Below are positions 1 through 64,000 of a stretch of 64,000 nucleotides of DNA, one piece after another. Numbering within the stretch: the first letter of the stretch is position 1; each line of letters opens with the position of its first letter. The notes beneath the pieces were generated by a model that did no database searches, was not told the origin of the DNA, and saw only the letters and a list, made by a program, of their open reading frames with translations. The stretch is taken from NCBI RefSeq assembly GCF_005144885.1, contig NZ_CP039690.1:558001-622000 (forward strand). Reading direction: 5' to 3'. The position numbers and the translations under genes were made by a program. Source of the stretch: Phreatobacter stygius (lineage in GTDB: Bacteria; Pseudomonadota; Alphaproteobacteria; Rhizobiales; Phreatobacteraceae).

Positions 1-1
1 C

Positions 2-907
2 AAGAAGCTGTTCGGCGTGACCATCGAGCTCGAACCCGAGCGCAGGGCGGACTTTTCCGGCAGCTTCCGGGCCTCGACCCTTGCCGGGGCGACGCTCGCC
101 ACCATCAGCGCATCGGCCTATCGGGTCAGCCGGACCGCCGCGGATATTGCCGCGATGCCGGGCGACAGCCTGGTCGTCTCGCAGCAGATCGCCGGGCCGG
201 GCTGGTGCGATACCGGCACCGACCAGCCGTTTTTCGTCACCGGCGGAACGCTGGTGGCCGGCCATTCCGACCGCGCTTTCGCCGGCATACCGTCGACGCA
301 GGCGCCGTTTCGCTTCCGCACCGTGAAGATCCCGCTGCAATCGGGACCGTCCTTCCCGCGGCCCGCGCAGCTCCTCGACCTGCCATCCTTCGATCTTGGC
401 GCCAGCGGTTATTCGCACCTGATCGCCGCCTCGCTCACCGCCCTGTTCGACGATACGGCGCCGCTGGCGGAGACCGAGGCGGAACAGTCGATCGGCGCCC
501 TGGGCCAGATGGTCCTGCTCGCCCGCGCGCTTGCCGCTCGCGGCGCGCCGCCGAGCCGGCTGGCGCTGCGCACCGCCCATCGCCATGCGCTCCGGCAGAT
601 CATGCGGCGCCATTTCCATCGCATGGACCTGTCGGCCGAGATCGCCGGCGCGATGCTCGGCATCTCCAAGCGGCAGGTCCATGCCATTTTCGAGCCGACC
701 GGCGGGTCGTTCATGACGACGCTCCAGGCCATCCGCATCGAGGAAGCCTGCCGCCAGCTGGTCGCGCAGCCGGCCACGCGCGTCACCGAGATCGGCTTTG
801 CCTGCGGCTTCGGCAGCCTCGCGACCTTCTACCGGGCTTTCCAGGGGACAGTCGGGATCGCGCCGAACGACTACCGGCGCATGGCATGGGACCAGGCGAT
901 CCACTGA
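2..907 (+). CDS. AraC-family transcriptional regulator (5' end outside window)
   Basis: A DNA-binding regulator cut by the window edge: the frame is open from base 2 (KKLFGVTIE...) and a GTG at base 17 is only an internal candidate start, so about 301 residues are visible. The first two thirds resemble the AraC-binding-like sensor domain found in many proteobacterial AraC regulators. The last 100 residues form the two-helix-turn-helix AraC domain, with the typical second-helix segment ACGFGSLATFYRAFQ and the closing G-x-x-P-x-x-YR. The effector and targets cannot be told from sequence. The next gene is convergent and starts from the far side, so no operon partner is visible here. Confidence 0.9.
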   Translation, partial: KKLFGVTIELEPERRADFSGSFRASTLAGATLATISASAYRVSRTAADIAAMPGDSLVVSQQIAGPGWCDTGTDQPFFVTGGTLVAGHSDRAFAGIPSTQAPFRFRTVKIPLQSGPSFPRPAQLLDLPSFDLGASGYSHLIAASLTALFDDTAPLAETEAEQSIGALGQMVLLARALAARGAPPSRLALRTAHRHALRQIMRRHFHRMDLSAEIAGAMLGISKRQVHAIFEPTGGSFMTTLQAIRIEEACRQLVAQPATRVTEIGFACGFGSLATFYRAFQGTVGIAPNDYRRMAWDQAIH

Positions 908-929
908 CGCCCGGTCCACCGGCGGCCGC

Positions 930-1694
930 TCAGGCCTTGCCGTATTCGTCGTGGCGGCGGAACCAGGCGCCGGTCTCGTTGCGTCCCTTGGGCGCCCGGT
1001 CGAGCCATTGGTACATGCCCCAGAGACTGTCGACGCCGCGCGTATAGGTGGAATAGGTGTGGTAGACCACGCCGTCCTCGCGCACGAAGGCGCTCAGGCC
1101 CGGCCGGTCGAGCGCATAGACCGGCGCGACGGTTCCGCACATGGCGGCGAACTGGACGACCGGCTCCGGCGCCGGTGTGATGTCCAGGGCGTGGCCCGCC
1201 CGCCGGTAATTGTAGTCGACCGTGCCCTCGCGCTGCTGCGCCTCGGTGAACGAGACATTGAAGTCGAAATTGAAGTCGCCGTCGCCCGACGACACCCAGG
1301 GAAAGGTCCAGCCCATCCGCTGCTTATAGGCCTGCAGCTTGGCGAGCGGCGCCCGCGACACCGAGACAAGCGCGACATCGTGGTTGGCCAGGTGGACGAC
1401 CGAGCCGTCGAAGCCGTCGGCGACCGCCGAGCAGGACGGGCACCCGGCCGCATAGTCGGGCCCGAACATGAAGTGGTAGACCAGGAGCTGCGAGCGCCCG
1501 CCGAAGAGATCCGCCAGCGAGGCGCCGCCCTGGTCGGTGTCGAAGCGATAGTCCTTGTCGATCCGGACCCAGGGCAGCTCCTGCCGCCGCCGCGCCAGTT
1601 CGTCGCTGCGCCGGGTCAGCTCCTTCTCCGCCTCGAGCAGCCCGAGCCGGGCTTTCAGCCATTCACCGCGTGTTGCAATCTGATGTGCCGTCAT
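930..1694 (-). CDS. DUF899 thioredoxin-like family protein
   Basis: A 254-residue cytosolic protein of the DUF899 family, which has a thioredoxin-like fold and no settled biochemical role. The N-terminal signature EEWLKAR-like segment (GEWLKARLGLLEAEKELTR), the HFMFGPDY segment and a CPSC pair in GCPSCSAVADG (about residues 98-103) are visible and match the family. The ATG at 1694 follows an AGGAG site. Upstream, across 168 bases without a gene, lies the first copy of a 26-base repeat shared with the neighbouring membrane-protein gene and the HTH regulator, suggesting common control. Function is unknown; a redox role is only inferred from the fold. Confidence 0.88.
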   Translation of the reverse strand: MTAHQIATRGEWLKARLGLLEAEKELTRRSDELARRRQELPWVRIDKDYRFDTDQGGASLADLFGGRSQLLVYHFMFGPDYAAGCPSCSAVADGFDGSVVHLANHDVALVSVSRAPLAKLQAYKQRMGWTFPWVSSGDGDFNFDFNVSFTEAQQREGTVDYNYRRAGHALDITPAPEPVVQFAAMCGTVAPVYALDRPGLSAFVREDGVVYHTYSTYTRGVDSLWGMYQWLDRAPKGRNETGAWFRRHDEYGKA

Positions 1695-1753
1695 GGTCTT
1701 CGCTCCTGTGTCTATTGGTGGTGAGGCAGGTTAGGACCGGCGTTTCGACCGGC

Positions 1754-1779
1754 GGGAGTGACAAGTGTGGCGGGATTCA
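1754..1779. promoter_or_regulatory. 26-base upstream repeat, copy 1 (candidate operator)
   Basis: The block GGGAGTGACAAGTGTG followed by GCGGGATTCA is repeated at 2227-2252 with one mismatch in 26 bases. This copy lies about 60 bases upstream of the DUF899 start codon. Its place upstream of separate genes of the same locus suggests a regulator-binding site or promoter; the bound protein is not known. Confidence 0.55.
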
Positions 1780-1862
1780 ACAGGGGCTCGTCGGTCCCGG
1801 CCGCGCAGGGTGCAAGTCGGATCAAGCCTTGCCCAATGGTCAGCCGTCCTTGATGCAATGCT

Positions 1863-2174
1863 TCAACCCGAGGCGATCAGTTCCGGAGAGCCTTCACGGG
1901 CGCCAACGCCGCTTCGCCAGCCTGCGACCAGCTTCAGCCAGGGCGCCGCATGGAAGATGCTCATCAGCAGATACATCAGGACCATTCCGCTGATGACCGG
2001 CGCGCCTTGGGCGGCCGCGCAGAACGCCTCCAGCGGGCCGCCGCCAAGGACGCCGGTCATCAGCGCCATGAGCGCGAAGGTCGGCGTGGCGGCGAGGCAT
2101 AAGACGTCGGTCGCGCGCAGGTCCGGGCGCGCCTTCAGCCACTCCTCGTGCGAAACGACCTGATTGCGCATCAT
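1863..2174 (-). CDS. Small membrane protein, unknown function
   Basis: A 103-residue protein with two hydrophobic segments (about residues 25-45 and 50-72). The start at 2174 is chosen because a strong AGGAGGT site lies just upstream; a longer reading from 2237 would start inside the upstream repeat. The first residues, including HEEWLKARPDL, resemble the N-terminus of the adjacent DUF899 protein (GEWLKARLGL), so the two may share a short ancestral segment. It is on the same strand as the DUF899 gene, 168 bases apart, and both have the same 26-base repeat about 55-60 bases upstream of the start codon. No family function is recognised. Confidence 0.75.
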   Translation of the reverse strand: MMRNQVVSHEEWLKARPDLRATDVLCLAATPTFALMALMTGVLGGGPLEAFCAAAQGAPVISGMVLMYLLMSIFHAAPWLKLVAGWRSGVGAREGSPELIASG

Positions 2175-2226
2175 TGACCTCCTGTCCGCCGGGATGCTTG
2201 GTCGTAGCCTCGGGCATCGACGGGGT

Positions 2227-2252
2227 GGGAGTGACAAGTGTGACGGGATTCA
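2227..2252. promoter_or_regulatory. 26-base upstream repeat, copy 2 (candidate operator)
   Basis: Second copy of the repeat at 1754-1779 (25 of 26 bases identical). It lies between the divergent starts of the small membrane protein (2174) and the TPR/HTH regulator (2254), ending just before the regulator's ATG. Binding here could control both directions and autoregulate the regulator. Confidence 0.55.
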
Positions 2253-2253
2253 G

Positions 2254-3474
2254 ATGGACTCGCTGATCACCGCCGCGGCGCGGGCGCTGGCCGCCGGCGA
2301 TCCGCTCGGTGCCTTGAACCGGGTGGCGCTGCGTGACGACGCGCCGGCGCTGGCGCTGCGCGGCATCGCCATGGCGCAGCTCGGCGATCTCGTGCGGGCC
2401 AAGGCGCTGCTGCGCCGTGCCGCGCGCGCCTTCGGTCCGAAAGAGGCCATGGCCCGCGCGCGCTGCGTCGTCGCCGAGGCCGAGATCGCGCTGGTCTCGC
2501 GCGACCTCGGCTGGCCGGCCAAGGTGCTCGATGCGGCGCGGGCGACGCTCGAAACCCATGGCGACCACGCCAATGCCGCGCATGCGCGCAACCTCGAGGT
2601 CCGGCGGCTCTTGCTGATCGGCCGCCTCGACGAGGCCGAACGCCAGTTGGCCGGGCTCGACCCCGCGCTCCTGCCGCCCGCGGCAAAGGCTGCCCATGCG
2701 CTGGCGCTTGCCGGAATAGCGATCCGGCGCCTGCACACGGCGGCGGCGCGCGCCGCGCTCGTCCGCGCCGGCGAGGCGGCGCGCCAGGCCGGCATCCCCG
2801 GCCTGGCGGCGGAGGTCGAAAGCGCGTCCGGCGTGCTCGACATGCCGGCGGCGCGGCTGATCGCGCGCGGCGAGGAGCGCCCTCTCCGGCTCGCCGAGGT
2901 CGAGGCCTTGCTGGCCTCCGGGGCTTTCGTCGTCGACGCCTGCCGCCATGTCGTGCGCGACGCCGGCACGGTGGTGTCGCTGGCGACCCGGCCGGTGCTG
3001 TTCGCGCTGGCGCGCGCGCTGGCGGAAGCCTGGCCCGGCGACGTGTCGCGGGACGTGCTGGTCGCCCGCGCCTTCCGGGCCAAACACGCCGATGAATCCC
3101 ATCGCGCGCGGCTGCGGGTGGAAGCCGGGCGGCTACGCGTCGCGCTTCGGGCACTGGCCGACGTCACCGCGACCAAGCGCGGCTTCGCGCTGGCGCCGCG
3201 CCACGCGGCCGAGATCGTCGTGCTGGCGCCGCCGGTCGACGAGCCGCATGGAGCCGTGCTCGCCTTCCTCGCCGACGGCGAAGCCTGGTCGAGCTCGGCC
3301 CTGGCGATCGCCCTCGACGCCAGCCCGCGCACGGCGCAGCGGGCGCTCGACCAGCTGGCGGCGGCCGGCAAGGTGCAGTCGTTCGGCCGCGGGCGCGCGC
3401 TGCGCTGGATGACCCCGCCGGTGCCGGGTTTCCCGACGACCTTGCTGCTCCCCGGTCCACTGCCGAGCGACTAG
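2254..3474 (+). CDS. TPR-like / winged-helix regulatory protein
   Basis: A 406-residue Ala/Arg-rich protein. Residues 1-210 are a run of helical hairpins resembling tetratricopeptide repeats (for example GDPLGALNRVALRDDAPALALRG). The middle (about 215-320) has a winged-helix/OmpR-like look, with RFRAKHADESHRARLRVEAGRLR. The C-terminal 90 residues look like a second helix-turn-helix (SSALAIALDASPRTAQRALDQL). The ATG at 2254 is used because the 26-base repeat ends two bases before it. It is divergent from the DUF899/small membrane protein genes and is the likely local regulator. The exact family is not certain. Confidence 0.78.
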   Translation: MDSLITAAARALAAGDPLGALNRVALRDDAPALALRGIAMAQLGDLVRAKALLRRAARAFGPKEAMARARCVVAEAEIALVSRDLGWPAKVLDAARATLETHGDHANAAHARNLEVRRLLLIGRLDEAERQLAGLDPALLPPAAKAAHALALAGIAIRRLHTAAARAALVRAGEAARQAGIPGLAAEVESASGVLDMPAARLIARGEERPLRLAEVEALLASGAFVVDACRHVVRDAGTVVSLATRPVLFALARALAEAWPGDVSRDVLVARAFRAKHADESHRARLRVEAGRLRVALRALADVTATKRGFALAPRHAAEIVVLAPPVDEPHGAVLAFLADGEAWSSSALAIALDASPRTAQRALDQLAAAGKVQSFGRGRALRWMTPPVPGFPTTLLLPGPLPSD

Positions 3475-3549
3475 AGCCTGATCGTCCCGCATTGGTAATC
3501 TGCGGCACCACGGGTTGCCCGACACCTCAATCCGCCCCCCGACCAGGCT

Positions 3550-4622
<1,073 letters not shown>

Positions 4623-4626
<4 letters not shown>

Positions 4627-6236
4627 TTGGGCCGTTCCGCCAAAGTCGGCCCATCGTCCTCCCAGCTCTTGTCGACCATGGCGCGGACATCCGCGAGCAG
4701 TTCGGCGGTGTCGTAGATCACCCCGTCCTTGATGGTGAAACGCAGCGCCCGGTGCCATTCGATGGTGCGGGTCTCGTCGTTCAGCCGCATCGCGCCGGTG
4801 CCGTAGAGCATCTTGAAATCGGTCAGCGGATTGTGGTCATGGACCAAGAGGTCGGCCTTCTTGCCGACCTCCACCGTGCCGATCTCGTCGGCGAGCCCGC
4901 ACAGCGCCGCGCCTTGCGAGGTGGCCGCGCGCAGCACCTCGATCGGGTGGAAACCGGCCTCCTGCAAGAGCTCCAGCTCGCGGATATAACCGAAGCCGAA
5001 GATCTGGAAGATGAAGCCTGAATCGGAGCCGGCGCAGACCCGCCCGCCGCGGTTCTTGTATTCGTTGATGAAGGTCATCCAGAGTCGGTAGTTTTCCTTC
5101 CACTCGATCTCGTTCTGGGTCGACCAGCGATACCAATAGGAGCCATGGCCGCCGCGCTGCGGCTGGAAATAGTTCCACATCGACTTCCAGGTATAGGCCT
5201 TGTGCCAGTCGGCCTGGCGCGCCCGCATCAGGTCGCGGTTGGCGTCATAGATCGTAAAGGTCGGGACGAAGGTGAAATCGAGCGCCAGGAACTTGTCCAG
5301 AACCTCGTTCCATTTGGCCGAGCCAGGCTTGGCGCCCTGCTGGAACATCTGGCCGGCCACCGAGAAGCGGAAATATTCGTCGTTGTAATCATAGTCGTGC
5401 GGATAGTTCTGCACGACCCGGTCCTCGAACAGGGCTTCCGGCAGGCCGTAATAATGTTCCGCGCTGCCCAGCCCCCAGCCGGCGGTGGTCAGCGCGTTCA
5501 TGCGGGTGACCGCGGTCTGGGCATGGTGGCAGCCGGTGCGAAGCCCCAGCTTGCGGCATTCGTCGAGGGCCGCCTCCATGATGGCCGGCGGCGCGCCGAA
5601 AAACTTCACGCCATCGGCGCCGCGCGCCTTGGCCTGGCGCAGCCAGGCGCGCCCTTCGTCGGGCGTATGCACGGTCTTCAGCATGTCGTTGACGGCGGGA
5701 AAATAGACATAGGACAACAGGCGCGGCGCGGCGATGCTGTTGGCCTCGGAGCGCTGCTTCTGGTCGAGCATCCAGCCGAGCCCGTTGAACGAGCCCATCT
5801 CGCGCACCGTGGTGACGCCATGGGCGAGCCAGAGCTTGTAGACATAGTCGACCGGCGGCACCCAGCCATTGGCGGCATGATAGGCAACCCCGGCATGGCC
5901 GTGGCAATCGACGAAGCCCGGCGTGACGAACTTGCCGTGGCAATCGATCTCGTGATCGCCGCCGGGCGGCCGGGCCGCCTCCTTGATCACCGTCTTGGCC
6001 GAGCCGACCTTTTTCATCAGGACGATGCGGCCGTTCTCCACCACGATGTCGGTCGGCCCGATCGGCGGCGCCCCGGTGCCGTCGATGACGGTGGCGCCGC
6101 GCAGCACCAGCCGCTTGAACGGCCCGATGCCACGATCGCGCGTGGTCGAAGGCTCGAGCGGCGGCTGGCCCGCCTTGGTCCGGTCAAATGCCAGTTCGTC
6201 GCCGGTTGCCGGCCGCGCAACAGCCTCATCCGCCAT
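4623..6236 (-). CDS. Metal-dependent amidohydrolase
   Basis: A 537-residue protein of the amidohydrolase superfamily. The N-terminal beta-sandwich (LVLRGATVIDGTGAPPIGPTD) is followed by a TIM-barrel with the first metal-binding motif HGH (in FVDCHGHAGV), an internal CHHAQT segment and the final metal Asp in AGSDSGF, then the C-terminal VGKKADLLV return to the sandwich. The ATG at 6236 follows a GAGGA site. It is long for the family because of an insertion around residues 300-400 rich in Trp and Tyr. The substrate is unknown. It is translationally coupled to the COG0523 GTPase downstream. Confidence 0.88.
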
Positions 6237-6440
6237 GATCGATTCCTCGACGTCGTTTCCTCTTGGGGCGACGAAGCTAGCCGGCCGATGTCGCGGCGAC
6301 AAACGAAGCCGCGCCTCCAGCCGCGCGTCTCAGGCAGAGGTGCGATGCGGCCTTGCCGCGTGAAGCGTCGGGATCGTTGATGCGTGTCTCGTTCCAGGGG
6401 CCCACGCCACCACGGTACGCGGCGAAGCTCACCGGCGAAG

Positions 6441-7664
6441 CTACCACGGTATCGCGGCCCTGATCCCTGCTGCCCTGAGATCGAGATCGTCCCCTTCCAG
6501 GCCATTCATCAGGCGGACCTCCGCGCGTCGCATGGCGAGCGGGGCGAAGCGGACAAGGCGGAGTGCGAAGTTGACGATGGGCTCGAGCCCGGGCCAGCTC
6601 TGTGCGGAAGCGACGGCCCTGCGCTGCCCCTGCCGCTGCAGCCGCTCGACCATCGCCCGGCGATCATGCTCAAACCGGGCCAGCGCATCGGCGAGGTTTG
6701 CGCCCGCGTCGCGCGCGGCGACGCGGCTGACAAGGGCGAGCGCATCCACCAGGGCGCAGTTCGCGCCTTGGCCGAGATTCGGGCTCATGGCGTGGGCGGC
6801 GTCGCCGATCAACACGACCTTGCCGGCCGACCAGGCGTCGCATTGCACGCTTTGATGCTGCAGCCGCACCGTGCCGGGCCAGTCGTGACGCTCGTCCAGC
6901 ACCAGCCGCATGGGCGGGAAGTCCCGGCAGACGCTTTCCTTCCAGGTGGCGAAGCTGAGCGTCTCGATTTTCCCCACCGTCTGGCCGGAGCCGCCCCAGA
7001 ACCAGAAGGTCTTGGCCCCGCCCAAGGGCAGCATGCCGCAGGCTTCCGCTCCGCCGATATATTCTCCATGGCAGTCGGCCGGGACCGCGAAGCGGGCGAC
7101 ACCCTGGACACTTCCCTCGACGACCGGCCAGAAGCGGCAAGCAAAGCCGGCCAAGTCGCGCACCGCCGAATTCACGCCATCGGCGCCGACGACGAGGTCA
7201 CCAGCCAGGCGGGCGGCGCCACTCGGCGTGTCGTAGACGAGAACCGGCGACGGGCCGTCCGTTTCGACGGCGGACACCTTGCAGCCGAGGCGCAGTGTCA
7301 CGCCCCGCGCCGCGCAGGCCCGCCACAGAATGTCGTGCAGGTCGGCGCGATGGATGCACACCGGCCAGAGGTTGGGTGGAAGGTGCGCCTGCAGTTCGGT
7401 CGCCAGCAAGGCGCGTCCGCGTCGATCGCGCATCAGGAAGCGCGACATCGCGGCGCCGGCGGCACGAACCTCCTCGGCCACCCCGAACGTTTCGAGGACC
7501 AGGAGACCGTTGGCTTGCAGCAGAATGCCTGCCCCGACGGCGCCGAGTTCGGCGGTCCGTTCGAGCACGGTCACCGCATAGCCCGCCTTGCGAAACGCCA
7601 AGGCGGCGGCAAGGCCGGCCACGCCGGCACCGGCGATCGCAACCTTTCGCGGGGGGTCACCCAT
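6441..7664 (-). CDS. FAD-dependent aromatic-type monooxygenase
   Basis: A 407-residue flavoprotein monooxygenase of the PHBH/salicylate hydroxylase type. It has the N-terminal Rossmann motif GAGVAGLAAALAFRKAG, the middle DG motif in VVGADGVNSAVRD, and the GD motif LIGDAAHAMSPNLGQGAN that binds the FAD ribityl phosphate. Such enzymes hydroxylate aromatic or heteroaromatic acids with NAD(P)H and O2. The ATG at 7664 overlaps the 3' end of the TetR gene by 8 bases, so the two form an operon with the regulator first. The substrate is unknown. Confidence 0.9.
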   Translation of the reverse strand: MGDPPRKVAIAGAGVAGLAAALAFRKAGYAVTVLERTAELGAVGAGILLQANGLLVLETFGVAEEVRAAGAAMSRFLMRDRRGRALLATELQAHLPPNLWPVCIHRADLHDILWRACAARGVTLRLGCKVSAVETDGPSPVLVYDTPSGAARLAGDLVVGADGVNSAVRDLAGFACRFWPVVEGSVQGVARFAVPADCHGEYIGGAEACGMLPLGGAKTFWFWGGSGQTVGKIETLSFATWKESVCRDFPPMRLVLDERHDWPGTVRLQHQSVQCDAWSAGKVVLIGDAAHAMSPNLGQGANCALVDALALVSRVAARDAGANLADALARFEHDRRAMVERLQRQGQRRAVASAQSWPGLEPIVNFALRLVRFAPLAMRRAEVRLMNGLEGDDLDLRAAGIRAAIPW

Positions 7665-8271
7665 GGTCGGAACCGCCACGGCCACCGACCCCTTGCAGGA
7701 ACGACGTCAGCACCAGGCGCGGTGCGTCGTTCCGTGCGACGGTGCCGATCTGTACGGCATTCCAGGCGGCATAGAGCAGCGCCTCCAACGACGCGAAGAT
7801 CCATGCGTCCGGCACGTCCGCCCGAATGAGACCGGCCCGTCTCGCGCGCAGGACAACCGGCAGGATCAGGCCGGTTATGCGTTCGTCGGCCTGCTTCAGC
7901 GCGGGATCGTCGAACAGGTCGGCTGCGTAGAGCAGGAAATGAGCATGCACGCCGAGTGGCGTGAGCGCGTCGATCAGGCGGCGCAGGGCCTGTTCGGGCG
8001 TGCCATCGCTCGGCTGCGCCGCGACGACGGCGGCCTCGATCATCGTCAGCGCGGCGAGCCCGATCTCACGCAGCAGGTCGGTCCGCGACGCGAAGTGCCG
8101 ATGCAGCGTGGCGCGGCCGACCTTCGCCGCGCGGGCAATGTCGTCGAGCGAGGCGCGCGGATCGCGCGCCAGCATCTCGGCGCCCACTCTGAGAAGGTTA
8201 GCGCGGCTGGAGGTCGATCGGCCGCCGCGCGCCTTGCCACTTGCCGTCGTCATTTTTCCCGGTTCGCTCAC
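7657..8271 (-). CDS. TetR-family transcriptional regulator
   Basis: A 204-residue repressor-type regulator. The N-terminal helix-turn-helix is clear: LDDIARAAKVGRATLHRHFASRTDLLREIG (about residues 41-70). The rest is a helical ligand-binding domain. A GTG start at 8271 with a GAGGAG site is used; an ATG at 8253 is an alternative. Overlap with the monooxygenase gene downstream and divergence from the amidohydrolase gene at 8591 suggest that it controls one or both. Two perfect-armed palindromes lie in the intergenic region at 8302-8317 and 8328-8351. Confidence 0.9.
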   Translation of the reverse strand: MSEPGKMTTASGKARGGRSTSSRANLLRVGAEMLARDPRASLDDIARAAKVGRATLHRHFASRTDLLREIGLAALTMIEAAVVAAQPSDGTPEQALRRLIDALTPLGVHAHFLLYAADLFDDPALKQADERITGLILPVVLRARRAGLIRADVPDAWIFASLEALLYAAWNAVQIGTVARNDAPRLVLTSFLQGVGGRGGSDHG

Positions 8272-8301
8272 GGCATTCGCTCCTCAGAGCAGAGACATCA
8301 G

Positions 8302-8317
8302 CATATCTATTGATATG
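8302..8317. promoter_or_regulatory. Palindrome, candidate operator
   Basis: CATATC-TATT-GATATG: two perfect 6-base arms around a 4-base spacer, 31 bases upstream of the TetR start. Confidence 0.4.
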
Positions 8318-8327
8318 ATTGAGTCCC

Positions 8328-8351
8328 TAATGAGTCAAGACTGTCTCATTA
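8328..8351. promoter_or_regulatory. Palindrome, candidate TetR operator
   Basis: TAATGAG and CTCATTA form perfect 7-base arms 10 bases apart, with further partial symmetry inside (9 of 12 positions per half). The TGAG...CTCA form is common for TetR-family operators. It sits in the 319-base divergent region (8272-8590) between the TetR and amidohydrolase genes; apart from the two palindromes nothing else was recognised there. Confidence 0.5.
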
Positions 8352-8590
8352 TCAGCGAATGTCGGCGCCACCTCGTCGTCGCTCGCGGACGTCGGGCGCG
8401 CGATTGTTTGGCTGATCCTCCCCACGGAGAGCCTGTCTGGAACGCATGGTGTCGGTGGCGAATCTTCCGCAGCCCAGCAAAAACAAAGTATAATTTGACC
8501 ATCAGCCGGCCGCGATCGAGTATCCGACGCGAATACCGATTGCATGCATTGGCGTTCCGCGACCGAGCGGCGGAACAAGAAAGGGCTCCT

Positions 8591-9787
8591 ATGCCGCAAG
8601 ACCTTCTGATCCTTGATGTCAGGCCAGCGGGTGGACAATCAGCCGACGTGCTGATCCGCGACGGGCAGATTGCCGCCGTCGGCACGATCGGAGCGGCAGA
8701 CGGTGCTGCGGTGCTCGATGGGGGTGGCGCGCTGTTGCTGCCGGGACTGGTCGAGGCGCATACCCATCTCGACAAGACGCTTTGGGGCATGGGCTGGCAC
8801 AAGCATTCGGCCGGGCCGCGCCTGATCGACAAGATCGAGAACGAGCGCCGCATCCGGCGCGAGACAGGCATCGACCCCGACCGGCAATCCGCGCGGCAGG
8901 TCGCCCAGAGCCTGAGGATGGGCACCACCCATATCCGCAGCCACGTCGACGTCGATACCGAGGTCGGGTTGGCGGGGATCGAGGGCGTGATGGCGATGCG
9001 CGAGCGGCTCAAGGCCGTGATCGATGTCCAGATCGTCGCCTTTCCGCAATCGGGCCTGCTGATCCGGCCGGGCACGCTCGAACTGCTCGACCGCGCCATG
9101 GCGCTGGGCGCCGAGGTGGTCGGCGGCCTCGACCCTTGCGCCATCGACCGCGATCCGAAGGGGCATCTCGACGCCATTTTCGGGCTTGCCGAGAAACATG
9201 GCCGGCCGCTCGATATCCACCTGCACGAACCTGGCGAGATGGGCGCCTTCTCGCTGGAGCTGATCATCGAGCGCACCCGCGCGCACGGCATGCAGGGCAA
9301 GGTCACCGTCAGCCACGGCTTCTGCCTCGGCATGCCCGATGTCGATCAGGCGCGCCGCCTGATCGCCGATCTGGCCCGGGAGCGGATCGCCGTGATGACC
9401 ACCGGTCCGGCCAGCCGTCCGGCGCCGCCGGTGAAGCAATGCGTCGAGGCCGGCATCGTCGTGTGCGGCGGCTCGGACGGCATTCGCGACAGCTGGAACC
9501 CCTATGGCAATGGCGACATGCTGGAGCGCGCCATGCTGATCGGCCTGCGCAACAATTTCCGGCTCGACGAGGAGATCGAGCTGGCGCTCGATGTCTGCAG
9601 CCATGGCGGGGCCACGGTCATGGGCCTCGACAGCTACGGTCTCGCCGTCGGTTGTGCCGCCGATCTCTTGCTGGTGCCGGGCGATACGCCGGCCGAGGCG
9701 GTGGTGGCGCGCCCCGCCGACCGGACCGTCATCAAACGCGGCAAGGTCGTCGTCCGCAACGGCGAGCTGACCGAGCCGGTGGCGTGA
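8591..9787 (+). CDS. Cytosine-deaminase-like amidohydrolase
   Basis: A 398-residue amidohydrolase of the cytosine deaminase/atzC-like group. It shows the metal motif HTHLDKT after LVEAHTHLDK (about residue 60), the HSHVDVD-like segment TTHIRSHVDVDTEVG, the HLHEPGE motif, SHGFCLG with the metal His, and GGSDGIRDSW with the catalytic Asp. These residues are all present, so the enzyme looks intact. The deaminated or hydrolysed substrate is unknown. The ATG at 8591 follows AAGAAAGG. Its last 90 bases are duplicated as a remnant at 17213-17305. The gene ends 20 bases from the convergent NmrA-type gene. Confidence 0.88.
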   Translation: MPQDLLILDVRPAGGQSADVLIRDGQIAAVGTIGAADGAAVLDGGGALLLPGLVEAHTHLDKTLWGMGWHKHSAGPRLIDKIENERRIRRETGIDPDRQSARQVAQSLRMGTTHIRSHVDVDTEVGLAGIEGVMAMRERLKAVIDVQIVAFPQSGLLIRPGTLELLDRAMALGAEVVGGLDPCAIDRDPKGHLDAIFGLAEKHGRPLDIHLHEPGEMGAFSLELIIERTRAHGMQGKVTVSHGFCLGMPDVDQARRLIADLARERIAVMTTGPASRPAPPVKQCVEAGIVVCGGSDGIRDSWNPYGNGDMLERAMLIGLRNNFRLDEEIELALDVCSHGGATVMGLDSYGLAVGCAADLLLVPGDTPAEAVVARPADRTVIKRGKVVVRNGELTEPVA

Positions 9788-9807
9788 TTGGTCAGATTGG
9801 GATCATC

Positions 9808-10743
9808 TCATGCATCATGCCGCCTCCCAAGCCATGTCGGCACGTCGGTGACGGCAATTCCTTGCAAGGAGTTGAACGTCCGCTCCTTGTCCCAGGCGAC
9901 CCCGGTACGGCGCGCAAAAGCCAGGTGATATTTCCGCATGCCGTCCTCGGGATGCGCCGTTACCTCCGCGAGAAGGGTGTCCATGCGCCAAAGAATGCGC
10001 TCCACCGGACGGCCGAGATGCTGCTCCACCATGCCGGCGAGCTGCGCATAGGAGAACGTATCACCTGCGACGAACACCACCGTATCGTCAATGCGCGGCT
10101 CGTGCTCCAGGATGGCCACGGTCAGACGGCCAATCTCCTCCGGGATGGTGACCGTCAGCCGATGATCCCAACTGCCGAGGGCGTGAACCCGGCCCTTTTC
10201 GAGATCGACCAGACCGAAGGAAGGTTCGAACAGGAAGCTGGTGAACATGCCGGTAGACACGATGGTCCAGTGCGTGCGCGCCTGCGCGCGCAACATCTCC
10301 CGGACATCGAGCTGCTCATCCCACACGTCCTGGCCGCTGCCGCGCCCGACGGCGTCATAATCGACGCCGAACTGCCAGGGAACGTAGCGCTCGACCCCGG
10401 CCTTCAGGACAGCCGCCGTGATCTTTCGTTGCGTCCCCGCTCCTCCGACAAAACCGGCGCAGCAAATGACCACCGGGAAATCCGCGAAGATCGCAGCAAG
10501 CCCCTCTTCGGTTTCCGTCGCCAGATCGGCCCGGATGATCTCGACGCCCATCTGGCGAAGTTTCGCCGCCAGACGGTCCGGTTCGCCATGGGCTCTGTCC
10601 GCGGGGACCGGCCGCAGCAGGACATTCAACGATCCAGCGCCGGCTGAACCGCGCCGCGCTGACAGAGCCCGTATCATGGCCATGCCAAGCTCGCCCGCGC
10701 CGATAACAAGTGTGGCCTTGGGTCTGGATCTGGTGTCTGACAT
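9808..10743 (-). CDS. NmrA / isoflavone-reductase-like NAD(P)-binding protein
   Basis: A 311-residue atypical short-chain reductase. The N-terminal dinucleotide motif GAGELGMAMIRAL, the segment AAVLKAGVERYVPWQFGVDYDAVG and the NmrA-like C-terminus fit aromatic alcohol or isoflavone reductase-like proteins that bind NAD(P)H. The substrate is unknown. It is transcribed divergently from an HxlR regulator, and a near-perfect 24-base palindrome covers its ribosome-binding site and start codon edge, so repression by HxlR is likely. Confidence 0.87.
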   Translation of the reverse strand: MSDTRSRPKATLVIGAGELGMAMIRALSARRGSAGAGSLNVLLRPVPADRAHGEPDRLAAKLRQMGVEIIRADLATETEEGLAAIFADFPVVICCAGFVGGAGTQRKITAAVLKAGVERYVPWQFGVDYDAVGRGSGQDVWDEQLDVREMLRAQARTHWTIVSTGMFTSFLFEPSFGLVDLEKGRVHALGSWDHRLTVTIPEEIGRLTVAILEHEPRIDDTVVFVAGDTFSYAQLAGMVEQHLGRPVERILWRMDTLLAEVTAHPEDGMRKYHLAFARRTGVAWDKERTFNSLQGIAVTDVPTWLGRRHDA

Positions 10744-10765
10744 CAGTTTCTCCGTAGGAACTGAT
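10742..10765. promoter_or_regulatory. Near-perfect palindrome over the NmrA-type gene start (candidate HxlR operator)
   Basis: ATCAGTTTC-TCCGTA-GGAACTGAT: 9-base arms with one mismatch. It overlaps the first bases and Shine-Dalgarno region of the minus-strand NmrA-type gene and lies 55 bases upstream of the divergent HxlR gene. Confidence 0.55.
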
Positions 10766-10819
10766 CGTCAAATTGGGCGGTCGTCGCGGAACGATAAGAA
10801 GGCACACGAGTGATCCTGC

Positions 10820-11239
10820 ATGGAAATCAGCTTCGACGAGGTGATCGCGCGCTCAAAGGCCGCATGTGAGGCACTGAGCGACGAGGATGACGGCCTGAAG
10901 CGCGAGGTGCTTGCCCATGCCGGCAACCGCTGGTCGCTCGGCATCGTCTACGCGCTGGCCGTGTCGGGGACGCTTCGGCATGCCGAGCTTGCCCGCCGCC
11001 TGGATGGGGTGACGCAGCGGATGCTGACCCGGTCACTGCGTCAGCTGGAGCGTGACGGCTTGATCGTTCGGCGCGATCATCAGGAAGTGCCGCCGCGGGT
11101 CGATTATACCCTGACGGCATTAGGACGCGGGCTTCTGGCCGGCATGATGCCGCTCGGGACCTGGGTGATCGACAACGCCACCTCGTTCAGGTCCGCCCGG
11201 GATCGTTTCGATGGCCATGATTCCCGTGACAAGCGGTAA
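10820..11239 (+). CDS. HxlR-family winged-helix regulator
   Basis: A 139-residue protein whose centre is an HxlR winged helix: GNRWSLGIVYALAVSGTLRHAELARRLDGVTQRMLTRSLRQLERDGL with the typical VDYTLTALGRGL wing. Many HxlR members sense aldehydes, quinones or other electrophiles, but no sensing cysteine is evident in this one. The ATG at 10820 is the first in frame. It is divergent from the NmrA-type reductase and probably controls it through the palindrome at 10742-10765. Confidence 0.9.
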   Translation: MEISFDEVIARSKAACEALSDEDDGLKREVLAHAGNRWSLGIVYALAVSGTLRHAELARRLDGVTQRMLTRSLRQLERDGLIVRRDHQEVPPRVDYTLTALGRGLLAGMMPLGTWVIDNATSFRSARDRFDGHDSRDKR

Positions 11240-11289
11240 CGGCGCGGCCATCTCTCAATTCAAAGCGCCGCTTCGACGGCTCGGCAAAA

Positions 11290-11317
11290 GGGAACTGAGG
11301 TACGTGTCTCCGTCATC
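11290..11317 (+). repeat. REP-like dispersed motif, copy A
   Basis: GGGAACTGAGGTACGTGTC followed by TCCGTCATC, in the 105-base gap between the convergent HxlR and DUF3750 genes. It matches copies at 12305-12319 plus 15191-15206 (split by the IS3-type element) and 19213-19240 (reverse strand). The consensus is an imperfect palindrome, GAATTAGGT ... ACCGTAATTC. Confidence 0.6.
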
Positions 11318-11344
11318 CCGCTCTTGGCGCATTTGGCCCAACGC

Positions 11345-12133
11345 CTAGCCCGCGCTCATTCCAAACCGGCCCAAACCCGGCAGGTTGATCGCCGGACGGC
11401 GGAACTCCATGCCCACCACCGCGCCGAACACATTGACCTCAATCCCTTCCAGCCAACCCGCGGTGAACCCACCATAGCCGCCGAGATTGAGCCGAAAGCC
11501 GGTGCCCGACGGCGTCAGCGCCAGCCAGCGGCCATCGGCGGGATAGTCCTTGCCGATGGCCGTGGTCGGCAGCCTCAGGCCAAGCTCCGGGGCCGCCGCC
11601 ATCACATTGGCGACGAAGGTGTTGCTGTTCGGCCCCGGCCACGCCTGGTAGTCGCCCGTGCCGCGGTAGCGGTAGTTGGCGATTGCCGCCTTGATCCTCG
11701 GGATGGCGGCGGCGGCGTCAGCGCCGTCCACCGCCAACACAATCTCCGGCGCGCGGCCGAACCAGCGGCCGTCAGGCGGAAAGCCGTTGACGCGGATCGG
11801 GCCACCCCAAGCCGTATAGTCGTAGCGTTCGTAAGTCGAGGCGCCTTCCTCCTTCACCACGATCCAGCAATGGGTGGCGAAGATCCCGCGCCATCGCACC
11901 GTGCGCGCCGCGAAAACGCGAATAGCGGCCTGACGGTTGCTGGCCGCCGGCGGCAGCAGGCCAGCGCTGGACCGGTCGGCGCCGCGCCAGTCGCGCGTCG
12001 CGTCGCCCGCGAGATAGAGGCCGGCAGAGACGCCGATGGGCGCGAGGAACAGGATCAGGAAAGCGAGGCCGAGGCGCCTCATCAGGCGGGACAGGAGCGG
12101 CCGGGAAGCGGCATTGCCGTTGATTTCTGTCAT
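11345..12133 (-). CDS. DUF3750 domain-containing protein
   Basis: A 262-residue protein matching the DUF3750 family of proteobacteria. One hydrophobic N-terminal segment (about residues 22-44, LGLAFLILFLAPIGVSAGLYL) probably anchors it in the inner membrane, with the rest in the periplasm. The conserved segments FATHCWIVVKEEGA, YDYTAWGGP and GPNSNTFVANVM are visible; the Cys/His/Asn pattern resembles cysteine-peptidase-like folds, but activity is not known. No operon partner: it is convergent with HxlR and the next gene upstream is an insertion sequence. Confidence 0.87.
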   Translation of the reverse strand: MTEINGNAASRPLLSRLMRRLGLAFLILFLAPIGVSAGLYLAGDATRDWRGADRSSAGLLPPAASNRQAAIRVFAARTVRWRGIFATHCWIVVKEEGASTYERYDYTAWGGPIRVNGFPPDGRWFGRAPEIVLAVDGADAAAAIPRIKAAIANYRYRGTGDYQAWPGPNSNTFVANVMAAAPELGLRLPTTAIGKDYPADGRWLALTPSGTGFRLNLGGYGGFTAGWLEGIEVNVFGAVVGMEFRRPAINLPGLGRFGMSAG

Positions 12134-12381
12134 GGTCTTCCGGATAGAAGGGCATTGCCATCACGCCGTCGCTCCGTGTCGGAATTGAGATGGCGCGAGA
12201 GCGGCGGAACGCCGCAAGACCGAAGGCGGCTCCAGTCATCGCCACAGCCCTACGGCATTGCGAGACGCACTCACGTGATGCGCATGCACATGTGACGCAA
12301 ATAAGGGGAATGAGGTACGTGGAGTGCACCCCTTCAATGAGACAGTCGAATTTAAGTGACAGTGGGCATGGGTTGGGGAGT

Positions 12382-12666
12382 TCAGTCGGATCGAGGGATG
12401 GAAAGGTCAGCTTCGAATTCGGTTGGGGGTTTGTAGGCAAGAGCGGAATGGAGCCTCTGGCGATTATAGGTTGTCTCCAGGAACGCGCCGATATTGCGCC
12501 TGGCTTCGTCGATTGAGGAATAGGTGTTTGCGTTGACCTCCTCCTTCTTCAGGGTCTTGAAGAAGCTTTCGGCTTTGGCGTTGTCGTAGGGATTGCCGGG
12601 CGCGCTCATGCTGAGACGGACAGCATGGTCATGGAGGCGCTTGGTGTAGTCGGCGCTGGCATATTG
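12382..12666 (-). pseudogene. IS3-type orfB transposase, C-terminal part
   Basis: Encodes 94 residues from QYASADYTKRLHDH to the stop, including the third catalytic acid of the DDE triad in NPYDNAKAESFFKTLKKEE and the IS3 ending RLHSALAYKPP. It joins exactly in frame to the N-terminal part at 14124-14702 once the IS30-type element and one 3-base target copy are removed. Any start inside the IS30 end is fortuitous. Confidence 0.88.
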
Positions 12667-14123
12667 GGCGGATTCAAACGGTCGTCGCAACACTCTGAAG
12701 TTGGAGGTTGCGATGAGCATCCGAAAGCGGCGATCGGCACGGTCTGGACGAGCGCCATTACCTTCACCAGGACGGCCGCCTTTGGCGGGGCGCGATGAAC
12801 AGATTCGATTCTGGCGGGCGATCGCCGCGGGGCTGAGCAGCGAAGATGCTGCTCTCGAAGCCGGAGTGTCGCAGCCTGTAGGAACCAGATGGTTCCGAAA
12901 GGCGGGCGGTATGCCACCAGCAATGTTCAGATCCTCGGCAAAGCCGCCTGGTCGTTACCTGTCATTGGTGGAGCGTGAAGAGGTCGCACTTCTTAGGGTG
13001 CAGGGCCATTCCATGCAGGAGATCGGGCGCCGCCTGAGGCGAGCCGCCTCGACAATCTCCCGTGAACTGCGGCGCAACGCAGCCACGCGCAGCGGCGGGT
13101 TGGAGTATCGGGCGACGACTGCCCAGTGGCATGCGGATCGATCGGCCCGTCGGCCCAAACCGACCAAGCTTGCGCTCAACACAACCTTGCGCACCTATGT
13201 GGAGGAGAGACTTGCCGGCGTCGTCGTGGCTCCGAGCGGCGTTTCCGTTCCAGGTCCTGCCGTTCCGTGGAAGGGCCGCCGGCATGGCCCGCGAAAGGAT
13301 CGGCGATGGGCAAGGGCCTGGAGTCCGGAGCAGATTGCCCGGCGCTTGCCGATCGACTTCCCGGACGACAAGACGATGCGTATCAGCCACGAAGCCATCT
13401 ATCAGGCCCTCTTCGTTCAGGGCCGGGGGGTGCTGCGCCGCGAACTGACGGCCTGCTTGCGAACAGGACGCGTGTTGCGGGTGCCAAGGGCGCGCGTCCG
13501 CAGGCGAGGCAAGGGCTTTGTCTCGCCCGAGATCATGATCAGTCAACGCCCCGTCGAAGCAGCCGATCGAGCGGTGCCTGGCCACTGGGAGGGAGACCTC
13601 ATCCTCGGTCTTGGCAGCTCGGCGATCGGCACGCTGGTCGAGCGCACAACGCGCTTCACGATGCTGCTGCATCTGCCCCGCCTCGCGGGGCACGGCGAAG
13701 CTCCTCGCACGAAGAACGGGCCAGCGCTCGCGGGACACGGAGCTGAGGCCGTGCGCGATGCGATCGCGCGCACCATCATCACCTTGCCCGAAGAACTGCG
13801 TCGCTCGCTGACGTGGGATCAGGGAGCCGAAATGGCCCAGCACGATCGTCTCAAAATCGATGCGGGTGTCCAGGTCTACTTCTGCGATCCGCAAAGCCCA
13901 TGGCAGCGCGGCACCAACGAGAACACCAATGGGCTGCTGCGTCAGTACTTCCCGAAAGGCACCGACCTGAGCATCCACAGCGCCGATGAGATTGCCGCCG
14001 TGGCAGCGGTCCTCAATGCCCGACCGAGAAAGACGCTGGGCTGGAAAACGCCGGCAGAGGCGCTTGACGCGTTACTGCCATGAGTGAACACAATCGGTGT
14101 TGCGACGACCGTTTGAATCCGCC
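12667..14123 (+). mobile_element. IS30-type insertion sequence (1457 bp, complete)
   Basis: Bounded by perfect 27-base inverted repeats (12667-12693 and 14097-14123; outer bases GGCGGATTC, inner GTCGCAACAC). The 3-base target TTG is duplicated on both sides (12664-12666 and 14124-14126). It contains one transposase gene. Perfect ends, an intact gene and a clean target duplication indicate a recent insertion into the older IS3-type element. Confidence 0.93.
12701..14083 (+). CDS. IS30-family transposase
   Basis: A 460-residue transposase (an ATG at 12716, MSIRKRR, is an alternative start 5 codons in). It has an N-terminal helix-turn-helix region (LSLVEREEVALLRVQGHSMQEIGRRLRRAASTISRELRRN) and the DDE integrase core: Asp in GHWEGDLILG, Asp in LTWDQGAEM and Glu in RGTNENTNGLLRQY. 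Length and motifs fit a functional member. The first codons lie inside or just after the left inverted repeat, as usual in compact insertion sequences. Confidence 0.93.
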   Translation: MEVAMSIRKRRSARSGRAPLPSPGRPPLAGRDEQIRFWRAIAAGLSSEDAALEAGVSQPVGTRWFRKAGGMPPAMFRSSAKPPGRYLSLVEREEVALLRVQGHSMQEIGRRLRRAASTISRELRRNAATRSGGLEYRATTAQWHADRSARRPKPTKLALNTTLRTYVEERLAGVVVAPSGVSVPGPAVPWKGRRHGPRKDRRWARAWSPEQIARRLPIDFPDDKTMRISHEAIYQALFVQGRGVLRRELTACLRTGRVLRVPRARVRRRGKGFVSPEIMISQRPVEAADRAVPGHWEGDLILGLGSSAIGTLVERTTRFTMLLHLPRLAGHGEAPRTKNGPALAGHGAEAVRDAIARTIITLPEELRRSLTWDQGAEMAQHDRLKIDAGVQVYFCDPQSPWQRGTNENTNGLLRQYFPKGTDLSIHSADEIAAVAAVLNARPRKTLGWKTPAEALDALLP

Positions 14124-14702
14124 TTGGACGCCTCTGTCGGAATGATGGATCAGGCTGTCGGGCGGCGGCTTGCGGTGGCGAAGGGCCATGTCGAGGGCTG
14201 CGAGAGCCAACTCGGCGCGCAAGTGCTCATCCAGCGCCCAGCCGACGACGCGGCGGGAGAAGGCGTCGAGGATGACGGCCAGATAGACGAAGGCTTCGGC
14301 CAGGCGGACATAGGTGATATCCGCCACCCAGATCTGATCGAGCCCCGTGGGGATGAGCGATCGGATCAGGTTAGGCGCGATGCGAAAGCCATGATGGCTG
14401 TCGGTGGTTCTGGGCACGAAGGCCTTGGTGCGCAGGGCGAGCAGATTGTCCTCGCGCATGAGGCGCAGCACCCGCTTGGCGTTCACCTCGATGCCCTGGC
14501 GCTTGAGCGTCGCGGTCATGGGACGGTAGCCATAGTGCTTGTGCGCGAGGGCGATGCGATGGATGGCGTCGCGCAGATCGGCGTCGGCTCTGGCCGGGGC
14601 TTTGCGCTCGAGGAAGCGATAATAGCCGGCGCGAGACACACGGCCGAGACGGCAGAGCTGGTCGATGACGGCGGCGCCTTGCAGGGTGCTGCTCCCGGTC
14701 AT
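14124..14702 (-). pseudogene. IS3-type orfB transposase, N-terminal part
   Basis: Encodes 193 residues beginning MTGSSTLQGAAVIDQL. It contains the HTH_21-like part (AHKHYGYRPMTATLKRQGI), the first catalytic Asp in IWVADITYVRL and the second in LIHHSDRGVQ, where the frame meets the IS30-type end. The ATG at 14702 overlaps the orfA stop (ATGA), so this IS uses start/stop coupling rather than needing a frameshift. Without the C-terminal part carrying the third acid it cannot be active. Confidence 0.88.
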
Positions 14703-15130
14703 GGCTTGGATGACCGCGTAGAGCCGGGCACGGACGGTTCGGGCGTCTTGTCCGCGTCCAAGGCCTGCAAGGCACGTTGAAAAAAATCGAGGCCCGCCTG
14801 CTGCCGGCCAATGATGCGTTCGAGTTCGCCGATGCGGGCCTGTGCGTTGGCCAGGGCCTGCGCCTGATCGGGCGGAGACGGTTTGGCGGGCGCAGCCAGA
14901 GCGGCCGCCAGGCGCCGCGCGCGCAGACCAGGCTTGGGGCCGCGCTTGTGGCAGAGCCCGCTGGCCCCTTCCGCCCGCCACAACGCCCGCCAGCCATAGA
15001 GCACCTTGCGGCTGATGCCGAGGCCGCGAGCGACCGCCGCCAGCGTCTCGCCGGCTTCAAGCCGAGACATCGCCGCCTGCTTGAACGAAGGCGGGAAACT
15101 GCGTGTGGGAGTCCTGGGCTTGTCGGGCAT
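14699..15130 (-). CDS. IS3-type orfA (helix-turn-helix) protein
   Basis: A 143-residue IS3-type orfA product. The N-terminal HTH_Tnp_1-like domain is visible as SFPPSFKQAAMSRLEAGETLAAVARGLGISRKVLYGWR, followed by a basic linker and a C-terminal coiled-coil stretch (AQARIGELERIIGRQQAGLDFFQRAL) that usually allows dimerisation with the orfAB product. The gene is intact, but its partner orfB is interrupted. Confidence 0.88.
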   Translation of the reverse strand: MPDKPRTPTRSFPPSFKQAAMSRLEAGETLAAVARGLGISRKVLYGWRALWRAEGASGLCHKRGPKPGLRARRLAAALAAPAKPSPPDQAQALANAQARIGELERIIGRQQAGLDFFQRALQALDADKTPEPSVPGSTRSSKP

Positions 15131-15211
15131 TCAGCCTCCGAGCGCCCATGTCACCCTAATTCATTTGTCTCACAAATGGGGTGCAGTCCATACGTGTCAC
15201 CGTAGTTTCGC

Positions 15212-15880
15212 TCAACCGACATGACCACTCAGCATGTGATCAGCCAGGCTGTAGCAGTGGCTCGCCTGATAGGCGTTTCGACCCCGGTTCATATGTGTCA
15301 GGTTGAACGCCCTGATGGCCCGCAACGTGCGGGGCGCGCCGAGGACTTTGCTGATCGAGGAGACGCCGCGGACCTTGATGCCGAAAATGTCCTCGCCGCG
15401 GGGAAACACATAGCTGACGTCTTCCGGCGTCGTGACGCAGCGCTCGAGGAAAGCTTCGTCCACTCGGCCCCGATCGAGCGAATGGTCGGTGGTGAAATCG
15501 GAAAGATGCACCAGGAATAGCGCGCGGATGCCCTCGCCATCCGCATAGAGCGAGAAAAGCTCCATCCAGCTCGCATTGACGCGAACGAGCGCCTTGCCCG
15601 GGGTCGACGGCAGACAGGAAACCGACCAGTAATACCGCTCGGTCCGGCGCGGAATCGGGATGCAGTGGTGGCCGTAGTCCCTGATGATATCAAGGACCTG
15701 CTGCGCCTGCGGTCGGCGCAGCAGCTTCTCGAACCGCGTGACGTATTTGAAGCGCAGTTCGAGGGATTCCGAGCGCTCGTCGGCGTCGGACAGGATCGTC
15801 TGGCCCTGCATCCACTCGCGCTGCTGCTGAAGATCCAGGAATCGGCGCAGACCGGTGAGGCTGACCATTCCCGCCATCAT
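15212..15880 (-). CDS. Protein of unknown function coupled to the luciferase-like gene
   Basis: A 222-residue soluble protein with no family recognised. No signal peptide or membrane segment is seen. It has a Glu/Gln/Arg-rich helical N-terminus (RRFLDLQQQREWMQGQ), then a mixed region (RRTERYYWSVSCLPS, ALFLVHLSDFTTDHS). The ATG at 15880 overlaps the stop of the luciferase-like gene (ATGATGG), so the two should be translated together, although a GTG at 15886 is possible. Its stop lies only 21 bases from the IS3-type end, so the original downstream context has been altered. Confidence 0.7.
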   Translation of the reverse strand: MMAGMVSLTGLRRFLDLQQQREWMQGQTILSDADERSESLELRFKYVTRFEKLLRRPQAQQVLDIIRDYGHHCIPIPRRTERYYWSVSCLPSTPGKALVRVNASWMELFSLYADGEGIRALFLVHLSDFTTDHSLDRGRVDEAFLERCVTTPEDVSYVFPRGEDIFGIKVRGVSSISKVLGAPRTLRAIRAFNLTHMNRGRNAYQASHCYSLADHMLSGHVG

Positions 15881-16893
15881 CGCCACCCGAGGGCGGGGGC
15901 GACATGTTTCAGAATGGCCTCGATCACATGGGCACTATATGCGACGCCGAGCTGGTTTGGCACGGTGAGCAGCAGTGTGTCGGCCTCGGCTATGGCCTCG
16001 TCTGCCTTCAATTGCGTGATCAGCCGGTCGGGCTCCGCAGTATAGGAGCGCCCGAAAACGGCGCGCATATTGTCGATGATGCCGATCTGGTCGCTGGTAT
16101 CGCCGCGCCCGAAATAGGCGTGGTCGCGATCGTCCATGAGCGCGAAGATCGATCGGGACACCGACACGCGAGGCTCCCAATCGTGGCCGGCCTCTTTCCA
16201 CGCCTGCCTAAACAGGCGAATCTGCGTGGCCTGCTGAACGTGAAACGGCTCGCCAGTCTCATCTGCCTTAAGGGTCGAACTTTGCAGGTTCATGCCCTGC
16301 TGGGCCGCCCAGAGCGCCGTGGCGTTCGACGCGGACCCCCACCAGATGCGCCGGCGCAAACCCTCCGAATGGGGTTCGAGTCGCAGCAATCCAGGCGGAT
16401 TGGGAAACATGGGGCGCGGATTGGGCCGGGCGAAGCCTTCTCCCTTCAACAGATCAAGAAAGACTTCCGCGTGGCGTCGCCCCATGTCGGCATCGCTCTG
16501 TCCCTCTTCCGGGACATGGCCGAAATAGCGCCAGCCGTCGATCACCTGTTCTGGCGAGCCGCGGCTGATGCCGAGCTGGAGCCGGCCATTGCTGATCAGG
16601 TCGGCGGCGCCCGCATCCTCGACCATGTAGAACGGGTTCTCGTAGCGCATGTCGATCACGCCGGTGCCGATCTCGATCCGGTTCGTCTTCGCACCAACGG
16701 CTGCGAGCAAGGGAAAGGGTGAGGCAAGCTGCTGCGCGAAATGATGGACCCTGAAATAGGCGCCGTCCGCGCCGAGTTCCTCGGCCGCCACGGCAAGCTC
16801 GATTGACTGCAGCAGCGTGTCCCTTGCCGAGCGTGTCGCCGACTGGAGCGAGGGCGACCAGTGCCCGAAAGAGAGAAATCCTATTGTCTTCAT
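15877..16893 (-). CDS. Luciferase-like (LLM class) flavin-dependent oxidoreductase
   Basis: A 338-residue member of the bacterial luciferase-like monooxygenase family, which uses reduced flavin from a separate reductase. The N-terminus (IGFLSFGHWSP), AEELGADGAYFRVHHFA, the strand IEIGTGVIDMRYENPFYMVEDAGAADLISNGRLQLGISRGSPEQ and the later RIWWGSASNATALWAAQQGMN are typical of the TIM-barrel. The substrate is unknown. It is the first gene of a two-gene operon with the unknown protein at 15212-15880. No oxidoreductase partner gene is adjacent. Confidence 0.9.
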   Translation of the reverse strand: MKTIGFLSFGHWSPSLQSATRSARDTLLQSIELAVAAEELGADGAYFRVHHFAQQLASPFPLLAAVGAKTNRIEIGTGVIDMRYENPFYMVEDAGAADLISNGRLQLGISRGSPEQVIDGWRYFGHVPEEGQSDADMGRRHAEVFLDLLKGEGFARPNPRPMFPNPPGLLRLEPHSEGLRRRIWWGSASNATALWAAQQGMNLQSSTLKADETGEPFHVQQATQIRLFRQAWKEAGHDWEPRVSVSRSIFALMDDRDHAYFGRGDTSDQIGIIDNMRAVFGRSYTAEPDRLITQLKADEAIAEADTLLLTVPNQLGVAYSAHVIEAILKHVAPALGWR

Positions 16894-17196
16894 CTGATTC
16901 CTGGGCGCCGGTGCATGGCGCGATATTCGTGTCCCGCAATCCCATATATAGCTCGGCTGAACGGGCTTGATGCAATCGCGGCGTCGCCTCTCGGCGCGCG
17001 CTTTCGGTTGCGCCGGAACCTTCCCACAGGCGCGGCTCCACCATTTGGCTTCAATCGCGAACGCAAGGAAGCGGCGGTGGCCAGTACGCGAGACGCCCCA
17101 TTGGCGCGCAGCTCCGTGGTCGCCTGTTCGAGCTCCGCCGCCGCCCGCCCTTCGGCGGTCGCGAGGCCAAGTCGGGGCTCAAATGCCATTGCGGTC
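16894..17196. other. Region without a recognised gene
   Basis: About 300 bases upstream of the luciferase-like gene. A minus-strand frame (to 17210) could encode a short Ala-rich peptide but shows no ribosome site or family resemblance. A 10-base direct repeat, CCATTGCGGT, occurs at 17187-17196 and 17197-17206, next to the half copy of the REP-like motif. Confidence 0.4.
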
Positions 17197-17305
17197 CATT
17201 GCGGTGACACGTCGAGGCGGTGGCGGGCGCCCCGCCGACCGTACCGTCATCAAGCGCGGCAGGGTCGTCGTGCGCAACGGCGAGTTGACCGAGCCGGTGG
17301 CATGA
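17197..17305 (+). pseudogene. 3' remnant of an amidohydrolase gene joined to half a REP-like motif
   Basis: From 17213 the sequence matches the last 92 bases of the intact amidohydrolase gene (to 9787) with a handful of substitutions and one missing base; it still reads RPADRTVIKRGRVVVRNGE and then LTEPVA plus a stop (intact gene: RPADRTVIKRGKVVVRNGE, LTEPVA). Homology stops abruptly at 17212, where CATTGCGGTGACACGT matches one half of the REP-like motif. The rest of the gene is missing. Nothing further is recognised from 17306 to 17532. Confidence 0.8.
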
Positions 17306-17532
17306 ACCGCGACTGATCGATCACCCGATCAGGCGCACCACCGCAAGACCCGGCACGCAACGGTGGACGGCAAGCGGTGCGGTACTGTCTAATGCGCGAA
17401 ATGTGTGGGGGCGAAATGAGCGTCGAAGAGACTGGCCTTTGGCCATGGCGCGACTGGTCTGGTGAACCTGTCCGGCCCGTGCCGTCATGGGCATCCCGTC
17501 CGGCGAACACGTCTCTTTAGAGGAATGGGCCA

Positions 17533-17970
17533 ATGGATGGGCTTGTCATCCTGCTTCTCGTCATTCTGGTCGGGATCTATTTCATTCCGACCATCGTGGC
17601 GTTCTCCCGCGAGCATGACTATCGCTGGGTCATCTGCGCCCTCAACATTGTCGGCGGCTGGACCTTCGTCCTTTGGGGCGTGGCATTGGTCTGGGCGGTC
17701 TATCCCACCAACAAGACCTTCGCCGATCCACTGATCGGATCGGCAACCGGCCTCGGCATACGCAATACGGGCGATGTGCTCGGGGAAGCCGATTTCGGCC
17801 GCCAGCGTGGCTACAGCGCTGCGCAATTGGCCAGCCCGGCGGTCGTAGCGCCGCCGCGCGAACGGCAAGGTTCCGTCATCGATGCCTTGGAACGGCTGCA
17901 AAAGCTACGCGACAGCGGTGTCCTGACCCAGGACGAGTTCGAGATTCAGAAGCGCGAAGTCTTGAAATGA
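17533..17970 (+). CDS. Superinfection-immunity-like membrane protein with SHOCT domain
   Basis: A 145-residue protein. The N-terminus has two membrane segments (about residues 3-24 and 33-58) with the form of the superinfection immunity protein family (ALNIVGGWTFVLWGVALVWAVYP), first known from phage T4 Imm and widespread in bacteria. A linker follows and then a C-terminal SHOCT motif (IDALERLQKLRDSGVLTQDEFEIQKREVL), a short helical hairpin common at the end of bacterial proteins. Its role may be phage-related or simply structural; this is not settled. A GAGG site lies upstream. It is convergent with the HNH gene. Confidence 0.82.
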   Translation: MDGLVILLLVILVGIYFIPTIVAFSREHDYRWVICALNIVGGWTFVLWGVALVWAVYPTNKTFADPLIGSATGLGIRNTGDVLGEADFGRQRGYSAAQLASPAVVAPPRERQGSVIDALERLQKLRDSGVLTQDEFEIQKREVLK

Positions 17971-18050
17971 CGCGGGCTGATCGAGCGCTTTTGTCGCTGG
18001 GGCGATTGCGCTCAGCTTTGGGGGATTGAAGGACGCGTCACCGCAATTCC

Positions 18051-18950
18051 TCACTGCTTGAAGCAGTGCTCGCGATGCCATTGCAGGAAATGCGGATGCG
18101 GCTGATCCGAAACCCGCCGCGGTTTCAGCGCGCGGCCGCTTTTGTTCAGAATTCCGCGCACGCCGTCGGGATCGTTGACCTGCCGGGAGACCAGGATCTC
18201 CAGGTCGTCGGCGAAGCTGATCAACCCGCGGTCGAACATCCAATGCGCCGTGCCGGACAGAGCCATCCCGTTGCTGACGATGTCAGGCCCGTTCGCCTCG
18301 ACCGGCCGGATATGCGCCGCCGCGACCTCCGCTCGGCCGCCGCCATTGATCAGCTTCAGCCCGGTGACGGCGCAGCGTTCATCATAGGCGCGCAACACGA
18401 CCCGGCGGAAAACGCGGTCCCGGACGATACGCGAGGTCAAGGAACTGACCCGGTCGCGGGCCTGCTCGAACTGGAAAGGCGCCTGGTCCTCCTGAAGCGC
18501 CAAGGCAGAGCCGGCATCGTCGACGCGCGGCAGCAGCGGGGCGCTCTGATCCAACCCCAGCTCGATGATGCGATTGAAGTCGGCGGGCGAAACCGGACGG
18601 ACCGCCCATTGCCCACGCGGCGAAACTCGTCCTCGTTCGTCGAGCACGCCTCGCTCGACTACGCCGTCTGTGCCTCTGAACGGAACCGGATTGGCAAAGT
18701 CGAGATAGCTGCCGGGCTCGATGACAGCGATATACATGCCGGGCGTAGCCGGATCGGCAATGACCTGCTGGACCCGGGCTATGGCGAAATAGCCGCGCGT
18801 GCCGCGAACCTTGCCAGGCTCGTAATAGACGATCCAATCGCCGACACAGGCCCGAACGCGGCCGAGATACTGGCGTGGAAACTGGTATCGCTCAGCGGGG
18901 CTGTCATCGTAGATCGAATCTGAGCGGTGGATGAAGACCCCGAATCCCAT
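18051..18950 (-). CDS. PUA/EVE-like domain fused to an HNH endonuclease
   Basis: A 299-residue predicted nuclease. Residues 1-130 (GFGVFIHRSDSIYDDSPAE, VGDWIVYYEPGKVRGTRGYF, MYIAVIEPGSYLDF) have the strand pattern of a PUA/EVE-like fold, known elsewhere as a reader of modified bases. Residues 190-285 form an HNH_2-type nuclease: CAVTG, AAHIRPVEANG with the catalytic His, and ALSGTAHWMFDRGL. The start at 18950 is chosen because homology begins at MGFGVFIHRSD; no strong ribosome site precedes it. A role in cutting modified foreign DNA is an inference from the domain pair. It is stand-alone, convergent with the immunity-like gene. Confidence 0.8.
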   Translation of the reverse strand: MGFGVFIHRSDSIYDDSPAERYQFPRQYLGRVRACVGDWIVYYEPGKVRGTRGYFAIARVQQVIADPATPGMYIAVIEPGSYLDFANPVPFRGTDGVVERGVLDERGRVSPRGQWAVRPVSPADFNRIIELGLDQSAPLLPRVDDAGSALALQEDQAPFQFEQARDRVSSLTSRIVRDRVFRRVVLRAYDERCAVTGLKLINGGGRAEVAAAHIRPVEANGPDIVSNGMALSGTAHWMFDRGLISFADDLEILVSRQVNDPDGVRGILNKSGRALKPRRVSDQPHPHFLQWHREHCFKQ

Positions 18951-19129
18951 GCAGTTTCTATAGCGTGAGGATGCTCGACACTCACCTTGCCGTTTCGGTG
19001 AGCCTGCCATGCCTGACCCAGGGTCTGCCATGCGGACAACCCGGACATGGAACAGGGTCGTCTTCAATCCCGGTGAATTTGCCTTCCAGCGTGCCAGAGC
19101 CGAAGATTTCGCCAGGGAGGCGCCTCACG

Positions 19130-19212
19130 ATGACCATCACGATTACCGCCTTTGAACGCTCACCCGATGGCGGCAAGGGACTGGCGCGGGATACGCGCGT
19201 TCGCTGGGCGCT
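19130..19212 (+). pseudogene. 5' remnant of a glutathione S-transferase-like gene
   Basis: An ATG at 19130 with a GGGAGG site starts the sequence MTITITAFERSPDGGKGLAR then DTRVRWAL, which matches the usual N-terminus of a rhizobial glutathione S-transferase family. The expected continuation (EEVGQPYDVRL-like) is absent: after codon 28 the sequence runs directly into the REP-like motif at 19213, and the frame ends at 19285. The gene has lost its body. Confidence 0.7.
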
Positions 19213-19240
19213 GAATTACGGTGACACGTACCTAATTCCC
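19213..19240 (-). repeat. REP-like dispersed motif, copy C
   Basis: Read on the minus strand: GGGAATTAGGTACGTGTC then ACCGTAATTC, an imperfect palindrome. It begins exactly where the glutathione S-transferase homology stops and ends at the stop codon of the minus-strand DUF6653 gene. It is the cleanest copy of the motif in the window. Confidence 0.65.
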
Positions 19241-19737
19241 TATTTTTCACGTCTCACGTCAGGCCCCCATTCTCTCCCCTCATAAAGCCTCCCCAACCTA
19301 TCAATCCGCCACAGCTGTGCCATCACGACCAAACTCGCCCCGAACACCGTCGGCCAGATCTCCAGCATGATCAGCCCCCATCCGAGCAGCCCCGCGCCGA
19401 CCACGCCCGGCACGGCCAGCCAGCGGAAGGCGAGGCGGTCGCCCGGCGGCACCAGGTCCGGGCGTTCGAGCCAGAGCTTCTCGCCATAGATGCCCTTGGC
19501 GGCCCAGGAGCGCGGCGTGTCGACGGGGGCGAAGACATGCGGGTTGACGACGAGCCAGAGGATCACCAGCGCGATGGGGATGAGCGCCCACCAGCCGAGC
19601 CAGGTCCGGCTCCAGACGGCGAGGATCATCGCCGGGATGGCGGCGAAGCGGGTGTAGACGCTCCAGGGATTGGCGTGGCGGCGCCAGGCTTCGTCGGTCA
19701 TGCCGAAGGCTTTGGCGATCACGGCGAGACGTCGCAT
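19240..19737 (-). CDS. DUF6653 family membrane protein
   Basis: A 165-residue inner-membrane protein with four hydrophobic segments (about residues 30-48, 49-66, 103-122 and 124-142). The segments MTDEAWRRHANPWSVYTR, NPHVFAPVDTPRSWAAKGIYGEKLWLER and RLYEGREW match a small family of unknown function (DUF6653). The start at 19737 has a GAGGAA site 12 bases upstream; the internal Met at residue 13 is an alternative. The stop codon touches the REP-like motif copy C, so the extreme C-terminus may have been remade by the insertion of that motif. Confidence 0.78.
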   Translation of the reverse strand: MRRLAVIAKAFGMTDEAWRRHANPWSVYTRFAAIPAMILAVWSRTWLGWWALIPIALVILWLVVNPHVFAPVDTPRSWAAKGIYGEKLWLERPDLVPPGDRLAFRWLAVPGVVGAGLLGWGLIMLEIWPTVFGASLVVMAQLWRIDRLGRLYEGREWGPDVRREK

Positions 19738-20315
19738 GCGTGGTCTTTCCTCTTCGGATTGAGATCAGATCAGATCGGAGTGCCGCATCAAGGATAGCCG
19801 TCCTTCGAGGGTCGCTTCGCAAGCCTCGCACGTCGTCTTGGCCGGGCTTGTCCCGGCCATCCACGCATAGGGTGGGCGAAGGAAAGTCATGGATGGCCGG
19901 GACAAGGCCGGCCAAGACGGTGAGGGCAAAGCCTCCTCGCTTTCCCTCCTCGTCCCCACGCCAAGACCTGCGCTTTTTTGCGCGCGAGGTGCCGTCAGCG
20001 GCGAGCCTCGAAGGACTGCTATCCTTGATGCCGTTCGCTTCAATTCGAACCGTCGCCCCGCCGGCGCCACTCGCCCCATGCATGCATGCGTCAATCCAGC
20101 GCTGCCTCGCTGGCCATTCTTGCCCTCGAACGCTTCAGAACAGTCTTGCGGCACCCGTCAATCTGCACAAGGATTGATCATTATGCACCAGCGTCCGGCA
20201 TGGGGCCGGGCGTCCGATCCGCCGAAGCGATGAAGGCCTGCGCAGATGGGCCGCTTCGGCAAGCTGGCATGTCACTTGCCAGCGATGATCCCCGGGCATC
20301 AGGGAGAAAAAACGC
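19738..20315. other. Intergenic region made largely of nested palindromic repeats
   Basis: This 578-base gap separates the DUF6653 gene from the ABC operon. It contains the nested repeat at 19786-20030. The remaining 285 bases before the ABC substrate-binding gene hold no recognised gene, and the operon promoter presumably lies there, but no clear -35/-10 pair was identified. Confidence 0.6.
19786..20030. repeat. Composite intergenic palindromic repeat
   Basis: Outer 25-base inverted arms (19786-19810 and 20006-20030; 24 of 25 match; outer bases CATCAAGGATAGC) enclose an inner palindrome at 19834-19919 with arms of the type CGTCTTGGCCGG ... CCGGCCAAGACG. The inner unit is related to the repeats at 26091-26171 and 55642-55721. 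It may fold into a long hairpin in RNA. Such units are common between alphaproteobacterial genes. Confidence 0.75.
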
Positions 20316-22001
20316 ATGTGGTCCAGCTTTCGTCCGGCCGTCCTCGCCGGCGCCGTCCTGTCTAGCGCCGTTCTGGCGCTCGCAGGCACACTCCTCTCGA
20401 CAACCTCGGTCCTGGCACAGGAAAAGGTGCTGCGCATCGGCATGACCGCCGCCGACATTCCGCGCACCCATGGCCAGCCCGACCAGGGTTTCGAAGGCAA
20501 CCGCTTCACCGGCATCCCGATGTATGACGGGCTGGTCAACTGGGACCTGTCGCGCGCCGACGCGGCCTCCGTGATCATTCCGGGCCTGGCGCTCGAATGG
20601 GCTGTTGATGCCACCGACAAGACCAAATGGATCTTCAAGCTCAGGCCGGGCGTCAAATTCCACGACGGCTCGCCGTTCAATGCCGCGGCGGTGGTCTGGA
20701 ACGTCCAGAAGGTGCTGGACCAGACCGCGCCGCATTTCGACCAGAGCCAGGTCGGCGTCACCGTCTCGCGCATGCCGAACCTGAGATCGGCCCGCGTCGT
20801 CGACGACCTGACGGTTGAACTGACCACCTCGGCGCCGGATTCGTTCCTGCCGATCAATCTGACCAACCTGTTCATGGCCTCCCCCACCCATTGGCAGAAG
20901 CTGTTCACGGAAGTGCCGGCCAGCGTCACCGATGCGCGCCAGCGCTCGCAGGCCGCCTGGACGGCGTTTTCCGGCAACCCCTCCGGCACCGGCGCGTTCC
21001 GCGGCGTGCGGCTGGTACCGCGCGAGCGCTTCGAGATGGTCGCCAACAAGGAGTATTGGGACACCGCGCGGCGGCCGAAGATCGACCGCGTCGTGCTCTT
21101 GCCGCTGCCGGAGCCGAATGCCCGCACCGCCGCCCTGCTCGCCGGCCAGGTCGACTGGATCGAGGCGCCCTCGCCCGACGCCGTGCCGCAGATCACCTCG
21201 CGCGGCTTCAAGATGTATACCAATGCCCAGCCGCATGTCTGGCCCTGGCAATTCTCCTTCCGCGAGGGCTCGCCCTGGGCCGACCGGCGGGTGCGCCAGG
21301 CCGCCAATCTCTGCATCAACCGCGACGAGCTGAAGCAATTGCTCAACGGCCTGATGGAAGTGCCGAAGGGCACGGTTCCACCCGGCCATCCCTGGTGGGG
21401 CAATCCGACTTTCGACATCAAATATGATCTCGCCAATGCCCGCCGCCTGATGCAGGAAGCCGGCTTTTCGGCGCAGCGGCCGGTGACGGTGAAAGTGCTC
21501 ACGTCGGCCTCCGGGTCCGGCCAGATGCAGCCGATCGTCATGAACGAATGGCTGCAGCAGGCGCTGAAGGAATGTTTCTTCAACGTCGAGCTGGAAGTCG
21601 CCGAGTGGAATTCGGTGTTCACCAACTGGCGCGAAGGCGCCGGCTCCGCCGGTGCCCGCGGTTCGAATGCGATCAACGTCACCTTCGCCGCCATGGACCC
21701 GTTCTTCGCCATGGGCCGTTTCGTGACCCGCCAGGCCAATCCGCCGACCTCGAACAATTGGGGCTTCTTCAACTCCGACGAGTTCGACGGCCTGGTCAAC
21801 ACCGCCCGCACCACCTTCGACGCGACCGGCCGCGACAATGCGCTGGCCGCCCTGCACAAACGCATCGTCGAGGAGGCGCCGTTCCTGTGGGTTGCCCATG
21901 ACGTCGGGCCGCGCGCCATCTCGCCGCGCGTCACCGGCGTGGTCCAGCCGCGCTCCTGGTTCATCGACATCGCGCCGATGGATATCCGCGCCGGCTCCTG
22001 A
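20316..22001 (+). CDS. ABC transporter substrate-binding protein, family 5 (peptide type)
   Basis: A 561-residue periplasmic solute receptor. A signal peptide (about residues 1-35, ending TSVLAQ) is followed by the family 5 pattern: EGNRFTGIPMYDGLVNWD, LALEWAVDATDKTKWIFKLRPGVKFHDGSPFNAAAVVWN, and FSFREGSPWADRRVRQAANLCINRDEL. Members bind di-/oligopeptides, opines, nickel, glutathione or drugs; the substrate here is not known. The ATG follows AGGGAGA. It is the first gene of a five-gene importer operon. Two strong hairpins in the 116-base gap downstream may raise its expression over the rest. Confidence 0.92.
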   Translation: MWSSFRPAVLAGAVLSSAVLALAGTLLSTTSVLAQEKVLRIGMTAADIPRTHGQPDQGFEGNRFTGIPMYDGLVNWDLSRADAASVIIPGLALEWAVDATDKTKWIFKLRPGVKFHDGSPFNAAAVVWNVQKVLDQTAPHFDQSQVGVTVSRMPNLRSARVVDDLTVELTTSAPDSFLPINLTNLFMASPTHWQKLFTEVPASVTDARQRSQAAWTAFSGNPSGTGAFRGVRLVPRERFEMVANKEYWDTARRPKIDRVVLLPLPEPNARTAALLAGQVDWIEAPSPDAVPQITSRGFKMYTNAQPHVWPWQFSFREGSPWADRRVRQAANLCINRDELKQLLNGLMEVPKGTVPPGHPWWGNPTFDIKYDLANARRLMQEAGFSAQRPVTVKVLTSASGSGQMQPIVMNEWLQQALKECFFNVELEVAEWNSVFTNWREGAGSAGARGSNAINVTFAAMDPFFAMGRFVTRQANPPTSNNWGFFNSDEFDGLVNTARTTFDATGRDNALAALHKRIVEEAPFLWVAHDVGPRAISPRVTGVVQPRSWFIDIAPMDIRAGS

Positions 22002-22020
22002 GCTGTCGACGGCCCATCAT

Positions 22021-22093
22021 CCGGCGGCCCGCGACGGGCCGCCGGAGCCTGTCCGGATGACCCCCTGACGCCGGCCCCTGCACCGGGCCGGCG
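22021..22093 (+). promoter_or_regulatory. Two tandem hairpins between substrate-binding and permease genes
   Basis: Hairpin 1 has a perfect 11-base stem (CCGGCGGCCCG, 3-base loop; 22021-22045). Hairpin 2 has a perfect 9-base stem (CGCCGGCCC, 7-base loop; 22069-22093). Neither has a T run, so they look like mRNA-stabilising or partial-attenuation structures rather than full terminators. Confidence 0.5.
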
Positions 22094-22117
22094 CGTCAGC
22101 CACTCGAGGTCCAGCCC

Positions 22118-23071
22118 ATGCTCGTCTACCTGGCCAAGCGGCTCGTCTACACGATCCCGATCGTGATCGGCGTCTCGCTCGTCTGTTTCGGGCTGGTGCA
22201 TATCGCGCCCGGCGACCCGCTGGTGTCCGTGCTGCCGCCGGATGCGTCCGAAGCGCTGAAACAGCAAATGATGATCGCCTATGGTTTCGACCGGCCCCAT
22301 TACGAGCAGTTCTTCAAATGGTGCCTGCGCGCCCTTCAGGGCGACCTCGGCACCTCGATCGCCTCCGGCCGCTCGGTGACGACGGAAGTCTTGCGGGCGG
22401 TCAGCAACACGCTGACGCTGGCCTTCGTCGCCACCATGATCGGCTTCTTTTTCGGCCTGCTGTTCGGTTTCGTCGCCGGCTATTTCAGGAACAGCCCGAT
22501 CGACAAGATCGCCTCCTTCCTGTCGGTCATCGGCGTCTCCGTGCCGCATTATTGGCTCGGCATGGTGCTGGTGATCATCTTCTCGGCCCAGCTCAACTGG
22601 CTGCCGCCGACCGGCGCCGGTCCCGGCGGCTCGTCGGAATGGAAGCTCGACTGGGAACATGTCCGCCACCTGATCCTGCCGGCGGTGACCATGAGCGTCA
22701 TTCCCATGGGCATCGTGGCGCGCACCATCAGGGCGCTCGTCGCCGATATCCTGAGCCAGGATTTCGTGCCCGCGCTGCGCGCCAAGGGCCTCTCCGAATT
22801 CGGCATTTTCGGCCATGTGGTGAAGAATGCCGCGCCCACCGCGCTCGCCGTCATGGGCCTGCAGCTCGGCTACTTGCTTGGCGGCTCGATCCTGATCGAG
22901 ACGGTGTTCTCCTGGCCCGGCACCGGCTTCCTGCTGAACGCCGCGATCTTCCAGCGCGACCTGCCGCTGCTGCAGGGCACGATCCTGGTGCTCGCCCTGT
23001 TCTTCGTCGGCCTGAACCTCCTGGTCGACGTGATCCAGACCGCCATCGACCCACGCATCCAGCGGAGCTGA
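22118..23071 (+). CDS. ABC transporter permease (DppB/OppB type)
   Basis: A 317-residue inner-membrane permease with about six membrane segments. It shows the DppB-type N-terminus (VYLAKRLVYTIPIVIGVSLVCFGLVHIAPGDP) and the EAA loop region that contacts the ATPase (DFVPALRAKGLSEFGIFGHVVKNAAPTALAVMG). It pairs with the DppC-type permease that starts 5 bases downstream. It carries the peptide-type substrate delivered by the upstream receptor across the inner membrane. Confidence 0.93.
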   Translation: MLVYLAKRLVYTIPIVIGVSLVCFGLVHIAPGDPLVSVLPPDASEALKQQMMIAYGFDRPHYEQFFKWCLRALQGDLGTSIASGRSVTTEVLRAVSNTLTLAFVATMIGFFFGLLFGFVAGYFRNSPIDKIASFLSVIGVSVPHYWLGMVLVIIFSAQLNWLPPTGAGPGGSSEWKLDWEHVRHLILPAVTMSVIPMGIVARTIRALVADILSQDFVPALRAKGLSEFGIFGHVVKNAAPTALAVMGLQLGYLLGGSILIETVFSWPGTGFLLNAAIFQRDLPLLQGTILVLALFFVGLNLLVDVIQTAIDPRIQRS

Positions 23072-23075
23072 CCCC

Positions 23076-23978
23076 ATGACCTCAGTCGCTTCGCTGCTGC
23101 CCCAGGATCCGGCCAAGACGGCCACCGCGATCGAGCGCTCGCCCGGCTACTGGTCGGGCGTGTTCAGCCGGGTGCGCAAGGACAAGGTGGCGATGGTCGC
23201 CGGCTGCCTGGTGCTGGCTCTTCTGCTCATGGCGGTGTTCGCACCCTGGATCGCGCCGGCCGACCCTTATGTCGGGCGCACCATAAGGCGGCTTCGCCCG
23301 GTCGGCACCGAAGGCTTCCCGCTCGGCACCGACGAGCTCGGCCGCGACATGCTCTCGCGCCTCATCTATGGCGCGCGTTATTCCCTGATGATGGGCGTGA
23401 CGCCAGTGCTGATGGCCTTCGGCATCGGCAGCCTGATCGGCATCGTCTCCGGTTATGTCGGCGGCAAGACCAACACGATCATGATGCGCACCATCGACGT
23501 GTTCTATGCCTTCCCTTCGGTGCTGCTGGCAGTGGCGCTCTCGGGCGCGCTCGGCGCCGGCATCCAGAACGCGCTGGTCTCGCTCACCGTGGTGTTCATC
23601 CCGCCGATCGCCCGGGTCGCCGAGGCGGTGACCACCCAGGTGCGCAACCGCGATTATGTCGAGGCGGCGCGGGCGTCGGGTGCCAATGCCATGACCATCA
23701 TCCGGGTCCATGTGCTCGGCAATGTGCTGGGGCCGATCTTCGTCTACGCCACCGGCCTCATCTCGGTGTCGATGATCCTCGCCTCCGGCCTGTCCTTCCT
23801 CGGCCTCGGCGTCCGCCCGCCCGAACCCGAATGGGGCCTGATGCTGAACACGCTGCGCACCGCCATCTACACCCAGCCTTTGGTGGCAGCCCTTCCCGGC
23901 ATGATGATCTTCTTCACCTCGATCTCGTTCAACCTGCTGGCCGATGGCCTGCGCTCGGCCATGGATGTGAAGCAATGA
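23076..23978 (+). CDS. ABC transporter permease (DppC/OppC type)
   Basis: A 300-residue partner permease. The N-terminal OppC-type segment ([33 protein letters not shown]) precedes the transport domain, with [21 protein letters not shown] and the EAA motif [24 protein letters not shown] typical of DppC. Five to six membrane segments are expected. Its stop overlaps the start of the first ATPase gene (ATGA), so the products are made in a fixed ratio. Confidence 0.93.
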
Positions 23979-24985
23979 CCCAGCCGCTCCTGACCATCCG
24001 TGGCCTGGTCAAACATTTCCCGGTCTCCGGCGGCGCCCTGTTCGGGCCTAAGAAGGTCGTCCGCGCGGTCGACGGCGTCGATTTCGACGTGCTCGACGGC
24101 GAGACGCTCGGCATTGTCGGGGAATCCGGCTGCGGCAAGTCGACCACCGCCCGGCTCTTGATGCACCTGATCAACCCGACCTCGGGCGAGATCCTGTTCG
24201 ACGCCGCCAAGGTCGGTTCGCCGGACCTGAGCCTGACCGCCTATCGCCGCCAGGTTCAGATGGTGTTCCAGGACAGCTACGCCTCGCTGAACCCGAGGCT
24301 CACCATCGAGGCCTCGATCGCCTTCGGGCCGCAGGTCCATGGCTTAAGCAAACAGCCGGCGATCGACCGCGCCCGCGACCTGCTCGCCCGCGTCGGCCTG
24401 GAACCGTCGCGCTTCGCCGGCCGCTATCCGCACGAACTCTCCGGCGGCCAGCGCCAGCGGGTCAATATCGCACGCGCCTTGGCGCTGCAGCCCAAGGTGG
24501 TGATCCTGGACGAAGCCGTCTCGGCGCTCGACAAATCGGTCGAGGCCCAGGTGCTGAACCTGCTGATGGACCTGAAGGACGAGTTCGCGCTGACCTATAT
24601 CTTCATTTCCCATGACCTGAACGTGGTCCGCTACATGTCCGACCGGGTCATGGTCATGTATCTCGGCAAGGTCGCCGAGATCGGCCCGTCGGAGGCGATC
24701 TTCGGCCAGCCGCTGCACCCCTATTCCTCGGCGCTGACCCGCTCCATGCCGACCATGGACCCGGACAACCGCACCGAGGTGGCGCCGATCTCGGGCGACC
24801 CGCCGAACCCGATCGACCCGCCGCCCGGCTGCCGGTTCCACACCCGCTGCAGCTTCGCCGAAAGCCTGTGCAGCGGCCACCAGCCGGCGCTGATCACCGC
24901 CGGCGACCATCACCATGTCGCCTGCCTGATGGCGGAAGCCGGCTCCGGCCATTCCAAGGCGCCGCCCCTGCGCGTCGCGGCCTGA
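23975..24985 (+). CDS. ABC transporter ATP-binding protein (OppF/DppF type)
   Basis: A 336-residue ATPase. Walker [10 protein letters not shown] (about residues 49-57), a Q-loop [12 protein letters not shown], the ABC signature LSGGQRQR, Walker [13 protein letters not shown] and the H-loop SHDLNVV are all present. The C-terminal oligopeptide-type extension with Cys residues ([14 protein letters not shown]) is also present. The YASLNPR form after the Q-loop marks the DppF/OppF branch. The start at 23975 overlaps the permease stop. Together with the next ATPase it powers the importer. Confidence 0.93.
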
Positions 24986-24997
24986 GGAGAGGCGACC

Positions 24998-26002
24998 ATG
25001 CTGACCACGCCGCCGACCGTCGACATCCAGAACCTGCACGTCACCTTCACCGGTGGGCCAAAGCCGATCCGCGCGGTCAACGGCGTCGACCTGACGCTCG
25101 ACCGCGGCGAGACCCTGGCGATCCTGGGCGAATCCGGCTCCGGCAAGTCGGTGACGCTGCGCGCCATGCTGCGGCTCAATCCCGAGCGGCGCACCCAGAT
25201 CTCCGGCACGATCCGGGTCGGCAACGAGGACGTGCTGGCCCTTAAACCGCGCGAATTGCAGGCCTTTCGCGGCCGCACCGTGTCGATGATCTTCCAGGAG
25301 CCGGCGCTGGCGCTGGACCCGGTCTATACGCTCGGCCAGCAGATCGCCGAGACCATCGTCAAGCACGAGGGCGGCTCGACGGCGCAAGCCAGGCAGCGCG
25401 CGCTCGACCTGTTCGAACGGGTGCGCATCCCCTCGCCCGAGCGGCGCCTGGACAATTTCCCCCATGAGATGTCGGGCGGCATGCGCCAGCGGGCGATGAT
25501 CGCGCTGGCGCTCGCCTGCAATCCCAAGGTGCTGCTCGCCGACGAGCCGACCACCGCGCTCGATGCCACCGTGCAGATCCAGATCCTGCTGCTGATCCGC
25601 GAATTGCAGCGCGAGCTCGGCCTCGCCGTGATCTTCGTCACCCATGACATTGGCGTCGCCGTCGAGGTCGCCGACCGGGTCGCGGTCATGTATGGCGGCC
25701 GCATCGTCGAGACCGGGCCGATCCGCGAGATCATTCGCGCGCCCCGCCACCCCTATACGATCGGCCTGTTGAAGAGCCGCGCCCATGACGCGCTGGCCAA
25801 GGGCACCCGGCTCGACGCCATTCCCGGCTCGCCGCCGGATCTCGCCAACCTGCCGCCGGGCTGTTCGTTCGCGCCGCGCTGCAAGCTGGCGCTGCCGGCC
25901 TGCACGGCGGCCACCCCCGAACCGGTGGCGGTCAGCCCCGGCCACGAGGCGCGCTGCTTCAGGACCGACCAGACCGTGGCGGTGCCCGGCATTTCGGCGT
26001 GA
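24998..26002 (+). CDS. ABC transporter ATP-binding protein (OppD/DppD type)
   Basis: A 334-residue ATPase, last gene of the importer operon. Walker A GESGSGKSV (about residues 44-52), Q-loop IFQEPALALDPV, signature MSGGMRQR, Walker B VLLADEPTTALD and H-loop VTHDIGV are visible, and the C-terminus carries the oligopeptide domain with CSFAPRCKLALPAC. The PALALDPV segment marks the DppD/OppD branch. Its ATG is 12 bases after the preceding stop, with a GAGGAGAGGCGACC ribosome site. All family motifs are intact, so the importer should be functional. Confidence 0.93.
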   Translation: MLTTPPTVDIQNLHVTFTGGPKPIRAVNGVDLTLDRGETLAILGESGSGKSVTLRAMLRLNPERRTQISGTIRVGNEDVLALKPRELQAFRGRTVSMIFQEPALALDPVYTLGQQIAETIVKHEGGSTAQARQRALDLFERVRIPSPERRLDNFPHEMSGGMRQRAMIALALACNPKVLLADEPTTALDATVQIQILLLIRELQRELGLAVIFVTHDIGVAVEVADRVAVMYGGRIVETGPIREIIRAPRHPYTIGLLKSRAHDALAKGTRLDAIPGSPPDLANLPPGCSFAPRCKLALPACTAATPEPVAVSPGHEARCFRTDQTVAVPGISA

Positions 26003-26019
26003 GAGCGGTGATGAATCAA

Positions 26020-26052
26020 CCCTCTCCGGGAGGGCTACCGGATTCACACATC
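26020..26052. repeat. Solitary IS4-type terminal inverted repeat
   Basis: The 33 bases starting CCCTCTCC and ending GATTCACACATC match the right terminal repeat of the IS4-type element (29051-29083, reversed) at 29 of 33 positions. No transposase or second end adjoins it. It lies 17 bases after the stop of the last ABC gene. Confidence 0.65.
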
Positions 26053-26090
26053 TCGACAATCCATGTCTTGGCGCGGTGTTTCTCGCTTCG

Positions 26091-26171
26091 TCATGGCCGT
26101 GCTTGTCACGGCCATCCACGTCCTCCGCGGTCAAGGCAATGCGTGGATGGCCGGCACAAGGCCGGCCATGA
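26091..26171. repeat. Intergenic palindromic repeat, second copy
   Basis: TCATGGCCGTGCTTGTCACG at one end and a complementary GGATGGCCGGCACAAGG / CCATGA at the other form an 81-base imperfect hairpin. It is closely related to 55642-55721 and to the core of 19834-19919. The IS256-type element inserted 5 bases beyond it. Confidence 0.7.
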
Positions 26172-26176
26172 GGTCG

Positions 26177-27531
26177 TGTCCCGATTGGTGGTGTAACTGA
26201 CGGGTGGTCATCGGCGGTTGCCGGTTAGGTTTGGGTTGCGACGACCAACCCCGAACCGAGAGATCCACCGATGACCGACGAGATGATGAACCTGCGCGGG
26301 CTGCTGGAGAAGAGCCCCGACGCCGATTTGCTGCGCGAGATGATCGGCTTTGCCGCCGGGCGGCTGATGGAGCTCGAGGTCAGCGGCCTTGCCGGCGCCG
26401 GCTTCGGCGAGAAGAGCCCGGACCGCCTGGCCCAGCGCAATGGCTATCGCGAGCGGGATTGGGAGACCCGCGCCGGCACGGTCGAGCTGCGCATCCCGAG
26501 GCTACGCAAAGGCTCCTACTTTCCGGGCTTTCTGGAGCCGCGCCGGCTGGCCGAGAAGGCGCTGACCGCGGTGATCCAGGAGGCTTACATCCAGGGTATC
26601 TCGACCCGCTCGGTCGATGACCTGGTCAAGGCGATGGGCATGAGCGGCATCTCGAAGAGCCAAGTCAGCCGGCTCTGCGAGGAAATCGACCAGCGCGTCC
26701 ATGCCTTCCTCGACCGGCCGATCGAGGGCGACTGGCCCTATCTGTGGATCGACGCGACCTATGTGAAGGTCCGCCAGGCCGGCCGGATCGTCTCGGTGGC
26801 GGTGATCGTGGCGGTCGGTGTAAGCGGCGACGGTCGGCGCGAGGTGCTGGGCATGGATATCGGCCCCTCCGAGGCAGAGACCTTCTGGACGGCGTTCTTG
26901 CGCAAACTGGCCAGACGCGGCCTGCGCGGCGTAAAACTCGTCGTCTCCGACAGCCACGAAGGCATCAAGGCGGCGGTCTCCAAGGTGCTCACCGCGACCT
27001 GGCAGCGCTGCCGCGTGCACTTCATGAGGAATGCGCTCGCCCATGCCGGCCGCAGCGGGCGGCGCGTTGTCTCAGCCTTCATCGCCACCGCTTTCGCCCA
27101 AGACAATGCAACGGCCGCCAGCCAGCAATGGCGCCGGGTCGCCGACCAGCTCAGGCCAACGGTGCCGAAACTGGCGGCTCTGATGGATACCGCCGAGACC
27201 GACGTGCTGGCCTATATGACCTTCCCGACGCAGCATCGGGCAAAGCTCCACAGCACCAATCCGCTGGAGCGCGTCAACGGCGAGATCAAGCGCAGGACCG
27301 AGGTGGTCGGCATCTTCCCCAACGAGGCCGCCATCGCCCGGCTCGTCGGCGCGATCCTGCTCGAACAGAACGATGAATGGGCCGTCCAGCGGGCCCGCTA
27401 CATGACCCTGGAAACCATGGCCGGCCTGAGCGATGATCCTAGTGTCGGCCTGCCAGCCGTGGCAGCCTGACCAGCCCGGCCTATGCCGGTGATCGTGGGG
27501 CCTTGCGCCAGCTACACCACGCTACGGGACA
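26177..27531 (+). mobile_element. IS256-type insertion sequence
   Basis: A 1355-base element with 26-base imperfect inverted repeats (20 of 26 match): left TGTCCCG ... GTGGTGTA (26177-26202) and the right equivalent at 27506-27531. It carries one full-length transposase. No 8-9-base target duplication was found at these borders, so one flank may have been rearranged after insertion. Confidence 0.82.
26271..27470 (+). CDS. IS256-family (mutator-type) transposase
   Basis: A 399-residue transposase. The conserved N-terminal part ([29 protein letters not shown]) precedes a DDE core with Asp in [10 protein letters not shown], Asp in [13 protein letters not shown] and Glu in [16 protein letters not shown]. 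The [10 protein letters not shown] segment is the family's C/H region. Length and motifs match an active member. Two in-frame Met codons lie near the start; the first is used. Confidence 0.93.
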
Positions 27532-27632
27532 TGACCGGCCATGACGAAAAAGGTCGGCGCATGCGCTATCCGTGGTTCTCGTGCGAAGCCTTGAGAGGTG
27601 GCGAATTCAGGCCCCTTTGAGAGATGTGTGCA

Positions 27633-29083
27633 CCCTCTCCCAAAGGGCTACGACATTCACACATCGTGGGTTGCGAGGAGGATGCGGCTCTGATTCCTTG
27701 ATCCGCAGATAGCGGGAGGAAGCAGATGCAGGAGCATGGGCTGGGGCGGTTTGGCGACCGCCGGCTGGAAAAAGGGGGGTCTTTTTGCACCGCCGGCTGG
27801 TCGAGTGGGGTGGTCGTGGCATTCGGATTCGGCCGCTGGGCGGCAACCGGCGAGGCGAGATGCGCCTGACCCGTTTGCTGCGCAATCCGGCGGTGACGGT
27901 CGAAGAGATGGCGGCGACGGCGCAAGAGCGCACGGCGGAACGGTGTATCGGCCGGCCGGTGCTGGCGATCCAGGACACCACCAGCATCAAGTCGAGCGGC
28001 GGCGGTGGGCTTATGTTGCATGCGATGATCGCGGTGGATGCCGAGGACGGCGCCATCCTGGGGTTGGCGCATGCTCAATTCATGAGCCGCGACAAAGGCT
28101 TGCGTGGGGAGCGGAAATCCCGCCCATTGGCGGCGAAAGAGAGCCGGCGCTGGCTGGAAGGGGGCGAAGACGCGGCCAGGATCGGGGCGCTGGCTCGTAG
28201 CGTGACGGTGATCGCCGATCGCGAGGGCGATATCTTCGAGGCCTTTGCACGACGCCCGAAGGACATCGAGCTTCTGGTCAGGGCGGCCCAAGATCGCAGC
28301 CTCGGCGATGGCGGTCTGCTGTTTGCCACCGTGGATGCCTTGCCTGAGGCCGGCCGGACCCTGCTGGACCTGCCGGCCAAGCCCGGCCGCAAGGCGCGCC
28401 AGGCGCGACTGGCGGTCCGCTTCATGGCGGCGCAATTGGCACGTCCCAAGGCCGGCACACCAGGACTTGAGGCCCTGCCGGCGAGCGTCGGCATGACGCT
28501 GGTCGATATCCGCGAAGTCGATCCACCGGCGGGCGAGCCGGCGGTTCACTGGCGGCTCTTGATCTCGCGCGCGGTCCGCGACATCACCGAAGCCCTGGCG
28601 GTGGCCGAGCTCTACCGGCGTCGTTGGGCCATCGAGCAGTTGTTCCGCACCCTGAAGACCCAGGGCTACGACATCGAAGGCCTGCGCATCGCCGAGGATG
28701 TGCCCCGTCTCAAGCTGGTCATGGCAGCGCTGGTGGCCGCGGTCAGCGTCCAGCAACTCGTCCATGCTCGTGACGGCGCATCGCCTCAGACCCCGCTCAG
28801 GCCGCTCACCGATGCCTTCCAGCCGGAAGATCAGCCCTTGCTCGAGGCGCTCTCGGCCAAGCTGGAGGGCAAGACCCAGCGGCAGAAGAATCCACACCCC
28901 AAGGGCTCGCTCGCCTTTGCCGCCTGGGTTTGCGCAAGGCTCGGTGGCTGGACCGGATATTACGGCAAGCCTGGCCCGATGGTCATGCTACAGGGCTGGC
29001 TATCCTTCTACGATGCCAAGCAGGGATGGGACGCTCTCGCCCAGGCAAAAGATGTGTGAATCTAGTAGCCCTCTGGGAGAGGG
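27633..29083 (+). mobile_element. IS4-type insertion sequence
   Basis: Ends are 33-base inverted repeats with 30 matches (27633-27665 and 29051-29083), starting CCCTCTCCCA and ending ATTCACACATC. Inside is one transposase reading frame with a -1 discontinuity near its start. A target duplication is not evident. It follows the IS256-type element by about 100 bases; those bases (27532-27632) hold no recognised gene. Confidence 0.8.
27726..29059 (+). pseudogene. IS4-family transposase, frame change near the N-terminus
   Basis: The expected N-terminal DNA-binding segment MQEHGLGRFGDRRLEKGG starts at the ATG at 27726. At the homopolymer stretch 27769-27786 (A5 G6 TC T5) the reading must slip by -1 to continue as LHRRLVEWGGRG and the 420-residue body. 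The body is intact: first Asp in LAIQDTTSI, second Asp in VIADREGDIF, and the Y-R-E-K signature in YRRRWAIEQLFRTLK. Either a mutation broke the gene or the slip is programmed (the P-site TTT can re-pair one base back). A TTG at 27785 could also start a shortened protein without the N-terminal domain. Confidence 0.8.
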
Positions 29084-29304
29084 CTATTTTCCAGCCCCCG
29101 CTCCCTTGCGATTTTCCTCGCGCGCACGGTCCTCAAGCGCGCCGGGATGCGATAGGATCGCCGCGATCCCCGCCGTTCGCGGTGCCATGTCCCCATCGTC
29201 GCGACAGCCGCTGCGTGCGGAGCCCTCTCGGCCTCCGCACGGTTCGCCTGCCGACCATCGCGCCCGCGACGCCGGGCGCCCCACAGCCAGGAAGGCCGCC
29301 GCCC

Positions 29305-29472
29305 ATGGATATGCAGTTCAAGAAGCGGGTTCCGCGCAAGAAGGAACCGGTGCGCAACGTGACTTTGTCGGCCGAGGCCAAAAAGGCCTACGAAGACCTG
29401 CTGAAGCAGAAGGAAGAGCGCGAGCGCGACTACGCGCGCCATCTCGGAACGCCGGAATATAAGGGCCGATAG
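29305..29472 (+). CDS. Small basic protein, unknown function
   Basis: A 55-residue protein with high charge (MDMQFKKRVPRKKEPVRNVT, then a helical DLLKQKEERERDYARHL segment). No membrane segment, signal or known domain. The ATG at 29305 is not preceded by a strong ribosome site. It lies between the IS4-type end and the racemase gene. The amphipathic charged helix suggests a nucleic-acid or protein-binding peptide, but this is inference. Confidence 0.5.
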   Translation: MDMQFKKRVPRKKEPVRNVTLSAEAKKAYEDLLKQKEERERDYARHLGTPEYKGR

Positions 29473-29581
29473 GCCCGGGTGGTCGTCGGGCCTCGTCTGG
29501 CCGGCCGCCCGTGATAACCTCGACCTTTCCTGAGAACCGGCGGAACCACCGCCTGACCGTCCCGTAAGCTGTCGAGCCACG

Positions 29582-30307
29582 ATGCAACTGACCATCGTCA
29601 ATCCCAACACCACAGCCTCGATGACCCGCGCCATCGGCGCGGCCGCCCGCGCTGCGGCGAGCCCCGGCACGGTCGTCACGGCGGTCAATCCGGACAGCGG
29701 GCCAGCCTCCATCGAGGGTTATTACGACGAGGCCTTGTCGGTGCCCGGCCTGCTCGGCGAGATGCGCAAGGCGGGCCGCGCCGATGCCTTCATCATTGCC
29801 TGTTTCGACGATACCGGCCTCGACGCCGCCCGCTCCATGGTCGAGGTGCCGGTGATCGGCATTGGCGAGGCGGCCATGCACATGGCCACTCTCGTCGCCG
29901 GCAAGTTCAGCGTGGTGACCACCCTGGCGGTTTCGGTGCCGGCGCTCGAGCACAATGTCCTGAAATACGGCTTTGCCCATCGCTGCGCGCGGGTGCGCGC
30001 CTGCGAGGTGCCGGTGCTGGCGCTGGAAGATCCGGCCTCCGGCGCGCGCGCCAAGATTTCCGCCGAGATCGCCAGGGCGATGGCCGAGGACCGGGCCGAG
30101 GCCATCGTGCTCGGCTGCGCCGGCATGGCCGATCTCGCCCGAAGCCTCAGCGCAGAGCATGGCCTGCCGGTGGTCGATGGCGTCGCCGCGGCGGTCAAGC
30201 TTGCCGAGGGCCTGGTGGCGCTCGGCCTCAGGACCTCGAAGGTCGGCGGCTATGCGCCGCCACGGCCCAAGACCTATGCCGGAGGCTTGGGAAAAGCCGA
30301 GGCGTAA
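29582..30307 (+). CDS. Asp/Glu/hydantoin racemase family protein
   Basis: A 241-residue cofactor-independent racemase-type protein. The start LTIVNPNTTASMTRAIG and the two catalytic cysteines, in FIIACFDDTGLD (about residue 80) and VLGCAGMADL (about residue 178), are those of the Asp/Glu/hydantoin racemase superfamily. These enzymes invert amino-acid or hydantoin centres with two Cys acting as acid and base. The substrate is unknown; hydantoin or allantoin racemase is as likely as aspartate racemase. A possible link to the upstream ABC importer is broken by insertion sequences. Confidence 0.88.
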   Translation: MQLTIVNPNTTASMTRAIGAAARAAASPGTVVTAVNPDSGPASIEGYYDEALSVPGLLGEMRKAGRADAFIIACFDDTGLDAARSMVEVPVIGIGEAAMHMATLVAGKFSVVTTLAVSVPALEHNVLKYGFAHRCARVRACEVPVLALEDPASGARAKISAEIARAMAEDRAEAIVLGCAGMADLARSLSAEHGLPVVDGVAAAVKLAEGLVALGLRTSKVGGYAPPRPKTYAGGLGKAEA

Positions 30308-30402
30308 ACGCCCCGTTAAGCGCCAGCGCATAAAACACATGAGCCGATTGCCTGTCGGAAAAGTCTGTTTTTCGGACGCATTCTTGTCGGACCTGACGAC
30401 CC

Positions 30403-30759
30403 ATGAGTGAACGCCGTATCGCGCCGCGATCCCGCACATTCTGGAAGGGAACCATCGTGTTCCCCGGCGGCCTGCGCTCGGTCGAATGCACGGTGCGCAA
30501 TTTCTCGGAAACCGGCGCCCGGCTCGATTGCGGCTCGACTATCGATATCCCCGATCACTTCGAGCTGAAGATCCCGCAGCGCGGCGCGGTGTTCAATTGC
30601 CAGGTCGCCTGGCGCCGCGGCCAGGAGATCGGCGCGCATTTCGTCAAGGATCAGGTCGATGGCGTCGTCACCGTGATCAACGAGAAGCTGAAGGCGCTGG
30701 CGGCCCAGAACAAGAAGCTGCTGCGCCAGATGAACGAGCGCGACGCCGACACGCTCTGA
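30403..30759 (+). CDS. PilZ-domain protein
   Basis: A 118-residue single-domain PilZ protein. The c-di-GMP-binding pattern is partly visible: RRIAPRSRTFWKGTIVF (RxxxR-like) and VRNFSETGARLDC (matching D/NxSxxG). PilZ proteins bind cyclic di-GMP and pass the signal to a partner. The C-terminal helix (NEKLKALAAQNKKLLRQMNER) may form a coiled coil. No partner gene is adjacent; a terminator follows the stop directly. Confidence 0.88.
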   Translation: MSERRIAPRSRTFWKGTIVFPGGLRSVECTVRNFSETGARLDCGSTIDIPDHFELKIPQRGAVFNCQVAWRRGQEIGAHFVKDQVDGVVTVINEKLKALAAQNKKLLRQMNERDADTL

Positions 30760-30760
30760 C

Positions 30761-30781
30761 CGCCGCCTCGCCGGCGTTTTT
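30761..30781 (+). terminator. Probable intrinsic terminator after the PilZ gene
   Basis: CGCCG / CGGCG stem with 6-base loop, followed by TTTTT, starting two bases after the PilZ stop codon. Confidence 0.55.
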
Positions 30782-30922
30782 CCCACGGGACATGCTGCGC
30801 TGCGAAGTGGTATCCCTCGCGCCGAAGGGACGTCTCGGCATGCCGCAGCAGGCTTTCTTGAGCGACATCAGCGCCGCGCCATCGGGCGCACCGGGCGCCG
30901 CCCGTCACGCGGGCCGGCAACC

Positions 30923-31495
30923 TTGAGGCCCTATGCGCCGGTCGAACGGTTCGCGCTCGCCGCGACGCCGGCCCGCCTGGCCCTGGCGCTCGCCGCCGTG
31001 CTGGCGGCCTTCCTGATCAGCGCCTTCGCCCATGCCCCGATCGAACAGCTGTTGCGCGGTGGCGACTGCAGCCTGATCGATTGCCTCCGGCCGCTCCGGC
31101 CGGAAACCCGCCATGCCGGTTATGGCGCCGAGGATTTTCGCGCCTTCCTCGTCCAGATCGGCGCGCTGCGCGGCCGGGCGCTGACGGCGCTCGCCGCCGA
31201 CCTGCCGCTGATCGCGGCCCTTGGCGCGGCGCTCCTGACCGGCGCCGGCATCGCCACCCGCGGCCTGCCGCTCGCCCCGCGCACCTTCCGCTTGCTGTTC
31301 CTGCTGCCGGTCGCCTTCGTCGTGGCCGATCTCGTCGAGGACGGCCTTCTGGCGCTGGCCTATGCCGGGCTCGCCGACACCAGCACGCTCGTCCCCTGGG
31401 CCTCGTCGCTGAAATTCGCCCTGATCGCCGGCAGCACGGTGTCGAGCCTGCTGCTCGGCATGGCGCGCTGGGCCTTGCGCGCGCCGTCGGAGTGA
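30923..31495 (+). CDS. Four-helix membrane protein, unknown function
   Basis: A 190-residue hydrophobic protein with about four membrane segments (residues 18-38, 90-112, 120-140 and 158-180). A periplasmic or loop region holds two Cys (GGDCSLIDCLRPL). No family is recognised. The start is uncertain: TTG at 30923 is the earliest candidate after the last stop, and no clear ribosome site is seen. It is convergent with the peptidoglycan-binding-domain gene. Confidence 0.65.
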   Translation: MRPYAPVERFALAATPARLALALAAVLAAFLISAFAHAPIEQLLRGGDCSLIDCLRPLRPETRHAGYGAEDFRAFLVQIGALRGRALTALAADLPLIAALGAALLTGAGIATRGLPLAPRTFRLLFLLPVAFVVADLVEDGLLALAYAGLADTSTLVPWASSLKFALIAGSTVSSLLLGMARWALRAPSE

Positions 31496-31530
31496 TCAGG
31501 CCCATCGGGCCTTGACGCGACCGGACCGGC

Positions 31531-32538
31531 CTATTGTCCAAGCTTCAGGATCAGGCCGCCGGTCGCCTGGCCGCCAACCACCAGGCCCGATGCGGGATCA
31601 TAGGTCAGCACCACGCCGCCGGCGATATTGATGCCGATCCGGTCGGTGACATCGAGGGTCAGGTTGGCGGGAAAGATGCCGGCGGTCGCCTGCGGCCGAA
31701 AGCTGCCGGGCGAATTCTGGATGCCGACCTGGGCATAGGGCTGCCAGAAGTGGAAATTGCCCACCGGCCCGAGCCGGTCGACATCGGTCACCTGCGCGAA
31801 GAACGCCACGACCCATTCGCCGCCGGCAAGGCCGGGCACCGGCGTGCCGATCTGGATCCCCGAGGTGACCTCCTGATGCGGCCCTTTCTCGTCGCCGCCC
31901 ATGACCACGGCCTGCAGGGCCAGCGTGAAGCCGAATTGCGCCGCCTGCCCGAGCGTCGCCTGGCCGCCGGGCACCAGCTCGAAATGATGCAGGTCGAAGG
32001 CGAGGCCGGGGCTGGGCGCCGGCAGGACATTGGGCAAGGGCAAGGTCAGCTGCGGCGCCTTCGGCGGCTGGATCGGCGGCGCCAGGATCGGCATGGCGAG
32101 CCTGGGGAATTTCTGCGTCTGGAACGAGATGACGGGCGACACCATGTTCGCCGGGAACTGGATCTGGTTGGCCAGCAGGTTGGGCGTCACGCCGGGCGGC
32201 GGCTGGCTGCCGGGCAGGCCGGGAAAGATCAGCGGGCCGGGCCCGAGCTTCGGCGGCCTGATGCCCCTTCTGACCTCAGGCATGACCAGCCGCATGCCGA
32301 GCGCGGTGACGGTGACGACCCGCAGCGGAAACAGTTTGCGCCGGGTGTTCTGCCCGACAATGCCATCGGGATTGAGCCCGCTGCGGCGCTGGAAGAAACG
32401 CGTCGCCGTGTCGGTCGCCGGACCGAACTTGCCGTCGTCGTCAAGCCGCGGGTGTTTGCCGGCCAGCGCCAGGTTCAGGCCCTGCTGCACCGCCCGCACG
32501 TCCTCGCCATTCTGTCCAAAGGCCACATTGCGGAGCAT
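31531..32538 (-). CDS. Peptidoglycan-binding-domain protein with Pro-rich linker
   Basis: A 335-residue protein. Residues 8-70 are a PG_binding_1-type domain (GEDVRAVQQGLNLALAGKHPRLDDDGKFGPATDTATRFFQRR, GIVGQNTRRKLFP). A Pro-rich linker (about 100-185) follows, and the C-terminal 150 residues are Gly-rich, alternating hydrophobic strands (FHFWQPYAQVGIQNSPG) that look beta-barrel-like. No signal peptide is seen, which is odd for a cell-wall binder; an extracellular route without Sec is possible. The function of the C-terminal domain is unknown. Confidence 0.75.
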   Translation of the reverse strand: MLRNVAFGQNGEDVRAVQQGLNLALAGKHPRLDDDGKFGPATDTATRFFQRRSGLNPDGIVGQNTRRKLFPLRVVTVTALGMRLVMPEVRRGIRPPKLGPGPLIFPGLPGSQPPPGVTPNLLANQIQFPANMVSPVISFQTQKFPRLAMPILAPPIQPPKAPQLTLPLPNVLPAPSPGLAFDLHHFELVPGGQATLGQAAQFGFTLALQAVVMGGDEKGPHQEVTSGIQIGTPVPGLAGGEWVVAFFAQVTDVDRLGPVGNFHFWQPYAQVGIQNSPGSFRPQATAGIFPANLTLDVTDRIGINIAGGVVLTYDPASGLVVGGQATGGLILKLGQ

Positions 32539-32674
32539 GCGACAACTCCCTCCGTCCGCTCAGGACGCGTCGTCTAGGGTCCGGGCTCAACAGGCGGTTC
32601 GCAGGCGATCAGCGATTGGCGCAAGCCTATCATTGCGCCGGGCGCGGAGGATAGCCGGGTGCGGCCGGGCCGGT

Positions 32675-33304
32675 TCAGCGGCCGGCGGCGAGTGCATCCG
32701 GCAGGCCGTGCAGCAGGGCCCAGACCCCGCGATCGAGCAATTGTCCCGGGTCGACCAGGTCTTTCGGACGCGCCACCGAGCCGGACACCGACAGGCTGGC
32801 GAGGCCGTGGGTCAATGCGAAGACCAGGATCGCCGCGGTGCGGACCGTCTCCGGATCATCGGTGCCGAGCGCGCGGCCGACCGCCTGGCGCAACATGGCG
32901 AAGCCGCGATCCTCCTCCGCCGGCTTGCTGTCGTCGCCGGCCGTGCCGGAATTGAACATGGCGGCATAAAAGGCCGGCTCGTCGCGGGCAAAGGCGAGAT
33001 AGGCCCGCCCCATGGCGTTGAAGCCGGCTGCGCCGCCCGCGGCGGCCGCCGCCGCCAGCCGCTCGCCGAGCGCCGCGAAACCGAGGCCCGCGACTTCGCG
33101 CAGCAGGCTCTGGCGATCCTTGAAATGCCGGTAGGGCGCCGCCGGCGAGACACCGGCGAGCTTGGCCGCATCCGACAGGGTGAAGCCGGCCGGCCCGCGC
33201 TCGGCGATCAGCCGCCGCGCCGCCTCGATCAGCGCTTCCTTGAGATTGCCGTGGTGATAACCGCGCCGCTGGGCGAGGTTGGAAACAGGGGGACGGGCAG
33301 CCAT
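32675..33304 (-). CDS. TetR-family transcriptional regulator
   Basis: A 209-residue regulator. The helix-turn-helix LSDAAKLAGVSPAAPYRHFKDRQSLLREVA is clear at about residues 41-70, and the C-terminal domain resembles the WHG type. The ATG at 33304 is used; an ATG at 33346 would add 14 residues and neither has a strong ribosome site. It is divergent from the SDR gene at 33424, so that gene is its likely target. The 8-base arms CAGCCATG/CATGGCTG at 33298 and 33328 flank the start and could be an operator. Confidence 0.9.
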   Translation of the reverse strand: MAARPPVSNLAQRRGYHHGNLKEALIEAARRLIAERGPAGFTLSDAAKLAGVSPAAPYRHFKDRQSLLREVAGLGFAALGERLAAAAAAGGAAGFNAMGRAYLAFARDEPAFYAAMFNSGTAGDDSKPAEEDRGFAMLRQAVGRALGTDDPETVRTAAILVFALTHGLASLSVSGSVARPKDLVDPGQLLDRGVWALLHGLPDALAAGR

Positions 33305-33423
33305 GTAAATAGCCGTAACTTCGGGCGCATGGCTGGTCAAGAACATTGTGACTTGGTTTCGGGCCGCCGGTGGCTCCTGATGGCGGCCGCACGATTCCAG
33401 CCGATACCGAAGAGGACGTCATC

Positions 33424-34125
33424 ATGCCCGCCATTCTCGTCACCGGCGCCAACCGCGGCATTGGCCTGGCGCTGGTCGAAGCTTTGCTCGAGCGCGGCGA
33501 CCGGATCGCCGCCACCGCGCGCGACCCGGCCAGGGCCGACGCGCTGCTCGCCCTGGCCGGCCGGGCGCCGGACCGGCTCTCGGTGATCGGGCTCGACGTG
33601 GCTGATCCGGCCTCGGTCGCGGGCCTGGCCGGCCGGCTTGCCGAGGCCGGGCTGACCCGCCTCGACGTGCTGGTCAACAATGCCGGCATCATTGGCCCTA
33701 GCAGGCAGTCGACGCTCGACATGGATTTCGACGGCTTCGCCGAAACGCTCGCCGTCAACACGCTCGGGCCGCTGCGCGTGGTGCAGGCCGTGCTGCCGCT
33801 CCTGAAGGCCGGGCGCGAGGCCAGGATCCTGACCATCACCAGCGCCATGGGCTCGATGAGCCACACGACATCCGACCGGATCGCCTATCGCGCCTCCAAG
33901 GCCGCCGTGAACAAGGTGATGCAGGGGCTCGGCACTGACCTCGGGCCCCAGGGCATCGCCGTGGCGGTTGCTCACCCCGGCTGGGTCCGCACCGACATGG
34001 GCGGTCAGTCGGCCGCGGTCGCGCCGGCCGACAGCGCCCGGGGGCTCATCGGTCTGATCGACCGGATGCGCCAGGGCGAACCCTGCTCGTTCCACGACTG
34101 GTCGGGCCGGGCCGTACCCTGGTAA
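33424..34125 (+). CDS. Short-chain dehydrogenase/reductase (SDR)
   Basis: A 233-residue classical SDR. The cofactor motif TGANRGIG (residues 7-14), NNAG (about 87-90), catalytic Ser in ILTITSAMGSMS and YRASK with catalytic Tyr and Lys are all present. It uses NAD(P)H on an unknown carbonyl or alcohol. The ATG at 33424 follows an AGAGGA-containing stretch. It is probably controlled by the divergent TetR regulator. Confidence 0.92.
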   Translation: MPAILVTGANRGIGLALVEALLERGDRIAATARDPARADALLALAGRAPDRLSVIGLDVADPASVAGLAGRLAEAGLTRLDVLVNNAGIIGPSRQSTLDMDFDGFAETLAVNTLGPLRVVQAVLPLLKAGREARILTITSAMGSMSHTTSDRIAYRASKAAVNKVMQGLGTDLGPQGIAVAVAHPGWVRTDMGGQSAAVAPADSARGLIGLIDRMRQGEPCSFHDWSGRAVPW

Positions 34126-34319
34126 GTTATAGGACATCCGATAGGACAGAACATCTCACCTATCATCCACAGCCCAGCCCGGGCAAATTCGCCAGACTTG
34201 TCAAAGAGCTCCGCGACGGTCTTGGCGACGGCCCGGCCGGGCGCGACCGAATCCGCTTTGCAAAGGCCAGCCGGACTGTCTAGCCTCCGCCGTTGCGGTT
34301 CCTGAAAGGGAGGTGACCC

Positions 34320-34403
34320 GTGGAGCTTGTCCGACACGTGAACGTTGTTGCCGTGTGTGCCGCATTCGCGTTTTTCGGAGCTATTCTGTTCGGCGCCTTC
34401 TGA
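34320..34403 (+). CDS. Candidate 27-residue hydrophobic peptide
   Basis: A GTG start with a strong upstream site (AGGGAGGTGA) opens a 27-codon frame reading MELVRHVNVVAVCAAFAFFG then AILFGAF and a stop. It is a single membrane-spanning helix. The frame is followed after about 55 bases by a good intrinsic terminator (34460-34486), so a short independent transcript is likely. It is too short for normal gene finding. It could be a small membrane protein, a leader peptide or chance; the ribosome site and terminator favour a real gene. Confidence 0.55.
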   Translation: MELVRHVNVVAVCAAFAFFGAILFGAF

Positions 34404-34459
34404 AGACCGCGGGCCGGTCCGTTCCAGGCGCCGAACCACGGCCTGTTCGATGCACTCCC

Positions 34460-34486
34460 GCCGGGCACCCTGCCCGGCTTTTTCTT
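34460..34486 (+). terminator. Intrinsic terminator after the small peptide gene
   Basis: A perfect 7-base stem GCCGGGC / GCCCGGC with a 5-base loop, followed by TTTTTCTT. Confidence 0.8.
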
Positions 34487-34756
34487 GGCGGCGAAGCGCG
34501 AGGCATGACCGTTCCGACTGGTCTTGTTGCCGTCTCTTGCAGCATTCGCTCGAAATTTCGCAATTGACGACATCGAACTGCAATAGTCCTATGCGACACG
34601 CTGTGATGCTCAAGGCCGACACCTGTCAACGACAGGTTGCCGTGACGATCTAACGACACCAAGACTTCCTCAATCTCCCGTTTCTTTCCGAATGGCCGAC
34701 TTCCGATTGCAGTGGTTCGACATCGTCCGACATGCCGGGTGATGAGGTGGGGCTTC

Positions 34757-35710
34757 ATGATTGCTCGGGCTTCTGGTTTTGCCGCGGTCCTGTTGAGTGG
34801 TCTCTTACTGGCGGACGCGCGCGCGCCGGCCGCCGCCCAGGACAATGATCAGATCTATGCCGTGATCCGGCGCGACGCCGAAATGCGCGCGGCGCGGCGC
34901 GGCGAGGCGCCATCCCGCAACAGCTCCTGGCCGGGTTTCCAGCTGTTCGGCGGCGGGCCGCCGCGCGAGGTTCCGCTGATCACCGTCAGGCCGCGGGCGA
35001 ATCCGGCCGGGCCGCACCAGGCATCGGCCGGCCAGCGCCAGAACGGCAATTTCCGCATGCCGGGCGGCACGCGGGCCTATTGCGTCCGGCTGTGCGACGG
35101 CTTCTTCTTCCCGGCCCCCGCCGGCGCCAGCGAGGGCCAGGGCGACCAGCAGGCAACCTGCAACAGCCTCTGCCCGGGCACCGAGGTGGCGCTCTATACC
35201 GCCCGGGGCGGCGCCGCGATCGAGGACGCCAGCGGCCCGCGCGGCCAACCCTACGCCCGGCTCGCCACCGCCTTCCGCTTTCGCGAGACGACGGTCGCGG
35301 CCTGCACCTGCCAGGGCCGGGCGACCAACGGGCTCGCCCGCCTGCCGATCACCCACGACTTCACGCTGCGTGCCGGCGACGTCGTGGTGACCGACAATGG
35401 CGTCAGGGTCTTCGCCGGCGCGGCACGTTTCCCCTATCGCCAGAGCGATTTCGTCGATGCCCGCTCCTATGGCCGGCTGCCCGCCGACATGCGGCGCCGG
35501 GTCACCGAGATCCAGGCCGGCATCCAGGCGCGCGACACCGGATCGGCGGCGCCGGTCGCCCGCACCGAAGGCCATTCGGCCCGGGCCGCGGCGCGCCGCG
35601 CCGGCATGGCCGATGCCGCGGCCTCCCTGCCGCTCGGCGCCGGCACCACCTCGACCGAGGGCGTGCGCATCCTCGACATCACCCGCCGCACCGACACCAG
35701 CATCCGCTAG
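34757..35710 (+). CDS. DUF2865 secreted protein
   Basis: A 317-residue protein of the DUF2865 family, found in Hyphomicrobiales. A signal peptide is seen at the N-terminus (FAAVLLSGLLLADARAPAAAQ). The conserved Cys clusters follow: YCVRLCDGFFFP, CNSLCPGTEVALY and ACTCQG. They probably form disulfides in the periplasm. The ATG at 34757 is preferred over 34742 because GAGGTGG lies upstream at suitable spacing. The function of the family is not known. It is a single gene, upstream of kup but separated by 287 bases. Confidence 0.85.
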   Translation: MIARASGFAAVLLSGLLLADARAPAAAQDNDQIYAVIRRDAEMRAARRGEAPSRNSSWPGFQLFGGGPPREVPLITVRPRANPAGPHQASAGQRQNGNFRMPGGTRAYCVRLCDGFFFPAPAGASEGQGDQQATCNSLCPGTEVALYTARGGAAIEDASGPRGQPYARLATAFRFRETTVAACTCQGRATNGLARLPITHDFTLRAGDVVVTDNGVRVFAGAARFPYRQSDFVDARSYGRLPADMRRRVTEIQAGIQARDTGSAAPVARTEGHSARAAARRAGMADAAASLPLGAGTTSTEGVRILDITRRTDTSIR

Positions 35711-35997
35711 GCCCCGTCGTGCCTGGAAACCGTCGCCGGGAACAATGCGCCGGCGGGCCCGTTGGCTCCTCTGAAACGAAGCGCGACCGGGAGCCGGCAT
35801 GCGGCGATTTGCGGCTTTTCTGCGATGGCCAGTTGATCAACAACCGTGCAATGCTGTATGACGCGCGCCGCAACGAGGCAGCGCGACGACCAGCCGACTG
35901 ATCGGCGAAGTGATGAACCACGAGGGCCTCGATCGGCGCTTGAAGCCTGTGTCATACGGGGCCGGATGAACCATCCGACCGTCTCAAGGTCTTATTC

Positions 35998-37980
35998 ATG
36001 GCAAACGAAACGGCGGCAGCCGGCAGCACGGTTCCGGCGGAAGTCGGCGACCCCGCGAAGACGCCCGACGCGATCGGCGGCGGTCAGACCGAAACGACAG
36101 GCCACGTGCCGCAGGCGAGCTTCGCTGCGCTGTTCGTTGGCTCGATCGGCGTCGTCTATGGCGACATCGGCACCAGTCCGCTTTATGCGTTCCGCGAAGC
36201 GCTCGGCGGCGCGCTGGGCCATCCGACCCAACCGCTGGCCGCGATCCCGCGTGAAACGGTGTTGGGCGTGCTATCGCTCATCCTGTGGGCGCTGATCATC
36301 CTGGTGACCATCAAATATGTGCTGATCCTGCTGCGCGCCGACAATGAAGGCGAAGGCGGCACATTGACCCTGATGGCGCTGGCCCAGAAGGCGCTCGGCC
36401 GCGGCCGCACCTCCATCGTGGTGATGGGCGTGATCGGCGCGGCGCTGTTTTATGGCGATGCCGCGATCACCCCGGCCATCTCGGTGCTCTCGGCGCTCGA
36501 AGGCCTGAAGCTCGTCACCCCGGTCTTCAATCCCTATATCCTGCCGATCACCACCGTCGTCATCGTGCTGTTCTTTGCGGTGCAGAGCCATGGCACCGCC
36601 CATGTCGCCCGCTTCTTCGGGCCGATCATGATGACCTGGTTCATCTGTATCGGGCTCGCCGGCCTCATTCACATCCGCGACGATTTCGGCGTGTTCTGGG
36701 CCTTCAATCCGGTCCATGGGGTGCATTTCCTGCTGACCCACGGCACGCTCGGCCTGGTGGCGCTCGGCGCGGTGTTCCTGGCGGTCTCCGGCTGCGAGGC
36801 GTTGTTCGCCGATCTCGGCCATTTCGGCCGCCGGCCGATCCAGAACGCCTGGCTCGGCGTGGTGTTTCCGTCGCTGACGCTGAACTATCTCGGCCAGGGC
36901 GCCATGGTGCTCGCCGATCCCTCCACCGTGCAGAACCCGTTCTTCCTGCTGGTGCCGAGCTGGGGCTTGTTGCCCATGGTCATCCTGGCGACCATGGCCA
37001 CCATCATCGCCAGCCAGGCGGTGCTGACCGGCGCCTTCTCGCTGTCGCGCCAGGCGATCCAGCTCGGCCTGCTGCCGCGCCTGAAGGTGATGTACACGTC
37101 CGAGGAACATGCCGGGCAGATCTACCTGCCGTTCATCAACTGGATGCTGCTGGTCGCGGTCCTGCTGCTGGTCCTGTCGTTCAAGTCCTCGTCGCACCTG
37201 GCCTCCGCCTATGGCATCGCGGTCAGCGGCACCATGGTGGTCACCTCGATCATGGCTTTCGTGGTCATCCGCCATGTCTGGAAATGGAGCCTCTTGGCCA
37301 CCGCCGGCGTGATCGTGCCGTTCCTGGTCATCGAATGGGTGTTCCTCAGCGCCAACCTGTTGAAGCTGCTCGAGGGCGGCTGGGTGCCGCTCCTGTTCGG
37401 CGGCTCCATCATGTTCCTGATGCTGACCTGGCGCCTGGGCACCCGGATCCTCGCCGACAAGACCCGGCGCATCGAGGTGCCGCTCGCCGACCTGATGAAG
37501 AGCTTCGAGAAGCGCCCCCCCCACCGGGTGCCGGGCACCGCGGTGTTCCTGACCTCCGAGCACGCCTATGCGCCGGCCTCGCTCTTGCACAACCTCAAGC
37601 ACAACAAGGTGCTGCACGAAAACAACGTGTTCCTGGCGGTGAAGAGCGTCGGCCTGCCGCGCGTGCCGGATGCCCAGCGCATCTCCTACGAGAAGCTCAA
37701 TGACAGCTTCTCCAAGCTGGTGATCAAGTTCGGCTACATGGAAACCCCGCATGTGCCGAAGGCGCTGATCGCCTGCAAGAAGGTCGGCATCAAGTTCGAC
37801 ATGATGTCGACCTCGTTCTTCCTGTCGAGGCGGCACCTGAAGGCCTCGGGCAAGCTCGGCATGCCGCTCTGGCAGGACTATGTGTTCATTGGCATGGCGG
37901 TCAACGCCAACTCGGCGACCGACTATTTCCACCTGCCCACCGGCCGGGTGGTCGAGGTCGGCACCCAGGTGACGATCTGA
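35998..37980 (+). CDS. kup: Kup-type low-affinity potassium transporter
   Basis: A 660-residue K+/H+ symporter of the Kup/HAK/KUP family. The N-terminus ([22 protein letters not shown]) is the family signature, followed by about 12 membrane segments and a cytosolic C-terminus ([36 protein letters not shown]). It imports K+ with protons at low pH or low external K+. The family is often duplicated in rhizobia; only one copy is in this window. The 287 bases upstream hold no recognised gene. Confidence 0.95.
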
Positions 37981-38026
37981 GGCGATAGGGTAGCGAGTGG
38001 TCATTGGCCGCGGCCCTGTCGCACGC

Positions 38027-38052
38027 AACCCTCGCCCGCTTGCGGGAGAGGG
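38027..38052 (+). terminator. Hairpin after kup, possible weak terminator
   Basis: CCCTCGCCCGC-TT-GCGGGAGAGGG, an imperfect stem about 45 bases after the kup stop, without a T run. It belongs to a stretch of related CCCTCxCCC palindromes up to 38215, typical of rhizobial intergenic repeats. Confidence 0.35.
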
Positions 38053-38249
38053 TGCCCCGGCAAAAGCGAGCTTTCGCCTGAGCGGAGCCGGCGGGTGAGG
38101 GTTTGACGAGCCCCCGCCCATCAATTCGGCCCGGAATGCGCACCCAGCAATTGACGCAACCACCCTCACCCGGCCGCTCCGCGGCCACCCTCTCCCACGA
38201 AGACGTGGGCGAGGGTTCGCGCGGCGCTCTTCACCGGGCTGCGCACCCC

Positions 38250-38277
38250 ATTCGCTATTCGCTATTCGCTATTCGCC
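38250..38277. repeat. Tandem heptamer, ATTCGCT x4
   Basis: Four consecutive copies of ATTCGC(T/C), ending just before the metH stop codon at 38279. Such arrays change length by slippage and are useful only as a strain marker. Confidence 0.8.
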
Positions 38278-38278
38278 A

Positions 38279-42040
<3,762 letters not shown>

Positions 42041-42092
42041 ATCGGGCACTCGAAGGCTGGAAGCACTGGAAGCACGGAGGACGACGGGAAGC

Positions 42093-43007
42093 TCAGGCGG
42101 CGGCGCGCGCCGCCTCGTCCTCGGGCCGCAGCCCCAGGAGGTGGCAGACCGCATAGACCAGATCGGCGCGATTCATCGTGTAGAAATGGAATTCGGTGAC
42201 GCCGCGGTCGACCAGGTCGAGCACCTGCTCGGCGGCCACCGCCGCGGCGATCAGCTTGCGCGTCGCGACATCGTTCTCCAGCCCCTCGAAGCGGCGGGCG
42301 AGCCAGTCCGGCACGCTGGCGCCGGTGCGTGCGGCAAAACCGGCGGTCTGCTTGAAGTTCTGCACCGGCACGATGCCCGGCACGATCGGGATGGCGATGC
42401 CGGCGGCGCGCGCCCGGTCGAGATAACGCAGATAGACCTCGTTATCGAAGAAGAACTGGGTGATCGCCCGGGTCGCGCCGGCGTCGACCTTGCGCTTCAG
42501 CATCTCGATATCGGTGTCGATCGAGGCGCTTTCCGGGTGCTTCTCGGGATAGGCCGAGACCGAGATCTCGAAATCGCCAATGGCGCGGATGCCGGCGACC
42601 AGTTCGGGCGAGCCCTCATAGCCGCCGGGATGGGACGCGTAAGCCGTGCCGAGGCCGCCGGCCGGGTCGCCGCGCAAGGCCACGATATGGCGCACGCCCG
42701 CGTCCCAATAGTCGCGGATCACCTCGTCCACCTGATCCTTGGTGGCGGCGACGCAGGTCAGGTGCGCCGCCGGCTTCAGCGCGGTCTCCTTGATGATGCG
42801 CTGAACCGTCGAATGGGTGCGCTCGCGGGTCGAGCCGCCGGCGCCATAGGTCACCGACACGAAGGACGGAGCGAGCGGCGCGAGCCGCTCGATCGATTCC
42901 CACAAGGTCGCCTCCATCTCGTCGTTCTTCGGCGGGAAGAACTCGAAGGAGACCTTGAGCCTGGAGCGCGAGACGTAACGGCTGGGCCTGTAGGAGGAGG
43001 TGGACAT
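42093..43007 (-). CDS. metF: 5,10-methylenetetrahydrofolate reductase
   Basis: A 304-residue flavoprotein that reduces methylene-THF to methyl-THF, the substrate of MetH. The N-terminal [24 protein letters not shown], the [18 protein letters not shown] segment and the C-terminal domain with [21 protein letters not shown] match MetF. The ATG at 43007 overlaps the stop of the regulator-like gene upstream by one base, so the genes are coupled. Order regulator-metF-metH gives one route for methionine synthesis under shared control. Confidence 0.96.
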
Positions 43008-44050
43008 CAAACAACCTCGACGGCTGGTACGCCCGGCAAGGCCGGGGCATCGGTCACAAGACGCGGGTCGCGGGCGACCCAGATGGAAACGGTCAACTGG
43101 TCGTCGCCGGCACGATCCGGCGCGAGGTTGCGGAACGCTGTCGGTTCGAGGCCGGCGGCGCCCATCCAGCCCTCGATCACGTCGCGGGCGAAACCGAGAC
43201 GGCGATGCGCCTGGGCCTCGCGCAGGAATTCGACCTCATGCGGCGCGAAATCGACGATCACCAGCCGGCCGCCCGGGCGGAGCACGCGGGCCGCCTCGCG
43301 CACGGCGCGCGCACCGTCGTCGAGGAAATGCAGCACCTGGTGGATGATGACGGCGTCATAGCCATCACGCGGCAGCGCCAGGGCATAGATGTCGCCGGCC
43401 CGGACCGAACAATGGCGGATGCCGGCGCGGTCGAGGGCCGCGCGCGCCAGCGTCAGCATTTCCGGATTGGCGTCGATGCCGAGGCCCCGGTCGATCTCGG
43501 GCGCGAACAGTTCCAGCATGCGCCCGGTGCCGGTGCCGAGGTCGAGGAGCGCCCTGACCGGCCGGCCGGCGAGCGCTTCCTTCACCGCGCGCTCGACGCG
43601 CTCCTCGGCGACATGCAGGGCCCGCAGCTTGTCCCATTCGGCGGCGTGGCGGCGGAAGAAGGCCTGGGCCTCGTCGGAGCGCTTGGCCCGCACCTCGGCC
43701 AGCCGCTCGCGATCGCTGGCCAGGATCGCGTCGGCCGGATCGACCAGCGCCACCAGGGCCTGGACGGCGCGCGCGCCGGCGCCCTCGCCGCTCGCCCGGA
43801 AAAATGCCCAGGAACCTTCCTTGACCCGCTCGACCAGACCGGCCTCGAGCAGCAATTTCAGGTGGCGCGAGATGCGCGGCTGGGATTGGCCGAGAATATC
43901 CACCATATCGGTGACCGTCAGCTCGGCCTCCGCCGCCAGCGCCAGGAGGCGCAGGCGCGTCGGCTCGCCGACCGCCCGGAGCACGGCCACGGCGTCGTCG
44001 AACGGGTGGGCTTTGATAAGGGTGCTCGGCAGCTTGATCACAGTTGTCAC
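43007..44050 (-). CDS. ArsR-type winged-helix / SAM-methyltransferase fusion regulator
   Basis: A 347-residue fusion. Residues 18-90 are an ArsR winged helix (LRAVGEPTRLRLLALAAEAELTVTDMVDILGQSQPRISRHLKLL). Residues 150-290 are a class I methyltransferase fold with the SAM motif ALLDLGTGTGRMLELF. The metal-binding Cys of true ArsR proteins are absent. Its position as first gene of the metF-metH operon suggests it senses SAM or S-adenosylhomocysteine; this is inference from context and domain makeup. The GTG at 44050 is 6 bases from the palindrome at 44057-44072, so autoregulation is likely. Confidence 0.88.
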   Translation of the reverse strand: MTTVIKLPSTLIKAHPFDDAVAVLRAVGEPTRLRLLALAAEAELTVTDMVDILGQSQPRISRHLKLLLEAGLVERVKEGSWAFFRASGEGAGARAVQALVALVDPADAILASDRERLAEVRAKRSDEAQAFFRRHAAEWDKLRALHVAEERVERAVKEALAGRPVRALLDLGTGTGRMLELFAPEIDRGLGIDANPEMLTLARAALDRAGIRHCSVRAGDIYALALPRDGYDAVIIHQVLHFLDDGARAVREAARVLRPGGRLVIVDFAPHEVEFLREAQAHRRLGFARDVIEGWMGAAGLEPTAFRNLAPDRAGDDQLTVSIWVARDPRLVTDAPALPGVPAVEVV

Positions 44051-44056
44051 TCACAT

Positions 44057-44072
44057 ATAAAGATATCTTTAT
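44057..44072. promoter_or_regulatory. Perfect 16-base palindrome, candidate operator of the methionine operon
   Basis: ATAAAGATATCTTTAT, fully symmetric, 6 bases upstream of the regulator start codon and 121 bases before the divergent radical-SAM gene. Form and place fit an ArsR-family dimer site. Confidence 0.65.
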
Positions 44073-44193
44073 GCCCTTATCGCCGGACTGACAAGAGCCT
44101 TCTGTGGACCGGCCGGCCGTGGCAGGACAATGTTCCTATTTGATCCCTTTTTGTTCTTGTTTTGGCCGCCGACGAATGCTACCTCTCGCGGTC

Positions 44194-45426
44194 ATGGGAC
44201 GCATATCTGGACGCACCTCGGCGAGCAGCGCGGCACGGATCGACGCCAGCATCGCGGACAAGCTGAATGCCGGCGGCATGGAGGCGGCCGCGGCGAACCT
44301 GTTCGGCCTGCGCACGGCGCGCGCGCTCGACCTCGCCTCCGGACCGGCCATCGGCGAGGACCGCCGGCGCGGCCGCGGCACCCTGACCAACGCCACCGGG
44401 CGTTACGAAAAACAGGCGCGCGAGGCCTATGACGACGGCTGGGGCACGCTCGACGAACTGCCCGAACTCGCCACCACCGTGCAGGAGGAGAAGGCGCGCC
44501 GGATCATCACCCGCAACGACAGCCCGGACCTCTCCTTCGACCGCTCGATCAATCCTTATCGCGGCTGCGAGCACGGCTGCACCTATTGTTTCGCCCGGCC
44601 GACCCACGCCTATATGGGCCTGTCGCCGGGCCTCGACTTCGAGACCCGGCTGTTCGTCAAGCCGAATGCGCCGGAGCTTCTGGAAAAGGAACTGGCCGAT
44701 CCCGCCTACCAGCCGCGCACCATCGCGATGGGCACCAATACCGATCCTTACCAGCCGATCGAGAAGCGCTGGATGCTGACCCGGCGCATCCTGGAGGTGC
44801 TGGAGCGCACCAATCATCCGGTCGGCATCGTCACCAAGAGCCATCTGGTGACCCGCGACATCGACATCCTCGCCCGCATGGCCGCCAAGGGGCTGGCCAA
44901 GGTGGCGCTGTCGGTGACCACGCTCGACCGCAAGCTCGCCCGCTCGATGGAACCGCGCGCCGCGACCCCGGCGAAACGGCTGGAGGCGATCCGGCTCTTG
45001 TCGGAGGCCGGCATCCCGACCGCCGTGCTGGTGGCGCCGATCATCCCGGCGGTCAACGACGCCGAGATCGAGCGCATCCTGGACGCCTGTTACCACATGG
45101 GCGCGCGCGAGGCCGGTTATGTGCTGCTGCGCCTGCCGCTGGAGATCCGCGACCTGTTCCGCGAATGGTTGGTGGCCAACCGGCCGGATGCCGCCCGCCA
45201 TGTGCTCTCGCTGATCCGCGACGTCAGAGACGGCAAGGACTATGACCCGACCTTCCATGTCCGGCAGAAGGGCGTCGGCCCGTTTGCCTGGATGATCGGC
45301 CGGCGCTTCGAAGTGGCAGCCCAGCGGCTCGGTTTCGGCAAGCGGCGCATGCGGCTCGCAACCGAATTGTTCACACCTCCCGAGCGAAAAGGACCCGCCG
45401 CCGCCAAGCAGCTCAGCCTGTTCTGA
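44194..45426 (+). CDS. PA0069-type radical SAM protein
   Basis: A 410-residue radical SAM enzyme. The cluster motif Cys-x3-Cys-x2-Cys is visible in GCEHGCTYCFARPTHAY, with NPYRGCEHG before it, and MGTNTDPYQPIEKR and IVTKSHLVTRDIDIL are typical of the SplB-like/PA0069 group. The reaction is unknown. The start is uncertain: an ATG at 44176 (MLPLAV) is possible and neither has a strong ribosome site. It is divergent from the methionine operon and shares the short intergenic region with its palindrome. Confidence 0.88.
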   Translation: MGRISGRTSASSAARIDASIADKLNAGGMEAAAANLFGLRTARALDLASGPAIGEDRRRGRGTLTNATGRYEKQAREAYDDGWGTLDELPELATTVQEEKARRIITRNDSPDLSFDRSINPYRGCEHGCTYCFARPTHAYMGLSPGLDFETRLFVKPNAPELLEKELADPAYQPRTIAMGTNTDPYQPIEKRWMLTRRILEVLERTNHPVGIVTKSHLVTRDIDILARMAAKGLAKVALSVTTLDRKLARSMEPRAATPAKRLEAIRLLSEAGIPTAVLVAPIIPAVNDAEIERILDACYHMGAREAGYVLLRLPLEIRDLFREWLVANRPDAARHVLSLIRDVRDGKDYDPTFHVRQKGVGPFAWMIGRRFEVAAQRLGFGKRRMRLATELFTPPERKGPAAAKQLSLF

Positions 45427-45492
45427 CACGCCGGACGGCAGCCGCCGGCAGCCCGCCCGACACTGCGCGAGGCATCGCCAGCCGCAAACCTT

Positions 45493-45709
45493 GAATCGAC
45501 CTGTGAAGCCGTTGAATCACATTCTCGCGGACAGAACAGCCCGAATCATTTTCTGAATTGCCCGGCTCAACGGCTTGATCGGACGCGGTTTCGGCCGCAA
45601 AGCTGAATCATCAAGGCAAGCGGCGGAACCGGCCGTTCCCGGCCGCCGGCCAGTTCATCCAGCATTTCAACCCGCCCCAATTTCGAGCTCCGCATGGCCA
45701 TCCAGATTC
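45493..45709. promoter_or_regulatory. Cluster of five GANTC sites upstream of rnhB
   Basis: GAATC occurs at 45493, 45514, 45543 and 45605, and GATTC at 45705, the last inside the rnhB start region. GANTC is the target of the cell-cycle methylase CcrM in alphaproteobacteria. The site density is well above that expected in GC-rich DNA. Apart from these sites nothing was recognised in the 267-base gap. Confidence 0.45.
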
Positions 45710-46311
45710 CGTCCTTTTCGATCGAGAGACGTGCCATCGCGCAAGGCTTCGTGCCGGTGGCGGGCGTCGACGAAGCCGGCCGCGGGCCGCTCGCCGGCCC
45801 GGTCGTGGCGGCCGCCGTCATTCTCGATCCGGATGCTATTCCGGAGGGCCTCGCCGATTCCAAGCAGCTCGACGAGGCCGCCCGCGAAGCGCTCTACGCG
45901 GCCGTCATGGCGACCGCCCGGGCGGTCGCCATCGCCTCGGCCTCGCCCGCCCGGATCGACCGCACCGACATCCGCAAGGCGACCCTGCACGCCATGACTG
46001 AGGCGGTCTTGAGGCTTGGCGTCGCCGCCCGTCACGTGCTGGTCGACGGCCGCGACCTGCCGGCCCTGCCGCTCGGCACATCGGGCGAAGCGATCGTCGA
46101 CGGTGACGCCCTGGTGGTCTCGATCGCCGCCGCCTCGATCATCGCCAAGGTTCACCGGGACCGGCTGATGCGCCATGTTGGCGCAACCCATCCCGACTAT
46201 CGCTTCGAACAGCACAAGGGCTACGGCACGCGGATCCACCGCGAAGCCATCGCCCTGCACGGCCCGACGGCCCATCACCGCATGACCTTTGGGATCCTGA
46301 AGTTACGATGA
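45694..46311 (+). CDS. rnhB: Ribonuclease HII
   Basis: A 205-residue enzyme that cuts RNA in RNA-DNA hybrids and removes single ribonucleotides. The catalytic DE is in VAGVDEAGRGPLAGPVV, further acids lie in DSKQL and SIAAASIIAKVHRDR, and HKGYGTRIHREAI is the conserved C-terminal segment. In Caulobacter and relatives rnhB precedes the ccrM gene; here it is followed by a dihydrofolate-reductase-like gene whose ATG overlaps the rnhB stop (ATGA). Upstream lies a cluster of CcrM sites. Confidence 0.95.
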   Translation: MAIQIPSFSIERRAIAQGFVPVAGVDEAGRGPLAGPVVAAAVILDPDAIPEGLADSKQLDEAAREALYAAVMATARAVAIASASPARIDRTDIRKATLHAMTEAVLRLGVAARHVLVDGRDLPALPLGTSGEAIVDGDALVVSIAAASIIAKVHRDRLMRHVGATHPDYRFEQHKGYGTRIHREAIALHGPTAHHRMTFGILKLR

Positions 46312-46886
46312 CCAGGCTGGCCGCCCCGCCCGTTCCGCAGATCGTCGGTTCGATGGCGGTCAGCCTCGACGGCTTCATCGCCGCCGGTGACGGCGAGGTC
46401 GACTGGCTTCAGCCGCTCCAGGCCGTCGACCCCGGCCATGCCCGTTTCGTCGCCGGCGTCGGCACCCTGGTCATGGGCCGCGCGACCTATGACCGGTGCC
46501 TGGCCCGTCCCGGCGGCCTGCCCTACCCGCGCCACGAGGTGATCGTCGTCAGCGCCGCGCCGCCGGCCGACCCGCCCGCCCGCGTGACGCCGTGGAACCG
46601 CGACGTACCGGCCCTGGTCCGGCACTTGCGGCAGGCCGCGGCGTCCCGGCCGGCCTGGGTCGTCGGCGGCCCCCGGCTGCAGAACGCCTTCATCGCGGCC
46701 GGCGCGATCGACCAGCTCGACCTGTTCGTCATTCCCATGCTGGCCGGCAACGGCATTTCGCTCGGCCAGGGGCTGGCCGCCAGGACCCAGCTCGACCTGG
46801 TCAGCTCCAAGGTGCTCGGCGCCGGCATCGTCCGGCTGCGCTACCGGCCGGCCGAAGCCGGTCCTACAGCCCCAGCACCGCCTTGA
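46308..46886 (+). CDS. Dihydrofolate-reductase-like (RibD C-terminal) protein
   Basis: A 192-residue protein of the RibD C-terminal/dihydrofolate-reductase-like fold. The start MAVSLDGFIAAGDGEVDWL, LVMGRATYDRC and PAWVVGGPRLQNAFIAAGAIDQLDLFVIPMLAGNG are typical. These proteins bind NADPH but the substrate is usually unknown. The gene overlaps rnhB by 4 bases. Its last 23 bases overlap the convergent uracil-DNA glycosylase gene. Confidence 0.88.
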   Translation: MTRLAAPPVPQIVGSMAVSLDGFIAAGDGEVDWLQPLQAVDPGHARFVAGVGTLVMGRATYDRCLARPGGLPYPRHEVIVVSAAPPADPPARVTPWNRDVPALVRHLRQAAASRPAWVVGGPRLQNAFIAAGAIDQLDLFVIPMLAGNGISLGQGLAARTQLDLVSSKVLGAGIVRLRYRPAEAGPTAPAPP

Positions 46887-47697
46887 TGGTCAAAAGGTCG
46901 CGCCAGGCCTGCCGCTTGGCGATCGGGCTGCGCAGCAGATAGGCCGGGTGCAGCGTGGCGATCACCTGGATCTGGCGATCGCCCAGGCTGAACGGCTGCA
47001 ACCGGCCGCGCGCCTTCATGATGCCCTTCAGCCCCATCAGCGTCTCGGTCGCCGGGCCGCCGACACAAACCAGCAGGTCGGGCGCCTTCAATTCGATCTG
47101 GCGGCGGATGAACGGCTCGCAAATGGCGATTTCCTGTGGCGTCGGCGTCCGGTTGCCCGGCGGCCGCCAGGGAATGACATTGGCAATATAGGCGTTGGTC
47201 CTGCGGTCGAGCCCGATGGCCGCCAGCATCCGGTCCAGCAACTGGCCGGAGCGGCCGACAAACGGCTTGCCGGCCAGATCCTCTTCGCGCCCCGGTGCTT
47301 CGCCGACAAACATCACCCGCGCGTCGCGGGCACCGTCCTCGAACACCGTGCGCGACGCCGTCGTCTTCAGCGCGCAGCCGTCGAATGATTCGAGAATCTG
47401 CTTGAGCGTATCGAGGTCGGCGGCCGAGCGCGCCGCTTCGCGCGCGGCGTAGACGGCGGCTTCCGGCGCCGGCGGCGATCCGACCGCGCTGACCGGCACC
47501 GGCCGGGGTGCCGTCCTGCCCGGTTCCTCGCGTGGCGCGCCACGCGGCGCCGCGGCGGCGGCCTGGCGCGCGGCAAGCTCGGCTTCGCCCTCGGCGAAAC
47601 GGTCGATCGCCGTCTCGCTCAGCGCGAGGTCGACACCGGCATCGCGGTAGAAGACGAGCAGCGCCTCGATGGCGTCCGGGGTGAGTTGCTGAACCAT
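46864..47697 (-). CDS. Uracil-DNA glycosylase, family 4-like
   Basis: A 277-residue iron-sulfur uracil-DNA glycosylase that removes uracil from DNA. The active-site motif GEAPGREEDLAGKPFVGRSGQLLD (about residue 130), the FeS Cys in GCALK, CEPFIRRQI, and the substrate-pocket motif TLHPAYLLRSP (about 245) are visible. The N-terminal 100 residues are an Ala/Pro-rich extension common in alphaproteobacteria. It overlaps the convergent dihydrofolate-reductase-like gene. Confidence 0.93.
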   Translation of the reverse strand: MVQQLTPDAIEALLVFYRDAGVDLALSETAIDRFAEGEAELAARQAAAAAPRGAPREEPGRTAPRPVPVSAVGSPPAPEAAVYAAREAARSAADLDTLKQILESFDGCALKTTASRTVFEDGARDARVMFVGEAPGREEDLAGKPFVGRSGQLLDRMLAAIGLDRRTNAYIANVIPWRPPGNRTPTPQEIAICEPFIRRQIELKAPDLLVCVGGPATETLMGLKGIMKARGRLQPFSLGDRQIQVIATLHPAYLLRSPIAKRQAWRDLLTIKAVLGL

Positions 47698-47799
47698 GGC
47701 GCCATCATAAGCGAAAGGCCGGGACGCTGCGACTCGTCCCGGCCCCCGTCCTCAACCCCCTGCGACCGGGGGAGAAACTCATTGATCCAACGCTTCAGC

Positions 47800-48453
47800 T
47801 CAGCGGCGCGGCATGGCGACCTGCACCGGGCTCGAGCCGCCGCCGTTCAGCGACACCCACTGGTTGGCATCGGTCTGCGCCTGGCGCTTGATGAAGCGGT
47901 AGCCGGTCTCGTGCCAGAGCTTCACCTCGTTGGTGAAGTTGTCGAGCACATAGTCGCCGCGGTCGGTCACCACGGTGAGGATGGCGTGGCCGTCGCCGTT
48001 GAGATCGCGCACCACCGTGATCAGCAGCGCCTCGCGCGGCACGCCGAGCGCGATCAGCCGGCGCTTCTTTTCCAGCACCAGATCTTCGCAGTCGCCCTTG
48101 CCGTCGACCGGATAGGTCCAGAATTCCTCGACCCCGAAATGCTCGAGATCGCCGACCTGCTCGATCTCGCGGTTGATCTGGAGATTGACCCGGACCAGTT
48201 GCGAGAAGGCGGCCGAGGTCAGCGTCAGGCTGCGGGCCTGGGCCGAGCGCTGGCGGCAGTCGGCCGGATTATCGGTGCAGAACTGCACCCAGCCGATCGG
48301 CGCCGATGTCGCGGCGCCGCTGGCCAGCGAGGCGGTGCGGCGAACCGGCTGCGACTGTGTCTGAGACTGAGCCTGGGCTTCGGAGAAGCCGGACAGACCA
48401 ACCGTGAAGGCGGAAAACGCAAGCAAAAACAAACAGGACGCAACGCGACGCAT
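47800..48453 (-). CDS. Transglutaminase-like cysteine peptidase (BTLCP)
   Basis: A 217-residue periplasmic protein of the bacterial transglutaminase-like cysteine proteinase family (related to LapG). A signal peptide ends near FSEAQAQ. The catalytic Cys is in GKGDCEDLVLEK (about residue 119), the His in GHAILTV (about 156) and the Asp in YVLDN. LapG-type members cut large surface adhesins, but whether this one does is not known. The ATG at 48453 is used. Two CtrA-type sites lie in the 235 bases upstream, shared with the divergent ETF-QO gene. Confidence 0.9.
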   Translation of the reverse strand: MRRVASCLFLLAFSAFTVGLSGFSEAQAQSQTQSQPVRRTASLASGAATSAPIGWVQFCTDNPADCRQRSAQARSLTLTSAAFSQLVRVNLQINREIEQVGDLEHFGVEEFWTYPVDGKGDCEDLVLEKKRRLIALGVPREALLITVVRDLNGDGHAILTVVTDRGDYVLDNFTNEVKLWHETGYRFIKRQAQTDANQWVSLNGGGSSPVQVAMPRR

Positions 48454-48504
48454 GGGTAAAAAACCCCCGAAACCCAACGATGACTGCCCTGCGACCCACG
48501 GCCA

Positions 48505-48520
48505 TTAATCCATTGTTCAC
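48505..48520 (-). promoter_or_regulatory. Imperfect CtrA-type box
   Basis: TTAA-N7-TTCAC, one mismatch from the CtrA consensus TTAA-N7-TTAAC, about 55 bases upstream of the BTLCP start. Confidence 0.35.
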
Positions 48521-48540
48521 CATTTTGCTCAAGCCCGATG

Positions 48541-48556
48541 TTAAGACATCGTTAAC
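48541..48556. promoter_or_regulatory. Perfect CtrA box
   Basis: TTAA-GACATCG-TTAAC, an exact match to the full CtrA consensus. An additional ATCGTTAACGG follows at 48570-48580 as a direct repeat of 48549-48559. The site is 88 bases upstream of the BTLCP start and about 133 bases before the ETF-QO gene. Confidence 0.6.
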
Positions 48557-48688
48557 GGGTGTTACCAAATCGTTAACGGATCGGGGCCCACGCCGGCGGC
48601 TCATCCGCCACCCGGCCGCGTTGTCATCGGCACGGGGCCGTGCTTTAGAAACCTGCGAAAGTCGAACATGCGCGTCGAACGCGCAGGG

Positions 48689-50398
48689 ATGTCGGAAGGG
48701 ACACCGATGGCCGCTGAAGCAACTGCCGATCCGATCGAACTGCCCGCCCGCGAGGCGATGGATTACGACGTCGTCATCGTCGGCGCCGGCCCCGCGGGCC
48801 TTGCCGCGGCGATCCGGCTGAAGCAGGTCAATCCGGATCTGACGGTCGTGGTGGTCGAGAAGGGGTCCGAGGTCGGCGCCCATATCCTGTCAGGCGCGGT
48901 GATCGATCCCGTTGGCCTCGACAAGCTGCTGCCGGACTGGCGCAACGACCCGGACCGGCCGCTGAAACTTCAGGTGAGCGACGACCGGTTCTATTTCCTC
49001 GGCCATTCCGGCGCGCTCAGGCTGCCCAATTTCGGCATGCCCAAGCTGATGAACAACCACGGCAATTTCATCGGCTCGCTGGGCAATGTGGCGAAATGGC
49101 TGGCGGCCAAGGCCGAAGCCCTCGGCGTCGAGATCTATCCGGGCTTCGCCGCGGCCGAAGTGCTCTACGGCGCCCAGGGCGAAGTGCTCGGCATCGCCAC
49201 CGGCGACATGGGCATCGACAGGCACGGCGCGATCACCGACCGCTTCACCCGCGGCATGGAGCTGCGCGGCAAATATACCCTCTTCGCCGAAGGCGCCCGC
49301 GGCAGCCTGAGCAAGCAGCTGATCGCCCGCTTCAAGCTGGACGAGGGCAAGGAACCGCCGAAATTCGGCATCGGCCTGAAAGAGGTCTGGCAGGTCAAGC
49401 CGGAGAATCACAAACCGGGCCTCGTCCAGCACTCCTTCGGCTGGCCGCTCGACATGAAGACCGGCGGCGGCTCGTTCCTCTATCACGCCGACGAAGGCCA
49501 GGTTTATGTCGGCTTCGTCATCCACCTGAACTACCAGAACCCGACGCTGTCGCCGTTCGACGAGTTCCAGCGGTTCAAGCAGCATCCGCTGATCAAGGCG
49601 ACGCTCGAAGGCGGCAAGCGGCTGAGCTACGGCGCCCGTGCGATCACCGAGGGCGGCTACCAGTCGGTGCCGAAACTGACCTTCCCGGGCGGCGCGCTGA
49701 TCGGCTGCGCCGCGGGTTTCGTCAACCTGCCGCGCATCAAGGGGTCGCACAACGCGATCCTGTCCGGCATGCTGGCCGCCGAACATGTCGCCGACGCCAT
49801 TGCCGACGCCCGCACCAATGACGAGCCACGCGCCTATGAACTGGCCTGGCGCGGCAGCGCCATTGGCCAGGATCTCTACAAGGTGCGCAACGTCAAGCCG
49901 CTCTGGTCGAAATTCGGCACCGTCTTCGGCGTCATGCTCGGCGGCATCGACATGTGGACCAACGAGCTGTTCAAGTTCTCGCTGTTCGGCACGCTGAAAC
50001 ACGGCAAGCCGGATTATGCCACGCTGAAGCCGATCGCCGAGGTGACGCCGATCGTCTATCCCAAGCCCGACGGCGTCATTTCCTTCGACAAGCTGTCCAG
50101 CGTGTTCATCTCGAACACCAACCACGAAGAAGACCAGCCGGTCCACCTGACGCTGAAGGACCCGAGCGTCCCGATCGCCAAGAACCTGCCCATGTATGGC
50201 GAACCGGCCAGGCTCTATTGCCCGGCGGGGGTCTACGAGGTGGTCTATGCCGATGCCGCGGCCAAGACCGATCCGCAATTCGTCATCAACGCGCAGAATT
50301 GCGTGCACTGCAAAACCTGCGACATCAAGGACCCCGCCCAGAACATCAACTGGGTGACGCCCGAAGGCGGCGGCGGTCCGAACTATCCCAGCATGTGA
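48689..50398 (+). CDS. Electron-transfer flavoprotein:ubiquinone oxidoreductase
   Basis: A 569-residue inner-membrane-associated enzyme that passes electrons from electron-transfer flavoprotein to ubiquinone during fatty- and amino-acid oxidation. The FAD motif YDVVIVGAGPAGLAAAIRLKQ is at about residues 29-48. The C-terminal 4Fe-4S ligands are YCPAGVYEV (about 511) and NCVHCKTCDIKDP (about 537-549). Start choice is uncertain: ATG at 48668 or 48707 are alternatives. A strong terminator follows. The divergent CtrA boxes raise the chance of cell-cycle control, but the link is not shown. Confidence 0.93.
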   Translation: MSEGTPMAAEATADPIELPAREAMDYDVVIVGAGPAGLAAAIRLKQVNPDLTVVVVEKGSEVGAHILSGAVIDPVGLDKLLPDWRNDPDRPLKLQVSDDRFYFLGHSGALRLPNFGMPKLMNNHGNFIGSLGNVAKWLAAKAEALGVEIYPGFAAAEVLYGAQGEVLGIATGDMGIDRHGAITDRFTRGMELRGKYTLFAEGARGSLSKQLIARFKLDEGKEPPKFGIGLKEVWQVKPENHKPGLVQHSFGWPLDMKTGGGSFLYHADEGQVYVGFVIHLNYQNPTLSPFDEFQRFKQHPLIKATLEGGKRLSYGARAITEGGYQSVPKLTFPGGALIGCAAGFVNLPRIKGSHNAILSGMLAAEHVADAIADARTNDEPRAYELAWRGSAIGQDLYKVRNVKPLWSKFGTVFGVMLGGIDMWTNELFKFSLFGTLKHGKPDYATLKPIAEVTPIVYPKPDGVISFDKLSSVFISNTNHEEDQPVHLTLKDPSVPIAKNLPMYGEPARLYCPAGVYEVVYADAAAKTDPQFVINAQNCVHCKTCDIKDPAQNINWVTPEGGGGPNYPSM

Positions 50399-50403
50399 GA
50401 CCC

Positions 50404-50430
50404 AAGGGCGCCGCGAGGCGCCCTTTTTCT
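50404..50430 (+). terminator. Intrinsic terminator after the ETF-QO gene
   Basis: A 9-base perfect stem AAGGGCGCC / GGCGCCCTT with a GCGA loop, followed by TTTCT. Confidence 0.88.
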
Positions 50431-50461
50431 GGTTCGATGGGCATGTGAGGCCAGTCCACCG

Positions 50462-51142
50462 ATGAACGTCCTGATTTTCGGCGCGACCGGCATGATCGGC
50501 CAGGGCTGCCTGCGCGAATGCCTCGCCGATCCCGGCATCTTACGCGTGCTGGCCATCGGCCGGGGACCTGCCGGCGTCACCCACGCCAAACTCACCGGCC
50601 TCGTCCACAAGGATCTGTGGGACTATTCCACTCTCGAAGCCGAACTCACCGGCATCGACGCCTGCTTCTTCTGCCTCGGCCCCACGTCGCTCGGCATGGA
50701 CGAGGCGAGCTATACCCACATCACCCATGATATCACGCTCGCCGCCGCCGAAACGCTGGCGAGGCTCAATCCCGACATGACCTTCGTTTATGTCTCGGCG
50801 ACCGGCGCCGACAGCTCCGAACAGGGCAGCCGGATGTGGGCGCGCGTCAAGGGCCGGACCGAGAAGGACTTGTTCAAACTGCCGTTCAAGGCATTCGCCG
50901 TTCGCCCGGCATTCGTCCAGCCGCTCGACGGCATCCGCTCGCGCACGCCGGCCTACCAGGTGCTCTACACCGTGCTGGCGCCGCTCGCGCCGCTGCTCCG
51001 GCGGCTGTTCCCGGCCTATGTCACCACCACGCAGGAGATCGGCCGCGCAATGATCGCGCTGGCGAGGCACGGCTCATCGAAGCGCATCCTCGAAAACCGC
51101 GATTTTGCGGCGGCTGCGGCCGGTTCGGCGCCCGCAAGCTAA
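50462..51142 (+). CDS. NAD(P)-binding epimerase-like protein
   Basis: A 226-residue protein with an N-terminal Rossmann motif (VLIFGATGMIGQGCLREC), the segment CFFCLGPTSLGMDEASYTHITHDITLAAAE, and VYVSATGADSSEQGSRMWARVKG, where an SDR-type Tyr-x3-Lys is not present. It resembles the NAD(P)H-binding/HTATIP2-like short proteins found in many bacteria. Substrate unknown. Its last 4 bases overlap the convergent gene. Confidence 0.82.
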   Translation: MNVLIFGATGMIGQGCLRECLADPGILRVLAIGRGPAGVTHAKLTGLVHKDLWDYSTLEAELTGIDACFFCLGPTSLGMDEASYTHITHDITLAAAETLARLNPDMTFVYVSATGADSSEQGSRMWARVKGRTEKDLFKLPFKAFAVRPAFVQPLDGIRSRTPAYQVLYTVLAPLAPLLRRLFPAYVTTTQEIGRAMIALARHGSSKRILENRDFAAAAAGSAPAS

Positions 51143-51522
51143 CGCGAAACCCGGTGCAGCACCGCCTGGTGGCCGTTCTGGCAGCGGGTGCGCACGCGAT
51201 CGCGGGTCTCCAGCGTCACCGTGCAATTGGTCGCCGGCGTGGTCCGGCCGTCGGCGCAGCGGCCCTGGAACTGCATGCGCGCGGAGGCTCCCTGCGCCTG
51301 GCCGCGGCCTTGCGTGCCGCAGCGGTCCTGGCCGGGCGTGGTGAACAGCTCGCGCGCCTCCACCCGGTTGCCGCGAATGCGCATCTCGACGCCGGCCGGA
51401 CCGCCGGGCTGGGCGCCCCATTGGCCCGAGAAATCAGCCGCCCGAGGCGCGCCGCCACCTTGCTGGGCGAGCACCGAGGCCGAGGACAAGGCAAGGGCAA
51501 GGCAGGCGATTCGAATGATCAT
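51139..51522 (-). CDS. Secreted protein of unknown function
   Basis: A 127-residue protein with a signal peptide (MIIRIACLALALSSASVLAQ) and a mature domain with several Cys (DRCGTQGRG, QGRCADGRTTPATNCTV, RTRCQNGHQ), probably disulfide-bonded in the periplasm. No family recognised with confidence. It is convergent with the NAD(P)-binding gene. Confidence 0.65.
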   Translation of the reverse strand: MIIRIACLALALSSASVLAQQGGGAPRAADFSGQWGAQPGGPAGVEMRIRGNRVEARELFTTPGQDRCGTQGRGQAQGASARMQFQGRCADGRTTPATNCTVTLETRDRVRTRCQNGHQAVLHRVSR

Positions 51523-51682
51523 GGCGACAACCTTGCGCGGCCTTGCGGCGAATCCGTGATGCGCCCGAACCTATCGGGTCACCACGCGAAGATCGACCGC
51601 AACGACGCGGTGAACGGCAGCAATGCCTTGCCGCCATGCCGGCCGGCGGCTTAAGCCGAAATCGACGAACCGAGGTCCCGCC

Positions 51683-52402
51683 ATGCCCGTCAGCCTGTCG
51701 ATCGCCGAACTGACCGACCGTTTTCCCGCCTTCCGCGCCGCCCTGCTGGTCTGCGACGGCCTGACCATTCCGGCCGAGCGGCCGGCCGCCCTCGATCAAC
51801 TGATCGCCGAACGCGAACAGGCCGCCCGCCTGGCTTATGGCGGAACCGAACTCGCCGAGATCCCCGGCATCGCCGCCTGGCGTGCCGGCTATAAGGGGTT
51901 CGGCATCAAGAAGACCAGCTATCGCTGCTCGGTCGAGCGCCTGATGAAGAACGCGCTGGCCGAGCGGCCCTTGCCCCGCATCAATGCCTTTGTCGACGCC
52001 TATAACGCGGTGTCGCTCACGGCGGTCGCCTGTATCGGCGCCGACGACCTCGACCGGATCGCCCCGCCGCTCGCCTTCCGCTTCGCGCGCGCCTCCGACA
52101 GTTTCGTCGACATGGGCGCCGAGGCTGGCGAAGATCCGAACGATCCGCCGAAGGACGGCGAGGTCGTCTATGCCGATGACCGCCACGTGCTGTGCCGGCG
52201 CTGGAACTGGCGCCAGGACGCCCGCACGATCATCACGCCGGCCACCCGGCGCGCCGTGGTGACCATCCAGACCAATGGCTCGGGCGAGCTCGAAGCAGCC
52301 CTGGCCGATGCCGTCGCGCTGATCGAACGGTTCTGCCAGGGCCGGGTCGCGACCGGCATCGCCGAGGCCGGGCGCCCGGTGATCACGGTCGGCGACGGCT
52401 GA
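51683..52402 (+). CDS. B3/B4 tRNA-binding-domain protein
   Basis: A 239-residue protein made of a B3/B4 domain, the editing-type fold of the phenylalanyl-tRNA synthetase beta chain, as a stand-alone protein. WRAGYKGFGIKKTSYRCSVERLMK and LPRINAFVDAYNAVSLTAVACIGADDLDRI are typical. It may clear mischarged tRNA or act on amino acids, but no activity is established for the stand-alone family. The ATG at 51683 follows CGAGG. Confidence 0.85.
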   Translation: MPVSLSIAELTDRFPAFRAALLVCDGLTIPAERPAALDQLIAEREQAARLAYGGTELAEIPGIAAWRAGYKGFGIKKTSYRCSVERLMKNALAERPLPRINAFVDAYNAVSLTAVACIGADDLDRIAPPLAFRFARASDSFVDMGAEAGEDPNDPPKDGEVVYADDRHVLCRRWNWRQDARTIITPATRRAVVTIQTNGSGELEAALADAVALIERFCQGRVATGIAEAGRPVITVGDG

Positions 52403-52469
52403 GTTTTGGGCAGAGGGTTTGGACCAAGGTGACCAGGCTCTCGCTCCGAGCCCTCGCGGCCCCTTGGGT

Positions 52470-52952
52470 TCAATCCACCAGGACCTCGATCTCGGGCAAT
52501 TCACGCGGCGGACCAATCGTAAGGTAGCGTTCGACGATATCGGCGAGCGCCAGCGGCGTCAGCCGCTCCGAGGCCTGGCACAGCTCGGCCGGTGTCCACC
52601 AGCGAAAGCTGTCCAGCACCTTGACTTCGATCTCGTCGCTCATGACCGGATCGAAGCGCCGGACATGAATGGCGAAATAGTCTTCCCGCTGGCAGAGCCG
52701 CCGGCCGCCATAGGTGAAGGTGTGCTGGCGCCGCCAGATGAGCGGGCCCATCTCAAACCGGTCGAGGCCGACCTCTTCCTTCAGTTCCCGCCGCATGGCC
52801 TGTTCCATGCCCTCGCCGGCTTCGATCCCGCCGCCGGGCGCGATCCAGAACGGTCCGAAGCCCTCGAGCACCAGGCGCATCAGAAGCACTTCATTGTCCG
52901 GCGTCAGCAGGATCGCCCTGACCGCCTGCCTGTGGATCACCGCGCCCGTCAT
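52470..52952 (-). CDS. Nudix hydrolase
   Basis: A 160-residue pyrophosphohydrolase. The full Nudix box is present (GGGIEAGEGMEQAMRRELKE then EVGL, residues about 40-63), with Glu residues in the REL-KEE core that bind Mg2+. The substrate (nucleotide sugar, oxidised NTP or other) cannot be told. It stands alone between the B3/B4 gene (convergent) and the FtrA-type regulator. Confidence 0.92.
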   Translation of the reverse strand: MTGAVIHRQAVRAILLTPDNEVLLMRLVLEGFGPFWIAPGGGIEAGEGMEQAMRRELKEEVGLDRFEMGPLIWRRQHTFTYGGRRLCQREDYFAIHVRRFDPVMSDEIEVKVLDSFRWWTPAELCQASERLTPLALADIVERYLTIGPPRELPEIEVLVD

Positions 52953-53034
52953 GCCGTCCGCCCTGCCTGGATCTTTCCACCATACCGGTGACAGCCCGAT
53001 TCGGGCCGCCGGCCAGCGGGGCCGGAGCGCGCTC

Positions 53035-54036
53035 TCACCCGTCAGGCGAAGCCGGCGCCGTGCCGAACATGCCGCGATAGGCGGCCGGCGTCGTCGACAG
53101 GTGCTGACGGAAATGATGGCGCAGGGTGGCGGCCGTGCCGAAGCCGGCCATGTCGGCCACCTGCTCGACCGGCAGGGCCGAGCTTTCCAGGAGCTCGCGG
53201 GCGCGCGCCAGCCGTTCCGCCAGCAGCCATTTCGCCGGCGTCGTGCCGGTCGCTGCCGCGAAGCGCCTCAGGAAGGTGCGCGAACTCATGCCAGCCGCCC
53301 TGGCGAGCGCCGCGATCGAAAAATCGCCGCGGATCTCTTCGCGCATCCGGTCGAGCAGCGGCCCGAGCCGCGCCCTCTCATGCGGCACCGGAACGGCACG
53401 CTCGACGAACTGCGCCTGTCCGCCATCCCGGTGCGGCGGCACGACGAGGCGGCGCGCCACCTTGTTGGCGGCTTCGGTTCCGAAATCGCGCCGGATCAGG
53501 TGCAGGCAAAGGTCGATGCCGGCGGCACTGCCGGCCGACGTCAGCACCGTGCCCTCGTCGACATAAAGCACGTCCGGAACGACCGCGATGTCGGGATAAC
53601 GTTGCCGCAAGGCCTCGGTGTAACGCCAATGGGTGGTCGCGCGGCGGCCGCTGAGAAGGCCCGCCGCCGCCAGGACGAAGACGCCCGAGCAGATCGACAG
53701 GATGCGCGCGCCACGGCCATGCGCAGTCCTGAGCGCTGCGGCAAGCGCCGCGGGCACCGGCTGATCGAGGCCGCGCCAGCCGGGCATGATGATCGTGCCG
53801 GCGGTCGCGATCAGGTCGAGCCCGCCATCGGCGATCATCCGGACGCCGCCGGTGGCCCGGAGTTCGCCGGCCTCGATGCTGGCGACGGCGAAGCGATACC
53901 AGCTGTCGCCCATTTCCGGCCTCGGCAGGCCGAAGATCTCCACCGCCACGCCGAACTCGAAGGTGCAGAGCCCGTCATAGGCGACGGCGACGACCAGGGG
54001 ATTGGCAAGTTGGCGCGGCTGGACCGGATTTGGCAT
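53035..54036 (-). CDS. ftrA: FtrA-type (GlxA) AraC regulator with DJ-1/PfpI domain
   Basis: A 333-residue regulator. Residues 15-185 form a DJ-1/PfpI-type domain with the nucleophile elbow in ILSICSGVFVLAAAG and THWRYTEALRQRYPD. Residues 230-325 form an AraC HTH pair (FSIAALARAAGMSSRTFLRRFAAATGTTPAKWLL, VADMAGFGTAATLRHHFRQH). FtrA regulators are often beside a rhodanese gene, as here: the rhodanese starts divergently 87 bases away and is its likely target. Confidence 0.9.
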   Translation of the reverse strand: MPNPVQPRQLANPLVVAVAYDGLCTFEFGVAVEIFGLPRPEMGDSWYRFAVASIEAGELRATGGVRMIADGGLDLIATAGTIIMPGWRGLDQPVPAALAAALRTAHGRGARILSICSGVFVLAAAGLLSGRRATTHWRYTEALRQRYPDIAVVPDVLYVDEGTVLTSAGSAAGIDLCLHLIRRDFGTEAANKVARRLVVPPHRDGGQAQFVERAVPVPHERARLGPLLDRMREEIRGDFSIAALARAAGMSSRTFLRRFAAATGTTPAKWLLAERLARARELLESSALPVEQVADMAGFGTAATLRHHFRQHLSTTPAAYRGMFGTAPASPDG

Positions 54037-54122
54037 GATATTGACGGTACATGGCGATCGTGCCGCCTGCCAATCAAAATCCAGGCCGTCTAGTCAAGCA
54101 TCGTCAAACCCTGGAGACTGCC

Positions 54123-54548
54123 ATGAACCCTGTCACCGCTGTTGCCGCCGCTGCCGCCGATGTCGTGATCGACCATGTCGTGCGGCGCCTGTCGCTCGAA
54201 ACCGATTGCTCCGATGTCGCTTCCGCCATGGCCGGCGGCGACCAGGATTTCGTCCTGCTGCATGTCGTCGGTTCGGCCGCCGCTTATGAGCGCCGCCATG
54301 TGCCCGGCGCCATCCACCTGCCGCATCGCGACATCTCGGCGGCGCGCCTGGCCGAATGGCCGGCGGACACGCTGTTCGTCACCTATTGCGCCGGCCCGCA
54401 CTGCAACGGCGCCGATCAGGCCGCGCTGAAGCTCGCCAGGCTCGGCCGGCCAGTGAAGATCATGATCGGCGGCATTACCGGCTGGGCCGACGAGGGGCTG
54501 CCTTTCGTCGCGGGCCCGGCACCCGGGGCACTGGCGAGCGCCGCCTGA
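54123..54548 (+). CDS. Rhodanese-domain sulfurtransferase
   Basis: A 141-residue single-domain rhodanese. The entry motif HVVGSAAAYERRHVPGAIHLPH and the active-site loop TYCAGPHCNGAD with the catalytic Cys are present. It moves sulfane sulfur from a donor to a thiol acceptor. The ATG at 54123 follows a GGAG site. It is divergent from ftrA and 133 bases before the OsmC gene; the group may respond to reactive sulfur or peroxides. Confidence 0.9.
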   Translation: MNPVTAVAAAAADVVIDHVVRRLSLETDCSDVASAMAGGDQDFVLLHVVGSAAAYERRHVPGAIHLPHRDISAARLAEWPADTLFVTYCAGPHCNGADQAALKLARLGRPVKIMIGGITGWADEGLPFVAGPAPGALASAA

Positions 54549-54681
54549 GGCAACCCGGCGCCGGTCATCAGCCTGGCCCTTGGGAGCCCCGGCGCGATCA
54601 CGCCGGGGTGAAGCCTTGCCCCCTCGCCTGATCGGTGGGCCTGTCCTATCGTCTGCCGTCCTTAGGCTCAAGGAGACACCC

Positions 54682-55104
54682 ATGATCCGCACCGCTACCG
54701 CAGTCTGGCAAGGCACAGGCCGTGACGGAAAAGGTTCGCTCACCACCCAGTCCGGCGTGCTCGATTCCAGTCCTTATTCGTTTCACACCCGCTTCGAGAA
54801 CGAGAAAGGCACCAATCCGGAAGAGCTGGTCGCGGCCGCCCATGCCGGCTGCTTCACCATGGCGCTGGCTTTCGGCCTGCAGGCGGCCGGCCTGACGCCG
54901 ACCGAGCTCAAAACCTCCTGCGCGGTCACCGTTGAAAAAGACGGCGCGGGCTTCAAGGTGTCGAAATCGGCGCTGACGCTGGCCGCCAACGTACCCGGCG
55001 TGACCAAGGAGAAATTCGCTGAGATCGCCGCCGGCGCCAAGGCGGGTTGCCCGATCTCCAAGCTGTTTACCGCCGAGATCACCCTCGACTGGACGCTTGC
55101 CTGA
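54682..55104 (+). CDS. OsmC-family peroxiredoxin
   Basis: A 140-residue OsmC-type thiol peroxidase. The two redox-active Cys are in AAAHAGCFTMAL (about residue 57) and AKAGCPISKLF (about residue 121). It reduces organic hydroperoxides. The ATG at 54682 follows AAGGAGA. It is on the same strand as the rhodanese gene upstream. Confidence 0.92.
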   Translation: MIRTATAVWQGTGRDGKGSLTTQSGVLDSSPYSFHTRFENEKGTNPEELVAAAHAGCFTMALAFGLQAAGLTPTELKTSCAVTVEKDGAGFKVSKSALTLAANVPGVTKEKFAEIAAGAKAGCPISKLFTAEITLDWTLA

Positions 55105-55180
55105 CGAGGCCAGCGATCGGTGCGGGCGATCGGGCCCGCACCGGCGCAGTCGTGGTCGGGCCCGCCCCAGGGTATCGCGG

Positions 55181-55561
55181 ATGGTTGCCAGCGACAGCTT
55201 TGCCGCGTTCCTGCGCGATGTGCTCGCCCCGCTCGGCCATGTCGTGGTGCGGCCCATGTTCGGCAAGAGCGGCCTATTCTGCGACGGCCTGATGCTTGGG
55301 ATGGTGCGGGACAACACGCTCTACCTGCGGGTGGACGACGACAACCGTGCGACCTTCAAGGAAGCCGCCTCGGCTCCGCCGCTCAACTACGAGAAGAAGG
55401 GCGGCACCATAGATCTCGCCTTTTGGCGGGCTCCGGAGCGTCTGTTCGATGAACCCGATGAGCTCCTCGCCTGGGCGCGCGCCGCCCTGGCGGCGGCGCG
55501 GCGGGTTGCGACCAAGCGAGCAGGGATGGCGCCAAGGCGGGCCCGATCTCCGGGCCGCTGA
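55181..55561 (+). CDS. TfoX N-terminal-domain protein
   Basis: A 126-residue TfoX/Sxy N-terminal-domain protein: SFAAFLRDVLAPLGHVVVRPMFGKSGLFCDGLMLGMVRDNTLYLRVDD and PLNYEKKGGTIDLAFWRAPERLFDEPDELLAWARAAL match the family, with a basic C-terminal tail. The ATG at 55181 is used because homology starts there. The family includes competence activators in Haemophilus, but the role in alphaproteobacteria is unknown. Confidence 0.85.
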   Translation: MVASDSFAAFLRDVLAPLGHVVVRPMFGKSGLFCDGLMLGMVRDNTLYLRVDDDNRATFKEAASAPPLNYEKKGGTIDLAFWRAPERLFDEPDELLAWARAALAAARRVATKRAGMAPRRARSPGR

Positions 55562-55914
55562 CCGGCGGGATCAGGTCGACTGGACACGCGCCCGAGCGGA
55601 CCGGCCGAGGCCGCGTCACCTGGACCTTCACCGCCCCGTCGTCATGGCCGTGCTTGTCACGGCCATCCATGTCTTGCCCGACCAGGGCCATGTGTGGATG
55701 GCCGGCACAAGGCCGGTCGTGACGCGGAAGCGCGATGCGCGCACGTAGGCCCCTGGCGTACCCCCCGCGCCGGATCAAACCCATGCCATCTGCGTTATGC
55801 CTTGGTGAACCCTTCGTAGTCGCTTTGCCTTGCAAGCAAGCAAATTCCCTAAAGCGCCTCTTACTCCTCTCGGCGACACTGATCGGCTGAAGCGCCTGAC
55901 CTCGCCCGGAGCCC
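55562..55914. other. Intergenic region with palindromic repeat
   Basis: These 353 bases hold the palindromic repeat at 55642-55721. The rest shows no recognised gene or promoter. Confidence 0.6.
55642..55721. repeat. Intergenic palindromic repeat, third copy
   Basis: TCATGGCCGTGCTTGTCACG at one end and GGATGGCCGGCACAAGG at the other form an imperfect hairpin. It is nearly identical in its arms to 26091-26171 and related to 19834-19919. Confidence 0.7.
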
Positions 55915-56655
55915 ATGGCCGACGATTTCGCGATGAACTTCCGGAGGACCCGGGTGGCGCCGGCCGCCTCGCGCAGCGCCTTGCCGCTCTGGCTGCTGGG
56001 CCTGGCCGCGAGCGCCATCGGCTTCGTCCTGTTCAGCTATCTGCCGGTCGGCCGGGGCGACGCCAGCCTGGTTCGGATGGTTGCCGCGCCGAGCCTGCCG
56101 CCGGCCGCGACGGAAACCAAATTTGTCGGACCGCGCATCATATCGACGGTCCCCGGCGTCCGCGAGACGGCGGCGGTCAGCACCACCGGCGTCCTGCCGG
56201 TCGGCGCCCGCGAACTCGCCCAGGCCTATGTCCCGGCCGGCCCGGTGGTCATCCGCACCCCCGCAAGCTTCGTCGAGATCGACGGGCCACGGCTCATCCC
56301 GCCGCCGATCGGACCGGTGCGCACCGACCGGCGCGTGCTCGATCACGCCGCCCATCTGGCCACCGCGCTGCGCATGCTGTCCAACACGCCTTGCGACCAG
56401 CACCTGCGTTATGTCGCCGCGGCCAATATCAATCTGTTCGTGGCGGCTTATTTCTCACCGAAGACGCCGATCAAACCCGAGGCCCCCGCCAATGCCGCAT
56501 TCTGGAGCCGCGCCGAGCCGAGCATGGTGCGCCGGGCCGCGGTCGATCTGGCCGAGCGCGGCGCCCTGGCGCCCGATGATTTCGGCCTCGACCGGTCGCC
56601 CGAGATCAAGGGCCTTTTCCAGGGCGTGCGCCAGGCGCTGCCCTCCTGTGCCTGA
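55915..56655 (+). CDS. Membrane-anchored protein of unknown function
   Basis: A 246-residue protein with one N-terminal membrane segment (about residues 24-43, LPLWLLGLAASAIGFVLFSY), so the C-terminal 200 residues should be periplasmic. Two Cys (TPCDQHLRYV, LPSC near the end) may pair. No family recognised. The ATG has a GGAG site. A 10-base-arm hairpin follows the stop. Confidence 0.7.
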   Translation: MADDFAMNFRRTRVAPAASRSALPLWLLGLAASAIGFVLFSYLPVGRGDASLVRMVAAPSLPPAATETKFVGPRIISTVPGVRETAAVSTTGVLPVGARELAQAYVPAGPVVIRTPASFVEIDGPRLIPPPIGPVRTDRRVLDHAAHLATALRMLSNTPCDQHLRYVAAANINLFVAAYFSPKTPIKPEAPANAAFWSRAEPSMVRRAAVDLAERGALAPDDFGLDRSPEIKGLFQGVRQALPSCA

Positions 56656-56659
56656 TCGC

Positions 56660-56680
56660 CGGCCCTTGTGACAAGGGCCG
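56660..56680. terminator. Hairpin between two membrane protein genes
   Basis: CGGCCCTTGT-G-ACAAGGGCCG, perfectly paired 10-base arms directly after the preceding stop. There is no T run, so it may be a weak terminator or mRNA-end structure. Confidence 0.4.
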
Positions 56681-56732
56681 CCCCGCTTTCGCCGAAATGT
56701 TAAGACTTGATGAAGATGCGATGGAGACCAAC

Positions 56733-56897
56733 ATGCCGTCACTACTGATCGGGACCGCGCTCGCGGTCATTGCAATTGCCGCCTATGCGATGCTCCGCAA
56801 GAGCCTTTCGGCGCTGGAGCCGCAGCCGGTGCGCGCGCAAGCGCCGATCCGTCGGCTCAGGCGCGATCCGGTCACCGGCGAATACCGCCCGTACTGA
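56733..56897 (+). CDS. Small single-span membrane protein
   Basis: A 54-residue protein: a membrane helix (LLIGTALAVIAIAAYAMLRK) then an Arg-rich tail ending RDPVTGEYRPY. The start at 56733 has a GGAGA site; longer frames from 56697 or 56721 are possible. The C-terminal sequence pattern R-D-P-x-T-G-E-Y is recalled from other small rhizobial proteins, but no function is known. It is 70 bases upstream of glyQ. Confidence 0.6.
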   Translation: MPSLLIGTALAVIAIAAYAMLRKSLSALEPQPVRAQAPIRRLRRDPVTGEYRPY

Positions 56898-56967
56898 CCG
56901 ACATCGGTTGACCCTCCAGGCATCGGTCCTTATTGCTCGGCTCGCCCTCAAGCAAAGCCATTGACCG

Positions 56968-57915
56968 ATGTCCCTTTCTGACCTGCCCGCCCATATGCGG
57001 CCCGAACGTTCGTTCCAGGGCCTGATCCTGACGCTGCAGAGCTTCTGGGCCGACAAGGGCTGCGCCATCCTGCAGCCCTATGACATGGAGGTCGGCGCCG
57101 GCACCTTCCATCCTGCGACGACCTTGCGGGCGCTCGGCCCCAAGCCCTGGAAGGCGGCCTATGTTCAGCCCTCGCGCCGCCCGAAGGATGGCCGCTACGG
57201 CGAAAACCCCAACCGCATGCAGCACTATTACCAGTTTCAGGTGATCCTGAAGCCGAACCCGCCGGATCTCCAGGAGCTCTACCTCGCCTCGCTCGAGGCC
57301 ATTGGCCTTGATCCGCGCGTCCACGACGTCCGGTTCGTCGAGGACGACTGGGAGAGCCCGACGCTCGGCGCCTGGGGCCTTGGCTGGGAATGCTGGTGCG
57401 ACGGCATGGAAGTTTCGCAGTTCACTTACTTTCAGCAGGTCGCCGGCTTCGAATGCGCGCCGGTCGCCGGCGAGCTGACCTATGGCCTCGAGCGGCTCGC
57501 CATGTATGTGCAGGGCGTCGAACGGGTCTACGACCTCAATTTCAACGGCCGCGACGGCGCCGACAAGGTCACCTATGGCGACATCTTCCTGCAGGCCGAG
57601 CAGGAATATTCCCGGCACAATTTCGAACATGCCGACACCGCCATGCTGTTCGAGCAGTTCAGGATGGCCGAGAAGGCCTGCCAGAAATATCTCGCGGCCG
57701 GCGCCCCCGGCGCCGACGGCAACGATCCGCGCCACAAGATGGTGCTGCCGGCCTATGACCAGTGCATCAAGGCGAGCCACACCTTCAACCTGCTCGACGC
57801 CCGTGGCGTCATCTCGGTCACCGAGCGGCAGAGCTATATCCTGCGCGTGCGCGACCTGGCGAAAGCCTGCGGCGAAGCCTGGCTGAAGACCGAGGCCGGA
57901 GGCATCGCGGCCTGA
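56968..57915 (+). CDS. glyQ: Glycyl-tRNA synthetase alpha subunit
   Basis: A 315-residue alpha chain of the (alpha-beta)2 glycyl-tRNA synthetase. [34 protein letters not shown] and [32 protein letters not shown] are class II synthetase motifs of this subunit, which binds glycine and ATP. The beta chain gene (glyS) starts about 1.47 kb downstream; usually they are adjacent, here two secreted-protein genes lie between them. Confidence 0.97.
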
Positions 57916-57948
57916 CCGCGGCGTGCGCCGCCGGTCCGTGACGCCGCG

Positions 57949-57960
57949 AAACTGAAACCT
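57949..57960 (+). promoter_or_regulatory. Repeated motif upstream of first secreted paralogue
   Basis: AAACTGAAACCT, repeated at 58590-58601 upstream of the second paralogue. Both copies precede the start codon by 47 to 110 bases. Confidence 0.35.
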
Positions 57961-58006
57961 GGGCCGGGCATCACAGCTTCCAGCGCTCACGCGAGGGAAG
58001 AAACGA

Positions 58007-58513
58007 ATGACGTCTCGCCTGGCCCGCCAGCGGATGCTGGCCCTGGTCCTGGCCGGCCTGGTTGCCGCCACTTGGCGTCTCGACACGGCCTCGGCCGAGA
58101 CCACCCATGGCGGCCCGAGCAGCGCCGCGCCGGTCGACACGGTGACGGCGCTTTACCGGAAACCCCAGGGCCTCTCCGATGGCCCCTTCCTGTCGGCGCG
58201 TCTGAGGCGGCTGTTCGCTGCCCAGCGGGCCCGCGGCCACCGGACCGGCGATGCCATGGCGGGCCTCGATTTCAACTATGCCTGCAGCTGCCAGGACTAT
58301 GACGACGCCTTCAAGCAGTCGCTGAGCTATGCCGAGACCGGCCGGACCTCACGGTCGGCGACCGTCACCGCCAGGTTCATGCTCTTCGGCGCCGGCCGCG
58401 AGGTCACCTACAGCCTGATCCGCGAGAACGGCAAATGGCTGATCGACGACATCAGCGGCAGCGCCGGACCCGGCCATGACTGGGTCATGTCGCGCCTGCT
58501 GCGAATGCGCTAG
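58007..58513 (+). CDS. Secreted DUF3828-like protein, paralogue 1
   Basis: A 168-residue protein with a signal peptide (RMLALVLAGLVAATWRLDTASAE). The mature part contains FLSARLRRLFAAQRARG, a Cys pair in YACSCQDYDD and a C-terminal YSLIRENGKWLIDDISG that resembles DUF3828-type domains. It is about 40% identical by eye to the next protein and is a tandem duplicate. Its job, and why it sits inside the glycyl-tRNA synthetase locus, are unknown. Confidence 0.75.
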   Translation: MTSRLARQRMLALVLAGLVAATWRLDTASAETTHGGPSSAAPVDTVTALYRKPQGLSDGPFLSARLRRLFAAQRARGHRTGDAMAGLDFNYACSCQDYDDAFKQSLSYAETGRTSRSATVTARFMLFGAGREVTYSLIRENGKWLIDDISGSAGPGHDWVMSRLLRMR

Positions 58514-58589
58514 GACCGGACGCGGCCGAGGCGTCGGAGCAACTGCAATTCGAGCCGGTCTCGCCATCCGATTGTTCCCCGACGAAGCA

Positions 58590-58601
58590 AAACTGAAACC
58601 T
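58590..58601 (+). promoter_or_regulatory. Repeated motif upstream of second secreted paralogue
   Basis: AAACTGAAACCT, the same motif as 57949-57960. It lies 110 bases upstream of the second paralogue. Confidence 0.35.
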
Positions 58602-58710
58602 TGGCTCGCCATGAGAGCCGGCGCGGGTCACCGCTGACCTTGCGTCACAGATGTTCTGCGTGGCGGCGTTGGCGGACGGCCCGGGATCGAGCTCCCAAGG
58701 ATGAACCGAC

Positions 58711-59187
58711 ATGATCGTGACCCTTTCCCGCCGGCGAGCGCTGGCCCTGTCCCTCGCGGGCCTGACCGCGGCGATTGCCGCGCCGTCACAATTGCGCGCC
58801 CAGAGCGCAACCGACCCGATCGACACCGTCAAGGCGCTGCTGGCGACGACCCAGGAGGCCCGCGAGCCAGCCTTCATGTCCGCCCGCCTGAAGCGCCTGT
58901 TCGCGGTTCAACGCCAGCGCGCCCGCCGCGCCGACGGCCCCCTGCCCGGTCTCGACTTCGACTTTCGCTGCAACTGCCAGGAGGAGGAGGACAACTGGAA
59001 GCGGACGCTGCGCTACACCATCGCCGCGCGCACCGAGCGGACCGCCCGCGTCACCGTCAAGTTCAAGAACTTCGAGGAGCGCGAGGCGACCTACAGCCTG
59101 GTCCTGGAAAACGGCAAATGGCTGGTCGACGAGATCCAGCACCAGGGCGGCGAAGCGATCTCCCGCAGCCTGCAGCGGCGCGAATAG
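58711..59187 (+). CDS. Secreted DUF3828-like protein, paralogue 2
   Basis: A 158-residue secreted protein (signal ALALSLAGLTAAIAAPSQLRAQ) with the same layout as the first: FMSARLKRLFAVQRQRARR, Cys pair in FDFRCNCQEEED, and YSLVLENGKWLVDEIQHQ. Twin-Arg-like residues precede the hydrophobic stretch (SRRRALALS) but a Tat signal is not certain. It is separated from paralogue 1 by 197 bases. Confidence 0.75.
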   Translation: MIVTLSRRRALALSLAGLTAAIAAPSQLRAQSATDPIDTVKALLATTQEAREPAFMSARLKRLFAVQRQRARRADGPLPGLDFDFRCNCQEEEDNWKRTLRYTIAARTERTARVTVKFKNFEEREATYSLVLENGKWLVDEIQHQGGEAISRSLQRRE

Positions 59188-59388
59188 CCGGGCCGATCCG
59201 GCCTGCGCCGGCCCCTTCCTGCTGCGCTTGGCGGGCCATGCGCGGGCCTTGGTCTTTTCGGAAGCTCTCGACGGGGTGAGGCAGACCCTCTATCACCCCA
59301 GCCGAGAGACGATGCGCGCTCGCGCGTCATGCCGAAGCCAAAGTGTCGCCCTCCGGGGCGAGACGCAAAGACAGCCAGGCCTTTGCCA

Positions 59389-61491
59389 ATGCCCGACCTC
59401 CTGCTCGAACTTTTCGGCGAAGAAATTCCGGCCCGCATGCAGGCCGACGCCGCCGCCCACCTTCAGAAGGCGGTGACCAATGCGCTGGTCGAGCGCGGCT
59501 GCCTCTATGACGGCGCCAAGGCGCTGGTGACGCCGCGCCGGCTGGCCCTGTCGGTGCATGGCCTGCCGGTGGCGACCCCCGACATCAAGGAAGAGCGCAA
59601 GGGCCCGCGCGTCGGCTCGCCCGAGGGCGCCATCCAGGGCTTCCTGAAGGCCGCCGGTCTCACCTCGATCGACCAGGCCAAGATCGAAACCGACCCGAAG
59701 AAGGGCGAGTTCTACGTCGCCGTCATCGACAAACCGGGCCGGCCGACGGCCGAGGTGATCGCCGAGATCGTGCCGGTTGTCGTGCGCGCCTTCCCCTGGC
59801 CGAAATCCATGCGCTGGGGCGAGGCCTCGGCCTCGACGTCGTCGTTGCGCTGGGTCCGGCCGCTGCATTCGATCATCTGCACCTTCGGCCCGGAAACCGA
59901 GGATCCGGATGTCATCCGTTTCGATATCGACGGCATCGTCGCGGGCGATGCCACCCGCGGCCATCGTTTCATGGCCGGCGGTCCGATCAAGGTGAAGCGG
60001 CTCGACGACTATGTCGCCAAACTCGAGGCGGCCAAGGTGGTCGCCGACCCGGAGGCGCGCAAGCGCCGCATCCTGGCCGACGCCCAGAACCTGTGTTTCG
60101 CGCAAGGCTTCGAACTGGTCGAGGACGAAGGCCTCTTGAACGAGGTGGCGGGCCTGGTCGAATGGCCGGTCGTGCTGATGGGCGCGTTCGAGGAGGCCTT
60201 CCTGGCAATCCCCGACGAGGTGATCCGCGCCACCATCCGCGCCAACCAGAAATGCTTCGTGGTGCGTGACCCCAAGACCGGCCGGCTCGCCAACCGCTTC
60301 GTGCTGACCGCCAATCTGGAAGCCACCGACGGCGGCAAGGCGATCATCGCGGGCAATGAGCGGGTGATCCGCGCCCGCCTGTCCGACGCGCTCTATTTTT
60401 ACGAGACCGACCAGCGGCCGCTGCCGGATTTCGAGGGCAAGGGCAAGCCGCTCGACCAGCGCATGGCGAAGCTGCGCGCGCTCAACGTGGTGTTCCACGA
60501 AAAGCTCGGCACCCAAGGCGAGCGGGTCGATCGAATCAAGGCGCTGGCGCGTCACATCGCACCCATGGTCGGCGCCGACCCGGCGCTTGCCGAACGCGCC
60601 GCCGAACTGGCCAAGGCCGACCTGATGACCGAGGTGGTTGGCGAATTCCCCGAGGTCCAGGGCCTGATGGGCCGGAAATACGCGGTGCTGCAGGGCGAAC
60701 CTGAAAGCGTCGGCGTGGCGATCGAGGACCATTACCGGCCGCAGGGGCCGAACGACCGCGTGCCGACCGATCCGGTGGCGGTGGCGGTGGCGCTCGCCGA
60801 CAAGCTCGACACGCTCACCGGTTTCTGGCGCATCGACGAGAAGCCGACCGGCTCGAAGGACCCCTTCGCGCTTCGCCGCGCGGCGCTCGGCGTGATCAGG
60901 CTGATCGTCGAGAACAACCTGAAATTCCCGCTCGGCCAGGTCGCCGGCTTCAATGCCGACCTGCTCGCCTTCTTCCACGACCGCCTGAAGGTGTCGCTGC
61001 GCGACCAGGGCCAGCGCCACGACCTGGTCGACGCGGTGCTCGCCTCCGGCGACAAGAATGACGACTTGCTTCTGATCGTCCGTCGCGTCGAGGCCCTGGC
61101 CGGCCTGCTGGCGACCGAGGACGGCAAAAACCTGCTCGCCGGCACCAAGCGCGCCGCCAATATCCTGCGGATCGAGGAAAAGAAGGACGGCGTCAGTTAT
61201 GGCGGCGTCCCGGACGCGGCGCTGATCCACGGCAAGGGCCTTGCCGAGGAACGCGCGCTGTTCGGGCTTCTGCAATCGGCCGCCGGCCATGCCCGCGACC
61301 ATGTCGCGCGCGAAGATTTCGCCGGCGCCATGAAGGTGCTGGCGGAATTGCGCCCGGCGGTCGATGCCTTCTTCGACAAGGTCACGGTCAATGCCGAGGA
61401 TCCGGTGGTCCGCGTCAACCGGCTGAAACTGCTGGCGGAGCTGCGCACGGCGACCGCCGCGGTGGCGGATTTCTCGCGCATCGAAGGCTGA
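59389..61491 (+). CDS. glyS: Glycyl-tRNA synthetase beta subunit
   Basis: A 700-residue beta chain, which binds tRNA. The N-terminus [39 protein letters not shown]-like [20 protein letters not shown], and the conserved HD-type segments ([39 protein letters not shown]) match GlyS. The start at 59389 is chosen because family homology begins at MPDLLLELF. It works with GlyQ. Confidence 0.97.
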
Positions 61492-61719
61492 CGCCAGGCG
61501 CGGGGAGCCGGTGACGGCCGCGGGAATCAGTGGCCCGCCGCTGTCGCCCGGCCCGGTTCGGCCGCCGGTCATTTTCGTGTCGCGCAAGCGCCGGGTTTTG
61601 ACATCAACCGGAAACACAGGCTGGCGATAAGCGCCAGCATAGCGCTTTGCCGGATTGCCTCCGCTTCGGGAGTCGGGTTGAAACGCGTCCATTCAAAGGC
61701 CTGTTTCGAGGAGACCATC

Positions 61720-62064
61720 ATGAAGAAGACCATCCTGGCCCTTGCAGCCGGCATCACCATGTTGCTGGGGGCCGGCGCCGCCCAGGCCTGCGACCGCGGC
61801 ACCGAGGTCTGCTCGTTCCAGCTGTTCAACAATACCAGCGTCGAGCTCGAATCGTTCTGGGCGTCGCCGCCGAGCGTCAACGATTGGGAAAACGACATCC
61901 TCGGCGATCGCACCCTGGCCGCCGGGCGGACCATGAGCATCGACATGTCCGACGGCCGGCCGGACTGCGTCTATGATTTCAAGTTCAAGTTCGCCGACGG
62001 CGATGTCGTCGAGAAGCGCCGGATCAATGTCTGCCGCCTCGGCCGCTATACGCTGAACGAGTGA
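61720..62064 (+). CDS. Small secreted protein, unknown function
   Basis: A 114-residue protein with a signal peptide (MKKTILALAAGITMLLGAGAAQA). The mature part holds four Cys (CDRGTEVC, GRPDC, NVC) and NNTSVELESFWASP, and probably folds as a disulfide-bonded beta-sandwich. A GAGGAGA site supports the ATG at 61720. The pattern is recalled from other rhizobial secreted proteins, but no function is known. It overlaps the next gene (GTGA). Confidence 0.72.
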   Translation: MKKTILALAAGITMLLGAGAAQACDRGTEVCSFQLFNNTSVELESFWASPPSVNDWENDILGDRTLAAGRTMSIDMSDGRPDCVYDFKFKFADGDVVEKRRINVCRLGRYTLNE

Positions 62065-62390
62065 CGCGGATGAGCGCGGCGATGTCGCCGAGCTCCCATG
62101 AACACCCCGGCCAACCGCCGACGACCGGCGGTCGGCGCACCTTGCCATTATGGGCCCATCTGACGCCGCTTGCGGTCGGCCTGGCGATCTTCGCCATTGG
62201 CTTCATCTGGTTCGATCCGCTCTGGCCGGCGCAGGACATGCCGCCGGATGTCGCCTTGCGCTACCGGCGCGCGGTGCAGCGCTCCGGCGAAATCTATGCG
62301 GTGGCGCGCTGGACCGCGCTCGCCGGGCTGATCTGGTTCGCCGGCATGGCGCTCTGGCGCCTGCGGCCCACGGGCAAGGCGACACGTTAG
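62061..62390 (+). CDS. Two-span membrane protein, unknown function
   Basis: A 109-residue protein with two membrane segments (about residues 32-52 and 80-97). A GTG at 62061 overlaps the preceding stop; an ATG at 62070 is an alternative. The sequence between the spans (PPDVALRYRRAVQRSGEIYAVARW) is charged. Probably co-expressed with the secreted protein upstream. It is convergent with trmN6. Confidence 0.65.
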   Translation: MTRMSAAMSPSSHEHPGQPPTTGGRRTLPLWAHLTPLAVGLAIFAIGFIWFDPLWPAQDMPPDVALRYRRAVQRSGEIYAVARWTALAGLIWFAGMALWRLRPTGKATR

Positions 62391-62405
62391 GCTGCGTCGG
62401 GCCGT

Positions 62406-63266
62406 TCAGCTCAACCCCGCGCCGCCACGCAGCACCGCTTCGGCCTCCGCCGATGGCTGGCCGTCGCGATCGGCCAGCACCAGGCCGGGCAGGATCTGCA
62501 CCGGCGCCCGCGACCCCTTGATGCCGGTGACCAGCAGGCGGCCGGCCGCCATATCGGGTTTCGGGTGCACCGGGCGCAAGGTGACGCCGCCGAACCGGCC
62601 GGCCATGGCGGCGAGCAGGGCTTCCGGCTGGTCGGCCCGGTGGATCATGGTCAGCGTGCCGCCTGGCCTGAGCACCGCCACGGACGTGCGCAGGAAGGCG
62701 GCCAGCAGCCCCTCCTCGGCCTGGTGCGCCAGGCGTTTCGGCACGGACGGCGAGCCGCGGTGGCGCAGCGCGTCATGAAAGGGCGGATTGGTCATCACGC
62801 AGTCGATCTGGCCGAGCAGCAGGCCAGCCCGCTCGCGCATGGCACCACGTGCCCGGGCGTCGGCGACGATCACCCGGGTCCGGTTGGTCAGCCCATTGGC
62901 GGCGGCATTGCGTTCGGCCAGCGCCGCGAGTTCCGGGTCGATCTCGACCAGCGTCAGGAAGCCGACCGCGACGCGGCTGGCGAGACACAGGGCGGCCGTG
63001 CCGACGCCGGCGCCCAGATCCAGCACCCGGTCGCCCGCCACCGCCGGAACGGCGGCGGCCAGCAGCACGGCGTCGTGGCCGGCGCGGTGGCCGCGCTGCG
63101 GCTGGATCAGCCGCACCTTGCCGCCGAGCACCGTATCGGTGGTCAGGTCCGCTTGCGCCGTGATCGGCTGCTCCAATCGCTTGGCTCCCGATGGTGTGTT
63201 TGAGAGCCCATAGGTGGCACGGAATCGGCCCTGCGCCCATCCGTGGCCTGCTTCAATTTTAGTCAA
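62406..63266 (-). CDS. tRNA1(Val) adenine-N6-methyltransferase-like protein
   Basis: A 286-residue class I methyltransferase of the TrmN6/YfiC type, which makes m6A37 in tRNA1(Val). The SAM motif VLDLGAGVGT is at residues 81-90 and the catalytic NPPF at 160-163 (in CVMTNPPFHDALRHRG), as in N6-adenine methyltransferases. QPQRGHRAGHDAVLLAAAVP is the typical alphaproteobacterial lead-in. The start is uncertain; homology begins near residue 40. It is close to the DUF2007 gene on the same strand. Confidence 0.85.
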   Translation of the reverse strand: MTKIEAGHGWAQGRFRATYGLSNTPSGAKRLEQPITAQADLTTDTVLGGKVRLIQPQRGHRAGHDAVLLAAAVPAVAGDRVLDLGAGVGTAALCLASRVAVGFLTLVEIDPELAALAERNAAANGLTNRTRVIVADARARGAMRERAGLLLGQIDCVMTNPPFHDALRHRGSPSVPKRLAHQAEEGLLAAFLRTSVAVLRPGGTLTMIHRADQPEALLAAMAGRFGGVTLRPVHPKPDMAAGRLLVTGIKGSRAPVQILPGLVLADRDGQPSAEAEAVLRGGAGLS

Positions 63267-63288
63267 TCGGCCCCGCCCGGCCCGCGCG

Positions 63289-63519
63289 TCAGGCCCGGAT
63301 CGGCCGCAACTCGTCGCCGAAGCCGGCCTCCTCGATCAGCCGGCGCGCCCGCGCCGCGACATCATCGGGCACCAGGATTCGCATCGGAAAGGCGCTAATC
63401 CGCGCTTCAATCGCGGAAATATGCCTGTCGGCCACGAAGAAGGAGATGCCGGCGCTATTGAACAGAACCTCGATGGCCGTGACCAGAACCGGGTCCGGCG
63501 TGCGGATGATCTCTTCCAC
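63289..63519 (-). CDS. DUF2007 family protein
   Basis: A 76-residue protein. VEEIIRTPDPVLVTAIEVLFNSAGISFFVADRHISAIE and PMRILVPDDVAARARRLIEEAGFGDEL match the DUF2007 (putative signal-transducing) family. The GTG at 63519 follows GGAGG, unusually close. It is divergent from the polyprenyl synthetase gene, an order common in Hyphomicrobiales. Confidence 0.88.
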   Translation of the reverse strand: MEEIIRTPDPVLVTAIEVLFNSAGISFFVADRHISAIEARISAFPMRILVPDDVAARARRLIEEAGFGDELRPIRA

Positions 63520-63604
63520 GTTACCTCCATACCCGGCAGGTGCGACTTTTCGTGAAGCCGGAACGACTTGAGATGGTAGCACCTTCTTTCTATGGTCCGG
63601 CGAA

Positions 63605-64000
63605 ATGCAATCGAACCCGGAGCAAGGCGTGGCAGTCGTCGTCCCCTTCGAGAAGGTCAATGCCTCCATCGACACCATGGTCCGCGCGACCAAGGCCGAT
63701 ATGGAGCGGGTGAACGCGATGATCCTGTCGCGCACCGGATCCGAAGTGACCATGATTCCGGAAGTGGCGAACCACCTGATCTCGTCCGGCGGCAAGCGCC
63801 TCAGGCCGATGCTGACACTCGCGACGGCCGCCCTCTCCGGCTATCGCGGCGACGGCCATATCCGGCTCGCCGCCGCCGTCGAGTTCATGCATACCGCAAC
63901 CCTCTTGCATGACGACGTGGTCGACGAGAGCGACATGCGCCGCGGCAAGCCGGCCGCCCGCATGGTCTGGGGCAACGAGGCATCCGTGCTGGTCGGCGAC
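63605..64000 (+). CDS. Polyprenyl diphosphate synthase (3' end outside window)
   Basis: The first 132 residues of a trans-polyprenyl diphosphate synthase, cut by the window edge. SSGGKRLRPML (about 60-70) binds the substrate diphosphate and the first Asp-rich motif DDVVD (residues 103-107) binds Mg2+. Such enzymes make octaprenyl or longer chains for ubiquinone; here the ATG at 63605 is used. It is divergent from the DUF2007/trmN6 pair. Confidence 0.92.
   Translation, partial: MQSNPEQGVAVVVPFEKVNASIDTMVRATKADMERVNAMILSRTGSEVTMIPEVANHLISSGGKRLRPMLTLATAALSGYRGDGHIRLAAAVEFMHTATLLHDDVVDESDMRRGKPAARMVWGNEASVLVGD

Follow-up and report, generated by a model that had tools for sequence, protein, structure and literature searches.

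A motif at gene break points in Phreatobacter stygius is very probably the TIR of a TIRYT-type transposase, with a suggestive link to local deletions

Why does one short motif recur at the edges of truncated genes within a few kilobases of the Phreatobacter stygius chromosome? The window that we analyzed, a stretch of 64,000 nucleotides (bases 558001-622000 of the chromosome), had been described in an initial annotation as carrying a REP-like imperfect palindrome that lies between convergent genes, is split by an IS3-type element, and marks the ends of an amidohydrolase remnant and a glutathione S-transferase (GST) remnant. All of the motif sites named there are present (Table 1, where they are called TIR copies for reasons given below). 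The copy at 19213-19240 is exact, the half copy was confirmed at 17197-17212, and the copy between the convergent genes was located at 11284-11318 in a diverged form, differing from the 19213-19240 copy at 6 of 28 compared positions. The split copy consists of 12305-12319 and 15191-15209; the intervening element is bordered by TACG at either end. This element has Pfam matches to rve, rve_3, HTH_21, HTH_Tnp_1, and HTH_38; from these domains, we take it to be of the IS3 family and its inner ORF to be of IS30 type.

Table 1 Motif copies and neighboring features, numbered from the first base of the window
Feature	Position	Strand	Remarks
HxlR gene	10820-11239	+	Convergent with the DUF3750 gene across the 11284 TIR; ORFs, Pfam
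TIR copy	11284..11318	-	Covariance-model match, E 9.3e-8
DUF3750 gene	11345-12133	-	Convergent with the HxlR gene; ORFs, Pfam
Inner half of IS3-split TIR	12305..12319	-	Ends in TACG
IS3-family element inside TIR	12320..15190	.	Ends TGGAGTGCACCCC / TGGACTGCACCCC
IS30-type ORF	12701-14083		Carried within the IS3-family element
Outer half of IS3-split TIR	15191..15209	-	Starts with TACG
Broken outer half of TIR	17197..17212	+	Abuts the amidohydrolase 3' remnant
Amidohydrolase 3' remnant	17213-17305		
Degenerate TIR copy	18015..18049	-	Weight-matrix score 19.1; best copy 62.4
Glutathione S-transferase 5' remnant	19130..19212	+	Cut at the TIR outer edge
Full TIR copy	19213..19247	+	E 8.7e-11; same copy in draft genome G006 at C32:12025-12059

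Two smaller observations concern the same features. The DUF6653 ORF takes its TAG stop codon from the inner tail of the copy at 19213. In addition, the copies at 17197 (+) and 18049 (-) face each other across 853 bp, near the length of the transposase unit described below; what lies inside this pair is a small ORF and a remnant of an amidohydrolase gene, with no transposase.

The consensus of the repeated motif is GAATTACGGTGACACGTACCTAATTCCCTATTTT. Across the 7.35 Mb single-contig genome, it occurs in 8 clear copies and in about seven that are broken or weak, giving a total of about 15. This count includes two copies interrupted by IS3 (at 570.3 kb and 531.4 kb) and two poor copies in the window, and 5 of the copies fall inside 8 kb of the window. 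The string GGGAATTAGGTACGTGTC has 3 matches with at most 3 mismatches in the window, compared with a mean of 0.03 over 100 shuffles. A covariance model built from the 8 copies recovered all of them at E < 2e-7. It also gave three further matches (E 0.014-0.14) and a single probable chance match (E 2.06); as 150 of the 348 first-look genome candidates were scored, weak copies may be missed. The total of about 15 is below the many copies expected of a mobile REP-like family.

In the alignment of the 8 copies, the conserved core begins at ATTAC, where two copies differ by one base, and the inner tail is conserved and resembles CCCTATTTT. The palindrome, which had been part of the initial description, proved weak, its folding being equalled or bettered by 15 of 200 shuffles on one strand and by 33 of 200 on the other. 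Likewise, none of four TIRs folded from relatives performed better than its own shuffles, and covariation of the hairpin was not above shuffles, the paired percentage being reached by 266 of 500 and the covariation score by 124 of 500. Slid controls pair less than the hairpin (24-51% versus 78%), a contrast that carries little weight because the structure was derived from the consensus. No GTAG (or GTGG) hairpin foot is found in the 8-copy alignment. A GTAG-type REP was rejected on account of the missing GTAG and the weak hairpin.

No PF01797 (Y1/HUH transposase) gene lies in the window, in agreement with the earlier statement that a RAYT transposase is missing from it, and the whole genome has a single PF01797 match elsewhere. 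The suggestion to look for a RAYT gene flanked by the motif was borne out at this gene, which is enclosed by two inward-facing copies starting at 6071467 (+) and spanning 6072189-6072223 (-). The complete unit of TIR, transposase, and TIR covers 6,071,467-6,072,223 and measures 757 bp end to end. The 222-aa transposase scores 38.8 bits against PF01797 (cut-off 23) and 76.5 bits against the NCBIfam family NF047646, REP-associated tyrosine transposase, slightly below its cut-off of 80. A profile of the transposase and 11 relatives has TnpA_REP (4er8) as its best PDB match (E 1.1e-9), and both the HxH motif and Tyr118 are invariant across the 12 aligned transposases; the protein carries NHVH and YVSLNP motifs. 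A short ORF ending at the TIR at 6067290 had been considered a truncated gene; it has 28 codons and no Pfam match, and the claim was dropped.

Scanning a collection of genomes revealed 65 loci related to the transposase. Among 39 of these that were inspected, a AATTACGGTGACA-like motif lies near the gene in 15, and 8 of the 15 have GGTGACA on both sides, in a tally counted by eye that includes some loci ending near the gene. When inverted repeats of any sequence were sought beside the genes of the relatives, 35 of the 65 were entered, 1 was too short, and 29 of the 34 scored loci exceeded all 20 shuffles, one of them (L043) solely through a GC-rich 11-mer; a significant flanking repeat was absent in 5 of the 34 by this shuffle test. 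Relatives in several genera have their transposase flanked by inverted ATTACGGTGACA-like repeats, and the loci of more distant relatives have GGGGACAC/G (GGGGACA-type) cores. An extra TTACG was observed within 20 nt outside the motif at 19 of 54 TTACGGTGACA-like sites (at most 1 mismatch) in the relatives' loci, where the shuffle mean is 0.64, and at 1 of 21 such sites in the genus of the window, although some of these sites are not TIRs: a few among the 54 and, being IS3 ends, at least 3 among the 21. Transposase relatives also occur in 26 of 72,556 plasmid records, the best of those listed being 38% identical.

The genome of Methylocapsa sp. S129 reveals where such a unit ends. Two of its loci, L029 and L030, share 86% identity over 780 bp and have unrelated adjoining flanks; the shared block starts 1 base outside the TTAC of the left TIR and ends 3 bases outside that of the right one. 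A third locus, L064, has 91% identity to L029 over 777 bp and 85% to L030 over 786 bp. Since L029 and L064 share further distant DNA, this pair may include a larger duplication. The fourth copy, L058, is more diverged. Because the motif and the transposase are paired both here and in the relatives, and because the Methylocapsa homology ends at the repeats, the motif is very probably the TIR family of a TIRYT-type, RAYT-related Y1 (HUH) transposase. The window copies are solo TIRs, which would have been spread by the 222-aa transposase or a former relative of it, and the label "REP-like" is better replaced by "TIR of a TIRYT/TIRtron."

Both the motif and the transposase gene are patchily distributed within the genus. 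With at most 150 candidates scored per genome, the motif was found in 2 of 12 genus genomes (10 and 11 matches at E <= 0.1) and the gene in 1; the remaining 10 congeners gave no covariance-model match at E <= 0.1. The genome with 11 matches, G006 (a draft assembly in 80 contigs, listed contamination 6), has no PF01797 match. Inward-facing dimers of 83-122 bp, as expected of non-autonomous units, occur once in the genome of the window (5952580+/5952667-, both weak matches) and twice in G006, and one inward-facing pair is also present in L058. Other neighboring copies in G006 are tandem or outward-facing (C32 12025-/12113-; C8 30843-/31816+).

Precise empty sites in relatives, which the initial annotation had named as support for mobility, were not encountered for solo copies in the 12 genus genomes (457957, 3969009, G006 C71:46330, and the 5952-5957 kb stretch), nor was one found for the transposase-unit locus among the same genomes. 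The flanks of the TIR at 3969009 match two G006 contigs, ending 25 bp before it and resuming 55 bp after it, a pattern that is consistent with a break near the TIR and is not proof of one. Similarly, the G006 match ends 68 bp short of a TIR in the 5952-5957 kb stretch and begins 92 bp past the right TIR of the transposase unit. Overall, the earlier reading is partly supported: a transposase gene flanked by the motif is present in the genome and the break-point idea gains support from G006, but the many copies, the strong palindrome, and the empty sites are missing.

G006 belongs to the same genus as the genome of the window, and its contig C32 is collinear with the region. Its GST gene is intact: bases 19021-19213 of the window have 83% identity to the start of this gene, and Pfam matches the intact product to GST_N and the 28-codon remnant to nothing. 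Position 19213 is both the last one homologous to this gene and the first one homologous to the TIR and the DUF6653 gene, which places the break at the outer edge of the TIR and upholds the claim that the motif marks the end of the GST remnant. The equivalents of the two parents of this junction stand at 27367 and 12059 in G006, 15.3 kb apart. The window is without these 15.3 kb, and one end of the gap is the outer edge of a TIR common to both genomes. As the same TIR occupies the same place in both, the lineage of the window has, on the simplest interpretation, lost 15.3 kb by a deletion bounded on one side by the outer edge of the TIR. The two parents have a short GCGC(T/C)GG likeness at the junction; thus, ordinary illegitimate recombination could have produced it.

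A second break coincides with the outer edge of the TIR that IS3 has split: homology with G006 starts there, at 15208, and the G006 contig is without window positions 9794-15207. The third lies at 17213, the broken end of the half copy, where the G006 counterpart reads as a full motif, 6 bp, a 13-bp IS3 end, and then the amidohydrolase remnant; on the G006 side, this break is about 20 bp from the TIR, off its edge. Because the IS3 end adjoins the remnant in G006, IS3 rather than the motif may have set the edge, and the earlier claim for this remnant stands in that a broken half copy abuts it and is weakened as to what made the edge. One of the three breaks can be polarized.

Nine hand-picked segment ends in window positions 9793-20074 were set against six TIR intervals, including the two halves of the split copy and the broken half copy; the ends 3562, 6349, 8528, and 25977, short repeat matches, and the second matches of duplicates were omitted. 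Of these 9 synteny ends, 3 were no more than 5 bp away from a TIR edge, one of them at the broken half copy, and this result was equalled by 1 of 20,000 random placements over all DNA rather than intergenic DNA alone (0 at 2 bp and 9 at 10 bp), a figure that is descriptive because the region had been chosen in the initial annotation for its TIR feature.

What caused the breaks can be read in several ways. Solo TIRs may be passive leftovers in or near which IS3 or other insertion sequences land and cause adjacent deletions, an explanation that we regard as possible, if somewhat unlikely. Exact IS3 ends occur at 5 loci in the genome. At 570320, an element of 2871 bp, including the IS30-type insertion, sits in the TIR core at TACG and has duplicated TACG. 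For a relic at 531424, the distance to the same TACG in another TIR is at most 5 bp, and the orientation is opposite. The locus at 6067332-6071452, next to the transposase unit, has a TIR on either side and begins 7 bp beyond the tail of the first. The remaining two are away from the motif; the one at 4541796 shows a GTCG duplication, and the other is at 5950419. The insertion of IS3 into a TIR resembles that of known REP-targeting elements. Along with the three loci at or between TIRs, the IS3 end beside the amidohydrolase remnant in G006 speaks for this explanation, as does an unscored G006 string that loosely resembles an IS3 end and lies about 10 bp within the TIR beside the GST break. However, no exact IS3 end is present in the approximately 70 bp around the GST junction or its two G006 parents, and the GST break lies at the TIR outer edge itself.

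The TIR could also be a recombination hot spot at which replication stalling or short homology acts and the transposase is uninvolved, a reading that we hold tentatively and at a rather low probability. It would suit the GCGC-type likeness at the GST junction, the absence of a PF01797 match from G006, and the weak hairpin that the motif could form, but the break falls within about 3 bp of the TTAC where the mobile unit of a relative ends and not at the hairpin center.

A role of the transposase itself in local deletions is suggestive and unproven, and an enzyme-made deletion at the TIRs is in our view unlikely. TnpA_REP enzymes of E. coli and others recognize single-stranded REPs and cleave beside them, according to experiments described in PMC8266576. 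By analogy with TnpA_REP, the present transposase may nick one strand of a single-stranded TIR near the outer TTAC; the conserved block and the Methylocapsa unit both end within 1-3 bp of TTAC. If a nicked TIR end were mis-joined, DNA would be deleted, and the missing remainder of the GST gene may be such a case, as the one polarized junction suggests. Stated generally, a single-copy TIRYT enzyme would cut solo TIRs near the outer TTAC and rejoin nearby DNA, so that each TIR would be a fixed one-sided deletion origin, remodeling accessory regions even without transposing; we consider this proposal doubtful as well. That the motif is instead a regulatory or terminator sequence without a mobile history is highly improbable: the 11284 copy between convergent genes and the stop codon given to the DUF6653 ORF by the 19213 copy would fit, but ATTACGGTGACA-like repeats flank such transposases in several genera and 10 of 12 congeners have no copy at E <= 0.1.

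With the motif taken as the TIR of this transposase, the genome offers a small and clean case of one enzyme, about 15 target copies, and a sister genome with targets in which no enzyme was found. The end of a gap coincides with the end used by the mobile unit of a relative, and the effect of a low-copy HUH transposase on its host genome becomes testable here.

Several known systems can be compared with the present one. REPs are the targets of IS1397, ISKpn1, and similar members of the IS3 family (Tobes and Pareja 2006, PMC1525189); here too, an IS3-family element sits in a dispersed repeat, whereas 2 of the 5 IS3 loci are at the motif (3 with the locus between copies). An IS200/IS605 insertion sequence was rejected, as the genome has no near-identical multicopy element and a single PF01797 match. 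REPtron/REPIN systems with RAYT in E. coli and Pseudomonas likewise have one transposase gene, inverted flanking repeats, dimers, and dispersed copies; unlike them, the present system has no GTAG foot, a weak hairpin, and about 15 copies rather than a high number. According to Quentin et al. 2018 (PMC6006769), TnpA_Y1 subclass 2.1 equals Bertels group 1 and probably corresponds to TIRYTs, with confirmation needed. Our transposase is near this subclass in a by-eye motif comparison (NHVH and YVSLNP versus NHVH and YIELNP or Y[IV]HLNP), in length (222 aa versus a median of 238), and in its low copy number. However, these authors detected no REP-like sequences beside subclass 2.1 genes, whereas the inverted repeats are clear here and the palindrome is weak.

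The closest likeness is to the TIRtron/TIRYT, described in the section on TIRs of Di Nocera et al. 2013 (PMC3733652) as a Y1 transposase lying between inverted repeats that have no relation to GTAG REPs. According to the same section, TIR families are moderately abundant in some hosts as single, dimeric, or grouped copies, and GGGGWSAS is common to some TIRs and not all; neither deletion ends nor IS3 insertions into TIRs are mentioned in that section. A full-text literature search (article text, outside figures and supplements) gave no paper with the string ATTACGGTGACA. The TIR of the window differs from the GGGGWSAS type in having GGTGACAC, which fits at 7 of 8 positions, and the GGGGACAC/G cores of the more distant relatives fit. 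As in TIRYTs, a Y1 HUH transposase with a predicted catalytic tyrosine is present, its gene lies between inverted repeats of non-GTAG type, and, as in some members, solo and dimeric TIR copies occur elsewhere in the genome. TIRYT-type units are already known, and the present case adds one with its own TIR family.

The right end of the IS3-family element that splits a terminal inverted repeat (TIR) in the window contains the sequence GAATTAGGGTGACAT, which resembles the outer half of the TIR, and at two further sites, one in a same-genus draft genome and one elsewhere on the P. stygius chromosome, an IS3 end begins 6-7 bp beyond the inner tail of a TIR. The window element and a second chromosomal copy are equal in length. 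Both carry the same IS30-type element, which appears to be oriented oppositely in the two relative to the host IS3.

At the loci of the transposase's relatives in other genomes, 19 of the 54 motif sites have a truncated TTACG box directly on their outer flank (L028, L031-L037, L048, L058, L064, and L078).

Two inward-facing TIRs, one a half copy and the other degenerate, flank an ORF whose small product carries an Imm_superinfect domain (PF14373) and a SHOCT domain. Within the 40 kb compared on contig C32 of the draft genome (G006), no match to window positions 17320-19020 was found.

Of the 12 genus genomes, 10 show matches to a dispersed repeat of the form CCTTCTCCC..GGGAGAAGG, by a visual count of the match rows. 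At another locus, a transposase ORF that we take to be of the IS256 type is part of a stretch that has 13 more long matches in the genome (90-91%).

Coordinates of the features (G000:C1, P. stygius chromosome; L, loci)
Feature	Location	Length
IS3 copy, window	12320-15190	2871 bp
IS3 copy, second	G000:C1:4541796-4544666	2871 bp
GAATTAGGGTGACAT	window 15149-15163	
IS3 end beyond TIR	G006:C32:31748-31760 (L118)	
Junction of TIR and IS3 end	G000:C1:6067325-6067331	
Half TIR	window 17197	
Imm_superinfect/SHOCT ORF	window 17533-17970	
Degenerate TIR	window 18015	
Dispersed repeat	L125:2935-2984	
Transposase ORF	L121:11251-12450
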